Shown piece by piece: positions 1-45,730 of a DNA stretch of 45,730 nucleotides. The position numbers and the translations under genes were made by a program. The stretch is taken from NCBI GenBank assembly GCA_030698395.1, contig JAUYKW010000013.1, forward strand, positions 1-45,730, given 5' to 3'. The notes beneath the pieces are model-generated. The model worked only from the letters and a program-made list of their open reading frames with translations, was not told the origin of the DNA and ran no database searches. The first letter of the stretch is position 1. Each line of letters opens with the position of its first letter. The DNA is from a bacterium. GTDB taxonomy: Bacteria; Patescibacteriota; Patescibacteriia; UBA9570.

Positions 1-1620
1 AAAGTTCGCAAGATTTTCTGAGTTTGCATCAATCGTGTCATCAATGTTAATTCCAGTTCCAGTTTCATTTCCGGTATTAATCAAAGTAGTTGTATACGTA
101 ACGGTTTGTCCTGGTAAAACAGAATTATCTACATCATCATCTGTCTTAGTTGATGTAGAAAGCTCCGGCGCACTAATAACCGTAACATTGGTTGTATCAT
201 CATTGCCAGTAATGCCATCATTACAATTATCAACACTTGCTGTTGTACAATCAATAGTATCGTCCACGCCAGGATCATCAGAATACCTTATGTTAGGTAA
301 CTCATGTGTGGTAGTAGTGGATTGATTTACAAATGTACCACTAGTAGCGTAAATAGTTTGAAACTTGATTACAATATCATCATAAAGAGGAGTAACTGAT
401 CCTTTCGCATAAAGAAAATCATTACTGAAGTTGACAGTACTACCGGTTAAGTCAGCTTTACATTTAGTAGCAGTTGAGCAACCACCTGTGTCTTGAGAAT
501 CAACTGCGTTACTCATATTATAGGTATTCGTCCCCAGTGTAACCTGAATGCCAGACCCCGCACCATATGCATTTGGCACAAAAGTTGAACCAACAGGTAA
601 TACATCTGTAAACACAATATCACTTAAACTACCTGCAAGATTAGTCAGCGTAGCAGTATATTCAACTACATCTCCAGGAACCAGTGACCCTCCGTTCACA
701 TCCACTGCAGTTTTTGTAACTTGATATTCTGGTGGATCGAAAATAATCGGATCTGAATATGTTCCTAATCCTAATTTAAAATCTTTCTGATCTGGATCAT
801 TTACATTTTGCGATGTCATTACATTTGCCAAAGTAACCACACCACTACAAAGCACTTGGGCACCAAGGTTATCATCAAAATCTGTAACTGGAACCTGTAA
901 ATCAATAAAGTACTGAGCAGAATCACCTACTATCCCATTATCTGGTGTAGCAAATGCCCTAGCAAAACCATTGTTAATTGGATTAAGATGACTATGTACT
1001 ACTGGTTCTCCGGTAGGATCATTATCAGCGGTTGTCTCGTATAATATTTCGAATGTTTCAGATGCTTTATCACCATTACCATTTAGACGCAGATAAAAAT
1101 CAGTATCGCCATCTGCATCTGCATCAATTAATACAAAGTAAATAACATTATTAAATCCATTAACAGCTTGGGCCTGATAAGGATCACCGGCAAGCCGTAT
1201 ACGAAAGAATACATAATCATCTGAAATATTTATACAGCTATTAGAATCATTATTTTGATCCTCGTAGTAATTACCAAAAGTAAAAGTATTTTGATGAGTA
1301 GCACCAGGCTGGCCATTATTTCCTGGATTATAATGGGGAGCTGGACCAGAACAATCAGCTTGTGATGCCAAATCAATTGAACCTGATACTGCCGCGTTCC
1401 TAGTTGAATCTAGACAACTTGCCTGTTCTTCCTCATCCGCGATTACCGATCCGTTACTAGTTACAAGTGTCCACTGTGAATCTGTTGGCCAAGCACCAGG
1501 TGCTGCCAGTGATTCTGAGTATATATATGACACAGTAAAAGTAACAACACCCACAACTAAAAAAAACAGTGATAATCCTCTGATAAATGAAGATTCAGTT
1601 TTTACCTTAATTTTCATCAT
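1..1620 (-). CDS. Secreted surface protein with DUF11 repeats, partial (C-terminus beyond window)
   Basis: The frame stays open from the ATG pair at 1620 to the window edge, giving 540 visible residues. It begins with a short basic stretch and one hydrophobic segment (about residues 12-33), read as a signal peptide or anchor. Around residue 297 a DUF11-type repeat starts (TKTAVDVNGG, then VPGDVVEYTATLTN and FTDVLPVGSTF), and a second begins near residue 480 (LPGQTVTYTTTLINTG). Acidic stretches such as DADADGDTDF near residue 165 may bind calcium. DUF11 modules are extracellular beta domains of wall-anchored or adhesin-like proteins; the ligand cannot be told. No Shine-Dalgarno is seen before the start, so ATG 1620 or 1617 are equally possible. 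The gene is alone on its strand upstream of 1708. Confidence 0.8.
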   Translation of the reverse strand, partial: MMKIKVKTESSFIRGLSLFFLVVGVVTFTVSYIYSESLAAPGAWPTDSQWTLVTSNGSVIADEEEQASCLDSTRNAAVSGSIDLASQADCSGPAPHYNPGNNGQPGATHQNTFTFGNYYEDQNNDSNSCINISDDYVFFRIRLAGDPYQAQAVNGFNNVIYFVLIDADADGDTDFYLRLNGNGDKASETFEILYETTADNDPTGEPVVHSHLNPINNGFARAFATPDNGIVGDSAQYFIDLQVPVTDFDDNLGAQVLCSGVVTLANVMTSQNVNDPDQKDFKLGLGTYSDPIIFDPPEYQVTKTAVDVNGGSLVPGDVVEYTATLTNLAGSLSDIVFTDVLPVGSTFVPNAYGAGSGIQVTLGTNTYNMSNAVDSQDTGGCSTATKCKADLTGSTVNFSNDFLYAKGSVTPLYDDIVIKFQTIYATSGTFVNQSTTTTHELPNIRYSDDPGVDDTIDCTTASVDNCNDGITGNDDTTNVTVISAPELSTSTKTDDDVDNSVLPGQTVTYTTTLINTGNETGTGINIDDTIDANSENLANF

Positions 1621-1707
1621 CTAATAGAAAGTGTATTATGTCTAAATGCACTATGACATATATATAAGAAAAATGCAAGATTAAAACAATATTAAATTTG
1701 CTCGCAA

Positions 1708-2415
1708 TTAAATAATACCTTTGAGGTATTTATCCCGTTCGTTTTTAGGAAATTTTTCAATAGCGTATCGCAACATTGTACGAGGCATTTTCTTGTAATG
1801 CTTCCTTAAAAATTTCTCCTCAACTTTTTTATCTCTATTTCCCACCTCTCGTAGCATCCAACCCACAGCTTTATGAATCAAGTCATGTTCATCCTGTAAC
1901 AGAATTTCTGCAAGTTTTAATGAATCATCAAAATCATCATGCTGGATAAATTTAAAAGTCGAAATAATTGCGATTCTCTTTTCCCACAAGTCCTTAGATT
2001 TTGCCAATTTATATAATGGCTCTCTAGATTTATCTCTCAAATATTCACCCACAACAAAATGAGCAGATGAATCTACTAAATCCCAATTATTAATATTATT
2101 TATATTCTTTAAATACAATTTATAAATTTTATTTCTATCTACTTCGCTAGCTTTCTTAAATTTGTAATTCAAAATAATAAGCGCCGTTAATCTATGCTCA
2201 TGAATTTTACTATTTAATAACTCCTGAATTTCTTGCAACGACAAATGATAATAATCTTTCGCAACTTTTCTTTGGGCTGGCACTCTTACGCCGATAAATA
2301 AATCATTCTCACCGTACTCCCCTGGTTTAGTTTTAAAGAATCTTTGATAGTCTGCAATTCTGTCAGGTTCGGATACTTTTTTTAAATCTTGCTTTAAATT
2401 GTTAAAGCTTTTCAT
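1708..2415 (-). CDS. AlkD-family DNA alkylation repair glycosylase
   Basis: The 235-residue product has the size and all-helical HEAT-repeat look of AlkD (PF08713). It carries the motif NNWDLVDSSAHF near residue 110, which holds the conserved Trp and Asp of the lesion pocket, then LWEKRIAIISTF and HKAVGWMLREVG, the second with the other conserved Trp and Arg. Family members remove positively charged alkylated bases such as 7-methylguanine and 3-methyladenine without flipping the base; this cytosolic repair role is inferred from homology. Its ATG overlaps the stop of the upstream HAD gene by four bases, so the two are probably cotranscribed and translationally coupled. No terminator is visible in the 87 bases before the DUF11 gene. 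Confidence 0.9.
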   Translation of the reverse strand: MKSFNNLKQDLKKVSEPDRIADYQRFFKTKPGEYGENDLFIGVRVPAQRKVAKDYYHLSLQEIQELLNSKIHEHRLTALIILNYKFKKASEVDRNKIYKLYLKNINNINNWDLVDSSAHFVVGEYLRDKSREPLYKLAKSKDLWEKRIAIISTFKFIQHDDFDDSLKLAEILLQDEHDLIHKAVGWMLREVGNRDKKVEEKFLRKHYKKMPRTMLRYAIEKFPKNERDKYLKGII

Positions 2416-3101
2416 TTAATTTTGTAAATAACATTTTTACGTTCAACAACAATTTGCCATTTATTTCGCTGAGCAATTTTATATAATTCTTGATTTGGAT
2501 TAAAACAGATTGGATTATCTACCTTACGTAAAAAACTACTGTCACTTTCTGTATCCCCCACTCCGATAGAACCTCGCAGACTTAATCCTTCCTTTTCTAT
2601 CGCCCGCTGAAGAATTTTTGATTTTTCTAAAATTAAATTTCTATATAAAGTCTTTCCACTGTATTTATTATTCTGCACTTCATAAATTTGTCCGTATACT
2701 TTATCAAATCCCAGCTCCTCACAAAACTCATCTAAAATATCTTTTGGAGAATGAGAAATTGCCAGCATGAAGTATTTCTTCTTTTTAAGATCTTTCACTA
2801 AGTCTCTGGTGTATCGATAGATTCTGTGATGTTGTTTAGATACTACTTGCTCTGCAACTTTCAAAAATTCCTTCTGAGAAACACCTTTAATATTTTTTAC
2901 AAATGCCTTAATAACAGCATCAATATAATCCTCATATGGCCCTTCTCTGTCTAGCCATTGTTTATGCGCCAACTCATATTTATGCTTAATCTTTTTTGGC
3001 ATGATACCTTTTTCTACTAAACCATCCGTTACTTGTATTAAAAGGCTAGATCTAAAAATTGTGCCATCGATATCAAAAATTGCAACTTTTTGTGATTTCA
3101 T
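2412..3101 (-). CDS. HAD-superfamily IB phosphatase (phosphoserine-phosphatase-like)
   Basis: The 229-residue protein shows the HAD motifs in order: motif I IFDIDGTIF near residue 10 (nucleophile Asp and acid/base Asp), motif II LAISHS in the middle, and motif III GVGDTESDSSF near residue 180, with the Mg-binding Asp residues. A helical cap lies between motifs I and II, as in subfamily IB (SerB-like, CicA-like). The enzyme should be a cytosolic phosphomonoesterase; the substrate cannot be inferred. Its stop overlaps the AlkD start (ATGA), making a two-gene operon. The divergent gene starting at 3197 leaves about 95 bases for promoters. Confidence 0.85.
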   Translation of the reverse strand: MKSQKVAIFDIDGTIFRSSLLIQVTDGLVEKGIMPKKIKHKYELAHKQWLDREGPYEDYIDAVIKAFVKNIKGVSQKEFLKVAEQVVSKQHHRIYRYTRDLVKDLKKKKYFMLAISHSPKDILDEFCEELGFDKVYGQIYEVQNNKYSGKTLYRNLILEKSKILQRAIEKEGLSLRGSIGVGDTESDSSFLRKVDNPICFNPNQELYKIAQRNKWQIVVERKNVIYKIK

Positions 3102-3196
3102 ACAGTTATTCTACATGTTTTATCCAAAATAAAACAGCCCTTACATAATTATTCTAAGTGGTATTTTCTGTTATCTTATGGTAACTTGAATTCATT

Positions 3197-4537
3197 ATGA
3201 GTGAAAATAATAATGCAAAATCCATCGCTGTTATTGGTGCAGGTATAGCTGGCTTAGCTAGCGCATATGAATTACAAAAAGCCGGATTTAATGTAGAAGT
3301 TTTTGAAAAAAATAATTATGCCGGAGGACGCATGGCAAGCCGAGCAAAAGACGGTATGTTATTTGATATTGGTGCCAATTTTCTGGTAGATAATTATGCT
3401 GGCATTAAAGCTTACTGCAAGGAACTGGACATTATGGATCAATTTCAACCAATGGAGTGTGGTAACCATTACGTTGTTAAAGCTGGACAATTACATATCA
3501 TTTCATCTATCCCGGCAAAAATGCTAAAGGAAATGACAGCTTTATCTTTTGTTTCGCGATTACGTTTAATTTGGTTATTTTTTCGTGATAGCAAAAAAGC
3601 TAAAGGTTTAAACTTCTATAACCTTTCAGAAACTACTGAATATGATATTGAAAATGCTTATAACCATGCCGTAAAACTTGGTGGCAAAGAAGTTGCTAAT
3701 TATGTAATTGATGCGTTCACATCTACATATCAATTTCACAGGGCAGACGAAATTAGTTTAGCTGGCATGTTAGCATTATTGGGATTAATGGCTGGTAATC
3801 CAGAGGATTTTGAAATGCACCATACGCTAGGTGAAATGAGTTCCCTACCTGATGCACTTGCTAGCAAACTCAATCTTCATCTATCTACTGGGGTAGAAAA
3901 TGTAAGACACAAAGAAAACGGCAAGATAGCCATTAAGACAAATGGCGAAGAAAAAATATTCGATGCAGCGATACTTGCTACAACGGCAAATATCACCGAA
4001 AAAATATATTCAAATGCGACTAACAAGCAAAAACAGTTTCTTAGTACCGTTAAGTACGCCGCAACAATTGTTGTATGTTTTCGCATACCAGAAAATGCCC
4101 TAGGTGACATGTCTGTAACCATGGTTCCTTATGTAGAAGGCGGTAAAATATCTGAATACACAAATGAACAAATGAAAGATCAGATAAAAGACGGCCGAAC
4201 TCTTGTTAATATAGGTTTACACGAAGGTTACGCCAATCAAATAATGAATTTATCTGATGCAGAGATATTTGCGGAAGTAAAAAAGGAATTCTTGAAAGTC
4301 TGCCCTTTACTAAAAGATGCACCCAATGAAGTAGAAAATTATGATTTACAAAGATGGCCAGAAGCAATGCCAAAATTTGCACATGGCTATTTAACAACTG
4401 TAAAAAACTTTTTAGCTGATGGCCAAGGTGAACAAAATGTTTACTTTGCAGGAGATTACCTAAATAGCCCCTGGACAGAGGGTGCTTTAGGTTGCGGACA
4501 ACGAGTTGCCGCTAAAATAGTAGAACGTTTAAAATAA
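3197..4537 (+). CDS. FAD-dependent oxidoreductase, protoporphyrinogen-oxidase/amine-oxidase type
   Basis: The 446-residue product opens with a dinucleotide-binding fold (AVIGAGIAGLASAYELQKAG, then VEVFEKNNYAGGRMAS), and the C-terminus has the FAD contact segment VYFAGDYLNSPWTEGALGCG typical of HemG/HemY-like and monoamine-oxidase-like flavoproteins. The segment WPEAMPKFAHGY near residue 395 also fits the PPOX group. The substrate is unknown: no other heme gene is seen here, so a heme role is not supported by context. The gene is convergent with the CrtI-like gene at 4542, only four bases away, leaving no room for a separate terminator. No Shine-Dalgarno precedes the ATG. Confidence 0.85.
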   Translation: MSENNNAKSIAVIGAGIAGLASAYELQKAGFNVEVFEKNNYAGGRMASRAKDGMLFDIGANFLVDNYAGIKAYCKELDIMDQFQPMECGNHYVVKAGQLHIISSIPAKMLKEMTALSFVSRLRLIWLFFRDSKKAKGLNFYNLSETTEYDIENAYNHAVKLGGKEVANYVIDAFTSTYQFHRADEISLAGMLALLGLMAGNPEDFEMHHTLGEMSSLPDALASKLNLHLSTGVENVRHKENGKIAIKTNGEEKIFDAAILATTANITEKIYSNATNKQKQFLSTVKYAATIVVCFRIPENALGDMSVTMVPYVEGGKISEYTNEQMKDQIKDGRTLVNIGLHEGYANQIMNLSDAEIFAEVKKEFLKVCPLLKDAPNEVENYDLQRWPEAMPKFAHGYLTTVKNFLADGQGEQNVYFAGDYLNSPWTEGALGCGQRVAAKIVERLK

Positions 4538-4541
4538 ATAT

Positions 4542-6200
4542 TTATTTAGATCCAAGCCGTTTATGTACATCGGCAATCAACTCATCATCAGTTGGTCCTT
4601 TTGATGAATCGTAAAACACATCACCCGTTAAATCCATATAAAGTTGCATGCCCGTATGAACTGTTCCATACACTCCTGCATAACCACTAGAAGCATTACA
4701 CCAGAAAAAGTTATCCCAAGGAGTAAATGCTTTTAATCTTTTCATGCCCATTTGTTCTGGATTCATATGCGAACCATATGCATTACCACGCGTCGCTAAA
4801 CAAAACTCTTCATTGGTTGTAGTTGTACCAACGACTCTGGTATTAATATGCTCACGTAGATTTGGAATATGATATTTTTCTACTAGATCTATCAAATGAT
4901 CTGCTAGCTCTCGTTTTTTCTTACGATACTCTCGCTTATCTTTCTTTGCTAGTTCATCGAAAGAATCAAAATCTGTCAGTGTAGCAATTTCCAATATTTC
5001 ATGACCCTCAGGAGCTGTGCCAGGTTCTTTTGAGTGTAAGGTGGGTGTAGACATAAAAAACCATGGTTGAGTAAAATTTCCAGCCAATTGTTCCTGCCAC
5101 ATCTTGTTCATATCCCATTGTAATAAATGCCAAGTATTGTGCTTACCCATGCCATAATCTTCTAGCTTGATATCCTTCAAGCCAAGATACAACACCATTC
5201 CTGATGGAGAATATTCATACTCCAATGGTTTTTTAAAATCTGCTGGAAATTTATCCCAACCAATCATCTTGGCAGCTACCTGTGGATCCATGTTACAAAT
5301 TATCTTATCGGCAGTGAACACTTTACCATCTTCGGTTTCTACTGAAGTAACTTTTTCAGCTTCAGTATTAATCTTTATAACTCGTGACTCATAATAAATA
5401 TGACAGCCTTCATGATCGGTAATAAATTTTACTAATCTATCAACATAATATTTAAAATGCTTCTTTGGATAATACGCTCCAGTATTATAACCACCAAACA
5501 ATCCAGCATATGAAAATATGGATAATTCCTCAGGAGGCGCCATCATATCTCCAGCGTTTGCTATTAATACAGCTTGTGCCTCTTTGGATAAACCACATTT
5601 ATCAAACACATCCTGCATTGTGGATTTTCGAAAACGAATTAGATATGGAAATTGCCACGCTTTGATCGGATATTCCCACCACTTCGGTTTGGAACTAGGA
5701 AATTTTCCTAACTCACGTCTCACGCCATCCATTATTTGTACAAATTTCTCCATTGGAGCTCGCTGTCCTGGATATGCATCTTCCACGCTCTCTACTAACT
5801 TATCCCAACCATATGGAATCTTCACTCTCTTGCCATCAGGCATTATCATATGATCATAACCTTCTGGATCATACAATTCCCATTCAATGTCCTTCTCTAA
5901 TCCAAGTTTTTCTAGGAATGAATAAATCTTTCCTTCCGGACCACATCCCCAGGTATAATGGACTTGGGCACAAAAATGATAATCGCCGAATTTGAAAGAT
6001 TGCATATATCCTCCTGCAATATCATGTGCTTCTAAAATACAAACTTTCTTACCAGCATTTGCAAGTAAGGATGCAACTGTTAATGATGAACTTCCACTAC
6101 CAATGATAACGTAATCATATTCATGGTTTTGCGCATAACGTTCATCCTGCGCTTTGATTTGTTCGTCTGTTAATTTACCAGTACTTGGTCGTAAAGCCAT
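4542..6200 (-). CDS. NAD(P)/FAD-dependent oxidoreductase, CrtI/RetSat (phytoene desaturase) family
   Basis: The 552-residue protein starts with a hydrophilic arm and then a Rossmann FAD motif, YVIIGSGSSSLTVASLLANAG followed by LEAHDIAGGYMQSF. The third glycine of GxGxxG is serine here. Length, the GGYMQ segment after the beta-2 acidic residue, and the C-terminal WCNASSGYAGVYGTVHTG match carotenoid desaturase/isomerase and retinol-saturase relatives, which act on polyenes or other lipids. No carotenoid pathway genes are nearby, so the substrate is open. It is the second flavoenzyme of a convergent pair with 3197-4537. Its upstream region is the unusual GC-rich structured block, which may be its leader. 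Confidence 0.85.
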   Translation of the reverse strand: MALRPSTGKLTDEQIKAQDERYAQNHEYDYVIIGSGSSSLTVASLLANAGKKVCILEAHDIAGGYMQSFKFGDYHFCAQVHYTWGCGPEGKIYSFLEKLGLEKDIEWELYDPEGYDHMIMPDGKRVKIPYGWDKLVESVEDAYPGQRAPMEKFVQIMDGVRRELGKFPSSKPKWWEYPIKAWQFPYLIRFRKSTMQDVFDKCGLSKEAQAVLIANAGDMMAPPEELSIFSYAGLFGGYNTGAYYPKKHFKYYVDRLVKFITDHEGCHIYYESRVIKINTEAEKVTSVETEDGKVFTADKIICNMDPQVAAKMIGWDKFPADFKKPLEYEYSPSGMVLYLGLKDIKLEDYGMGKHNTWHLLQWDMNKMWQEQLAGNFTQPWFFMSTPTLHSKEPGTAPEGHEILEIATLTDFDSFDELAKKDKREYRKKKRELADHLIDLVEKYHIPNLREHINTRVVGTTTTNEEFCLATRGNAYGSHMNPEQMGMKRLKAFTPWDNFFWCNASSGYAGVYGTVHTGMQLYMDLTGDVFYDSSKGPTDDELIADVHKRLGSK

Positions 6201-6235
6201 AAAAAATATTATACGTGAATGCTTTTATAACGTCA

Positions 6236-6560
6236 AAGACCCACCGAAGAATAAATTCTATATGGTGGGCCTAGTCATGCTCGTGCTGCCGAACATGACT
6301 CCTCCTGTGCATCCGAGAAAGCTCGGAATTTCGCATATGTACAAACTACCTAGACAAGCAGAATGTAAGGATAGGTATCTGTGTCCGTCTCGTCGAACGG
6401 CCGATCTGACGTGTACACCAGGATCGAACACTTGGCGATACGGAACAGATGCGCAGTAAAAGCACAAGCTCAGCAGGACGACCCAGACATACCGTGAACA
6501 GCGGTGGCTCAACAGGAGGAATGCGAGTACCCTACACCAAGAGTACTCGCACCAAGCCAT
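6236..6560. other. GC-rich non-coding island with hairpins, possible structured RNA
   Basis: About 320 bases with roughly half G+C stand out from flanks of about one third. The open frames here are Cys/Trp/Arg-rich and unlike proteins. Pairings seen: GACCCACC/GGTGGGCC with inner AGAAT/ATTCT (about 6238-6271), AGTCATG 6273-6279 with CATGACT 6294-6300, CCGAG 6313-6317 with CTCGG 6322-6326, GCGAGTAC 6523-6530 with GTACTCGC 6543-6550, and a long-range CCTCCTG 6301-6307 with CAGGAGG 6513-6519. The last would close most of the block. Strand is unclear: on minus it would be the leader of the CrtI-like gene, on plus an independent RNA ending at the hairpin near 6611. It matches no RNA family I can recognise. 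Confidence 0.45.
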
Positions 6561-6602
6561 GTGTTCAAAAAGTTGAAAACATAGCTTGAAATATTAGAAT
6601 TA

Positions 6603-6635
6603 TAAAAAATAGAGGCTCACTGTAGAGCCTCTATT
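6603..6635 (-). terminator. Rho-independent terminator of the Fn3 repeat gene
   Basis: AATAGAGGCTC and GAGCCTCTATT form an 11-bp perfect stem with a six-base loop. On the minus strand it is followed by ATTTTTTATA, a good U-tract, 21 bases after the stop of the gene at 6656. On the plus strand a weaker T-rich stretch follows, so it may work in both directions. Confidence 0.85.
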
Positions 6636-6655
6636 ATATTTAATTTTATAACTGT

Positions 6656-7915
6656 CTATTCAGTACTCTGTAAAGTTAATGATACTTGATTGGAATATTC
6701 TCCACATGATCCACCAAGATACTCACATACTCTTACATAATATGTACCAGCACCATCAAATGCATATAGTGATGATGATGTAGCTCCAGGATCACTGAAG
6801 TATTTATATTTATCACCATCTCTAAGTGGGTATGTTGGATTTTCATTCTTAGACCACACAACTTTAAATCCATTAACTGAATAACCTGTAACACCCCATG
6901 TTACTTTTTCACTACCAGCTGTAGCCGTAATAGATGTCACATCAGATGCTTGTTCACCTAATTGTACTGTAACTTGATTTGAATACGTTCCACATTCCCC
7001 ACCAAGATACTCACATACTCTTACATAATATGTACCAGCACCATCAAATGCAGTTAATATAGCGCTATTAGCTGAAGAATCACTTAAATACTGATACTTG
7101 TCACCCGATCTTGTTGGATACTCAGGATTTGAATTTTTTGACCAAACAACTTTATAGCCCATTGCAGAAGTACCATCTGTACTCCAATTTACTTTACCAT
7201 TCGAAGCAGCTAATAAAGATATGACATTCACTGTAGAGGCTGACCCTTCTAATGCCACTTCAATTTCATTTGAATAGATACCACACTCACCATTAGCTAA
7301 ATATTCACATACTCTTACAAAATATGTTCCGTCTCCACTAAAAGCAGTTAAAGCAGTTGAGGTTGTTTCTGTACCACTGATATATTTGTATTTATCGCCT
7401 ACTGCCGTTGGATACGTTGGATGTTCATTTAAAGACCAAACAACTTTAACACCGTTTGGAGTATCACCTTCTACAACCCAACTTACATTTGCATCACCTT
7501 CATCTGTTACTGTTAGCTTAGTAGCTTCTCCTGGATTAGTTGTTTTAACAGTCCTCTTCTTTGAATACTTTCCGTAATTACCATTATCTTGTGCTCTTAC
7601 TTTAAAGTCGTAATTACGATATGGTTTTAAACCTTTTAAGGCAGCTTTGTTGTCATCAACTTTTTTCTTGCCAATAAGTTTCTTATTGGTACTTCTTACA
7701 ACTCGTACTTGATACTTATCCGCACCAGCTACGTTTCTCCAGTTAATTTTTACTTTCTTAGCAGCTCTATGCCTAACCTTTAAACGGGTCACCTGATCGA
7801 TTGTTGGATCAAAATGAGGCATCCGAGAATTATCAGTACTTGCTTGTGCAACTCCTACTTGCGCAATTAACGCTACCCCTATTATTAGAGATATTATTGA
7901 TAGTAATTTCTTCAT
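6656..7915 (-). CDS. Secreted Fn3-like repeat protein with three paired-cysteine modules
   Basis: The 419-residue product has a signal peptide (MKKLLSIISLIIGVALIA, cleavage near AQA). Residues of about 40-128 form a fibronectin type III-like domain (VKINWRNVAGADKYQVRV, then YDFKVRAQDNGNYGKYSK). Three modules of about 92 residues follow (about 132-226, 227-322, 323-417), each with a VKVVWS strand, GDKYKY or GDKYQY, GTYYVRVCEYL and a second Cys 4-6 residues later, so each module can form one local disulphide. Modules 2 and 3 are nearly identical. It is probably exported and surface-associated or free; no sorting signal is seen. A terminator follows directly, and the gene appears monocistronic. 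Confidence 0.8.
   Translation of the reverse strand: MKKLLSIISLIIGVALIAQVGVAQASTDNSRMPHFDPTIDQVTRLKVRHRAAKKVKINWRNVAGADKYQVRVVRSTNKKLIGKKKVDDNKAALKGLKPYRNYDFKVRAQDNGNYGKYSKKRTVKTTNPGEATKLTVTDEGDANVSWVVEGDTPNGVKVVWSLNEHPTYPTAVGDKYKYISGTETTSTALTAFSGDGTYFVRVCEYLANGECGIYSNEIEVALEGSASTVNVISLLAASNGKVNWSTDGTSAMGYKVVWSKNSNPEYPTRSGDKYQYLSDSSANSAILTAFDGAGTYYVRVCEYLGGECGTYSNQVTVQLGEQASDVTSITATAGSEKVTWGVTGYSVNGFKVVWSKNENPTYPLRDGDKYKYFSDPGATSSSLYAFDGAGTYYVRVCEYLGGSCGEYSNQVSLTLQSTE
6711..7052. repeat. Two identical 54-bp copies inside the Fn3 repeat gene
   Basis: Positions 6711-6764 and 6999-7052 are identical over 54 bases and encode the FDGAGTYYVRVCEYLGG core of the last two modules. Identity at the DNA level, including third positions, points to recent duplication or gene conversion. 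Confidence 0.85.
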
Positions 7916-7981
7916 TTATAATATGTTAATAATTTTATATATTATAGCTACTATTAATGATGCTGTAAAATACAATATAAA

Positions 7982-8386
7982 TTAAAATTTCATCTTAAAA
8001 CTTATATCTTTTGGTTGCCTTTTTTTAATTTGTAAATAATCAGTACCGAAAGCCAGTAACCCCCCAATAATAAAAGCTACAATGTCATATAGATCTAAGG
8101 TAGAAGCAGCTACCACTTCAGTTGCGGGAGAAATAATCTGTGTAATAATCGGAGTTAGTTGAAGCATTTCAAATCCAATTGTTATAGCAACTGCAAACGC
8201 AAGTTTTATTACAGGCAAAACACGCCAAAAAATACCTAGTAATAAATAGATAAACATTACCGCCACAACATCACTTAAAAAGCCATTAATCACAATATAA
8301 CCTGGTCCAGCATAAAAGAAAATAAAGGCGCCAAACATTATGCACACTAGTGCTAATATAATATTGTTACGACTAACTAGCCTCAT
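7982..8386 (-). CDS. DUF2809-like small integral membrane protein
   Basis: Starting at ATG 8386, which overlaps the stop of the upstream short gene, the product is 134 residues with about four hydrophobic segments. The C-terminal part, FEMLQL followed about 20 residues later by LDLYDIVAFIIGGLLAFG, matches the DUF2809/VanZ-like pattern of small inner-membrane proteins. A longer reading from 8494 is possible but adds only basic residues in the frame of the neighbour. Function is unknown. It appears cotranscribed with the Ser/Lys-rich gene at 8373-8612. Confidence 0.65.
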   Translation of the reverse strand: MRLVSRNNIILALVCIMFGAFIFFYAGPGYIVINGFLSDVVAVMFIYLLLGIFWRVLPVIKLAFAVAITIGFEMLQLTPIITQIISPATEVVAASTLDLYDIVAFIIGGLLAFGTDYLQIKKRQPKDISFKMKF

Positions 8387-8612
8387 TTTGATTACGTTTC
8401 TTACTTTTCTTATCTTTTTCTTGGCTGGATTCACTAGATATATTCTTCTTTGATTTATGTTGCTTGAAAGTTTTTGAACTAACTTTGTGTTCACTCTTTT
8501 TTTGATCTGGCGTCATTTTATTTACCGATATTAATTTCTTCATTGATGACTGTTTTATTGCTGAAGAAGATGTTGAAGTTCCTTTACTCACGTCGTTCAT
8601 GTGATATTTCAA
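8373..8612 (-). CDS. Ser/Lys-rich disordered small protein, hypothetical
   Basis: A 79-residue frame rich in serine, lysine and glutamine, without hydrophobic segments (examples: GTSTSSSAIKQSSMKK, SSESSQEKDKKSKK). I recognise no family. It overlaps the following DUF2809-like start by 14 bases, consistent with translational coupling, which is the main reason to keep it. ATG 8600 (MNDVSKG) is an alternative start. Low-complexity composition also allows that it is spurious. Confidence 0.4.
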   Translation of the reverse strand: MKYHMNDVSKGTSTSSSAIKQSSMKKLISVNKMTPDQKKSEHKVSSKTFKQHKSKKNISSESSQEKDKKSKKRNQNEAS

Positions 8613-8691
8613 TTCTTAAATGATAATTCCAGACTTTAACTTGAAGGTAATACAGAGTACAACATTTATAGTTACGAATCAAGCAACGTAA

Positions 8692-9162
8692 TTACTGTAA
8701 TTCTATGTCTTGCTGTAGAATCCACCCAATAACAGTAATGTCATCCACAACTTGAATTTTGTAATATTGCTCTCCGTTAACCTCCACCATTGAAATAACT
8801 TGAACTTTAGTTCCTGCATCCAAGTATGATATAGGTTCTTGCAAATCAAAGTCATTTAGATTTTCCCAAACTGGCACAATTTTTTTAGCAACTAGCAAAA
8901 CTTCGGCATACTCCAAATTTTTAGATTTTTCTGAATCATTATTAAGCATGTCAAACACAGTACTTTTTACGATATCACTTTTTTTATAAACATCATCAAC
9001 ATCAGTTTGGTGTATAAATTTTATCTGTTCTTCCATGACATTATCTCCCTGCACAGCAGAAATTAAATAAATGACCATCAGCACAATACTTAAAAAACCA
9101 ATGAGCACAAGAAATATATAAAAAAATGGCATTATTTTACTACTAGTATCCTGCATTTTCAT
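8692..9162 (-). CDS. Membrane-anchored protein with C-terminal SH3-like domain
   Basis: The 156-residue protein has one N-terminal membrane segment (about residues 10-36, MPFFYIFLVLIGFLSIVLMV) and a short acidic linker. The C-terminal 50 residues (YLDAGTKVQVISMVEVNGEQ, then YYKIQVVDDITVIGWILQQD) read as a bacterial SH3-like fold. The pattern of LDAGTKV, YKIQV and GWILQ is typical of SH3b domains, which bind cell-wall peptides. The domain should face outward, suggesting a wall-binding or scaffold role. About 230 bases up to 9391 hold no gene; a divergent promoter region is expected there but no consensus is clear. Confidence 0.6.
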   Translation of the reverse strand: MKMQDTSSKIMPFFYIFLVLIGFLSIVLMVIYLISAVQGDNVMEEQIKFIHQTDVDDVYKKSDIVKSTVFDMLNNDSEKSKNLEYAEVLLVAKKIVPVWENLNDFDLQEPISYLDAGTKVQVISMVEVNGEQYYKIQVVDDITVIGWILQQDIELQ

Positions 9163-9390
9163 AAACTTTAGTTTTGTGATCTATAAAGAATAAAATTTCC
9201 GCCTAAGAATCGAAGGGTCCATATTAGGTTATTTCTTTGTCTTAACATGATTCTATTATAACAAAAATGATCAGAATGCTGTAATGAAGTTTTCTCATTG
9301 TCCTACCATACAACTAGTGAAGAATAGGAAAATCTTCTATACTAATTAGTAGTAATTTAAATAATTTATCTAATAAATCAATATCAAAGT

Positions 9391-9960
9391 ATGAAATATA
9401 TCGTCACAACTTTAACAATTAGTGCTCTACTCCTAATAGGAGCTAGTTGTACTGGCACAGATAAAACCGATACAAATACAGCTACTAAAACGAAGACTGA
9501 TACTACCGTTACTCCAACTATGACGGATGAGGCAGATACAAATTCTGCCGATATCGATGCAGAAGTAGAAGTAGAAGCAACCACTTCCGGAACAATTATT
9601 CCATTTTCAGAAGTAGGTGACAACATGTTAGATGCTGCCAGCTCGGACATGTATTCCGAATTCGAATTTGTTAATGGAACCGGTACTTGCGTTGATCAAG
9701 GTTTACCTGAATTTAGCTATATTGATGATCCTGATCTTGGATACTTTATTGTAGAAAGTAAAGATAAAACATACCAAGAAACATGGGCATCACTTTCCTT
9801 CACAGGTTACTTATCATTTAGTGAGGTTCCACTAACTGATGGTCCTGCAGATTGTACAGCTATATCTGAATTTGAAAAAGATGAAGCAACGGTAACATGC
9901 TCTATTGAAGAAGAGGATATTTGCGAAGCAACCTTCGAAGTCAACGCTATTACAATATAA
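9391..9960 (+). CDS. Hypothetical lipoprotein with acidic linker
   Basis: The 189-residue product has a lipoprotein signal (MKYIVTTLTISALLLIGASC, Cys at residue 20) followed by a Thr/Asp/Glu-rich linker (about 21-68) and a compact C-terminal domain with four cysteines (GTCVDQG, ADCTAI, VTCSIEE, DICEATF). The cysteines could form two disulphides after export. No family is recognised. A strong terminator follows 20 bases after the stop, so the gene is a single unit. The adjacent lipoprotein at 29138 has a similar design but no obvious sequence identity. Confidence 0.7.
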   Translation: MKYIVTTLTISALLLIGASCTGTDKTDTNTATKTKTDTTVTPTMTDEADTNSADIDAEVEVEATTSGTIIPFSEVGDNMLDAASSDMYSEFEFVNGTGTCVDQGLPEFSYIDDPDLGYFIVESKDKTYQETWASLSFTGYLSFSEVPLTDGPADCTAISEFEKDEATVTCSIEEEDICEATFEVNAITI

Positions 9961-9980
9961 TTAAAACAATCAATAAAATT

Positions 9981-10013
9981 AAACACCTCCTATAATCGGG
10001 AGGTGTTTTTTTG
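9981..10013 (+). terminator. Rho-independent terminator
   Basis: AAACACCTCC and GGGAGGTGTTT form a strong stem around a short AT loop (TATAATC), followed by a run of seven T. It ends the lipoprotein gene at 9391-9960 and could also serve the opposing gene that ends at 10037. Confidence 0.95.
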
Positions 10014-10036
10014 CTAAAAGATAATTGATTATCCTA

Positions 10037-10900
10037 TTATGATTTTTTTTGTATCTGCCATAAATGATAACCCATTCCACCTATACCCCACATCATAGCC
10101 AGTAATTTTACTATCATTCCAAAAAATGGAATTACCAACAGAATGAACAATAAAAAATATCCAAGCAAAAATGGTCCATATAACTTTCTATCTTTTTTAT
10201 TCTTACTCTTCAAAACAAGTAATCCAAATACAATTCCTACGAATATCTTAGCAATACACAATGCCACCATGTATATTGCAGTTAAAATAGCTGCCAATGG
10301 AATACCTATTATCGTTACAAAAGAACCTAGAATTACAAGTGGCATAATAAACATAGTTGCCATACCACACAATAATGTTGCACCCGGCTTATCTTTCATA
10401 GTTTCAGCAACAGCTAATGTATATTTAGGAAATATAGCAACTAGAATTAAACCTACTAATACATAAGCAAAAAATAAATACACTTTCCAAGCAAAATGAA
10501 AAGACAATGGGATAAAAAAAAGTTCTATGCCAGCATCATTGTTTTTAGAAGCTACATTATTATACTTTCCTTCACCGTCGTATTTTTTATATTCATAAGT
10601 TACTGAATCATTAGCACTCATAGCCTCTGTTACTTGTGGTTCATTTGGTCCGATAACTTTAACCCTAGCACCTAAAGACGCTGTTTCATTAAAAGCTACA
10701 GTATCAGCTTCAATAACAGCCGGCCCAAACAAAGTGCCACCTATATAAACTAATCCACTACCAATATGAGAAGATTCACCAACGGCTCCATCAACTGTTA
10801 ATGATGCACCATATACATTGATACTTCCCCGGATTACAGCATCTTTTGTTATCTCAATTGTATTACCAGCTGCAAATAACTTTTTCTTAATTATTAATAA
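10037..10900 (-). pseudogene. Bactofilin-like/polymer-forming membrane protein, 5' truncated with no start codon
   Basis: The frame is open from 10900 to 10037 after an in-frame TAA at 10901-10903. Its first residues already resemble beta-helix repeats (LFAAGNTIEITKDAVIRG, then VYGASLTVDGAVGE and VYIGGTLFGPAVIEA), as in bactofilin-like DUF583 proteins, and the C-terminal half has four hydrophobic segments ending near MWGIGGMGYHLW. No ATG, GTG or TTG lies between the TAA and TTG 10732, which is in the middle of the repeat domain. Relatives begin with a signal peptide and several more repeats, so the 5' part looks lost. Translation from TTG 10732 would give a 231-residue fragment. Confidence 0.7.
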
Positions 10901-11003
10901 TTACTTAGTTTTCAATACCTTTTAAGTTATTTGATTCTTTTATCATCATACTATAATAATTACATTATTTAAAGAATAATAACCATGTTTATACGCATAG
11001 TAA

Positions 11004-11032
11004 TTGACAAGACTAGCATCGTCAGCTATATT
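11004..11032 (+). promoter_or_regulatory. Sigma-70-like promoter of typA
   Basis: TTGACA at 11004-11009 and TATATT at 11027-11032 are separated by 17 bases. The expected start of transcription near 11039 gives a leader of about 24 bases before the typA ATG. It is the best-matching promoter in the window. Confidence 0.8.
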
Positions 11033-11062
11033 TCTCTAGTTATACACTAAACATATTGATAA

Positions 11063-12859
11063 ATGGACATTCGTAATATCGCAATTATTGCCCACGTTGA
11101 TCATGGTAAAACTACTTTAGTTGATGCAATGTTTCAGCAATCAGGAACTTTCTCGGAAAGAGAGGTGGTAGAAGATCGAGTTCTTGATAGTAACGATCTA
11201 GAAAAAGAACGAGGCATCACAATATACGCTAAAAATGCGGCTATTAAAATTGGTGATACAAAAATTAATATAGTAGATACACCTGGTCACGCTGACTTTG
11301 GATCTGAGGTAGAACGTGTATTACGCATGGTGGATTCAGTGCTAATACTAGTAGATGCCTATGAAGGCCCAATGCCACAAACAAAATTTGTGCTCCGTAA
11401 ATCGTTAGAACTAGGACTCAAGCCGATTGTAGTAATAAATAAAATCGATAAACCCTCTGCTCGTCCTGATGAAGTTTTAAATATGATTTTCGATTTATTC
11501 GTAGAATTAGGAGCTACAGATGAACAATTAGATTTTTTACATATCTACACCGTAGCTCGCGATGGAATTGCCAAGATGGAAATTGAAGATGAAAGCAAAG
11601 ATCTTCAACCTCTGTTCGACTTAATCTTAAAGACTGTACCACCGGCAGAAAGTAATATCTCTATGCCATTACGTATGCAACCAGCGAATTTGGCTTACGA
11701 TAATTTCGTTGGTCGGTTAGCACTTGGTCGTATTTATGAAGGAACAGTTAAAGTTGGAATGCCCGTTACTGTAATCAAGCTAGATGGCACTAGAGAAAAA
11801 CATAAAATTATTAAAATTTTTACATCTAAAGGCCTAACCAAAACTGAAGTTCAAGAAGCATATGCAGGTGATATAGTTTCTATCGCAGGTATACCAAAAA
11901 TCACCGTAGGTGAAACAATTGCCGAAAACCCTGATGCTGAAATGTTACCAGCAATAGAAATTGACCCTCCCACACTAACAATGAATTTTCTAATTAATAA
12001 TTCTCCATTTGCAGGTAAAGAAGGCTCTTTAATTACATCGCGCCAAATTAGAGAAAGATTAGAACGAGAATTAGAAACCAATGTTGGATTACAAATTGAA
12101 TTTCCAGAAAAATCCGACGTCTTTAGAGTTAGTGGTAGAGGAGAAATGCATCTTTCTGTACTTGTAGAAACTATGCGCAGAGAAGGTTATGAAATTCAAG
12201 TTAGTCAGCCTCAAGTAATATTCAATGAGGAAGATGGTAAAAAACAAGAACCGTATGAAAGTGTGATAATTGATGTACCAGATGATTTAACCGGAACAGT
12301 CATTGAAGCATTAGGAAATCGCAAAGGAGAATTAACAAACATGAAAAGCGAAAACGGATCCACTCGTATTGAATATACAATTCCTACTCGCGGTCTATTA
12401 GGATATAGAATGGAATTTGCCACTGCTACGAGAGGTGAAGGAACATTATCTCACATCTTTTCACACTACGGACCATATCAAGGAATAATTGAAAAGCGAT
12501 CCACTGGTTCACTTATATCTGGATTCATGGGATCAACTACAGCCTTTGCAATCGATAATATTCAAAAAAGAGGTACATTGTTTATTGGTCCAGGAGTAGA
12601 AGTATACGAAGGCATGGTAATAGGTGCTAGCATGAAAGAATCTCTAGTTGTAAATCCTACCAAGAAAAAGAATCTCACAAATATGAGAGCAAGTAGTGCA
12701 GATGATTCTATCATTCTTACACCTCCAATCGAAATGACAGTTGAACGTGCTTTAGAATATATCGTAGAAGATGAATACGCTGAAGTTACTCCAAAATCTA
12801 TTATAATACGAAAAAAATTCCTGACCGAACACGACAGAAAGAAAAATAAACCTGCCTAA
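11063..12859 (+). CDS. typA: GTPase TypA/BipA, ribosome-associated translation factor
   Basis: The 598-residue protein is full length for TypA. G motifs are intact: G1 AHVDHGKTTL (residues 10-19), G2 ERGITI, G3 DTPGHADFGSEV, G4 NKIDKP. They are followed by the beta-barrel domain II, the EF-G-like domains III and V (RGEMHLSVLVETMRREGYE, then TRGLLGYR), and the TypA C-terminal domain ending in a basic tail. TypA binds the 70S ribosome in the EF-G site and helps 50S assembly under stress. A near-consensus promoter lies just upstream. It is convergent with 12872-13174. All key residues are conserved, so I regard it as functional. Confidence 0.97.
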   Translation: MDIRNIAIIAHVDHGKTTLVDAMFQQSGTFSEREVVEDRVLDSNDLEKERGITIYAKNAAIKIGDTKINIVDTPGHADFGSEVERVLRMVDSVLILVDAYEGPMPQTKFVLRKSLELGLKPIVVINKIDKPSARPDEVLNMIFDLFVELGATDEQLDFLHIYTVARDGIAKMEIEDESKDLQPLFDLILKTVPPAESNISMPLRMQPANLAYDNFVGRLALGRIYEGTVKVGMPVTVIKLDGTREKHKIIKIFTSKGLTKTEVQEAYAGDIVSIAGIPKITVGETIAENPDAEMLPAIEIDPPTLTMNFLINNSPFAGKEGSLITSRQIRERLERELETNVGLQIEFPEKSDVFRVSGRGEMHLSVLVETMRREGYEIQVSQPQVIFNEEDGKKQEPYESVIIDVPDDLTGTVIEALGNRKGELTNMKSENGSTRIEYTIPTRGLLGYRMEFATATRGEGTLSHIFSHYGPYQGIIEKRSTGSLISGFMGSTTAFAIDNIQKRGTLFIGPGVEVYEGMVIGASMKESLVVNPTKKKNLTNMRASSADDSIILTPPIEMTVERALEYIVEDEYAEVTPKSIIIRKKFLTEHDRKKNKPA

Positions 12860-12871
12860 TTTGAGATTTTC

Positions 12872-13174
12872 TTATTTTCTTTTGATTCCTCTTAATCCCA
12901 AAAAGATTAACACCACAATAAAAATCTTCAACAAGTAATGACCGTGCAAATCTATAAAGTCTGCCGTCATTGGTGTTATGTTTCCAACTAACACATGAAC
13001 TAAAATACCAATTGGTAATCCTAAAATTACCCAATTTTTTATCGGGACTTTAAATCCTATTTTTTTACATAACCATGTTAACAGTGGTGCCACTAGCAAC
13101 ATACCAAGGAATGTCACAGCGAAATCAAAAATAGCATATTCACCAAGTCTAAATTGTCTGAGATATTCAATCAT
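12872..13174 (-). CDS. Small membrane protein, hypothetical
   Basis: A 100-residue product with three hydrophobic stretches (FAVTFLGMLLVAPLLTWL, WVILGLPIGILVHVLVG, LLKIFIVVLIFLGL) and a basic C-terminal tail GIKRK. Family not recognised. It lies four bases downstream of the SDR gene stop-start junction and so probably shares its transcript. Its 3' end is 12 bases from the convergent typA end. Confidence 0.6.
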   Translation of the reverse strand: MIEYLRQFRLGEYAIFDFAVTFLGMLLVAPLLTWLCKKIGFKVPIKNWVILGLPIGILVHVLVGNITPMTADFIDLHGHYLLKIFIVVLIFLGLRGIKRK

Positions 13175-13178
13175 ATTA

Positions 13179-13997
13179 TTATTTTAATTTAGTAAATGCT
13201 CTAATTCCTTTATCAACTAATCTATCTGGTAATAATTTCACTAGCCAAATAAAAACGCTATTAATTTTTGGTGCTACGTATCGCGCTCGTGGTTTTTTAG
13301 CTTCTACTGCATCAACTATTGCTTTAACTACAGAATCTGTAGTTGCTCCGCCCGTCCAAAATTCTTTATCTACAAATTTCATGCGTTCAATCTTGTCAGA
13401 AAATGCAGAAGATTGATCTAACCACTCATGCTTAGTTGCAGCCATACGTTGGTTGAAACCTGTATCTATTTTTCCTGGCTCAATCAGTGATACAAATATT
13501 CCTCTAGGTTCTAGTTCCAATCTCAATCCATCAGCAGCAGCTTCTAATGCAAATTTTGTCATGTGATACGCACCCATGAATGGGATTACAACTTTTCCCG
13601 CAGTGGATCCAACTATTATTATCCTACCTACATTTTTTTTCAACATCGATACTGCTGCTAATTGTGATCCTCTAATCACACCATAAACATTAGTTTCAAT
13701 ACTTTGTTTTACCCGTTCCATAGGAATTTCCGATAACGGACCGGATTCGCCAATAGCAGCATTATTGATTAACACATCTGGTTCTGTTTCTGCTATAAAT
13801 TGTAATTCTTCTTCCTTTGTAACATCCAATTGAACGAATTCTATTTGCAAATTATGTTCTCTAATATATTCTTGAAATTCAATAAAATCTCCAGATCTTT
13901 TAGCTGTAGCTATTACATTATGACCAAGCTTTGCTAAGGTTATTGCCGAATCTCTACCTATTCCAGTTGCAGCTCCAGTGATTAATATTTTACTCAT
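13179..13997 (-). CDS. Short-chain dehydrogenase/reductase (SDR)
   Basis: The 272-residue product has the classical SDR signature: ITGAATGIGRDSA for nucleotide binding, LINNAAIGESG, catalytic Ser in VGSTAGKVV and the YxxxK in GAYHMTKFALE. A basic residue after the glycine motif (ATAKRSGDF) suggests NADP(H) preference. The extended C-terminus (PDRLVDKGIRAFTKL) resembles membrane-near SDRs of the DHRS type, which act on lipids, steroids or sugars. The substrate is unknown. It is followed closely by the small membrane gene and preceded by about 75 bases of AT-rich spacer. Confidence 0.9.
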   Translation of the reverse strand: MSKILITGAATGIGRDSAITLAKLGHNVIATAKRSGDFIEFQEYIREHNLQIEFVQLDVTKEEELQFIAETEPDVLINNAAIGESGPLSEIPMERVKQSIETNVYGVIRGSQLAAVSMLKKNVGRIIIVGSTAGKVVIPFMGAYHMTKFALEAAADGLRLELEPRGIFVSLIEPGKIDTGFNQRMAATKHEWLDQSSAFSDKIERMKFVDKEFWTGGATTDSVVKAIVDAVEAKKPRARYVAPKINSVFIWLVKLLPDRLVDKGIRAFTKLK

Positions 13998-14073
13998 ATG
14001 TGTTCAATCCTCAGCTTTTAACTAATTACAAATAGCTTACCTGATAACACAATTCCTGCAAAGCCTTATTATT

Positions 14074-15306
14074 TTAGATAGACACAACACTTTCACCAGC
14101 TAATCTACCTGTTGCCCAAGCAGATTGAAGATTAAAGCCACCGGTAATACCATCAATATTTAATATTTCTCCTGCAAAATATAATCCCGGACAAATCTTT
14201 GATTCCATTGTACTCGGATTCACCTCTGCTGTATCAACGCCACCCGCTGTAACAAATTCGCTACCAGATCCTCTACCAATTACACTCAGAGAACAACTTT
14301 TCATCCAATCAACTATTCTTATTCTATCTTGCTTGCTCACACTAGCATTTGCCTGATCTTCAGGAATCTGTAGATTATTTAATTGCTGTTTAACCATAGA
14401 TTTTGGCAACCAACTATGTAACGTTTTTTGGATTTGCTGTTTTGGATTTAATAATAAAATCTGGTTGATTGATTTTACTAATTCTTGCTTAGAAATATGC
14501 GGTACAAAATCTACCTCGATCAGTAAAGGATTATCCTTCTTATAATCTTCAAATGCCACTTGCGAAGACAAAGCAAACACAGCAGGACCACTAATTCCAT
14601 TATGCGTGCAAACAATAGGACCACGCGCTGAGTATTTAGTATTTAGTACCTGCAAAGAAACATTTTCAAAAGATACACCACTTAATTCCTTAATCCAATC
14701 TTCCTGAATATTAAATGAATTAAGACTAGCTGCCAAAGATGTAATGGTATGCCCTAACGTTTCGGCAAACTTATATCCATCACCAGTAGACCCGGTGTGT
14801 CTATAGGCTTCTCCGCCAGTTGTTAATATTAATTTATCAGAATAAATTTCTTTGCCAGAACCTAGCTTGATAAAAAATTTATCATCTTTCTTTTGGACTG
14901 ATGCAACTGCATTACGTAATATTACTTCAACGCCATGCTCTTGAAATATTTGCTCAAATACTCCAACTACATCTTGGCCTTGATTAGATTGCGGAAAAAC
15001 ACGCATATCATCCTCAATTTTTAATGGCACTCCCTTATCTTCAAACCATTCATAAACATCTGCTGGCGGGAAATTATACATAGCACTGGTTAAAAACTTT
15101 TCACCTCTAGCGTATTTTGTTAGTACTTGCCGAACATCTTGTACTCCAGTCGTAAGATTGCATCTACCACCGCCGGATATTAATACTTTTCTTCCCAACA
15201 ATGAATTTTTCTCAATTAAAATTACCTTCACATCAGGATTATTTTCTTTAATTGCGACAACAGCCATCATTCCTGCTGCGCCTCCGCCAATAATTGTTAC
15301 TGTCAT
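14074..15306 (-). CDS. HI0933/YhiN-type flavoprotein
   Basis: The 410-residue protein matches the HI0933 (PF03486, BaiN-like) family along its length. It has TIIGGGAAGMMAV for FAD binding, GRKVLISGGGRCNLT near residue 40, TTGGEAYRHTGSTGDGY in the middle and the C-terminal TAGGVDTAEVN and FAGEILNIDGITGGFNLQ. Family members are cytosolic NAD(P)/FAD oxidoreductases of poorly known role; one relative, BaiN, reduces bile-acid-derived dienones. Its ATG overlaps the stop of the upstream GIY-YIG gene by one base (TAATG), implying translational coupling. Confidence 0.92.
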   Translation of the reverse strand: MTVTIIGGGAAGMMAVVAIKENNPDVKVILIEKNSLLGRKVLISGGGRCNLTTGVQDVRQVLTKYARGEKFLTSAMYNFPPADVYEWFEDKGVPLKIEDDMRVFPQSNQGQDVVGVFEQIFQEHGVEVILRNAVASVQKKDDKFFIKLGSGKEIYSDKLILTTGGEAYRHTGSTGDGYKFAETLGHTITSLAASLNSFNIQEDWIKELSGVSFENVSLQVLNTKYSARGPIVCTHNGISGPAVFALSSQVAFEDYKKDNPLLIEVDFVPHISKQELVKSINQILLLNPKQQIQKTLHSWLPKSMVKQQLNNLQIPEDQANASVSKQDRIRIVDWMKSCSLSVIGRGSGSEFVTAGGVDTAEVNPSTMESKICPGLYFAGEILNIDGITGGFNLQSAWATGRLAGESVVSI

Positions 15307-15557
15307 TAATTTTTTTTCTTTTGCTTTATCAATTCCAACTTATCTACCCGAGACATTTTCTTTATTACCGCCTCACGTTTTAAGGCATCTCCTCTTGTAC
15401 CAATCTGTTCTTGATATGCAATTTTTTTTACTTTATGTGATCGCGTATAATGGCTCGCCTTGCCTGCTTTGTGTTGTTCGAACCTTCTTTGGACATCACT
15501 GGTCATGCCAGTATACAAACTACCATCAGCGCAGAGTAAAATATAAACTGAATACAT
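15306..15557 (-). CDS. GIY-YIG nuclease-like protein, YhbQ/UPF0213 type
   Basis: The 83-residue product is a stand-alone GIY-YIG domain: YSVYILLCADGSLYTGMT corresponds to the GIY and YIG strands, followed by RRFEQH (catalytic Arg region), KASHYTRSHKVKK and a closing ALKREAVIKKMSR with the conserved metal-binding Glu. Members of this family are small structure-specific nucleases or nucleic-acid-binding proteins. It is in a tight chain, sharing TAATG overlaps with the genes on both sides, so its expression is tied to the cysteine-rich protein upstream and the flavoprotein downstream. These neighbours share no evident function. Confidence 0.88.
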   Translation of the reverse strand: MYSVYILLCADGSLYTGMTSDVQRRFEQHKAGKASHYTRSHKVKKIAYQEQIGTRGDALKREAVIKKMSRVDKLELIKQKKKN

Positions 15558-16474
15558 TAATAATTTTCCTCAATAGCACAATCAGCTCCTATGGTAATTG
15601 GTCCAGATGCGCTAACTTCTCCAACTACTCCCGGCATTACAAAGCTAACGTCCATTGAATTCTCAGTTAAATGTCCAGTAACAGGCGTATCACCCATTAA
15701 GAAGTTGAATGTTCCAGTATCATCTCCAATAAATTGGACATCTTCATCCACTGCTTCTACATTTTCTCCTCCAGACCCGTAAACCGTCCAAGTCCAATCC
15801 CATACTCCATCCCAGATTGTATATATGTCATCATTGCAAGTTGATGCCTTGAAACTGAATTCATGTTTAGCATCAAACTCGCCGCCACCAACATTAGGAT
15901 ATGTTTTTTCATCCCTTAAATCTACTGAGAATCCTCTGCATGATCCCTCAGTCCATGATTCTCCTAACTTTTGTTCACATACAAGTTCGGTAGTATCTTC
16001 GCCAAAAGGTTGGCAACATCCTATTGAACATTCAGCAATATCTGCACACGATCCAGCTTGCGGTGTGCCTAATCGCTGTTCACATTCCACTGTAGACATT
16101 TCATCACATTGTGGTGTACAACACTCTACCTCACATTCATCTACAGTTTCACATGATCCAGATTCTGGTGTGCCTGCTTGCTGTTCACAAAGAACACTGG
16201 TCGTTTGACTGCAAAATGGCACGCAACATACCGATTCACACTCTGATGCTTCGGCGCAACTTTCTGTCGTCCAAGTACCACCATGATCTTCAACACATTT
16301 TTTTTCACCTGTATTTGAGCAAAATGGAATACAGCAGCCATGCTCGTCACCTGATCCACCATCTCCATCACCACTAAAATCACGTTCCGAATCATCGCTT
16401 TTGTCTCCATCTACAGATATTTCTGAGGGAGAAATCTGTGGTGGTTGGTTCATTTTCTGCACAACATACATCAA
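15557..16474 (-). CDS. Cysteine-rich repeat protein, export signal out of frame
   Basis: Read from TTG 16474 the product is 305 residues. After an acidic linker come four repeats of about 36 residues (about 47-182) with the pattern CCxPxC, C after seven residues, then SC and EC (CCVPFCSQTTSVLCEQQAGT is one example). The fourth repeat has lost its third Cys (CCQPFGED). A beta-rich C-terminal domain (about 190-305) follows. Dense paired cysteines imply an exported, disulphide-bonded protein, yet this frame lacks a signal. A signal anchor sits directly upstream in another frame (16471-16539). The true gene is probably 15557-16539 with a one-base indel at a T-run. The function is unknown. Confidence 0.65.
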   Translation of the reverse strand: MMYVVQKMNQPPQISPSEISVDGDKSDDSERDFSGDGDGGSGDEHGCCIPFCSNTGEKKCVEDHGGTWTTESCAEASECESVCCVPFCSQTTSVLCEQQAGTPESGSCETVDECEVECCTPQCDEMSTVECEQRLGTPQAGSCADIAECSIGCCQPFGEDTTELVCEQKLGESWTEGSCRGFSVDLRDEKTYPNVGGGEFDAKHEFSFKASTCNDDIYTIWDGVWDWTWTVYGSGGENVEAVDEDVQFIGDDTGTFNFLMGDTPVTGHLTENSMDVSFVMPGVVGEVSASGPITIGADCAIEENY

Positions 16475-16539
16475 AAATAAAAAGCACCTACAACTCCCAA
16501 AATTGATATAAGTATTGTTAAAAGCGTTTTTCTAGCCAT
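16471..16539 (-). other. Out-of-frame signal-anchor segment of the cysteine-rich gene
   Basis: ATG at 16539 opens 22 codons, MARKTLLTILISILGVVGAF plus two residues, then TGA at 16471-16473. It is a typical basic-hydrophobic export signal. One extra T in the five-T run just before the TGA would join it to the cysteine-rich frame with continuous hydrophobic sequence (FLMYVV). Ribosomal slippage, mutation or a sequencing indel are all possible. Confidence 0.65.
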
Positions 16540-16616
16540 ATTTATATTAAATAAATACTAAAAGTAATATGATAAGTATACCACATAGAAAATACACTAA
16601 TTAATTTGCGAAAAAA

Positions 16617-17861
16617 TTACTCTAAATCGCTAGATTGTTTCTGAAAAAGAATATCTTGTTCCTTTAACAACGGCTCCACCGATAAAGCTTGCTGATTTGC
16701 TCCAGTAATAAACAAACCATTGAGCGTACTAACTCTAGACAATGCTACATATCCCATTCCCGCAACAAATGATTTAGACAGATCAATTTCCGCAGCATCC
16801 AATGTCATTCCCTGACTCTTGTGAACAGTTATCGCCCACGCTAACCTCAAAGGGAATTGCCTTATTTCTGCCTCTTTACCAGTAGCACTATCCAATATCC
16901 ATGATTCAAACTCAACGACAATTCGTTTGCCTTCTAAAGTTTCAACTATTGGGGAGCCAAACTCAAAATCTATCACTGTACCTAATGTACCATTCACATA
17001 TCCAGATTGAAAATTGTTCTTTACAAACATCACCTGAGCACTAATTTTTAATTCTAAAACTTCTGGTGCTAAACAATTCTTCACCAATGTATCAACATCT
17101 GCTTTTTTTCCATATGAAGTCATCCGGAATTTTTGTGATTCCCCAGGTAATTTAGTCAACTCATCAGCATTTAAACGATCTACATCTACATTATGAGTAT
17201 ATAACCTAGTCACAGGAGTATCCTCTGGAGCTGATTCTTCTGTTCTTTCTTGCAACTTGAACATACTATCTTCGCTTAATTCCCCTGCTCTCAATTCTTC
17301 TAAAATTATTAATAATGGATCCTCATCTTGCCGAAATACTCTATCTAAATAACAAACACTCAAATCAAGCTGTTTCCATACCTCAGCTTCGAATGCGAAA
17401 TTCTTTGAACTCGAATAACCCCGATTTATTGGTGGTAGCTGAAAATAATCTCCAGATAATACAACTTGCAACCCACCAAAAGGCTCATCATTATTCCTAA
17501 TTTTCTTCAATACCTTATCAACCATATCTAAACGATAAGAATGTAGCATGGAAACCTCATCAATAATCAATACGTCAGTCTCATGAAATCTTTTATATAA
17601 ATGCTGTTTTTGAGACAATGCATCTAGATCATACTCGGATAATGAATCTTTAATACCAATAGCAGACCAAGAATGAATAGTTTGACCTCCAATATGAGTA
17701 GCCGCAATCCCGGTTGATGCAGTAATTGCTACATTAATATTTTCTTTGCGCAACCAATCAATATATTCATTTAGCAGGTATGTTTTTCCAGAGCCTGCGG
17801 GTCCTGTAATGAACACATTGTGGCCCTCCTTTAAATAACTCAAAGCTTTTTCCTGTTTCAT
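16617..17861 (-). CDS. PIF1-like superfamily 1B DNA helicase
   Basis: The 414-residue protein carries helicase motifs in order: Walker A FITGPAGSGKTYLLNE near residue 18, Walker B VLIIDEVSML, motif III GDYFQLPPI, and the C-terminal WAITVHKSQGMTLDAAEIDL with GYVALSRV for motifs V-VI. The PIF1 signature (DEVSMLHSYRLD) is present. PIF1/RecD2-like helicases unwind 5'-3' and resolve G-quadruplexes, R-loops and stalled forks; a role on G-rich DNA here is only a suggestion. It stands alone, with about 100 bases to the divergent EF-hand gene. Confidence 0.92.
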   Translation of the reverse strand: MKQEKALSYLKEGHNVFITGPAGSGKTYLLNEYIDWLRKENINVAITASTGIAATHIGGQTIHSWSAIGIKDSLSEYDLDALSQKQHLYKRFHETDVLIIDEVSMLHSYRLDMVDKVLKKIRNNDEPFGGLQVVLSGDYFQLPPINRGYSSSKNFAFEAEVWKQLDLSVCYLDRVFRQDEDPLLIILEELRAGELSEDSMFKLQERTEESAPEDTPVTRLYTHNVDVDRLNADELTKLPGESQKFRMTSYGKKADVDTLVKNCLAPEVLELKISAQVMFVKNNFQSGYVNGTLGTVIDFEFGSPIVETLEGKRIVVEFESWILDSATGKEAEIRQFPLRLAWAITVHKSQGMTLDAAEIDLSKSFVAGMGYVALSRVSTLNGLFITGANQQALSVEPLLKEQDILFQKQSSDLE

Positions 17862-17965
17862 AGACGATTAGTATAGCACTTTAAAAAAATATCGCATTAT
17901 TTATTATGAGATGTGTAAAATTAAGAAACATGATACAATTAATGTACTTAAGATACTTTATATAA

Positions 17966-18508
17966 ATGAGTAAAAATACCGAAATTCGCATTATTTTCAT
18001 CCTCCTCGTATCTGGTATTGTATTATCACTAACTGCTTTGGTAGTTCAAAGCTATATACATGAAGAAGATTCAGACATTACGTCATTTTTTACAGCTGCT
18101 TGCCCACGCATAGTGGAGCCAGTTGCTATCACCGAAGATACTTTTTATCCTGAAGAACTAAAGACTTTTATTGAAGCTAGTTATTTTAATACCGATACCA
18201 ATCACGATAACTTTATCGATAAAGCTGAAATGCAAAAACAAATAATCTTAGATTTTAATACTGCTGACATCGATAAAGATGGCCTAATTACATTAAAAGA
18301 TATTTACAGTCCCTCTACCAATCTACCATCTGGTACCGAACAAATTAAAGACATTAACCATCACATGCCTGGGTACGACTTAAATTCTGATATGCAAATA
18401 GATTTACCTGAATATGTTATTAATGTAACTTCTAGATATAGCCACATGGACGCAAATCAAGACGGTTACATAACTCTCGATGAGGCGCATAATTTTCATA
18501 AGCAATAA
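17966..18508 (+). CDS. Membrane-anchored EF-hand calcium-binding protein
   Basis: The 180-residue product has one N-terminal membrane segment (IIFILLVSGIVLSLTALVV) and four calcium loops: DTNHDNFIDKAEM, DIDKDGLITLKDI, DLNSDMQIDLPEY and DANQDGYITLDEA. The third has Ser/Met replacements at usual ligand positions and may bind weakly. The arrangement matches bacterial EF-hand proteins facing the outside. The next gene starts seven bases after its stop, so they form an operon. No partner or target can be named. Confidence 0.82.
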   Translation: MSKNTEIRIIFILLVSGIVLSLTALVVQSYIHEEDSDITSFFTAACPRIVEPVAITEDTFYPEELKTFIEASYFNTDTNHDNFIDKAEMQKQIILDFNTADIDKDGLITLKDIYSPSTNLPSGTEQIKDINHHMPGYDLNSDMQIDLPEYVINVTSRYSHMDANQDGYITLDEAHNFHKQ

Positions 18509-18515
18509 TACTGTA

Positions 18516-19016
18516 ATGAACAAACTAATAAGAAAAATTTATACCCTAATCCTAATCAGCTCATTCGGATTATTCTGTTCTGTACAAGTTGCTTCTGCAG
18601 GAATTTTCTCTAATCAACTCGATGCTTACGACATCTATGAAGTACATTGGACTGTATATAATTTACTAGAAAAAATTGATGATGCCTCTGGTGTTTTTGA
18701 AGGAAACAAAAACGTAACTTTTGATTTTGATTGTGGTTTATTTTGTGGTAATACCTACGATTTAGAACCAGGAGAACACGCAATATATCCAGGAACAGCC
18801 GGAATGACAACTACTATTGCGCCATTACTAAGCATCACAAATAAAGAAGAAACTTCTGTCCCCTGTATTGGATCTGGAATAACTACGAGTAATGGATCAG
18901 TGTATCTGCAATCAGGTGATAAACAAGAAAAATATAGCGCCAAGGAAGTTCTCATGCTTTTTCAAGATAACTCTAACACAAACATTAACACGCAAACTTC
19001 TTTTACTGCGTGTTAA
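18516..19016 (+). CDS. Hypothetical secreted protein
   Basis: Starting at ATG 18516 the product is 166 residues with a signal peptide (MNKLIRKIYTLILISSFGLF, cleavage near ASA). The mature part has five cysteines (FDCGLFCGNTY, VPCIGSG, and a final TAC) and ends at a C-terminal cysteine, suggesting disulphides. No family is recognised. The start at 18516 is preferred over an upstream one that would add ten residues overlapping the EF-hand gene. Cotranscription with the EF-hand protein suggests a shared extracellular role. Confidence 0.7.
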   Translation: MNKLIRKIYTLILISSFGLFCSVQVASAGIFSNQLDAYDIYEVHWTVYNLLEKIDDASGVFEGNKNVTFDFDCGLFCGNTYDLEPGEHAIYPGTAGMTTTIAPLLSITNKEETSVPCIGSGITTSNGSVYLQSGDKQEKYSAKEVLMLFQDNSNTNINTQTSFTAC

Positions 19017-19029
19017 TAAAATAACGAAC

Positions 19030-20070
19030 CTACTTTTTTACAGCTTCGTCTTTCACAAGTAATTGACCGCAAGCAGCGTCAATGTCCAATCCTTTAGAAT
19101 ATCTAATCATTGTAACAATGCCACCCTCTTCAGTGATGGCTTTAAATTCTCGTAATCTCTCTTCAGATGAACTGCGTAAATTTGCATCAGTATGATTCCA
19201 AGGGATTAAATTCAACTTAACTCCAGAACCAAACCGAGCAAAATTATTCACAAAAGCTTCAGCTTCAGATGGCATATCATTAATATCATGCAACATCACA
19301 TATTCAAAAGTTAAAAAATGCCTTCTATTTCCACGAATCCTTAAATACTGATCTGTCCAATCAACAATCTTTTGCATCGAAGTCATGCGATGTGATGGAA
19401 CAATGCTTGATCTTGTTGCGTCGGTTCCCGCATGCAAAGAAAATGCTACTCGGACTGATGGCAAAACATTATCATCCAAAATACGTTGTAACCCCACAGG
19501 TATACCAACAGTCGATAAAGTAATTCTAGTAGGACCAATTTCCATTTCATCAATAAATATATTCGCAGCTCTCTTTACAGAATCATAGTTAGCCATTGGT
19601 TCACCCATGCCCATGAATACGATATTTGTTATCAGCTCTGGCTCATTCATTCTCCAAAATCTCACTTGATCTACAATTTCATCTGCTGATAAATTTCTCT
19701 TCATGCCCATTGTACCAGTAGCACAAAATGTACAAGCCATTGCACAACCGATTTGAGAAGAGATACAAACTGTTTTTGTATCTCTAGCATTATCCATAAA
19801 AACAGTTTCTATTTTCTGGCCATCCTCTAATGTTAGTAAAGCTTTTTTTGTATCGTCATTTTTTGAGGTATATACTTTTGATGAAACAATAGAAGACCAA
19901 GGAAAATTATCAGCTAAACTATCCTTAAGATTCTTGGATAGAGTTGAAATTTCATCCCAGCCTTTTTCTGTATACCAAGCATCCCGAACTTGATTAATTC
20001 GAAAGTTCTTCTCGCCCTGTTGTTCGAGTTCATTTTTAATTTTATCCAGTTGCATATCCATGTCTGGCAC
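19030..20070 (-). CDS. rlmN: 23S rRNA (A2503-C2)/tRNA (A37) methyltransferase RlmN
   Basis: The 346-residue protein has the radical-SAM cluster motif CAMACTFCATG at about residue 112, preceded by the family segment TVCISSQIGC, and then GMKRNLSADEIVDQV, FMGMGEPMANYD (SAM contact) and VRVAFSLHAGTD. The C-terminal catalytic Cys lies in DIDAACGQLL, and the second catalytic Cys is the TVCISSQ or cluster-adjacent residue as in RlmN/Cfr. It methylates C2 of A2503 in the ribosome and A37 in tRNAs. The first ATGs are at 20061 and 20055; GTG 20070 is also possible. A -10-like TATAAT (20104-20109, minus) lies just upstream. Confidence 0.95.
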   Translation of the reverse strand: MPDMDMQLDKIKNELEQQGEKNFRINQVRDAWYTEKGWDEISTLSKNLKDSLADNFPWSSIVSSKVYTSKNDDTKKALLTLEDGQKIETVFMDNARDTKTVCISSQIGCAMACTFCATGTMGMKRNLSADEIVDQVRFWRMNEPELITNIVFMGMGEPMANYDSVKRAANIFIDEMEIGPTRITLSTVGIPVGLQRILDDNVLPSVRVAFSLHAGTDATRSSIVPSHRMTSMQKIVDWTDQYLRIRGNRRHFLTFEYVMLHDINDMPSEAEAFVNNFARFGSGVKLNLIPWNHTDANLRSSSEERLREFKAITEEGGIVTMIRYSKGLDIDAACGQLLVKDEAVKK

Positions 20071-20103
20071 CCTATCATAGCTTTTCCTGATAGTCTAGAT
20101 ATC

Positions 20104-20141
20104 ATTATAAATTAGCGATTTATTTGGATATCTGATATAAT
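20104..20141. promoter_or_regulatory. Two divergent TATAAT boxes
   Basis: ATTATA at 20104-20109 is TATAAT on the minus strand toward rlmN, and TATAAT at 20136-20141 points to the small gene at 20148. No consensus -35 is seen for either. The plus box is so close to ATG 20148 that the transcript would be nearly leaderless. Confidence 0.5.
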
Positions 20142-20147
20142 CACTTC

Positions 20148-20315
20148 ATGAAATCCTCAAAAAAGTTAATCACAACTTACTGTTTAAAAGGAGTAAATCT
20201 TAGCAAAACATCTGCTTATGAAATTTGGTGGCAAGATGGCTATGATGTTGCCTTAGGTGAAACGTACATTTGGACTAGCACACGTGACAATAATCGTCGC
20301 AGTTCTATTCAGTGA
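20148..20315 (+). CDS. Short protein of 55 residues, hypothetical
   Basis: An ATG-started frame of 55 codons ends at TGA 20315. The product begins MKSSKKLITTYCLKGVNLSK and contains EIWWQDGYD and ETYIWTSTRDNN. It has no hydrophobic segment, is aromatic-rich, and I recognise no family. Support is the TATAAT seven bases upstream and a protein-like composition; it could also be a chance frame or relic. The 120 bases after it, up to 20439, hold nothing I can name. Confidence 0.4.
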   Translation: MKSSKKLITTYCLKGVNLSKTSAYEIWWQDGYDVALGETYIWTSTRDNNRRSSIQ

Positions 20316-20438
20316 AAAACGTACTAATTTTCAATCAATTTCTAAGACTTCATACTCTGCACGGTGCCATTTGGATTTGTTCTGGTGGTAATTTCCTCTT
20401 AAGGTAATTATGATATTACTAATAACTGATTACTTAAT

Positions 20439-21185
20439 CTATACTCCAATCTCAATACTATTAATCATAGCATCCAAAAGATCTTCATATTTATCGTAAT
20501 CACGAACATTGCTATATATAAATATACTATATACGGTTTTATCCTTTTTAAGATGTACAACCAAATTAGCTATTTGATTTTCTTGCGTATATCTTTTTAA
20601 TCCAGTAACTCCATTTATCTTAATATCCTCAAAGTACACGCTTTCCTGATCCATTCCCTCTACAGAAATAGCATAATCAAGTAAACTCTCTTTCTTCTTT
20701 AAAGTATCAGTAATAATCTCAACTTTTATTCCAGGAGGTTCTGGTCCATCAAAATATGTATTCAAATTAAATGTCGCAATCTGAATCATCGTCCCCTTTT
20801 TAGATGGATTAATACCATACTGAAAAATATCCGGATATTCCAAACTTACACCAATATTATCATTCTTTAATATTGTCGTATTATTTTTTGGCTTTTCAGG
20901 GACTACAACTGGAATCACCTCTTTCTTCTTTGTATTCACAGTATCATCTTTATCAGTTGCTACATCAACAACTTCTTCACTAATTTCAGTATCCCCAAGT
21001 TCAATGACATACTCATCAAAAAATGCATCATTAATAACAAAGGGGTCTTCTGCAGTAACATATGGTTCGGAAACTTGTTTCATGCCATGTATGTAGAAAA
21101 AAAATATCCAAGCTACCGTAGCTAAAGCAATAATAACAATCAGAATAATTAATTCTTTCTTGCTTTTTGCTTCCTGTTGTTTCAT
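20439..21185 (-). CDS. Membrane-anchored PsbP-like protein
   Basis: Read from ATG 21185 (MKQQEAKSKK) the product is 248 residues. One membrane segment (ELIILIVIIALATVAWIFFF) is followed by an acidic linker and a C-terminal PsbP-like domain beginning NIGVSLEYPDIFQYG, with the closing DKYEDLLDAMINSIEI. Such domains occur in many small envelope proteins; ligand and role are unknown. An earlier GTG would overlap the upstream gene. The gene starts seven bases after the prepilin-like metalloprotease gene and so is in the same operon. Two more PsbP-like genes lie at 37629 and 44692. Confidence 0.7.
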   Translation of the reverse strand: MKQQEAKSKKELIILIVIIALATVAWIFFFYIHGMKQVSEPYVTAEDPFVINDAFFDEYVIELGDTEISEEVVDVATDKDDTVNTKKKEVIPVVVPEKPKNNTTILKNDNIGVSLEYPDIFQYGINPSKKGTMIQIATFNLNTYFDGPEPPGIKVEIITDTLKKKESLLDYAISVEGMDQESVYFEDIKINGVTGLKRYTQENQIANLVVHLKKDKTVYSIFIYSNVRDYDKYEDLLDAMINSIEIGV

Positions 21186-21192
21186 ATTTATT

Positions 21193-22332
21193 TTAATCAC
21201 AACCAAAATTTGCTAAACGATAAGGTTCCGCTCCATAATAACCATGTAAACCACCCGCTAGTGGCCACTGCCTGACATCAGTCAAATTATCACACATATA
21301 TTTATTTGCAGCCTCAAAACTAGGAAATGATTGTTCAACAAACAGGTCATGTTTCATTATTTTCTCCGGATCAATTCCGCCACCAGAATAATTACTTGCA
21401 AGTTCATCAGTCTCAAAACGTGTTTTAGTTGTAATAGCAAGTCCTGCATTAGTGTTTGTTGAAATCCAAATCACATATTCTTCTTCAGGCACTACTGGCT
21501 CAACTCCCGATGCAACTTCTGCTATCTCATCACTAAATACACCGTTCGGTATAGAAATACACGAATCATTTTCATAAAAAGAACGAATTCTATTAAGATC
21601 AATTCCAAATCCAGTATAACTTTGAAATGAAGATAAGTCTGATGGTAAAGATTCAAAACTATTAAATGATCCTTCTCGATATGCCTTCTCGATGCTTTGC
21701 CACATTTGGCGTAATACCTCGACAGATTTTTTATTTTCTACAGCTCGTTCAAAAATCTTTAGCCTTTCTAAAACCGGCAACATGGCTTCCATGTATTCCG
21801 TATGTCGTTCATTACGTGCAGTCCAAGATTCTCCACCAAATAATGCTCGGATAGAGCGCCGGTCACCATTCTGTACTTCCATATGATGTGCAAGTTCATG
21901 CCATAACGTAACTGGAAAATTACTACCAGCCTTACTTACTAACTCATCCGCAGGTGCAGAAACATAAATAACACCAGCTTGATAGGCCGCCAACGCGCCC
22001 TTAGTTTTTTCAGGATCAATAACAACTGGTGTCTCATTAAAGGCTGTCATATATTTGTTCCGATCACCAATAGAAGAAACTCTTCCAAAACAATATGTAC
22101 CTGCCGGATATCGACTCAACATACCAGAAAGTTGTTCCTGTAATTTACCTTTATCTTCAACAGAAATCTGATTTTTTACTGCCTCATTATAATCAATTGA
22201 ATCGCTAGCAGCCGTAACTCCTCCTACAACAAGTGGTGTAATTAATGCAATTGTGCCTAATGCAATCAAAGCCTCAATGCCAGTTAAGCCATGTTCATTT
22301 TGCTTAATTTTGTATAATAGTTTTCTAAACAT
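21193..22332 (-). CDS. Prepilin-like N-terminus joined to a HELAH zinc-protease domain
   Basis: From ATG 22332 the product is 379 residues. Near residue 15 it reads HGLTGIEALIALGTIALI: a glycine, then Glu at +5 and a long hydrophobic helix, as in type IV prepilins cut by PilD-type peptidases. About 125 residues later LWHELAHHMEV supplies the HExxH zinc site, and RNERHTEYMEAM about 25-35 residues downstream offers a third Glu ligand, as in gluzincins. The C-terminal part contains IWISTNTNAGLAIT and two cysteines. The whole would be a membrane- or pilus-tethered peptidase. No pilus assembly genes are in the window. Upstream ATG 22356 is possible. It is cotranscribed with the PsbP-like gene. Confidence 0.7.
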   Translation of the reverse strand: MFRKLLYKIKQNEHGLTGIEALIALGTIALITPLVVGGVTAASDSIDYNEAVKNQISVEDKGKLQEQLSGMLSRYPAGTYCFGRVSSIGDRNKYMTAFNETPVVIDPEKTKGALAAYQAGVIYVSAPADELVSKAGSNFPVTLWHELAHHMEVQNGDRRSIRALFGGESWTARNERHTEYMEAMLPVLERLKIFERAVENKKSVEVLRQMWQSIEKAYREGSFNSFESLPSDLSSFQSYTGFGIDLNRIRSFYENDSCISIPNGVFSDEIAEVASGVEPVVPEEEYVIWISTNTNAGLAITTKTRFETDELASNYSGGGIDPEKIMKHDLFVEQSFPSFEAANKYMCDNLTDVRQWPLAGGLHGYYGAEPYRLANFGCD

Positions 22333-22437
22333 AAATAGCATACAAATATTACTCAATAGTATATCATAATACAGCCGAATAAATATAATGAGAAAGAAAA
22401 AATAAACTTACAAATGCAAAAAATAATACTATAAACA

Positions 22438-22465
22438 TTGACAAAAGTACTTTTTTTGATATTAT
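22438..22465 (+). promoter_or_regulatory. Promoter of the 219-residue gene
   Basis: TTGACA at 22438-22443 and TATTAT at 22460-22465 with a 16-base spacer that includes seven T. The ATG at 22475 follows ten bases later, so the mRNA would have almost no leader. Confidence 0.7.
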
Positions 22466-22474
22466 TAAGCAACT

Positions 22475-23134
22475 ATGAATCGTGAAATACAACAACCACC
22501 AAGACCAAAATATGGTGACAAACCTCCAACTAGATTTGACCGTCCTAAACCTGCAACAGAAAGGCGCATACCATCCCCACAACAGAAAGGTCGAAACACC
22601 GAAGGTGATACTCAAATAATTCAGCTCCGACGCAGAACAACAACTGAACGATCTCAACAACCTGGGTTAGATGCTGAAGGAAATACACAAATATTTGAAT
22701 TACCCCACCGCGTAGCTGATCAAGGTGAACCTAATGATCAAGGTGAAGTCGTTGAACTAAATGCTCAAACAACATTAACCGAACAGCAAGCTGATTTCAG
22801 CAAAGAAGCCTTGGCGCGCAGAGATGCTTCACTAGACGAATTGCATAACATGGCTAATGGAAAAATTAATATTAAATATTGGCCACAACATTTAGCCGAA
22901 GTAATGCGTCATCGGCCAACATTATCTGCAGCTGCGATAATGGAAATTGGTACAAATATTAAAAAGATAATGGATCTCCAACAAGAACTACCAAAAAAGG
23001 AACAAGCACAAATTGAAGCAGGAATTTCACAAAGTGATTGGGAGGCATGGAAACAATTTACAAGTGCTGTGGAATTATCAAGACAGCAACTTTATGGAGA
23101 AGCTCCAGCTGCCAAGAGAGCTATTAATGAATAG
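22475..23134 (+). CDS. Hypothetical soluble protein with disordered N-terminus
   Basis: The 219-residue protein has no signal or membrane segment. The first 100 residues are Pro/Arg/Gln-rich and disordered (MNREIQQPPRPKYGDKPPTR), with two similar short motifs (EGDTQIIQLRRR and EGNTQIFELPHR). The C-terminal 110 residues are helical (IKYWPQHLAEVMRHRP, then IMEIGTNIKKIMDLQQEL). I recognise no family. A promoter lies directly upstream and a terminator 20 bases downstream, so it is a single-gene unit and very likely real. Confidence 0.7.
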   Translation: MNREIQQPPRPKYGDKPPTRFDRPKPATERRIPSPQQKGRNTEGDTQIIQLRRRTTTERSQQPGLDAEGNTQIFELPHRVADQGEPNDQGEVVELNAQTTLTEQQADFSKEALARRDASLDELHNMANGKINIKYWPQHLAEVMRHRPTLSAAAIMEIGTNIKKIMDLQQELPKKEQAQIEAGISQSDWEAWKQFTSAVELSRQQLYGEAPAAKRAINE

Positions 23135-23152
23135 TTAAACTTATTATAAAAA

Positions 23153-23183
23153 TAAAAGCCCTCGTTTTGCGAGGACTTTTTTT
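23153..23183 (+). terminator. Rho-independent terminator
   Basis: AAGCCCTCG and CGAGGACTT pair around TTTTG and are followed by a T-run at about 23177-23183. It ends the gene at 22475-23134 and may also act for the opposite strand gene ending at 23197. Confidence 0.9.
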
Positions 23184-23196
23184 GTTTACTCAGCTA

Positions 23197-24543
23197 TTAT
23201 TCCACCGATACTAACACTGCGGTTTTTTTGCCTACTCTATATTTTGCTTTTACACTTTTTTTATATTGAACTTTGATATTCTTGTTCTTTTTTCTTAATT
23301 TAAAATTAGAGAATTTTTTTCTAGCTTTATTAAGTAATAGTTTCTTTGTTGAACGTTTTTTTAACAATCCAGTATTAGTATTTAAAGTAAGTGAGACCAA
23401 AATATATTTTTTATGATTAGTCTTAATCAATGCCATTACTTCGTTTCTCTTTTTCTTTTCTGTGTAATAATCATAAGTTTTAAACTTTACATTCACGTTG
23501 GATTTTTTACGTAATTTGGCTCCACTAATTTTTTCACCAGAATAAACATATTGATTAAAAGTAATAACCAAATCCGTAGTCACGGCAATGTCCGTACTAC
23601 CATTAACTGGCAAAAATACAGATGCCATTGATGCTTTAGTTAATACAGCTGTATTTCCCCACACATCTTCAACTGTAATTTTTTGATAATCTGTTAAATC
23701 ATTAAATTCAAACTCAATACCATAATCTATGCCTGCAGTATATGTTGCTGAGATAAAAGCATCTGGATTTACTGTCACATTATCAGCTGTTGTTTGTTCA
23801 TCTAAATTTGTTGTTGTACTAGCGTCAAATCCTGTTCGTTCATTTAACTTTAAATCATATGATTCTTCTAATGATCCAATAATACTCACGCCATTAAATC
23901 AATACTTGTTTCAGGTACTGTTGAACGAACAGTTAAAGGACTAAAAAGATTCTACAGATACAGTCGGCGCTATTACATCAGATGCAAACAGATGTTCAAT
24001 TGGATTCATATGAGGATCTTCGCCAGTTGCAGAGGTAGGACAACCTCCTCCGTTTTGAGACTCCAGTGAACATGATGTTAATTCACGCAACTCAAAATGA
24101 AGATGATCAAAAGTGGTATCTCCCGATTGACCCATTGTACCAATAACATCTCCAGCATTAACTGGATCATCCTTTGCTACAGCCATAGTTTTTAAGTGCA
24201 TATATACGGAATAATATCTGTCCGCATTATCATCATAGTGCCTCACCCTAATTACATTGCCTCCATCCGGATACTGTGGACTACCCTCAGTATAAACACC
24301 ATCCACTGTCCCATCGGCTATTGAATATATATTTTCTCCATTCGTCCCGCCAATATCAATGCCCTGATGCCAATCAAAACGATCTGCGTCAGATACTTTT
24401 AATCTCGGACCAAAAGGTGATGTTGTTAAAGTAGATACTGCTGGCCAAGTGAGCGGAGCTATTGCCGGTGGATCTGCCTTTACTTCATGAGTTGGCACTA
24501 TAAATAACCCTGATACAAAAACCAGAATTATTACATTACGTAA
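23197..24543 (-). pseudogene. M23 metallopeptidase, broken by two frameshifts and without a start
   Basis: The 5' part (24543-23941) encodes an M23 domain with intact HxGxD (DWHQGIDIGG), YMHLKT and HLHFELREL. An in-frame hydrophobic signal precedes it (RNVIILVFVSGLFIVP) but the frame opens with TTA after a TAA at 24544-24546, with no start except GTG 24498 past the signal. The part ends at VESF-stop. The next 50 bases continue in a second frame (SPLTVRSTVPETSIDLMA) and then a third (VSIIGSLEESYDLKLNE) running to 23197 with a basic C-terminus. A T-run (five T) and a GC spot mark the breaks. Relatives cleave peptidoglycan cross-links; this one is probably inactive unless the indels are sequencing errors. 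Confidence 0.75.
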
Positions 24544-24599
24544 TTAGCGTGTCCAATTATGCATTTTGCTTCATTTGTATTCCCGAAATAAACAATATA

Positions 24600-24911
24600 T
24601 TAATGTGGGCTAAATATTTCACCTTGAATAAAGAATATCACAAATAATCCAAATAAAACAGATAAAAAAACTAAAATTGATCTGTCTTTCTCTTTAATAA
24701 TACTTACAATTCCCACAATCGCTGATAAAGAACCGCTAATAGCAGCTGCCAAAATTGGAATTGTTAGTTGAGGATTAGAAAAGAAAGTATCGCCTCCAGT
24801 CATACCAGAAGCAACAAACATATAAAAAATCCAAAGGAACACAAAAAAAGCAACAATTAATCCTACTGATATTTTAGCCAATTTTTTCTGAGGTAAAAAT
24901 GAAATCTTCAT
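24600..24911 (-). CDS. Small membrane protein, hypothetical
   Basis: Using ATG 24911 (MKISFLPQKK) the product is 103 residues with three hydrophobic segments (ISVGLIVAFFVFLWIFYMFV, IPILAAAISGSLSAIVGIV, ILVFLSVLFGLFVIFFIQ). An upstream start would add 24 residues that look unlike protein N-termini. Family unknown. It stands between the broken M23 gene and the methyltransferase gene. Confidence 0.6.
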   Translation of the reverse strand: MKISFLPQKKLAKISVGLIVAFFVFLWIFYMFVASGMTGGDTFFSNPQLTIPILAAAISGSLSAIVGIVSIIKEKDRSILVFLSVLFGLFVIFFIQGEIFSPH

Positions 24912-25017
24912 ATATATATTATACACTATATTAAAATTAAAGCAGATTTCGTCCTGATCAAATAATCCCATTAATTGGGTCACTTAATCAATTTCGTTAC
25001 TATTAACTAACAATAAT

Positions 25018-25785
25018 TTATTCCTTAATGTAAAGCCTTTGACTGTCTTCATCCTCATATCTCCTCATTACCTGCGTATACCCTGCATCACTGGGATCGA
25101 ATAGTACCGAATGATGACTAAAAAATAAACCATCGCCTGGTTTTGCTAAACGTATAATTTCTTTTTTTAAAGCAGCTACATACTCAGTACTTGCTGATCC
25201 AGAATCCGGTTCTATTCCAGAAATAAACACAAATAACCCATTAGCCTGTTTTATTTTGGACACAAATCCTAAAATATCATCTTGAGTCCATGTTAATGAA
25301 AAATCACCTTTTTTTGAATTCAAACGCGGTCCCATTCTGTCTGGAAATTGATACACACCCTGTTGAATTACATCTTCCACGACATCCGTATTTCCTGATT
25401 GTTCTAACATTCCTGGATGATATTTATCTACTCCGATATATCTGCTTGCCCCATGGGCTTCAGCAACTAAACGTGGCAGTATTGATTGATCGTATGATCC
25501 GCATCCAAAATCTAAAAAAACTCGTCCTGATATTGCATCTCGCAATGCAGTTCCATACTCAGTTAGCTCGCCCCTTAGCATGCGCACTATGTCACTATCT
25601 TGATGAACTGATAAATCATCCCGAGAAAACCTCTCTTTATTTCCTAAATCTATATATGTTGAATATGGAGTTCTCATATCTATAAATCGAATATCAGCAA
25701 TAAGAGACCGATATTCAGTTGGCACTTCACGACCAAACTCTAATCTCTCAACTTTTGGTAATTCTGTTCTTTCTGTACTTATCAT
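25018..25785 (-). CDS. Class I SAM-dependent methyltransferase-like protein
   Basis: The 255-residue product contains a Rossmann-type SAM motif, VFLDFGCGSYDQSILPRLVA at about residues 89-108, followed by RYIGVDKYHPGM with the acidic residue that binds the ribose. Later LFVFISGIEPDSG and GDGLFFSHHSVLF fit strands 4 and 5 of the fold. The substrate cannot be told. No other biosynthetic gene is adjacent. About 95 bases to the next gene on the same strand contain no clear terminator. Confidence 0.75.
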   Translation of the reverse strand: MISTERTELPKVERLEFGREVPTEYRSLIADIRFIDMRTPYSTYIDLGNKERFSRDDLSVHQDSDIVRMLRGELTEYGTALRDAISGRVFLDFGCGSYDQSILPRLVAEAHGASRYIGVDKYHPGMLEQSGNTDVVEDVIQQGVYQFPDRMGPRLNSKKGDFSLTWTQDDILGFVSKIKQANGLFVFISGIEPDSGSASTEYVAALKKEIIRLAKPGDGLFFSHHSVLFDPSDAGYTQVMRRYEDEDSQRLYIKE

Positions 25786-25882
25786 CTTTTATATTTTATA
25801 AATGTACCGTTCTAATTATCTACGTATTCAAGCTTTTATGCAAGTATTAGTGCATGTGGAGACGAAAGATTTTTAGAAAAAC

Positions 25883-26498
25883 TTACTGAGCCTTAGTTGA
25901 AAACAATTTATTCTTAGAATATTTTCCTTGATTAGCAGAGTTAAAAACAGCCTTTATTTTTATTTTGTAATTGGTTGATGGATTTAAGCCACAATGCTGG
26001 AGAGTATTTTCCGTGGTTTCTTCATATGCTACCGGAAAATTATCATCATCCAAAAAACGAATATAATAATGCAATTTTTTGTAATTCCCAACATGTCTCC
26101 ATTTTAAAGAAACACAATCATCAGAATAATCTGTAATTTGAACATTTTTTACTTTTCCAGGTAATGTCCGAAACACTTTCCATTCTGAAAATGCTGTACA
26201 GTATAAACCACTGATACAAGCTTTTACTCGAAATTTATATGCCCTATTCGATTGAAGATATTTTTCTTCTACTTGCTTTAGGTTTTTTATAACTGCTTTA
26301 TATACTTTTATCCTTCTTGGTTCTTAACTGCACCTTATAATATTCAACATCAGTCACATTACTCCACCATAACTTCACGGTTTTAGCTTCTCTCCATTTA
26401 TCTGGAACTTGTAACGCTCCTGGAGTACGCAATGCTTGTGCTGGTGCCGCTGCCGAAAATAAGAACAGCATTATAGCTAAGAGGAAAAATTTTTTCAT
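25883..26498 (-). pseudogene. Secreted two-domain Fn3 protein with one frameshift
   Basis: The gene starts with a signal peptide (MKKFFLLAIMLFLFSAAAPA) and the first half of an Fn3 domain (VKLWWSNVTDVEYYKVQLRT), then stops at TAA around 26299. In the next frame the domain continues without a break in sense (VYKAVIKNLKQVEEKYLQSN, then AYKFRVKACISG), followed by a second Fn3 domain (VSLKWRHVGNYKKLHYYIRF, then YKIKIKAVFN). Removing one A from the GATAAAAGTA run restores one open frame of about 205 residues. It resembles the N-terminal domain of the protein at 6656. It may be decayed or a sequencing indel. Confidence 0.75.
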
Positions 26499-26510
26499 AA
26501 GAAATTATTT

Positions 26511-27320
26511 TTAAGTATTCAAATCTCTTTTATTAAATACAAAATATGTAAAACTAAACATAAAAATAATAATGCCTATAGAAAGTACAATAAACGTAGG
26601 ATTAAGCGCATTGTCTTTTACTATGGTTTCTCCATCGAAATAATGAAACGGCGTAAAATATTGTAGCCATTCATAATCCCCTTTTATTTTTATATACATT
26701 GAGAGGAAAAATGTCGATAACATAAAGCCAGTTGCTATAGGTGAGACTAACTTCGGTTTTTTTACGACTGCAGCTGAAGCCATGCCAATAGATAGAAAAA
26801 TTATCTGTACAAAGAATAAACCAATCATCATCAAGAAAATTTGATTTGTTACAGAATCACCGTCATTAAAAGCCTCTACGATAAGCAAAGAAGAAACTAA
26901 CGTGACTAAATTTAAAACTACTAAATTAGTTACTCCAGCAAGTAGTTTAGCCGTGATAATATCAGTTCTTGAAATAGGATTAACATACAAAAACTCACAA
27001 GTATTATCCCGCTCCTCTTTTGCTATCAATTCTGCACCTAACATTGCTGAGTGAATCGCCCCCATTATTAATAGATACAAAAAAATTAATGCATAAAACC
27101 AAACTGCCTGCGTAAGATCTAATTGACCACCGCCAAAAACTGCTAATACTCCTTCAGGCATTCCAGCCATAAAATCATTTACAGATTCCCCAGCTTGCTT
27201 ATAACCTTGGTATTTTGACATACCACCTGCAACCATCAAAATCATTCCGATACTCCAACCAATCAACCCCTTTTTATGAGCTGTTAGTTCTTGTAAATAT
27301 AAATTTGTGTAAAATTTCAT
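26511..27320 (-). CDS. ABC-2 type transporter permease
   Basis: The 269-residue protein has six predicted membrane segments with a large extracellular gap and the cytoplasmic segment EERDNTCEFLYVNPISRTDI followed by TAKLLAG, typical of ABC-2 permeases. It is a paralogue of the adjacent permease (PVSRTTILSSKLLA there). The two permeases and the ATPase at 28106 form an operon with one- and fourteen-base junctions, giving a likely heterodimeric exporter. The cargo is unknown. Confidence 0.88.
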   Translation of the reverse strand: MKFYTNLYLQELTAHKKGLIGWSIGMILMVAGGMSKYQGYKQAGESVNDFMAGMPEGVLAVFGGGQLDLTQAVWFYALIFLYLLIMGAIHSAMLGAELIAKEERDNTCEFLYVNPISRTDIITAKLLAGVTNLVVLNLVTLVSSLLIVEAFNDGDSVTNQIFLMMIGLFFVQIIFLSIGMASAAVVKKPKLVSPIATGFMLSTFFLSMYIKIKGDYEWLQYFTPFHYFDGETIVKDNALNPTFIVLSIGIIIFMFSFTYFVFNKRDLNT

Positions 27321-27321
27321 A

Positions 27322-28119
27322 TCAGACGTCTTTTTTTACATAAAAAATATAGCTTGTAACCAAAGCAACAACTATAAAAACGGCACCTGTTATAAGGTAA
27401 CTTAACTCATAGAAATTGTGTTCAATAATATATTCAAAGTCAAAATATTTAAAAGGGGTTATATAACTCACTGCCGTATCACCAATAACGTTGTCTAATA
27501 TACTAATAAAATAAAAAGCAAATACCACCGGCAAAGAAACCGCTATGACGGATTTTATCTTCGGACGCACCGTTGCAACTAAAAAACCCAAAGCCAGAAA
27601 GAATAATTGAAGAAAAAACATAGTTAACATTATCATAAACATTGTCTGTGAAACGATTTCTTGTTCAGAAAATAAACTCATGATTAAAAACGTAGAACTA
27701 ATGTAAATGGCGTTAGTTAATATCAATAAAGTTATTGCTGCTAGCAACTTTGAAGAAAGAATTGTTGTTCGGCTAACAGGTTTAGCTATTAGAAAATCCG
27801 ATGTTTGATCACGACTTTCTTTTGAAACAATAGCTGTGCCAAGATGCATTGCTTGAACACCCCCTGCAACCAATATAAACATAAATATTAAGGAAAAAAA
27901 ACTTTCCAGTGATGTAAACGCCATATTAGAAAATCCAATAATTTCTTTAAAGGCAGGTGGAAAATTTTCAATAATTTCACGAGTAGCCTCAGCTGCACTT
28001 TCAAAAGTTGGCCATATAGAAATGTATACCACGGACATCAAAACTAAAACTGCTACCCAAATTGCGGTAGAAATTCTGTACTGTTTTAATTCATGTACAT
28101 AAATATTAAGCATCGGCAT
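27322..28119 (-). CDS. ABC-2 type transporter permease
   Basis: A 265-residue membrane protein with six hydrophobic segments and the loop ESRDQTSDFLIAKPVSRTTI before SSKLLAAITLL, the ABC-2 coupling region. It starts 14 bases inside the end of the ATPase gene and its stop is one base from the second permease, so all three are translated together. Half-size permeases of this type pair with one ATPase dimer to export drugs, peptides or lipids. No resistance or peptide gene nearby indicates which. Confidence 0.88.
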   Translation of the reverse strand: MPMLNIYVHELKQYRISTAIWVAVLVLMSVVYISIWPTFESAAEATREIIENFPPAFKEIIGFSNMAFTSLESFFSLIFMFILVAGGVQAMHLGTAIVSKESRDQTSDFLIAKPVSRTTILSSKLLAAITLLILTNAIYISSTFLIMSLFSEQEIVSQTMFMIMLTMFFLQLFFLALGFLVATVRPKIKSVIAVSLPVVFAFYFISILDNVIGDTAVSYITPFKYFDFEYIIEHNFYELSYLITGAVFIVVALVTSYIFYVKKDV

Positions 28120-28999
28120 CTTCGTCTCTATAATAATGCATGAATATTTCCTCTAAATCTGGTTCTACTATTCTTAAACTAATCAAATCAAGCTCACTAA
28201 CCTTACTGATAATAACGTTGATATCGCCTTTAAATAGAAAAGTGGTTGTGCCCTTTTTACTTACAAAATTATTAATACTCTCACCATTAAAATCCTCTTG
28301 TTTAAGATCTGTCTTAGTTTCTATGCGAAACTTTGTATAACTATTACGCATCAAATCAGCTACTTTTTCTACTTTAATTATTTTTCCATCTTTGATTATT
28401 GCAACTCGATCACAAAGTTTTTGAACCTCTCCTAAAATATGCGATGAAAAAAATATAGTTGCACCCTTTTGATTCTCTTCTTCAATTAAATTAAAGAAAT
28501 TCTGCTGCATCAATGGATCTAAACCACTAGTAGGCTCATCCAAAATAATTAACTTAGGTTCGTGCAGCAAACCTTGGACAATTCCAACTTTTTTCTTATT
28601 TCCTAATGAAAGATCACTAATTTTTCTGTTTACATCTAAATCCATAATTTTAACCAATTGCTCCATTCTTTTTGTACAATCTTTATCATAAAAGCTCGCG
28701 GAGTAGTTCAGTAAGCTCTTCACTTTCATACTGTCATAATAATGAACATCAGCAGGTAAATAACCAATGTTTTGTTTAATCTCTGGTCCATGTTCAATGA
28801 CGTCTTTACCAAAAATAGTAGCAGAGCCACTAGTTGGATAAATTAGTGATAACAATGTACGAATTGTTGTTGATTTACCAGCACCATTTGGGCCAACAAA
28901 ACCAAAAACCTCACCCTCTTCAACGCTCAAGTCCACATCGACAATACCTCTATCTTTGCCGTAATATTTAGTTAATTTCTTCGTCTCAATTATGTTCAT
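28106..28999 (-). CDS. ABC transporter ATP-binding protein (ABC-2 exporter)
   Basis: The 297-residue product carries Walker A GFVGPNGAGKSTTIRTLL at about 35-50, a Q-loop region (NIGYLPADVHYY), signature LSLGNKKKVGIVQGLL, Walker B LIILDEPTSGLD and a switch His in FFSSHILGEV. Signature LSLGNKKK departs from LSGGQ, as is common in CcmA/DrrA-type ATPases. The C-terminal 70 residues form the usual DrrA-type extension. It drives the two permeases that follow. A terminator 90 bases upstream separates it from the lipoprotein gene. Confidence 0.93.
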   Translation of the reverse strand: MNIIETKKLTKYYGKDRGIVDVDLSVEEGEVFGFVGPNGAGKSTTIRTLLSLIYPTSGSATIFGKDVIEHGPEIKQNIGYLPADVHYYDSMKVKSLLNYSASFYDKDCTKRMEQLVKIMDLDVNRKISDLSLGNKKKVGIVQGLLHEPKLIILDEPTSGLDPLMQQNFFNLIEEENQKGATIFFSSHILGEVQKLCDRVAIIKDGKIIKVEKVADLMRNSYTKFRIETKTDLKQEDFNGESINNFVSKKGTTTFLFKGDINVIISKVSELDLISLRIVEPDLEEIFMHYYRDEDADA

Positions 29000-29079
29000 A
29001 TGATAAACGTTACTAATTTCACCTATAAGTTAAGAATACTCTTTAAAAATTACTCTGACAACTGAAATGTCATGTTAAA

Positions 29080-29113
29080 ACAAAAACACACCGATACCAG
29101 AATCGATGTGTTT
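29080..29113 (-). terminator. Rho-independent terminator of the lipoprotein gene
   Basis: On the minus strand AAACACATCGAT and ATCGGTGTGTTT form a 12-bp stem with one G-U pair around TCTGGT-like loop bases, followed by TTTTTGTTTT. It lies 25 bases after the stop of the gene at 29138. Confidence 0.85.
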
Positions 29114-29137
29114 CTTGTAGCTAACTATTACTTACTC

Positions 29138-29716
29138 TTATATCGAACGCGCTTCGTATTTAGCAACGAAATCTCCATTTATGCTGGAATATGTATCATC
29201 AGCGGTAATGCTACCACAAACAAAATCATCGCCAAAGTATGTAATCTCTACCTCTGCAGTATCATCAAATACTCCTCCAGCTAAATCAGCAGTAGAAATA
29301 TTTAACTCACCCACTTGAGTTAATGCTTCTTTAACTTTTGAATATGTTCCCACGTCAACCATTGTATCAGCTTCTGTGTTCTCTAAATACACAACAGCTA
29401 ACATACGTTCACCAGTAATGTTAGAATAAATATCAGTTGGATCAACTACATAATCTGCAAACACTAATTGCAATTCATCTTCACTACCAGTCCATTGTAT
29501 TGCATAAGAATTTTCAGCTAACGGTGTTTCTGTGCCAGCTTCAGTAGACTGAATTGTTAATGTGTTTTCGACAACGCATCCCTCTGGCATACCTGCAACA
29601 GCCACAGTATTAACATCATTACTAGTTGCATCATCTGTTGAAGTACATCCTGCACCAATTAACGTTAATGTGGCAAAAACTCCGATTGCCACTGCATACA
29701 TTTTTTTATTAATCAT
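29138..29716 (-). CDS. Hypothetical lipoprotein
   Basis: The 192-residue product has a lipoprotein signal ending in TLTLIGAGC (Cys near residue 24), a short Thr/Asp-rich linker, and a beta-rich domain with two further cysteines (EGCVVENT, DFVCGSIT) that may pair. No family recognised. ATG 29716 or the Met six codons in are both possible. A strong terminator follows. It may be bound to the outer face of the membrane; any link to the exporter operon downstream is not supported by transcription. Confidence 0.72.
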   Translation of the reverse strand: MINKKMYAVAIGVFATLTLIGAGCTSTDDATSNDVNTVAVAGMPEGCVVENTLTIQSTEAGTETPLAENSYAIQWTGSEDELQLVFADYVVDPTDIYSNITGERMLAVVYLENTEADTMVDVGTYSKVKEALTQVGELNISTADLAGGVFDDTAEVEITYFGDDFVCGSITADDTYSSINGDFVAKYEARSI

Positions 29717-29838
29717 GTATTTATATTGCTTACTAATTATTGCTTAGATATTAAGCATACCATTTATGGTAATACTAATCAAAAATTAACAACAAAAACT
29801 TTGCATCTTTTTAATAGATGAATTTAGACAATTCAGCT

Positions 29839-31296
29839 CTAATTAAACCTCTTCTCTAAATCTAATGTTTGATTTATATTGAGTTGATCTACAAACTCTT
29901 CATCATGACTCACGACAATTATGGCTCCAGCAAAGTCATTCAGTGCTTTGGCGATTACAGGCAAATGACGAAAGTTAATATGATTAGTTGGTTCATCTAA
30001 AATAAGTAAAGCTGGCTGTTGCATCATAAATCTTGCATAGGACAACAATCCTTTCTGACCCTCAGACAAAGACCCAATTGGATTCTGCAATAAATCACCA
30101 GTGAGCAAAAAATGTGCAGCCGCTTCATAAATTTCCTGTTCGCCACCCTTTAATTTTATCTCTTCTAAAGCTTTGAATGGAGTTTGCTCATAGTTAAGAC
30201 CAGAAAAATCTTGACGATAATAACCAACACGCAAATCTTTTTTAATTGTCATCCCATCATGTGCGTCAGATGCCAATGCCTCTAACATAGTAGTTTTACC
30301 AATACCGTTAGGACCTGTCATCAACAGCATATCTCCTTTATGAATTTCAATATCAACTTCTTTACTAATAGGTCCACCATCTCTAATGATGGTAATTTCA
30401 TCCAAATGAGCAACGGAGCCACTAAACTCCTGAACTGGAATTTTGAACGGACGAATTGTTTTATCTTCTTTACGCACAGATACCATATCCTCTTCATCTT
30501 CAGCAATCTCATCTTTTAGTTTACTAGCTAACCTACGCATTTTTCCACCTTTATGTGAAAACTGATTTACTTTTTCTTTACGATCTATAATATTTTTTTT
30601 TAATTGGGCGTTTTGACGTTGTTCACGTAAAATCTGAGCCTGAATTTCGTCTACTACATCATAATAATCCCCTACATACTGTTGTACTTGATTGGTAAAC
30701 ACATCAAGATGCAATACACCATGAGTAAATAAATTCAAAAAAGCTGCATCATGCGAAATAACAATGACCGTTTTTTCATAACCTAATAAAAATGTAATCA
30801 AATGATCAATTCCCTGCGTATCTAAATTATTAGTAGGTTCATCAAGTAATAGAATATCTGGTTCATGAATTATAGCCTGCGCTAACAACATCCGCGCTTG
30901 TTGTCCACCAGATAAATCTCCTATCTTCCAATGTGATGGCACAGATAAATTCACTAATTCAAGAACTCGTTTGATATCACGATCAATATCATATTTTTTA
31001 TCTTTAAAAGCACTTTCAAAAAATTCTTTTACCGTTAATTCCATTGATGCTCGTGGCATTACCTGTGATGCAATTCCAATTGTCGCATCTCTTCTAACAT
31101 TCACACTACCTTTATTTGGCTTTAACTCTCCAGAAATCAACTTAAAAATAGTAGATTTTCCAGCACCATTTTGCCCCATGATAGTAATTTTGGCATTCTC
31201 TCGAACCGAAAAATTTACCTCTTTTAATATAGGCTTGTTTCTATTGTATGCAAAAGATACCTCGCTAAAACTTATAATTACATCTCCATGATCCAT
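29839..31296 (-). CDS. ABC-F family ATPase (ribosome-associated)
   Basis: From ATG 31296 (MDHGDVIISFSEVSF) the product is 485 residues with two nucleotide-binding domains and no membrane segments. NBD1 has GQNGAGKSTIFKL, LSGGQQARMLLAQA and LLLDEPTNNLDTQ; NBD2 has GPNGIGKTTMLEAL, SLSEGQKGLLSYA and LLILDEPTNHINF. Between them is a charged helical linker (about 240-310: REQRQNAQLKKNIIDRKEKV, KMRRLASKLKDEIAEDEEDM), as in ABC-F factors that act in the ribosomal E site. A longer start at 31371 would add a non-conserved hydrophobic lead. Translation-quality or antibiotic-protection roles are known for the family; which applies is unclear. Confidence 0.92.
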   Translation of the reverse strand: MDHGDVIISFSEVSFAYNRNKPILKEVNFSVRENAKITIMGQNGAGKSTIFKLISGELKPNKGSVNVRRDATIGIASQVMPRASMELTVKEFFESAFKDKKYDIDRDIKRVLELVNLSVPSHWKIGDLSGGQQARMLLAQAIIHEPDILLLDEPTNNLDTQGIDHLITFLLGYEKTVIVISHDAAFLNLFTHGVLHLDVFTNQVQQYVGDYYDVVDEIQAQILREQRQNAQLKKNIIDRKEKVNQFSHKGGKMRRLASKLKDEIAEDEEDMVSVRKEDKTIRPFKIPVQEFSGSVAHLDEITIIRDGGPISKEVDIEIHKGDMLLMTGPNGIGKTTMLEALASDAHDGMTIKKDLRVGYYRQDFSGLNYEQTPFKALEEIKLKGGEQEIYEAAAHFLLTGDLLQNPIGSLSEGQKGLLSYARFMMQQPALLILDEPTNHINFRHLPVIAKALNDFAGAIIVVSHDEEFVDQLNINQTLDLEKRFN

Positions 31297-31410
31297 AGTT
31301 ACATTGTTATTCAACCAAATAAAGAACCCGGCACATACCAGGCAACCCGAGTAGTATACTGAAACATCCAAAAGAGGTCAAGAGATGCATTTATAAAGAA
31401 AATTGTGCCC

Positions 31411-31441
31411 AAATAAAAAACACTCTTTATCGGAGTGCTTT
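31411..31441 (-). terminator. Rho-independent terminator of the 40-residue basic gene
   Basis: On minus, AAGCACTC and GAGTGTTT pair (one G-U) around CGATAAA and are followed by TTTTATTT. It sits 22 bases after the stop at 31463. Confidence 0.8.
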
Positions 31442-31462
31442 CTATATTATCGTTACAAAACC

Positions 31463-31585
31463 TTAATTTTTTTTCTTAGCTTTCTTTGTAGCCAACATCG
31501 CTGATTTAATTGCTAAACGCTTTTTTGTCTTGCGTGGAGATGAAACAACATTGTTGCTACTAATTGATCCGCGTCGTTTTGCCAT
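31463..31585 (-). CDS. Small basic protein of 40 residues
   Basis: ATG 31585 opens 40 codons: MAKRRGSISSNNVVSSPRKT, then KKRLAIKSAMLATKKAKKKN. Over a third of residues are Lys or Arg and there is no hydrophobic segment. The composition suggests a nucleic-acid-binding peptide, like histone-H1-like or ribosome-associated basic tails, but no family is recognised. A terminator follows directly, and the end of the gene and hairpin fit a short transcript, which supports it being real despite its size. The next 450 bases upstream on the plus strand hold only an Fn3 relic. Confidence 0.55.
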   Translation of the reverse strand: MAKRRGSISSNNVVSSPRKTKKRLAIKSAMLATKKAKKKN

Positions 31586-31793
31586 AAAAGTAGTTATAAG
31601 TAATTATTAGTTCCCAAAATATTGAAAGAGTAACGACTCAAAAGATACATCATCTTAGCCATTCAGTCAACCATGTGTCATTTTTTATATAGAATAACCA
31701 TTGAAACAAATTATGATAATTATGTTATCAATAAACTTAAAAAGATTATATATATACACATCATGGAGGAAAAATTCCGCATTTCTCAAAAAA

Positions 31794-31949
31794 ATGCTAG
31801 TCAACAGTAATAAGACACAAATTACCACTGCAGTTCAAGACTTGAATTCAAATAAAAAATAGCTGATTCAAGTAAGAGCAAGACATAAAGCTGGCGGTAC
31901 CTACTACAAAGGTAATTGGAGTAAAACCATTAAATTCACAACTAACTAA
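31794..31949 (+). pseudogene. Relic of an Fn3 domain with an internal TAG
   Basis: From ATG 31794 the frame reads VNSNKTQITTAVQDLNSNKK, then TAG (31860-31862), then LIQVRARHKAGGTYYKGNWS and KTIKFTTN before TAA. The part after TAG is the C-terminal half of an Fn3 domain, as in the proteins at 6656 and 26498, and the TAG stands where an aromatic residue is expected. The 5' half of the domain and the signal are missing. This is the remnant of a secreted Fn3 gene. The flanks 31590-31790 and 31950-32050 hold nothing I can name. Confidence 0.7.
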
Positions 31950-32050
31950 TACGTCATTAGCTAAGACTTGTTAACCTTACTTAATTTTCAAAATATAGTT
32001 GCAATGAAAATTGCATTGATTACATGATGATTTTGTGACATGATTAGATT

Positions 32051-32851
32051 ATGAATGATAAAGTAATTCTCAAATATCTACATAAAGCCTTGCGCGATGA
32101 AAAATCCCGTTTGTTTTGGATTGTCAATGATATCTTGGCTGTACTTATTTTAATATCTGTTATATCGATTTTTATTGAATCTCTCGAACTTGCCCCAGAA
32201 AATTGGCAACCTTTATTGAATATCTTTGAAATAATAATTATAGTTATCTTTACTGTTGAATATATAGCTGAAATTATTATATCCAAACCGAAAGCTAAAT
32301 ATATATTTAGCTTTTTTGGAATCATTGACTTACTATCAATATTGCCAAGTTATCTGTTAATGTTTGATTTTCGCTTTATAAAAGTATTACGTATTGTTCG
32401 TATTTTACGTTTCTTACGACTACTACGTCTTGCAAAACTGACTAAACTTGCTACATCCCATGGCTCTAAACGTCTAAAAACAGCCAAACAAATTATTACA
32501 TTAAATCTTATCATCTACTTTACATCGATGGGCGTATTGGTAACTATCATGGGTACTATACTCTATGAGCTAGAAGGTAATGTTCCAGGCACAACAATTC
32601 ATAGTGTATTAGACGGAATGTGGTTAGCGATTTCTACAATAACGACTGTAACGTTTGGTGATGTTTTCCCAATCACCGCAGGTGGTAAAAGTGTGGTCGT
32701 ATTTGGAATGTTAGCAGAAATTGCCCTTCTTGGATTGATGATTGTTATTGTTGGTCATACTGTTGAAAAACTACTCTTTGGAACAGTAGCAGATTTTGAA
32801 ACTGAAGTTGAAATACTCAAACAAGCACACAAGGATAACATCGATAATTAA
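32051..32851 (+). CDS. Voltage-gated ion channel (potassium-channel family) with altered filter
   Basis: The 266-residue product has six membrane segments. S4 carries regularly spaced arginines (FIKVLRIVRILRFLRLLRLA, about 112-131), and the pore helix-filter region near residue 200 reads STITTVTFGDVFP. Canonical potassium filters are TVGYGD, so here Gly is Thr and Tyr is Phe. S6 (MLAEIALLGLMIVIVGHTVE) is followed by a short coiled tail. The tetrameric family moves K+ across the membrane; selectivity of this one cannot be assumed. It is monocistronic. Confidence 0.85.
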   Translation: MNDKVILKYLHKALRDEKSRLFWIVNDILAVLILISVISIFIESLELAPENWQPLLNIFEIIIIVIFTVEYIAEIIISKPKAKYIFSFFGIIDLLSILPSYLLMFDFRFIKVLRIVRILRFLRLLRLAKLTKLATSHGSKRLKTAKQIITLNLIIYFTSMGVLVTIMGTILYELEGNVPGTTIHSVLDGMWLAISTITTVTFGDVFPITAGGKSVVVFGMLAEIALLGLMIVIVGHTVEKLLFGTVADFETEVEILKQAHKDNIDN

Positions 32852-32993
32852 AAAACTACAACAAAAGACCCGTTTTTCTCAATTGCATTAAAGATGCAAC
32901 CAAATAAGACTCGCATAGAATAATTTTTTACTTAACTGGTTTATTTGTAAATTTTAGTTTTAATGTAACCAACCAATGTACAAACAATAATAA

Positions 32994-33359
32994 TCAAAAT
33001 AAATGCCAACTAGAACCACAATAAGAAAAATAACTAACAAAAACATCCAAGCCACCTTCATGTGGTACAAAAGCGACAACATCCCCAACAAAGCCCATTG
33101 CAGAAAGTGTTAATCCAAAATACAATCCACCTTTTATAAAAGATATCTTTCCTGATGATCGTAGAAACCACCACGCTCCAAGCATACTTATTAATATTGT
33201 AAAAATTATCGTCGTTATCAACATTGTTAAAGGAATAGTTGCTGGATTAGTAAATTCCAACTCAATTGCAAAAATCTTGGATTCTATAATGATAACAACC
33301 AAAACAGCAACACAAACAAAAAATGCTATTCCTTTCAAGCGTTTTACATTTATATACAT
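32994..33359 (-). CDS. Membrane protein, hypothetical
   Basis: A 121-residue protein with about four hydrophobic segments (GIAFFVCVAVLVVIII, LTMLITTIIFTILISMLGAWW, GGLYFGLTLSAMGFVGDVVA, DVFVSYFSYCG). Family not recognised with confidence; the layout is like small DUF5367-type proteins. It lies upstream of nothing on its strand and follows the decayed gene at 33385. Confidence 0.6.
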   Translation of the reverse strand: MYINVKRLKGIAFFVCVAVLVVIIIESKIFAIELEFTNPATIPLTMLITTIIFTILISMLGAWWFLRSSGKISFIKGGLYFGLTLSAMGFVGDVVAFVPHEGGLDVFVSYFSYCGSSWHLF

Positions 33360-33384
33360 AAATTGATTATAACTATTTGATCTA

Positions 33385-34109
33385 TTACACTTTTAAATCA
33401 TAATCAAGCGCTACGAAAATAGCTTGCATCTCTGAAATGAATTGTTCAACTCCCTGTTGATATTCCCCTAACCTATTTTGATCAAGTTTACCTTTTAACA
33501 CCTCACTAAAAGATAACCTGCTCCCAAGTCGATCTACTACATATCCAGCATGAACATATATAAATACACGATTTTGCAAGCTCTCCATGTTTAAGACATA
33601 TGGTATTTTATTTTTTATATCAATCAAATCGCTCATTGTATCAGGATCAAAAAAATAATAAGGCGCCTTAGGATCTGAAGAATAAACATTAAAAAGTTTA
33701 TTAAATTCTGTAGATTCAAGTTACCTATCTTCATTACGCGGTGGTTGAAACTCATCATTTACTCCATATAGACGCACCGAGTGATGTTCTTGTTTGGTAG
33801 TAAACTCACAACCAATATACTGTATAGTTACTGTATAATTACTGTATTTTTTCCAGCTCTTTTGGTTTGTGTAAATCTAACAAGCTTGAAGGGATATTTA
33901 TCCAATCTTGGAAGATAGACATTGTCTATTTTAGTATGAAAGTTCTGACTAAGAGCATAATCATCTAATACAGTATTATCTGATATTTCTTTAAAACCAA
34001 TTTCTTCAAGAACTGTATCCTGTAACTTTCTGTTCATATTATTATGCAATAGTAAGTACATCCCAATAATAGGAGTAATTATAAATAGTATGCTCTGTAT
34101 AAAATTACC
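33385..34109 (-). pseudogene. DUF3137-like membrane protein, decayed
   Basis: From 34109, just after an in-frame TAA, the frame gives a membrane segment with no start (SILFIITPIIGMYLLLHN), then LPRLDKYPFKLVRFTQTKRA up to a stop at 33828. In another frame the sense continues (YTVTIQYIGCEFTTKQEHHS, then YGVNDEFQPPRNEDR), and an in-frame TAA at 33721-33723 interrupts LESTEFNKLFNVYSSDPKAP and YYFFDPDTMSDLIDIKNKIP, the typical C-terminal DUF3137 pattern. So there is one frameshift, one nonsense codon and a lost 5' end. Two short frames inside have ATGs (34061 and 33636) but neither is a whole domain. Confidence 0.7.
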
Positions 34110-34125
34110 TTAACAAATACCGAAA

Positions 34126-34866
34126 TTATTTCTTACGTAGAAAAAGCTTTAAAAGCGAGACTGCTATTATAACGATAATCGCCAAGACTGCTGTCCAAAG
34201 AATTATAGTAGTATCAGCAAATTTCATAGCTATGCCAATAATGGCCCACACCATAACTCCTGCAAAAACATAATCTCTTCGTTTCAATAGCATTGTAACA
34301 GTCAATGCTGTTGCAACTACCAGCATAATAGCAGACCATGTTTGTGGTTCAATCCCCCACGCACTCCATTCATGTACATACAAAGCTCCGGCAATATTTG
34401 CGATAGTAGCGACACTTATCCATCCCAGATATAAACTAAACGGAAAATGAGTTAATAAATACTTTTTTGCACCAACGCGTTCCCTACCTATATCTAATTT
34501 CACATATATCAAAATGAGAGTTACCAAAATCACCAACATTGCCAAAACACTAGTTGCAACATATTCATAGTGCCATAAAAAAATCCACATGCTATTAGCC
34601 AGTGCATTAATAACAAATAACCATGCAATACTATGTAATTTTTTATTTCCTTTCACCTTTGGTAAAATCTGATAAATAGCATATGCAATTAAGGCAAGGT
34701 AAATAAGTGACCAAATGCTAAATACATAACCTTCTGGAACAAAATATGTTGGGATGGCATCAGATAACTCTTTGGTTGATTTATTATTTAAGGGTAATAG
34801 AACTGCTAAAGCATTAACTATCAACATGATAACTAATCCAATTAACACACTTATTTTTTTAAACAT
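34126..34866 (-). CDS. TspO/MBR-related tryptophan-rich membrane protein
   Basis: The 246-residue protein has about eight hydrophobic segments, more than the five of canonical TspO. The TspO-like part is clear: FVPEGYVFSIWSLIYLALIA corresponds to the conserved first Pro/Trp region, and FSLYLGWISVATIANIAGAL to the later Trp-Ala-Asn signature. Members bind porphyrins and cholesterol-like ligands and act in stress or light response. A flavoprotein of protoporphyrin-oxidase type lies far off at 3197, with no operon link. It starts directly after the decayed DUF3137 gene. Confidence 0.85.
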   Translation of the reverse strand: MFKKISVLIGLVIMLIVNALAVLLPLNNKSTKELSDAIPTYFVPEGYVFSIWSLIYLALIAYAIYQILPKVKGNKKLHSIAWLFVINALANSMWIFLWHYEYVATSVLAMLVILVTLILIYVKLDIGRERVGAKKYLLTHFPFSLYLGWISVATIANIAGALYVHEWSAWGIEPQTWSAIMLVVATALTVTMLLKRRDYVFAGVMVWAIIGIAMKFADTTIILWTAVLAIIVIIAVSLLKLFLRKK

Positions 34867-34958
34867 AAACAGCTTATTTAAAAAATATTTATTTGACTAT
34901 ATTATATTAAAATAAAGGGATTTTATGAACAACTTAATATTATGAATTTCAATAAAAT

Positions 34959-35360
34959 TTACTCGCTAATCTGTCCATTAAAATCACCACCCTCTTCAAT
35001 GGCAATTTGTTTTGTTGCGCGCACTATCCCATCTTGATGATGTGGAGGAGAATATAAAGTGTATAGTTTTAATGCAGTACTATCAGACATGTTTATTACG
35101 TTATGCTGGGCACCAGCAGGCACTACAACGCTATCTCCATCTTTTACATCATATTCAGTTTCATTAATCACAACTTTGCCCTCACCTTGTTCAAAGCGAA
35201 AAAATTGGTCCCCATCTGCATGAACTTCTAAGCCAATGTCCTCTCCTGGATTCAATGACATTAAAACTAATTGACTATATTGCGCTGTATATAGTACTTT
35301 TCTAAAATTTTCGTTAGCTAGCGTAGCTTGCTCTATATTATCTTTATATCCTTTTTTCAT
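34959..35360 (-). CDS. Cupin-domain protein
   Basis: A 133-residue single cupin. Motif 1 reads GLEVHADGDQFFRFEQGEGK and motif 2 VVPAGAQHNVIN, keeping the His and Glu-like metal ligands (H in motif 1 replaced one of the usual two by Asp, as in H-A-D-G-D). The N-terminal KKGYKDNIEQATLANENFRK is typical of small stress cupins that act on or sense small ligands. Function unknown. About 145 bases upstream have no clear promoter. Confidence 0.85.
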   Translation of the reverse strand: MKKGYKDNIEQATLANENFRKVLYTAQYSQLVLMSLNPGEDIGLEVHADGDQFFRFEQGEGKVVINETEYDVKDGDSVVVPAGAQHNVINMSDSTALKLYTLYSPPHHQDGIVRATKQIAIEEGGDFNGQISE

Positions 35361-35508
35361 AGTAATAAATTATGGAAATTATTATATTTTAAGAATAGCA
35401 CATTACTTAACAATGCTCGAGTTCAATATAATGCAATATTGATCGAATGGGAGAATCTAGAAAAACTCCGGAATAATCCAGATGAGGGCAGAAGAGTTCA
35501 TCGGACTG

Positions 35509-36570
35509 TTAATTCAGGGTAACTATTTTTTGAATGATGTTACGCATTAACTGTTTTACTTGGATTTCGTCTTTCTTATTAAACCAAGTTAAACCTGGAG
35601 TAATATTTCCTTCAATGAAATACAAATTACCTGTATTACTTTTAATAAAGTCTAGTGCATAAAATCCATCTTGTTCAGATAACATTGCATTAATCGACTT
35701 TGACATTTTTACTACGTCTTTAGGTATTTCTTTTACTGGAATATATGCGACATTCCCGCCACGACTTGCATTTGCTCTGAACTCACCAGACTTTGCAATT
35801 CGAATATAACAATCTGTAATAATTCCATCGCAAACAATGACTCTTAAATCAATGTAACCTTTGTAGTTCACAAAGCTAAACCCTGTTGCTAAAATTAGAG
35901 GTTGCAGAATATATGAAATTTTCTGATCATTTTTTCCAATCTTTAAAACTTCCTCAACCGATTTAACTTTAAACACATTGAGTCCGCCAGAACCATATTG
36001 ATCCTTCAGAACGAACAATTCAGTGAAATCAGCTGTGTTTGTATGTTTTTGAATTTGCGCGTTTAATATTTTTTTTGCAGACGCTATTGTGAAGCTCGAA
36101 TGAACATTTATTTTTGCTGTAGGTATAGAAAATTTTGAAAAAGTATTGTACGTTTTAATCTTGTTATCAAACAACGACCGAATTGCTGGATGATGAAAAT
36201 ATGTAATACCATGAATATTATTTTTCAGCTTTGTATCATACTTGGCGTTATATGTATCAAAATTTGAAAATTTATCAAACACGATTTTTGCTTCTACTAT
36301 CTCATGAAGACGTTGCCATTTCTTATTAAAAATCCAAACAGCTTTAAATAAACCGTACTCATTAATATCAACAGTGCTAGCAAATGCAGCTTTCAAACCT
36401 AGTTTGGAACAATATAATAAGAAGTATTCATAGCTTTTATTATAATCAAAATAATCTCCTGTGCGAGAAAATGGTGTACGTCCTCGATACGATTTATCAC
36501 TTGCCCCTTCGGCAATAAGTCCATCATACACAATAATAACATCAAATAGTGGTTCCAGTTCTTTTTTCAT
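35509..36570 (-). CDS. ATP-grasp family protein (RimK-like)
   Basis: The 353-residue protein has an N-terminal pre-ATP-grasp domain and, from about residue 155, an ATP-grasp fold: ELFVLKDQYGSGGLNVFKVK is the flexible loop that contacts ATP, YILQPLI and DLRVIVCDGII follow, and FYALDFIKSNTGNLYFIEGN near the C-terminus has the metal-binding Asp, Glu and Asn. The family ligates a carboxylate to an amine or thiol, with acyl-phosphate intermediates. RimK and YheC/D-like enzymes are the closest in style; the substrate is unknown. About 265 bases separate it from the pentapeptide gene, so cotranscription is possible but not shown. Confidence 0.8.
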   Translation of the reverse strand: MKKELEPLFDVIIVYDGLIAEGASDKSYRGRTPFSRTGDYFDYNKSYEYFLLYCSKLGLKAAFASTVDINEYGLFKAVWIFNKKWQRLHEIVEAKIVFDKFSNFDTYNAKYDTKLKNNIHGITYFHHPAIRSLFDNKIKTYNTFSKFSIPTAKINVHSSFTIASAKKILNAQIQKHTNTADFTELFVLKDQYGSGGLNVFKVKSVEEVLKIGKNDQKISYILQPLILATGFSFVNYKGYIDLRVIVCDGIITDCYIRIAKSGEFRANASRGGNVAYIPVKEIPKDVVKMSKSINAMLSEQDGFYALDFIKSNTGNLYFIEGNITPGLTWFNKKDEIQVKQLMRNIIQKIVTLN

Positions 36571-36836
36571 AAATTAAAATGTAATAACATACATCCCCAG
36601 AGCAATATTGTTACATAAATAACAAAAAAACTTTGGGAGACAAATGTGGTTCACCAGTTTGGCAATTCTTAAATTGTACCTATGCAGAAATGATTACCTG
36701 CAACTCGGAAGTACAATACGCATTCACAAGCAGTATGCTCCATTTATGGTAAAAAGTCAATTGTGTGCAATATACTACTTCAGAATGCAAGTAAACATCG
36801 AACTAATTCTTTATCTCAAAAAATTGCATAGTTTTA

Positions 36837-37400
36837 CTACTCTAGCTTTATATCAAACCTCTCTAACAACCCAATCACATCAGGAAGGGAAAACTTCGCA
36901 CCAAGCACAGTATTTATGACTGGACTAATTGAATAGCCTGTAGCGCCTATAAAGCTTGCCTTTGTTAAATCGCACTCATGGAATAGACACTTATCAAACG
37001 TAGTATCACTAAAATCTGCTTGTTTCAAAGCCATTTTAATAAAGTGGACTTCTTTGAACGAAGATTTAGCAAATGATGTTTTTGAAAAATCTAAGTCACT
37101 GATACTTGATAATATAATTGTACACTCATCAAATTTTAATGAGTAAAATTTATTGTCAATAATCCAAAAATCTATTCCAACAATTTTACATTTTTTAAAA
37201 ATAACGTTCAGCAATTTAGTTCCTTTAAAGTTAGTATTGGATATATTACAATCAATGAAAGTGGAATCTACAATATCGGACTTAAAAAAGTTTGTTTGTG
37301 TAAAATTACAATTCTTAAAAGTAACACCCTCTATTTGACTGCCCGATAAATCATGGCCAGTATAGTCTTCTTTTACAATTTCTTCTCTGGATATATTCAT
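36837..37400 (-). CDS. Pentapeptide-repeat protein, Qnr/MfpA-like
   Basis: The 187-residue product is made of A(D/N)LxF-type pentapeptides, such as CNFTQTNFFKSDIVDSTFID, and forms a right-handed beta-helix. The tail GYSISPVINTVLGAKFSLPD and LERFDIKLE is the dimerisation end of Qnr/MfpA-type proteins. Qnr-like proteins mimic DNA and protect gyrase from quinolones. Fewer coils than Qnr (about 218 residues) are present. It is 265 bases upstream of the ATP-grasp gene. Role in resistance or self-protection is an inference. Confidence 0.82.
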   Translation of the reverse strand: MNISREEIVKEDYTGHDLSGSQIEGVTFKNCNFTQTNFFKSDIVDSTFIDCNISNTNFKGTKLLNVIFKKCKIVGIDFWIIDNKFYSLKFDECTIILSSISDLDFSKTSFAKSSFKEVHFIKMALKQADFSDTTFDKCLFHECDLTKASFIGATGYSISPVINTVLGAKFSLPDVIGLLERFDIKLE

Positions 37401-37628
37401 TACATATAGTCTAGCAAAAACTCCTACCTTGCGACAGATACGGGTTACTTAATAATCATTTACTAGGTGCAGTGTTAGTATCTCTTCCATGACATGTTAA
37501 TAAACAATACTACTTAAAGACTTTACAAATAATCCGGCATCATGCTAATATCTAATTACAACTTAAGCAACTATCGGCGTCCACTGATCATTTAACTGAT
37601 TTTGGACGTTATTTATTTATATAACCAT

Positions 37629-38366
37629 ATGAAACAAAATATTATCACAATCTTATTCCTATCTTCACTCCTTCTTTTGGCTGGCTGCACGATAGCTCTG
37701 CCAGCGGATGTAGATGAAACTACAGTAGAAGCAAATACAAATGAAACCTCTAATGACAACATTTTAGAAATTACAGACAAAACAGATGCAGTAGAGAATT
37801 TAAACGTAAATGAAGAAGTTGATGAAGTAGATGCCGAAGAACATGTTCTGAACAAAAACGAAGATTGGCAAACTTATACTAATGAAGAATATGGATTCAG
37901 TTTTGAATATCCAGATCACTTTTATTCAAATTACTCATCTCAAGATAAATTGCCATTAAATAGAATTACAATTTCAGATGCACCAAAAGAGAGGGCGGAA
38001 GATGAGATAATAAAATATATATATTCAGAATTAGTAAATGAAAGGGCAGAAATAGAATCAGCACAAGTAGACAACAATATTTACAAGGCACTAAATATCG
38101 ATGCAATCGCTAAAGAAACTATAAATGTTGAAGGAGGAGGAGGGATAGTAAATAAATACACTTGGTATGATGATGATTATAAATATAGTCTATCATTTGT
38201 TTTTCCACCTAATGAGAGTATAGAAAAGAGTTTTCGATCGGAATATTCTAATTCAACTAAGATCGATAAATTCATTGAAGATGTTAAACAGGGCACAGCA
38301 CCTACCGAGTATCAATTATGGTTTGATGAATTTGACACTATAATGCAAACACTACAATCAATTTAA
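37629..38366 (+). CDS. PsbP-like lipoprotein
   Basis: Starting at ATG 37629 the product is 245 residues with a lipoprotein signal (MKQNIITILFLSSLLLLAGC, Cys at 20). An acidic Thr/Glu/Asp-rich linker (about 25-75) is followed by a PsbP-like domain (YTNEEYGFSFEYPDHF and ending MQTLQSI). The same arrangement of anchor, acidic linker and domain is found at 20439. Function is unknown. It is the last AT-rich gene before the GC-rich cassette at 38.4 kb. Confidence 0.75.
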   Translation: MKQNIITILFLSSLLLLAGCTIALPADVDETTVEANTNETSNDNILEITDKTDAVENLNVNEEVDEVDAEEHVLNKNEDWQTYTNEEYGFSFEYPDHFYSNYSSQDKLPLNRITISDAPKERAEDEIIKYIYSELVNERAEIESAQVDNNIYKALNIDAIAKETINVEGGGGIVNKYTWYDDDYKYSLSFVFPPNESIEKSFRSEYSNSTKIDKFIEDVKQGTAPTEYQLWFDEFDTIMQTLQSI

Positions 38367-38472
38367 TCTCGATCTGGTAAAGGCCATTTCATGTTCAAGT
38401 ATGGAATGGTCTCACTAGTTCGGGAATCTTCCTGCTCTAGACTGTACATTAACAAACAAGACGAGGTAATAC

Positions 38473-41217
38473 ATGGAGCGGTACATCCACCTTCTTCTGC
38501 AGATCATTTTCCTGATGTTCTGTTCGACTAGTACTTCACAGGCCGAGCAGTTTCTTAACTATCCGTTCAGCACAAACAAAGATAGCATCATCACTAATAC
38601 CTTTGAAGGGCACGACTACTGCGAAGCTACTAACTGTCGTGGTGTTGACTATGGAGTTTCGCATGGCACTGCGCTGTACGCTAGTATGTCTGGTACAGTG
38701 ACGGTTGTAGATATTTACCCTGACCAGGGTGATGCTCAAGGCTGCGACGATAGCAACATCAACTACGGCAACTACGTCAAAATTACTAATGGTTCATGGG
38801 AGGTCATCTACGGACATATGGCTAATGGACAAATGCAGGTATCAAGCGGATCTACGGTCGAAGCAGGAGATCTCCTGGGTTATTCTAGTAATTCAGGTTA
38901 CACATGTGGAAGTGGACCGAATGGATCAGCATATCATCTTCACCTAGAACTTGAGTACAACAACATTGATAAGGATCCGTACGCTGAAGACTACTTCATC
39001 ATCGACTACGATGGATCATATCACTATCCAATCGAAGAAGCGCCAGAAGTGTGTACGACTACTGTCTACGAAACGCGTGCTATTCTCACGGATGGGAACA
39101 GTGGCGACAAGTACTACTACTCCGAGTTCTCAGAAGCAGACGCCGCACTGATTCGGCATGGCTCCATCACCTACACAGGTAGTGGCACCGTGAATAACTG
39201 GTTCGTAGGAGATGTCAACGGAGATGGCTACGACGATGTCATCATGGCAGTGAACACTGCGGACAACACCGAACGCAGGTACATTGTCTACACATCGGAC
39301 TGGGACGGTACCTTCACCAACGAAGGATCTTGGCTTACGTTGGCTCGTGTAGATGTCGACAAGACTTTCATTGCCGATTTCAACAATGATGGAGCAAAAG
39401 ACATCATCATCGGCAAGGAAAAGAATGACGGCAGCTGGCGTTGGAAAGTTTGGTCCAGTACCGGAAATGCATTCACATCTGAACAGACATGGGCGGAAGA
39501 CTACGGAAAGTGGCACGACATCTTCGTGATCACAGACCTGACTAGAGACGGTACTGCAGACCTCCTGCGTGGTCGTGAAGCTGACGGCTCCACCCAGGGT
39601 GGAGATGGAAACTGTAGTAGCAAGCTCATTTGGAAGCGCCTGAAGGCCAACGGCGATACGTCAACGGTCGTGGGAAATGATGACTTGTGGGGCTACAGTG
39701 CCGCACAGTACATGGCTGGAAACATCGACTACAACGGCGACGGCAAGGAAGACATCCTGCAGATTCAAATGTGTTCAAATGACAACGACGTAGAAGCCTA
39801 CGTACGACATTTCAATTCATCTTCGGGGAAACTCGAATCCGGAGTGTCTAACACGAACACCACTGCTAAATTGGCCAATGATGTTGGTGGAACAGATGGG
39901 CTCTATGCCCTGGCAGACCTGAACAACGATAACTACCCTGATCTCATTCGCTGGAGCAGCACTAACCTCAAGTGGATGCAGAATATTAGTGGAACTAGTT
40001 TTCAGGAAGGAGCAAACGCAGATACCTTGATCGCAGACGCTGGCTACACAAGTGGCACTCAGCGGCTGCTGCTTGGCTACTTCGGAGAATACGAAGTGGA
40101 ATCATGCAGGTCGCCAAATGGTATCGACAGTCCAGAAAACATCGACCTCCACGATCTTGTCCACGCTCACTTGATGGACACGATTTCCAGCCCGTTCATC
40201 ACCTACAGCGAGATTAATCAACGGTTCTGGGCTTACTACCAAGACGTCGATGGAGACATCTACGAGTTCGGTAGCCCAAACGGTGTTAATTGGTCAGGCA
40301 CGAACTTGTCAGACCATATTGGGTTCTACGAAACAGCATCCAGTGGAACGACACCTGTTCTTGCCATCAACGAAACCACAGAACACAGCTACCTCGTGTA
40401 TATGGGCAGTGATGACCGCATCAAAGTTATGGATTCCGACTCCACTAGCTGGACGGCATTCGATCTCTTTGATCTGGTTCGCACTGGTTGGGCAGACGCA
40501 TCCACATCACCGTGGGCATACGTCAGTCCAATTACCAATAACACTCACATCGTCTACACCGGAAGTGATCAACGACTCTACGAAATCACACACAACGGCT
40601 CAAGCTGGACCTCGGAGTACATCAGCGACATCGTTCGCCATGATTACATCCAAGCAGGCACCAGCCCACATGCTGTCACTGACCCCATTTCTGGTGACCG
40701 GTACATTGCCTTCACAGGCTATTCTGGAAACACCAACCTGCTCAAGCATAACTATGTTACCGAAACCTGGTCCCGCTGGAGCCTCACCGACGAAGGAGCA
40801 CCCACTACAGACCTGACTACCTCACCATATCTGTACGTCGATGATGTCGACGGCAGCTTGTACATCCTGCTCACCGATAACAGTGGTCGTCTCAACCAAG
40901 TGCACTTCGATGGCTTCACCTGGACTACTGTCGATCTAATGGATTACATCGCGGTTGATACGGTAGCACAATACACACGTTCCACTAGCTTTGTGGATCC
41001 GAACACTGGAACACACTACATCTCCTACACCGGGGACAACAGTGAGCTCTACCAGTTCATGATTCAATCCAACGGAACCATCTCTGGAGGACAAATCAAC
41101 ACAGACACCAGCATCGCAACAGAAACTAGCGTGTGGAGCCTGGCAGACACCTATACCAACCTGCACTACACCGTGTACACCGGGTCGGATGGGCGATTCC
41201 AGCTCTATGTGTTCTAG
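38473..41217 (+). CDS. Secreted M23-like/FG-GAP/propeller protein of foreign composition
   Basis: The 914-residue protein has a signal peptide (MERYIHLLLQIIFLMFCSTS). An M23 domain follows (about 40-180), with GHM at H115 and HLHLE at H155-H157, but the first motif, usually HxGxD, is C55-R-G-V-D59, so Cys replaces the zinc-binding His. From about 230 to 510 run five FG-GAP repeats (GDVNGDGYDDVIM, DFNNDGAKDIII, DYNGDGKEDILQ, DLNNDNYPDLIR). From about 560 to 910 run six propeller-like repeats (YTGSDQRLYEITHNGSSWTS). Codons prefer C in the third position, at about half G+C. A GAGG box lies before the ATG, which is unusual here. It is probably surface-exposed and acquired. Confidence 0.85.
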   Translation: MERYIHLLLQIIFLMFCSTSTSQAEQFLNYPFSTNKDSIITNTFEGHDYCEATNCRGVDYGVSHGTALYASMSGTVTVVDIYPDQGDAQGCDDSNINYGNYVKITNGSWEVIYGHMANGQMQVSSGSTVEAGDLLGYSSNSGYTCGSGPNGSAYHLHLELEYNNIDKDPYAEDYFIIDYDGSYHYPIEEAPEVCTTTVYETRAILTDGNSGDKYYYSEFSEADAALIRHGSITYTGSGTVNNWFVGDVNGDGYDDVIMAVNTADNTERRYIVYTSDWDGTFTNEGSWLTLARVDVDKTFIADFNNDGAKDIIIGKEKNDGSWRWKVWSSTGNAFTSEQTWAEDYGKWHDIFVITDLTRDGTADLLRGREADGSTQGGDGNCSSKLIWKRLKANGDTSTVVGNDDLWGYSAAQYMAGNIDYNGDGKEDILQIQMCSNDNDVEAYVRHFNSSSGKLESGVSNTNTTAKLANDVGGTDGLYALADLNNDNYPDLIRWSSTNLKWMQNISGTSFQEGANADTLIADAGYTSGTQRLLLGYFGEYEVESCRSPNGIDSPENIDLHDLVHAHLMDTISSPFITYSEINQRFWAYYQDVDGDIYEFGSPNGVNWSGTNLSDHIGFYETASSGTTPVLAINETTEHSYLVYMGSDDRIKVMDSDSTSWTAFDLFDLVRTGWADASTSPWAYVSPITNNTHIVYTGSDQRLYEITHNGSSWTSEYISDIVRHDYIQAGTSPHAVTDPISGDRYIAFTGYSGNTNLLKHNYVTETWSRWSLTDEGAPTTDLTTSPYLYVDDVDGSLYILLTDNSGRLNQVHFDGFTWTTVDLMDYIAVDTVAQYTRSTSFVDPNTGTHYISYTGDNSELYQFMIQSNGTISGGQINTDTSIATETSVWSLADTYTNLHYTVYTGSDGRFQLYVF

Positions 41218-41234
41218 TCATAGTTCTTTCAATG

Positions 41235-41337
41235 GCCTCACAGAGGCTAAGCGTCCAACCCTTTAGGGGGGTTACCTCTACGCTCAGTCATCTCTTCTCT
41301 ACCTGCGGGTGGAAAAATGGTGACTGAGTGTAGGGGT
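41235..41337 (+). other. Three consecutive hairpins downstream of the M23/FG-GAP gene
   Basis: GCCTC 41235-41239 pairs with GAGGC 41243-41247. AACCC 41257-41261 pairs with GGGTT 41269-41273. A 17-base arm at 41274-41290 (ends CTCAGTCA) pairs with 41321-41337 (starts TGACTGAG), with two G-U pairs and a 30-base loop. Together they form a compact fold in the 3' region of the gene. The block is GC-richer than the flanks and belongs to the same cassette. It may be a structured 3' UTR or an independent RNA. Confidence 0.5.
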
Positions 41338-41386
41338 TCTTACTTTCGTTAAGTCCATCATGCTTCTGAATAAATAAAATAATATC

Positions 41387-41408
41387 CAGCCCCAAGGGCT
41401 GAATTTTT
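41387..41408 (+). terminator. Rho-independent terminator
   Basis: CAGCCC, CAA, GGGCTG form a tight stem, followed by AATTTTTTT. It could end the transcript of the M23/FG-GAP gene and, in the opposite sense, part of the GIY-YIG tail. A second small GC-rich hairpin (CCCC-TTC-GGGG, 41423-41433) follows. Confidence 0.85.
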
Positions 41409-41469
41409 TTACAATGGTCGCACCCCTTCGGGGCACAAGCAGGATTCGATGCCCTGGGTTAGAAATGAG

Positions 41470-41703
41470 TTATTTTTTTCTCTTAGCTAATTTCTTGAGT
41501 TTTAATTCACGATTCATTGCTTCTTTTCTCGTGTCATACTCTTCTTAATAAACTAACTTAAAATCTGACTTATTTACTTTTATAAATTTGGCTCCATTAA
41601 CAGAGTGATGACGCTTTAAACGTTTCTTGACATTATTCGTCTGACCTATATAAATATCACTTTGAGAGTTTATTAAAATGTATACAGTATATTTAGTTTT
41701 CAT
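41470..41703 (-). pseudogene. GIY-YIG endonuclease-like gene with an internal TAA
   Basis: From ATG 41703 the frame reads KTKYTVYILINSQSDIYIGQ, then TNNVKKRLKRHHSVNGAKFI and SDFKLVY, then TAA (41545-41547), then EEYDTRKEAMNRELKLKKLA to a stop at 41470. The whole matches a small GIY-YIG protein, with YTVYILIN and IYIGQT as the two strands and the conserved Glu in NREL. Codon 53 is nonsense in place of a residue. It is probably inactive. Two GC-rich hairpins lie just downstream (minus), a setting often seen around such genes. Confidence 0.75.
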
Positions 41704-41772
41704 AGTATAAAAATAAAAAAAGCGCAGGACGCCTTTTGTATTTCATTATTATTAAATTGTTAATGGATTGCC

Positions 41773-41892
41773 TCTCGACTTTATTCGCTTCGCTCATTTC
41801 GCTGGAAGCTCTTCTCCTTTTTTTAGCTATCATTCATAAAAAGGCTACAGCCCTGAGCGAGCTACGAACGCAGTGAGTTTGCGAGTCGAAGG
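41773..41892. repeat. Imperfect inverted repeat between the GIY-YIG relic and RhuM-Doc gene
   Basis: TCGACT (41775-41780) mirrors AGTCGA (41884-41889), and the inner parts, rich in CGCT/AGCG (TTCGCTTCGCTCA and GAGCGAGCTACG, AGTGAGTTTGCGAG), pair partly. An AT-rich loop with seven T sits between. It has the look of a small palindromic intergenic element; no gene is present from 41704 to 41979. Confidence 0.4.
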
Positions 41893-41979
41893 GCAGGGGT
41901 TACTGGATGAGTTCAGAACTTTGAATTGGACATCTATACTCAAAAATTACGAAGCGTTTTTTGAATAATAACTCTAATA

Positions 41980-42942
41980 TTATTTTTGTAGCAACAAGAT
42001 AACTAACCCAACCATCTTATCTTTATCTTTCCTGTTCCCTTCGGCTATAAGTAATGTTAGTGCTGTTAAGGCTTTAGGTGTAAAGCTAGAACGTAATAAT
42101 CTACCCTTTTGCAAAAACCATATGAACGCAAATGCACCGTTACGTTTATTCCCATCAACAAAAGGATGATTTTTTACCATAAAATATAAAAGATGTGCGG
42201 CTTTTTCTTCGATACTTGGATAGAGGTCTTTTCCTCCAAAACTTTGTAATACGTTACCGACTATCCCTTTAACTGATCCTCGATTCTTTTCTTGACCAAA
42301 AATTGCAGTTGCTTGTTTCTTTTTAACTAATTCCATTTTGAACGTACTCAGTACTTCTTGTAATTCTTCAGCCTCAATGACAAATTCTTGTTGAGTAACA
42401 TTTTTAGTGTGAAAATTTTGAGAATCATAAGCATCTAATGAAAACCATGTGCTTGCAAACATATTTACGAGTTCTAACACATCTTGCTGACTCACTTCAC
42501 TATTTTCTGGTAATAGAGCCTTAATATCCGTCACCGCTTGAATAAACTGTTCGTAGTTCCGAGCTATCTGTTTCTTATTGAATGTATAACCTTGAACTAA
42601 ATGTTGTTTTAATGTTTTTGTAGCCCAAATACGAAATTGTGTGGCTTGCTTGGAATCTACTCGATAACCGATAGATAAAATCATATCTAGATTATAGTAG
42701 TCTACTCGGTAGACTTTTCCATCAGTGGCAGTTGTTGCAATTTTTGCAACAACTGAATTCTGCTCTAATTCTTCAGATTTAAAAATATTTTTAATATGTC
42801 GTGAAATAACTGATTTATCACGTCCAAATAATTCACTAATTTGCTTTAGGTTACCCCAAATTGTGTCCCTATCAAAATCACCACGGAATTCAATTTTTCC
42901 ACTTTTTGCTTGATAAATGACCAATTGTTTTTGACTGTTCAT
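41980..42942 (-). CDS. RhuM-Doc (Fic family) fusion protein
   Basis: Starting at ATG 42942, with AGAGG eight bases upstream, the product is 320 residues. The N-terminal 110 residues are RhuM-like (GNLKQISELFGRDKSVISRH, then YRVDYYNLDMILSIGYRVDS), the helix-turn-helix-like region first described for a Salmonella virulence protein. The C-terminal part is a Fic/Doc domain with motif HPFVDGNKRNGAFAF near residue 255. The motif is closer to Doc (GNKR) than to AMP-transferase Fic (GNGR), so kinase or other transfer to a protein target is possible. No antitoxin-like small gene is recognised beside it. The upstream GTG/ATG starts at 42966 add eight residues. Confidence 0.85.
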   Translation of the reverse strand: MNSQKQLVIYQAKSGKIEFRGDFDRDTIWGNLKQISELFGRDKSVISRHIKNIFKSEELEQNSVVAKIATTATDGKVYRVDYYNLDMILSIGYRVDSKQATQFRIWATKTLKQHLVQGYTFNKKQIARNYEQFIQAVTDIKALLPENSEVSQQDVLELVNMFASTWFSLDAYDSQNFHTKNVTQQEFVIEAEELQEVLSTFKMELVKKKQATAIFGQEKNRGSVKGIVGNVLQSFGGKDLYPSIEEKAAHLLYFMVKNHPFVDGNKRNGAFAFIWFLQKGRLLRSSFTPKALTALTLLIAEGNRKDKDKMVGLVILLLQK

Positions 42943-43051
42943 TTTTGCCTCTTTATTGGTACGCATGAACTAATAGTACTGCATAGGGATGCATATTACA
43001 ATCTGTTCTGAAGTGCAGGGGTAGCACCCACTCGAAGCATAAACAGGCTCT

Positions 43052-43447
43052 CTACGCTTTTTTAAATGTAACAGTCGCTCGATAAAACTCGTTATTTTCA
43101 GGGTTATAATATGTACAGTTGGGTGCATTTCCTTTAAACGCATTGCATACGTTATCAGCTAAAGATTTTACAAGGTTCTTTTCGCGCATGGAACAGATAA
43201 TTGTATCGGCAGATTTATCATGCTCTATGTTTATTTCATCATCCGGATTACCGTTTTTATCGATGTGATTTTTAAGTAAGTTCATCAAATCATCTTGGTT
43301 TGGTAATAGGCTTACACCCTCAACGGTAAGATAGCTTGCATTGATAAATTGATCTTCTGCTTGTTTGTTTGTAGTATCTTGGTTCGCTTCGTCTGCTGAC
43401 TGTTTTTGACGTGCGTTACTAATAACTTGTGAGCGAATATTATTCAT
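43052..43447 (-). CDS. Hypothetical cytosolic protein
   Basis: The 131-residue product lacks signal and membrane segments. The N-terminal 35 residues are Gln/Asn/Asp-rich, followed by a possible helical part (LLPNQDDLMNLLKNHIDKNG) and a compact C-terminus with three Cys (TIICSMREKN, DNVCNAFKGN, NCTYYNPENN) and a final basic tail. No family is recognised. It sits between the RhuM-Doc gene and the hairpin array, and is transcribed in the same direction as the former. It could be a partner, but nothing proves it. Confidence 0.6.
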   Translation of the reverse strand: MNNIRSQVISNARQKQSADEANQDTTNKQAEDQFINASYLTVEGVSLLPNQDDLMNLLKNHIDKNGNPDDEINIEHDKSADTIICSMREKNLVKSLADNVCNAFKGNAPNCTYYNPENNEFYRATVTFKKA

Positions 43448-43546
43448 AAGAAATACGTATGTTAAAAGTCTTTACGATTAGTATTAGTGTAGCATATTAA
43501 ATCACCATAAACTAATGGCTACAACATTTTCATATGCAGTCCTGTT

Positions 43547-43702
43547 TGCCAAAACTTTGTACTAGTTGGCAGTCCTTGTCGGACGAAATTCGAGGATTTT
43601 TCGAGAAAAATCCATTTAATAATTAGTTCATTTGGAGCGCCCCGTTGGGGCGCGAGCGGGCAAAAAGGAAGGGGGTTGGGGGGAAGGAATTTTTGCCCGC
43701 TC
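43547..43702. other. Array of hairpins, one with a G-rich loop
   Basis: Within about 155 bases without genes: TGCCAA 43547-43552 / TTGGCA 43566-43571; GTCC 43572-43575 / GGAC 43581-43584; GGATTTTT 43594-43601 / AAAAATCC 43606-43613; GCGCCCC 43637-43643 / GGGGCGC 43647-43653; and a perfect 13-base stem, GAGCGGGCAAAAA 43654-43666 with TTTTTGCCCGCTC 43690-43702. The last loop is 23 bases with four G-runs (GG, GGGGG, GGGGGG, GG), a two-tier quadruplex candidate on the plus strand. The stretch 43448-43546 and 43703-43803 holds only a pyrimidine tract and a GGCTGCAGCC palindrome. Function is unknown. Confidence 0.6.
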
Positions 43703-43803
43703 TCTTCTTCTCTCTTTTTTTGGTTCGGATGGGCTCGGGCTGCAGCCTTTTCCCTGTATTGTATTATATAACAATGCTGTGAAATAGCTTTTTTGGTTAC
43801 GAA

Positions 43804-44691
43804 TTAGAACGCCGCAATACCATTAAGCCTAACTGACGAAACAAGTCGTTGATAGACCTCATCAAGATCTGACGAAGTTTCGCTATCCGGTTTATAGGCA
43901 GCGCCTACTTTTTTTGTGACTGTGATGTTTGCCAAAGGATGTGGTTGTAGAAAAAAAGCAGCGGTGCGTGCATAACCATTTTCAGAATAGACATTAATGT
44001 TGTCGTGCTTGGTAGCTGTATATTGATTTTCGACATTACCTCCCCATGCCAGTTCATTATCTCCTTGTTCTGCGCTGTAGGAAACTAAGTAGCTACTATC
44101 ATTGTAGATAAATTTCGACAGGCCTGGGACGCCATTCATATTTTCGGTCACCGTTACATCGCTTGGTACGTCGAATATCACTCCCGTATCGCCTGCTGTA
44201 AATTGTTTGTAGGTGATGGCACTTGTTACATCGACTGCATTTAGCTTCAATGTTGGTTCAACCACTTTTTTTACTTCGTCGCACCCAACCGACAGCCCTG
44301 ATCCATCATCAAATCCTGATCCACATGAACCTGTAAAGAGGAGCCAATCGTTGTTGAGCATTTTAGGATACGCCTCTCCACCAGCAGCGCATACGTCAAA
44401 ATCCTTTGAGAACTGGTCGAACATACTAATGTACTCGGGTTTGTTAGGAATCACAGTCACTACAAACGTATCGGATGACTGGCTGGCACCTTCGTATTTG
44501 AAACTGTAGATTGTTTTGGTTGTACCACTAAATTTTGATATTAATTCATCCAGATAGCCATCTTCTTGTTCAGTACCACATTCATCTGCATCTGCTTGTA
44601 ACTGTTCGGCTGTATAGTCGAATGGCGCTGTCGTTTTTGAAACCGCAACATCGACGCCAGTGGTTGAATAAGATAGTGGTTCAGTTGATTT
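43804..44691 (-). CDS. C-terminal extension of the PsbP-like protein, separated by TAG
   Basis: The frame is open directly after the TAG of 44692-44694 and runs 295 codons with no start until GTG 44460, though the 77 codons before that are already protein-like (YSTTGVDVAVSKTTAPFDYT, then ECGTEQEDGYLDELISKF). It contains paired cysteines (DVCAAGG, GSCGSG, VGCDEV) and a beta-rich C-terminus (VTVTENMNGVPGLSKFIYND). Either TAG is a nonsense mutation, it is read through, or a start is hidden. The family is not recognised. It is the last gene before the hairpin array. Confidence 0.6.
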   Translation of the reverse strand, partial: KSTEPLSYSTTGVDVAVSKTTAPFDYTAEQLQADADECGTEQEDGYLDELISKFSGTTKTIYSFKYEGASQSSDTFVVTVIPNKPEYISMFDQFSKDFDVCAAGGEAYPKMLNNDWLLFTGSCGSGFDDGSGLSVGCDEVKKVVEPTLKLNAVDVTSAITYKQFTAGDTGVIFDVPSDVTVTENMNGVPGLSKFIYNDSSYLVSYSAEQGDNELAWGGNVENQYTATKHDNINVYSENGYARTAAFFLQPHPLANITVTKKVGAAYKPDSETSSDLDEVYQRLVSSVRLNGIAAF

Positions 44692-45730
44692 CTAGCTGAC
44701 CTCAAAGGTTTCAATGATTCCTTTTACCTCATTTTGGATCTCCAAATCAGACTCTTCTGATCCGGGCATCCCAACACAGCAACCGGCTCCTGTATAATAA
44801 TAACTGTAGATTGCATTTTCGGTTATGTATTTATGCGAATAGTCTACCACGGCAGGGGCATTCTTATCTTCAATTTTTACGACGTTGATTTTAATATAGC
44901 GCCCGTTGCTCGTTGAATCTAGGATAATTGAAGCAACAAATTTTGAACCATCTGCTGTAGTATCGTCTGAACCTTTTCTTACACTTTCTGTCATAATCCC
45001 CCAGCTTGCAGGAAATACCATGGAAAATCCATAGGTTGAGTTTTCATAAGTATTTTCTGATTGAACTGGAGTCGTGTTAGTGACAGTTGACGCTGTATCC
45101 ACCTCCAAGCGAAAGAGCCCGGCGTCTACTGCTGCAAGCACGTCTGTCGGATCCAATTCATTTTCGTCTTCTCCACCATAATGCTGAATTTCTCCATTCA
45201 AGAAGGTTGTCTTCCCACTGGTCAAATCCTGGTCTGGGATATCGGCCGCTATGTCTTTTCGGTATATTTCTGGTCTCCAGACAACATATACAACACGATA
45301 TGAACCCGCCGCTGGGGCTTCTTCCGAGTAGTCCAACCCACCATAGTGCTTGAGTGTAGCTGGTTCCCAATCATACGATGTTTGTCCGGCTTCAATCTTG
45401 CCAATGAGTCCCGCGAAGGTTCCGTCCTCCCGTACCAAGAACAGTTCATGACTCACTCCTGTTTGCGCATTTGCAAAAATGCCCGCAGTACGCAATCCAA
45501 TCTGTATCGTGTCTTGCAGCGAAAATACATTTCCCTCAACTTGTTCCATCAACACTTCTAACATACCAGCTGAGCCAATGCGTTTAAAGCTATTGTAGAA
45601 TTCATCGAACGAATCATTTTCAATTGCGCCATTCGTGATGAAGAAAACACGTTCCTCCTGTTCAATGAGGACTGCCTCGTACACCCAACTTGGATTCGAT
45701 GGCGTGGTGATGACAGCTTTAATCGCAGGA
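44692..45730 (-). CDS. PsbP-like-domain surface protein, partial (N-terminus beyond window)
   Basis: The frame is open to the right edge: before GTG 45684 it already reads PAIKAVITTPSNPSWVYEAV, so the N-terminus is missing. About 200 residues with acidic patches and a segment YYVVWRPE-like (RVVYVVWRPEIYRKDIA) precede a PsbP-like domain (YENSTYGFSMVFPASWGIM, ending GIIETFEVS). The stop is TAG at 44692-44694, and the frame continues beyond it. G+C is higher than in the central part of the window. Together the two parts would be a protein of at least 640 residues. Confidence 0.72.
   Translation of the reverse strand, partial: PAIKAVITTPSNPSWVYEAVLIEQEERVFFITNGAIENDSFDEFYNSFKRIGSAGMLEVLMEQVEGNVFSLQDTIQIGLRTAGIFANAQTGVSHELFLVREDGTFAGLIGKIEAGQTSYDWEPATLKHYGGLDYSEEAPAAGSYRVVYVVWRPEIYRKDIAADIPDQDLTSGKTTFLNGEIQHYGGEDENELDPTDVLAAVDAGLFRLEVDTASTVTNTTPVQSENTYENSTYGFSMVFPASWGIMTESVRKGSDDTTADGSKFVASIILDSTSNGRYIKINVVKIEDKNAPAVVDYSHKYITENAIYSYYYTGAGCCVGMPGSEESDLEIQNEVKGIIETFEVS

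Follow-up and report, generated by a model that had tools for sequence, protein, structure and literature searches.

Tycheposons are islands that target tRNA genes by means of tyrosine recombinases and whose variable cargo is often defensive. The elements mobilized by large serine recombinases, of the phage and IME type (e.g., Tn4451, the listeria integrase and phiC31), encode an integrase with Resolvase, Recombinase and zinc ribbon domains. In serine integrases, the zinc-ribbon motif is shifted by 5 bp between attP and attB (PMC3783163). Serine-type IMEs have been reported within dispensable genes, and tyrosine IMEs at the 3' ends of tRNA genes (PMC5704250); the main text of a large survey devoted to serine recombinases makes no mention of tRNA (PMC10083194). 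Two other systems are relevant here: integrons, whose tyrosine integrase, IntI, goes together with attI and attC sites, and REP/RAYT and IS200/IS605 elements, in which hairpins go with a Y1/HUH transposase.

The window, i.e., the whole stretch of 45,730 nucleotides of a patescibacterial contig that was analysed, carries a hairpin array at positions 43547-43702. Judging from sequence comparisons, this array probably (with a probability of about 0.8) forms one end of a patescibacterial gene cassette of the integrative kind, which would be moved by large serine recombinases at the 3' ends of tRNA genes. No description of such cassettes was found in the literature, the coverage of which was partial, so that this is weak evidence of novelty.

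The first-pass annotation had described five perfect stems, the last one of 13 bp with a loop resembling a G-quadruplex, and the stems were verified on the sequence. The outermost one, TGCCAA/TTGGCA, spans 43547-43571 (6 bp); it is followed by GGATTTTT-CGAG-AAAAATCC (43594-43613, 8-bp stem) and GCGCCCC-GTT-GGGGCGC (43637-43653, 7-bp stem), neither assigned to a strand and both supported by the stem check and by folding, while a GTCC/GGAC stem of 4 bp is seen in the fold of the array. These short outer stems would not be remarkable by themselves. The G-loop hairpin, the hallmark of the cassette ends, lies at 43654-43702 on the plus strand; its 13-bp stem, GAGCGGGCAAAAA/TTTTTGCCCGCTC, closes a loop of 23 nt, GGAAGGGGGTTGGGGGGAAGGAA, which is the strongest G4 motif in the window. 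When the 156 bp were shuffled by dinucleotides 2000 times, a perfect 13-bp stem arose once. The single-stranded DNA fold of 43560-43705 has a free energy of -31.5 kcal/mol, compared to -17.6 ± 2.8 kcal/mol in shuffles (z of -5.0), and positions 43657-43695 are the only ones in the entire window where the absolute G4Hunter score is at least 1.8.

The hairpin was found by DNA search in 18 of 57 genomes, across family borders and with identities of up to 98%. Identical copies of its 37-nt core (43660-43696) exist in many genomes. With at most three mismatches, the core was matched in 31 of the 286 genomes searched for the class and in 18 of the 380 searched for the phylum, compared to no match for the reversed sequence. 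The named matches of the core are mostly Patescibacteria (Uhrbacteria, Falkowbacteria, Magasanikbacteria, Nomurabacteria, Berkelbacteria, Peribacteria and others); the few core-bearing bins named otherwise may be mis-binned contigs or transfers. Exact cores occur in bins named Nitrospinae, Omnitrophota, Leptospiraceae, Gammaproteobacteria, Ignavibacteria, Dehalococcoidia and Spirochaetota (L099, L106, L117, L139, L147, L160 and L169), either by contamination or by real transfer. A scan of IMG/VR gave no exact match to the hairpin. The hairpin is conserved across many families, so that the lack of conservation named in the first-pass annotation as a refuting result is not borne out, and the array is not an assembly artefact, since the element recurs in other genomes. 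Many contigs do stop within the repeats that contain the hairpin, as expected of short-read assemblies, but copies also sit in the interior of long contigs (e.g., G283:C9), which argues against the repeats being artefactual. A DNA uptake sequence was considered and dropped because the hairpin is present in only 1-4 copies per genome.

The structure itself is conserved. Pair counts on copies picked for perfect stems were discarded as circular, and 76 distinct copies were selected by the loop alone instead. In this set, the outer stem pairs, 10-13, pair in 72-87% of the copies, compared to 44-65% when partners are shuffled (none of 500 shuffles reaches the observed values), with compensatory changes between C-G and A-T and between G-C and A-T. 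The loop is nearly invariant and varies chiefly at two positions (TTG versus TCT). A second sequence family follows the same plan with another stem and loop, GGCGGAA-GGGGGGTTTGGGGGGAA-TTCCGCC.

The hairpin often occurs as inverted pairs within the terminal inverted repeats of cassettes of 2-8 kb. The repeats measure about 75-356 bp, mostly at least 95 bp, the two ends being usually more than 95% identical, and they enclose 1.3-7.8 kb. The cargo was examined for the 85 ORFs of 31 cassettes whose hairpin repeats are paired. By our own tally, about half of these cassettes contain genes for restriction-modification or for other kinds of defence, namely specificity and restriction subunits, DNA methyltransferases, a helicase-nuclease, and OLD-like and McrB-like ATPases. 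The cassette ORFs match 536 families of PADLOC models, compared to 79 for 85 flanking ORFs, a rough measure since the families overlap strongly. In other cassettes the cargo consists of transporters, a DprA-like protein, a histidyl-tRNA synthetase-like protein or unknowns. Histidyl-tRNA synthetase-like proteins are found in similar three-gene cassette sets of two different genomes (L102 and L149), and one cassette protein (L177, 1459-3018) is a LexA-like repressor/S24 peptidase fused to a DNA methyltransferase. At the 5' ends of cassettes in L074, L025, L073 and L087, another conserved hairpin, whose loop is likewise G-rich (GTTGCCCGCGCACGGGAGTGGTGGGGCAAGGGCAAC or similar), lies near GACAAGGAACTCCC ahead of the first cargo gene; it is perhaps a common promoter or leader.

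Outward of the hairpin, each cassette finishes in a 25-nt arm that runs from TTCG to CCA and resembles the T-arm and 3' end of a tRNA (e.g., GTTCGAACTTCGTTCAAAAAACACCG or GTTCGGATTTCGTTCAGCGTTCGGAG, followed by CCA). Of 113 ends, 52 have CCA at offset 25 from TTCG and 12 have it at offset 24, any other offset being used at most 6 times, and the conservation of the ends stops at CCA. In tRNA genes, the T-loop motif TTCGA is located 20 nt before the same point, counting the discriminator base. The spacing of the motif thus differs by 5 bp (25 versus 20 nt) between arm and tRNA, which is the shift published for the attP and attB sites of large serine recombinases, and both share a short core (PMC3783163).

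The cassette end in the window has this organization. On the minus strand, a P-like arm of 25 nt with the core CTG, CTCGAATTTCGTCCGACAAGGACTG, followed by CCA, occupies 43570-43594; it has the spacing of the other cassette ends and is also present in a genome of the same family (G003) and in another genome (G008). A P'-like arm at 43545-43569, on the same strand and on the outer flank, contains AGTACA at the same core offset as the attP-like site of the recombinase unit of G003. Together the arms make up an attP-like site (43545-43594), of which 43558-43593 aligns with 83% identity to positions 10477-10442 of a G003 locus (L035); 96% identity is reached over 52 bp at the G003 cassette end. From the 25-nt spacing, the match to G003 and the presence of AGTACA in the left flank, it follows that the cassette interior lies to the right of the core. 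The left terminal repeat (43563-43786, no strand assigned) aligns over 143 positions with the right end of a G008 cassette (contig C57), at 82.5% identity, and has an inner match at 43755-43786. A G008 cassette with the same type of end carries a type I restriction-modification protein. Two cargo ORFs without Pfam family follow on the minus strand, one of 218 aa (43804-44460), whose 3' end abuts the terminal repeat, and one of 345 aa (44692-45729), which is open at the contig end. On the left side of the array, the neighbouring unit has a minus-strand gene at 41980-42966 for a RhuM-Fic protein (PF13310 and PF02661), a homologue of which is also found beside the G003 cassette end, with about 70% nucleotide identity to parts of L035 5993-6792. 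Further left, an M23 peptidase gene with FG-GAP repeats (38473-41217) has a GC content of about 50% in a contig of 33-35% GC and is likely foreign.

Only one cassette end is present in the window, and no second end, tRNA or close recombinase was found in it. Pattern searches of the same genome gave no convincing tRNA ending in CTG, and the only related recombinase in this genome is a distant one (34%) at a tRNA-Pro.

The recombinases are described from other genomes, including G003, where a related arm at the opposite end of the cassette abuts a recombinase unit. Such units adjoin the cassettes, measure 1.5 kb, are bounded by inverted repeats of about 85-190 bp and encode large serine recombinases (PF00239, PF07508 and PF13408, i.e., Resolvase, Recombinase and zinc ribbon); none lies beside the site in the window. 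In units such as that of L087 (5948-6081 and 7574-7707), the inverted repeat extends into the recombinase gene and covers some of its 3' region, so that the upstream flank of the gene holds an inverted copy of its tail. The units lie exactly at the 3' ends of tRNAs, with the cassette on their other side, and have full attP-like sites in common with the cassettes. In 13 of 25 distinct recombinases near hairpins, the 3' end of an antiparallel tRNA meets that of the recombinase gene, and most of the others run off the contig. A second sample of 18, chosen by similarity of the recombinase and not by the hairpin (one member, L232, is the query itself), has such a tRNA 3' end at 13 loci, inverted repeats around 15 and an arm 27-28 bp before the repeat in 9. 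Among the tRNAs concerned are those for Ser, Asn, Ala, Leu, Gln, Pro and Val. At the junctions of the unit, an attP arm-core-P' sequence is found at one end and a tRNA-core-P' sequence at the other.

The recombinase clade is present in 19 of the 31 genomes with the hairpin, compared to 42 of 255 others (odds ratio of 8.0, p = 2.8e-7, phylogeny being ignored). A close recombinase is absent from the other 12 of the 31; it could act in trans, or have been lost or left unassembled. No empty site was recovered: for the element of one genome (G109), the homologous gene is present but the tRNA synteny is lost.

These observations suggest a mechanism in which the arm would serve as attP and the 3' end of the tRNA as attB; the recombinase would join the two at a core of 3 nt immediately ahead of CCA, thereby restoring the tRNA. 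Since the arm is present at both ends, in opposite orientations, cassettes could undergo inversion, stacking or exchange next to the recombinase unit. The cassettes would share with the known serine recombinase elements the integrase architecture and the shift between attP and attB, but here many tRNA genes appear to be targeted at their 3' ends, recombinase gene and cargo form separate units, each with inverted repeats, and the ends are structured by the G-loop. Tyrosine recombinase islands (IMEs) similarly insert at tRNA 3' ends, restore the tRNA and carry variable, often defensive cargo; they differ in the recombinase family, and the cassettes have inverted repeats and a separate recombinase unit. 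As in integrons, cassettes lie beside a recombinase gene, have structured recombination ends and can be neighbours in an array, but the integron enzyme is a tyrosine recombinase, whereas the one associated here is of the serine type, the cassettes have two inverted ends and a tRNA serves as anchor. The most integron-like arrangement seen is that of G003:C38 (L035, 5435-12140), where two cassettes and a recombinase unit form an array with a further flanking arm.

For the hairpin itself, a DNA structure involved in cassette movement, an insulator at both edges and a protein site are candidate roles. A reading with appreciable weight, although short of an even chance, keeps the cassettes but gives the hairpins no part in movement: they would mainly be bidirectional transcription stops at the cassette edges, which would stop transcription of the tRNA and neighbours from entering the cassette and transcription of the cargo from leaving it. 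Consistent with this, the symmetric hairpin would act in both directions, the last cargo gene ends 5-70 bp short of the repeat in many cassettes, and several copies of the hairpin lie 29-33 nt past the tRNA, at a place from which its native terminator has been displaced. On the other hand, an intrinsic terminator has a U-tract immediately after a GC-rich stem, and none directly follows this stem: position 43702 is followed by TCTTCTTCTCTC, a T-run lies about 12 nt downstream, and no terminator-like site was called there. The near invariance of the loop, while the recombinases near hairpins diverge to about 45% identity, exceeds the needs of a terminator and argues against a plain one. The earlier statement that this is not a normal terminator is thus plausible, all the more as the orientation of the hairpin varies, but the hairpin may still act as an insulator.

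In the preferred reading, the hairpin is most likely a structured DNA feature of the mobile end, a cruciform or a G-quadruplex perhaps bound by a protein, although this step is a guess. The boldest version of the preferred reading is a natural cassette-exchange system, the serine recombinase counterpart of the integron, in which cassettes often devoted to defence, with paired inverted attP sites and a G-quadruplex hairpin at either end, would be inserted, flipped and swapped at tRNA genes throughout Patescibacteria, the hairpin being required for mobility; this we regard as less likely than not.

It is unlikely that the element acts as a transcribed structured RNA, or RNA G-quadruplex, that regulates the cargo. 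The covariation of the stem and the invariance of the loop would suit such a role, but no Rfam family matches the hairpin, both ends of each cassette bear it, and its G-rich strand points inward at 72 ends and outward at 41, a variable orientation relative to the arm that disfavours a strand-specific RNA.

A separate transposon, of DDE or HUH type, that merely inserts near tRNA-recombinase islands could also account for the hairpin-bearing repeats, which would then be its ends; this is slightly less likely still. Long inverted repeats are transposon-like, two of the cassette proteins have matches to integrase core domains (rve_3), and hairpin ends in inverted pairs are reminiscent of single-strand transposons such as REP/RAYT and IS200/IS605. 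However, no transposase is common to the 31 cassettes, the copy number is low, and Y1_Tnp is absent from the 25 commonest Pfam families of the cargo and from the largest proteins of 30 cassettes; moreover, the boundaries fall at tRNA-like arms and recombinase units, with a fixed spacing from arm to core. A replication pause or a quadruplex site linked to PIF1, as allowed for in the first-pass annotation, is hardly credible: the G4Hunter score is high and the PIF1-like gene is real (16617-17861), but it lies 26 kb away with no association of any kind to the array, and the element is of low copy number, mobile and tied to cassette ends. The recombination site proposed in the same annotation fits best, as the array appears to end an integrative cassette beside an attP-like site.

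If this reading is correct, the hairpin is a sequence tag for locating such islands, the serine recombinases that target tRNA genes form a large family whose attachment sites can be read, and the nearly invariant G-loop poses a clear and testable structural question. It would also account for how the genome-reduced Patescibacteria gain restriction-modification and other defence genes.
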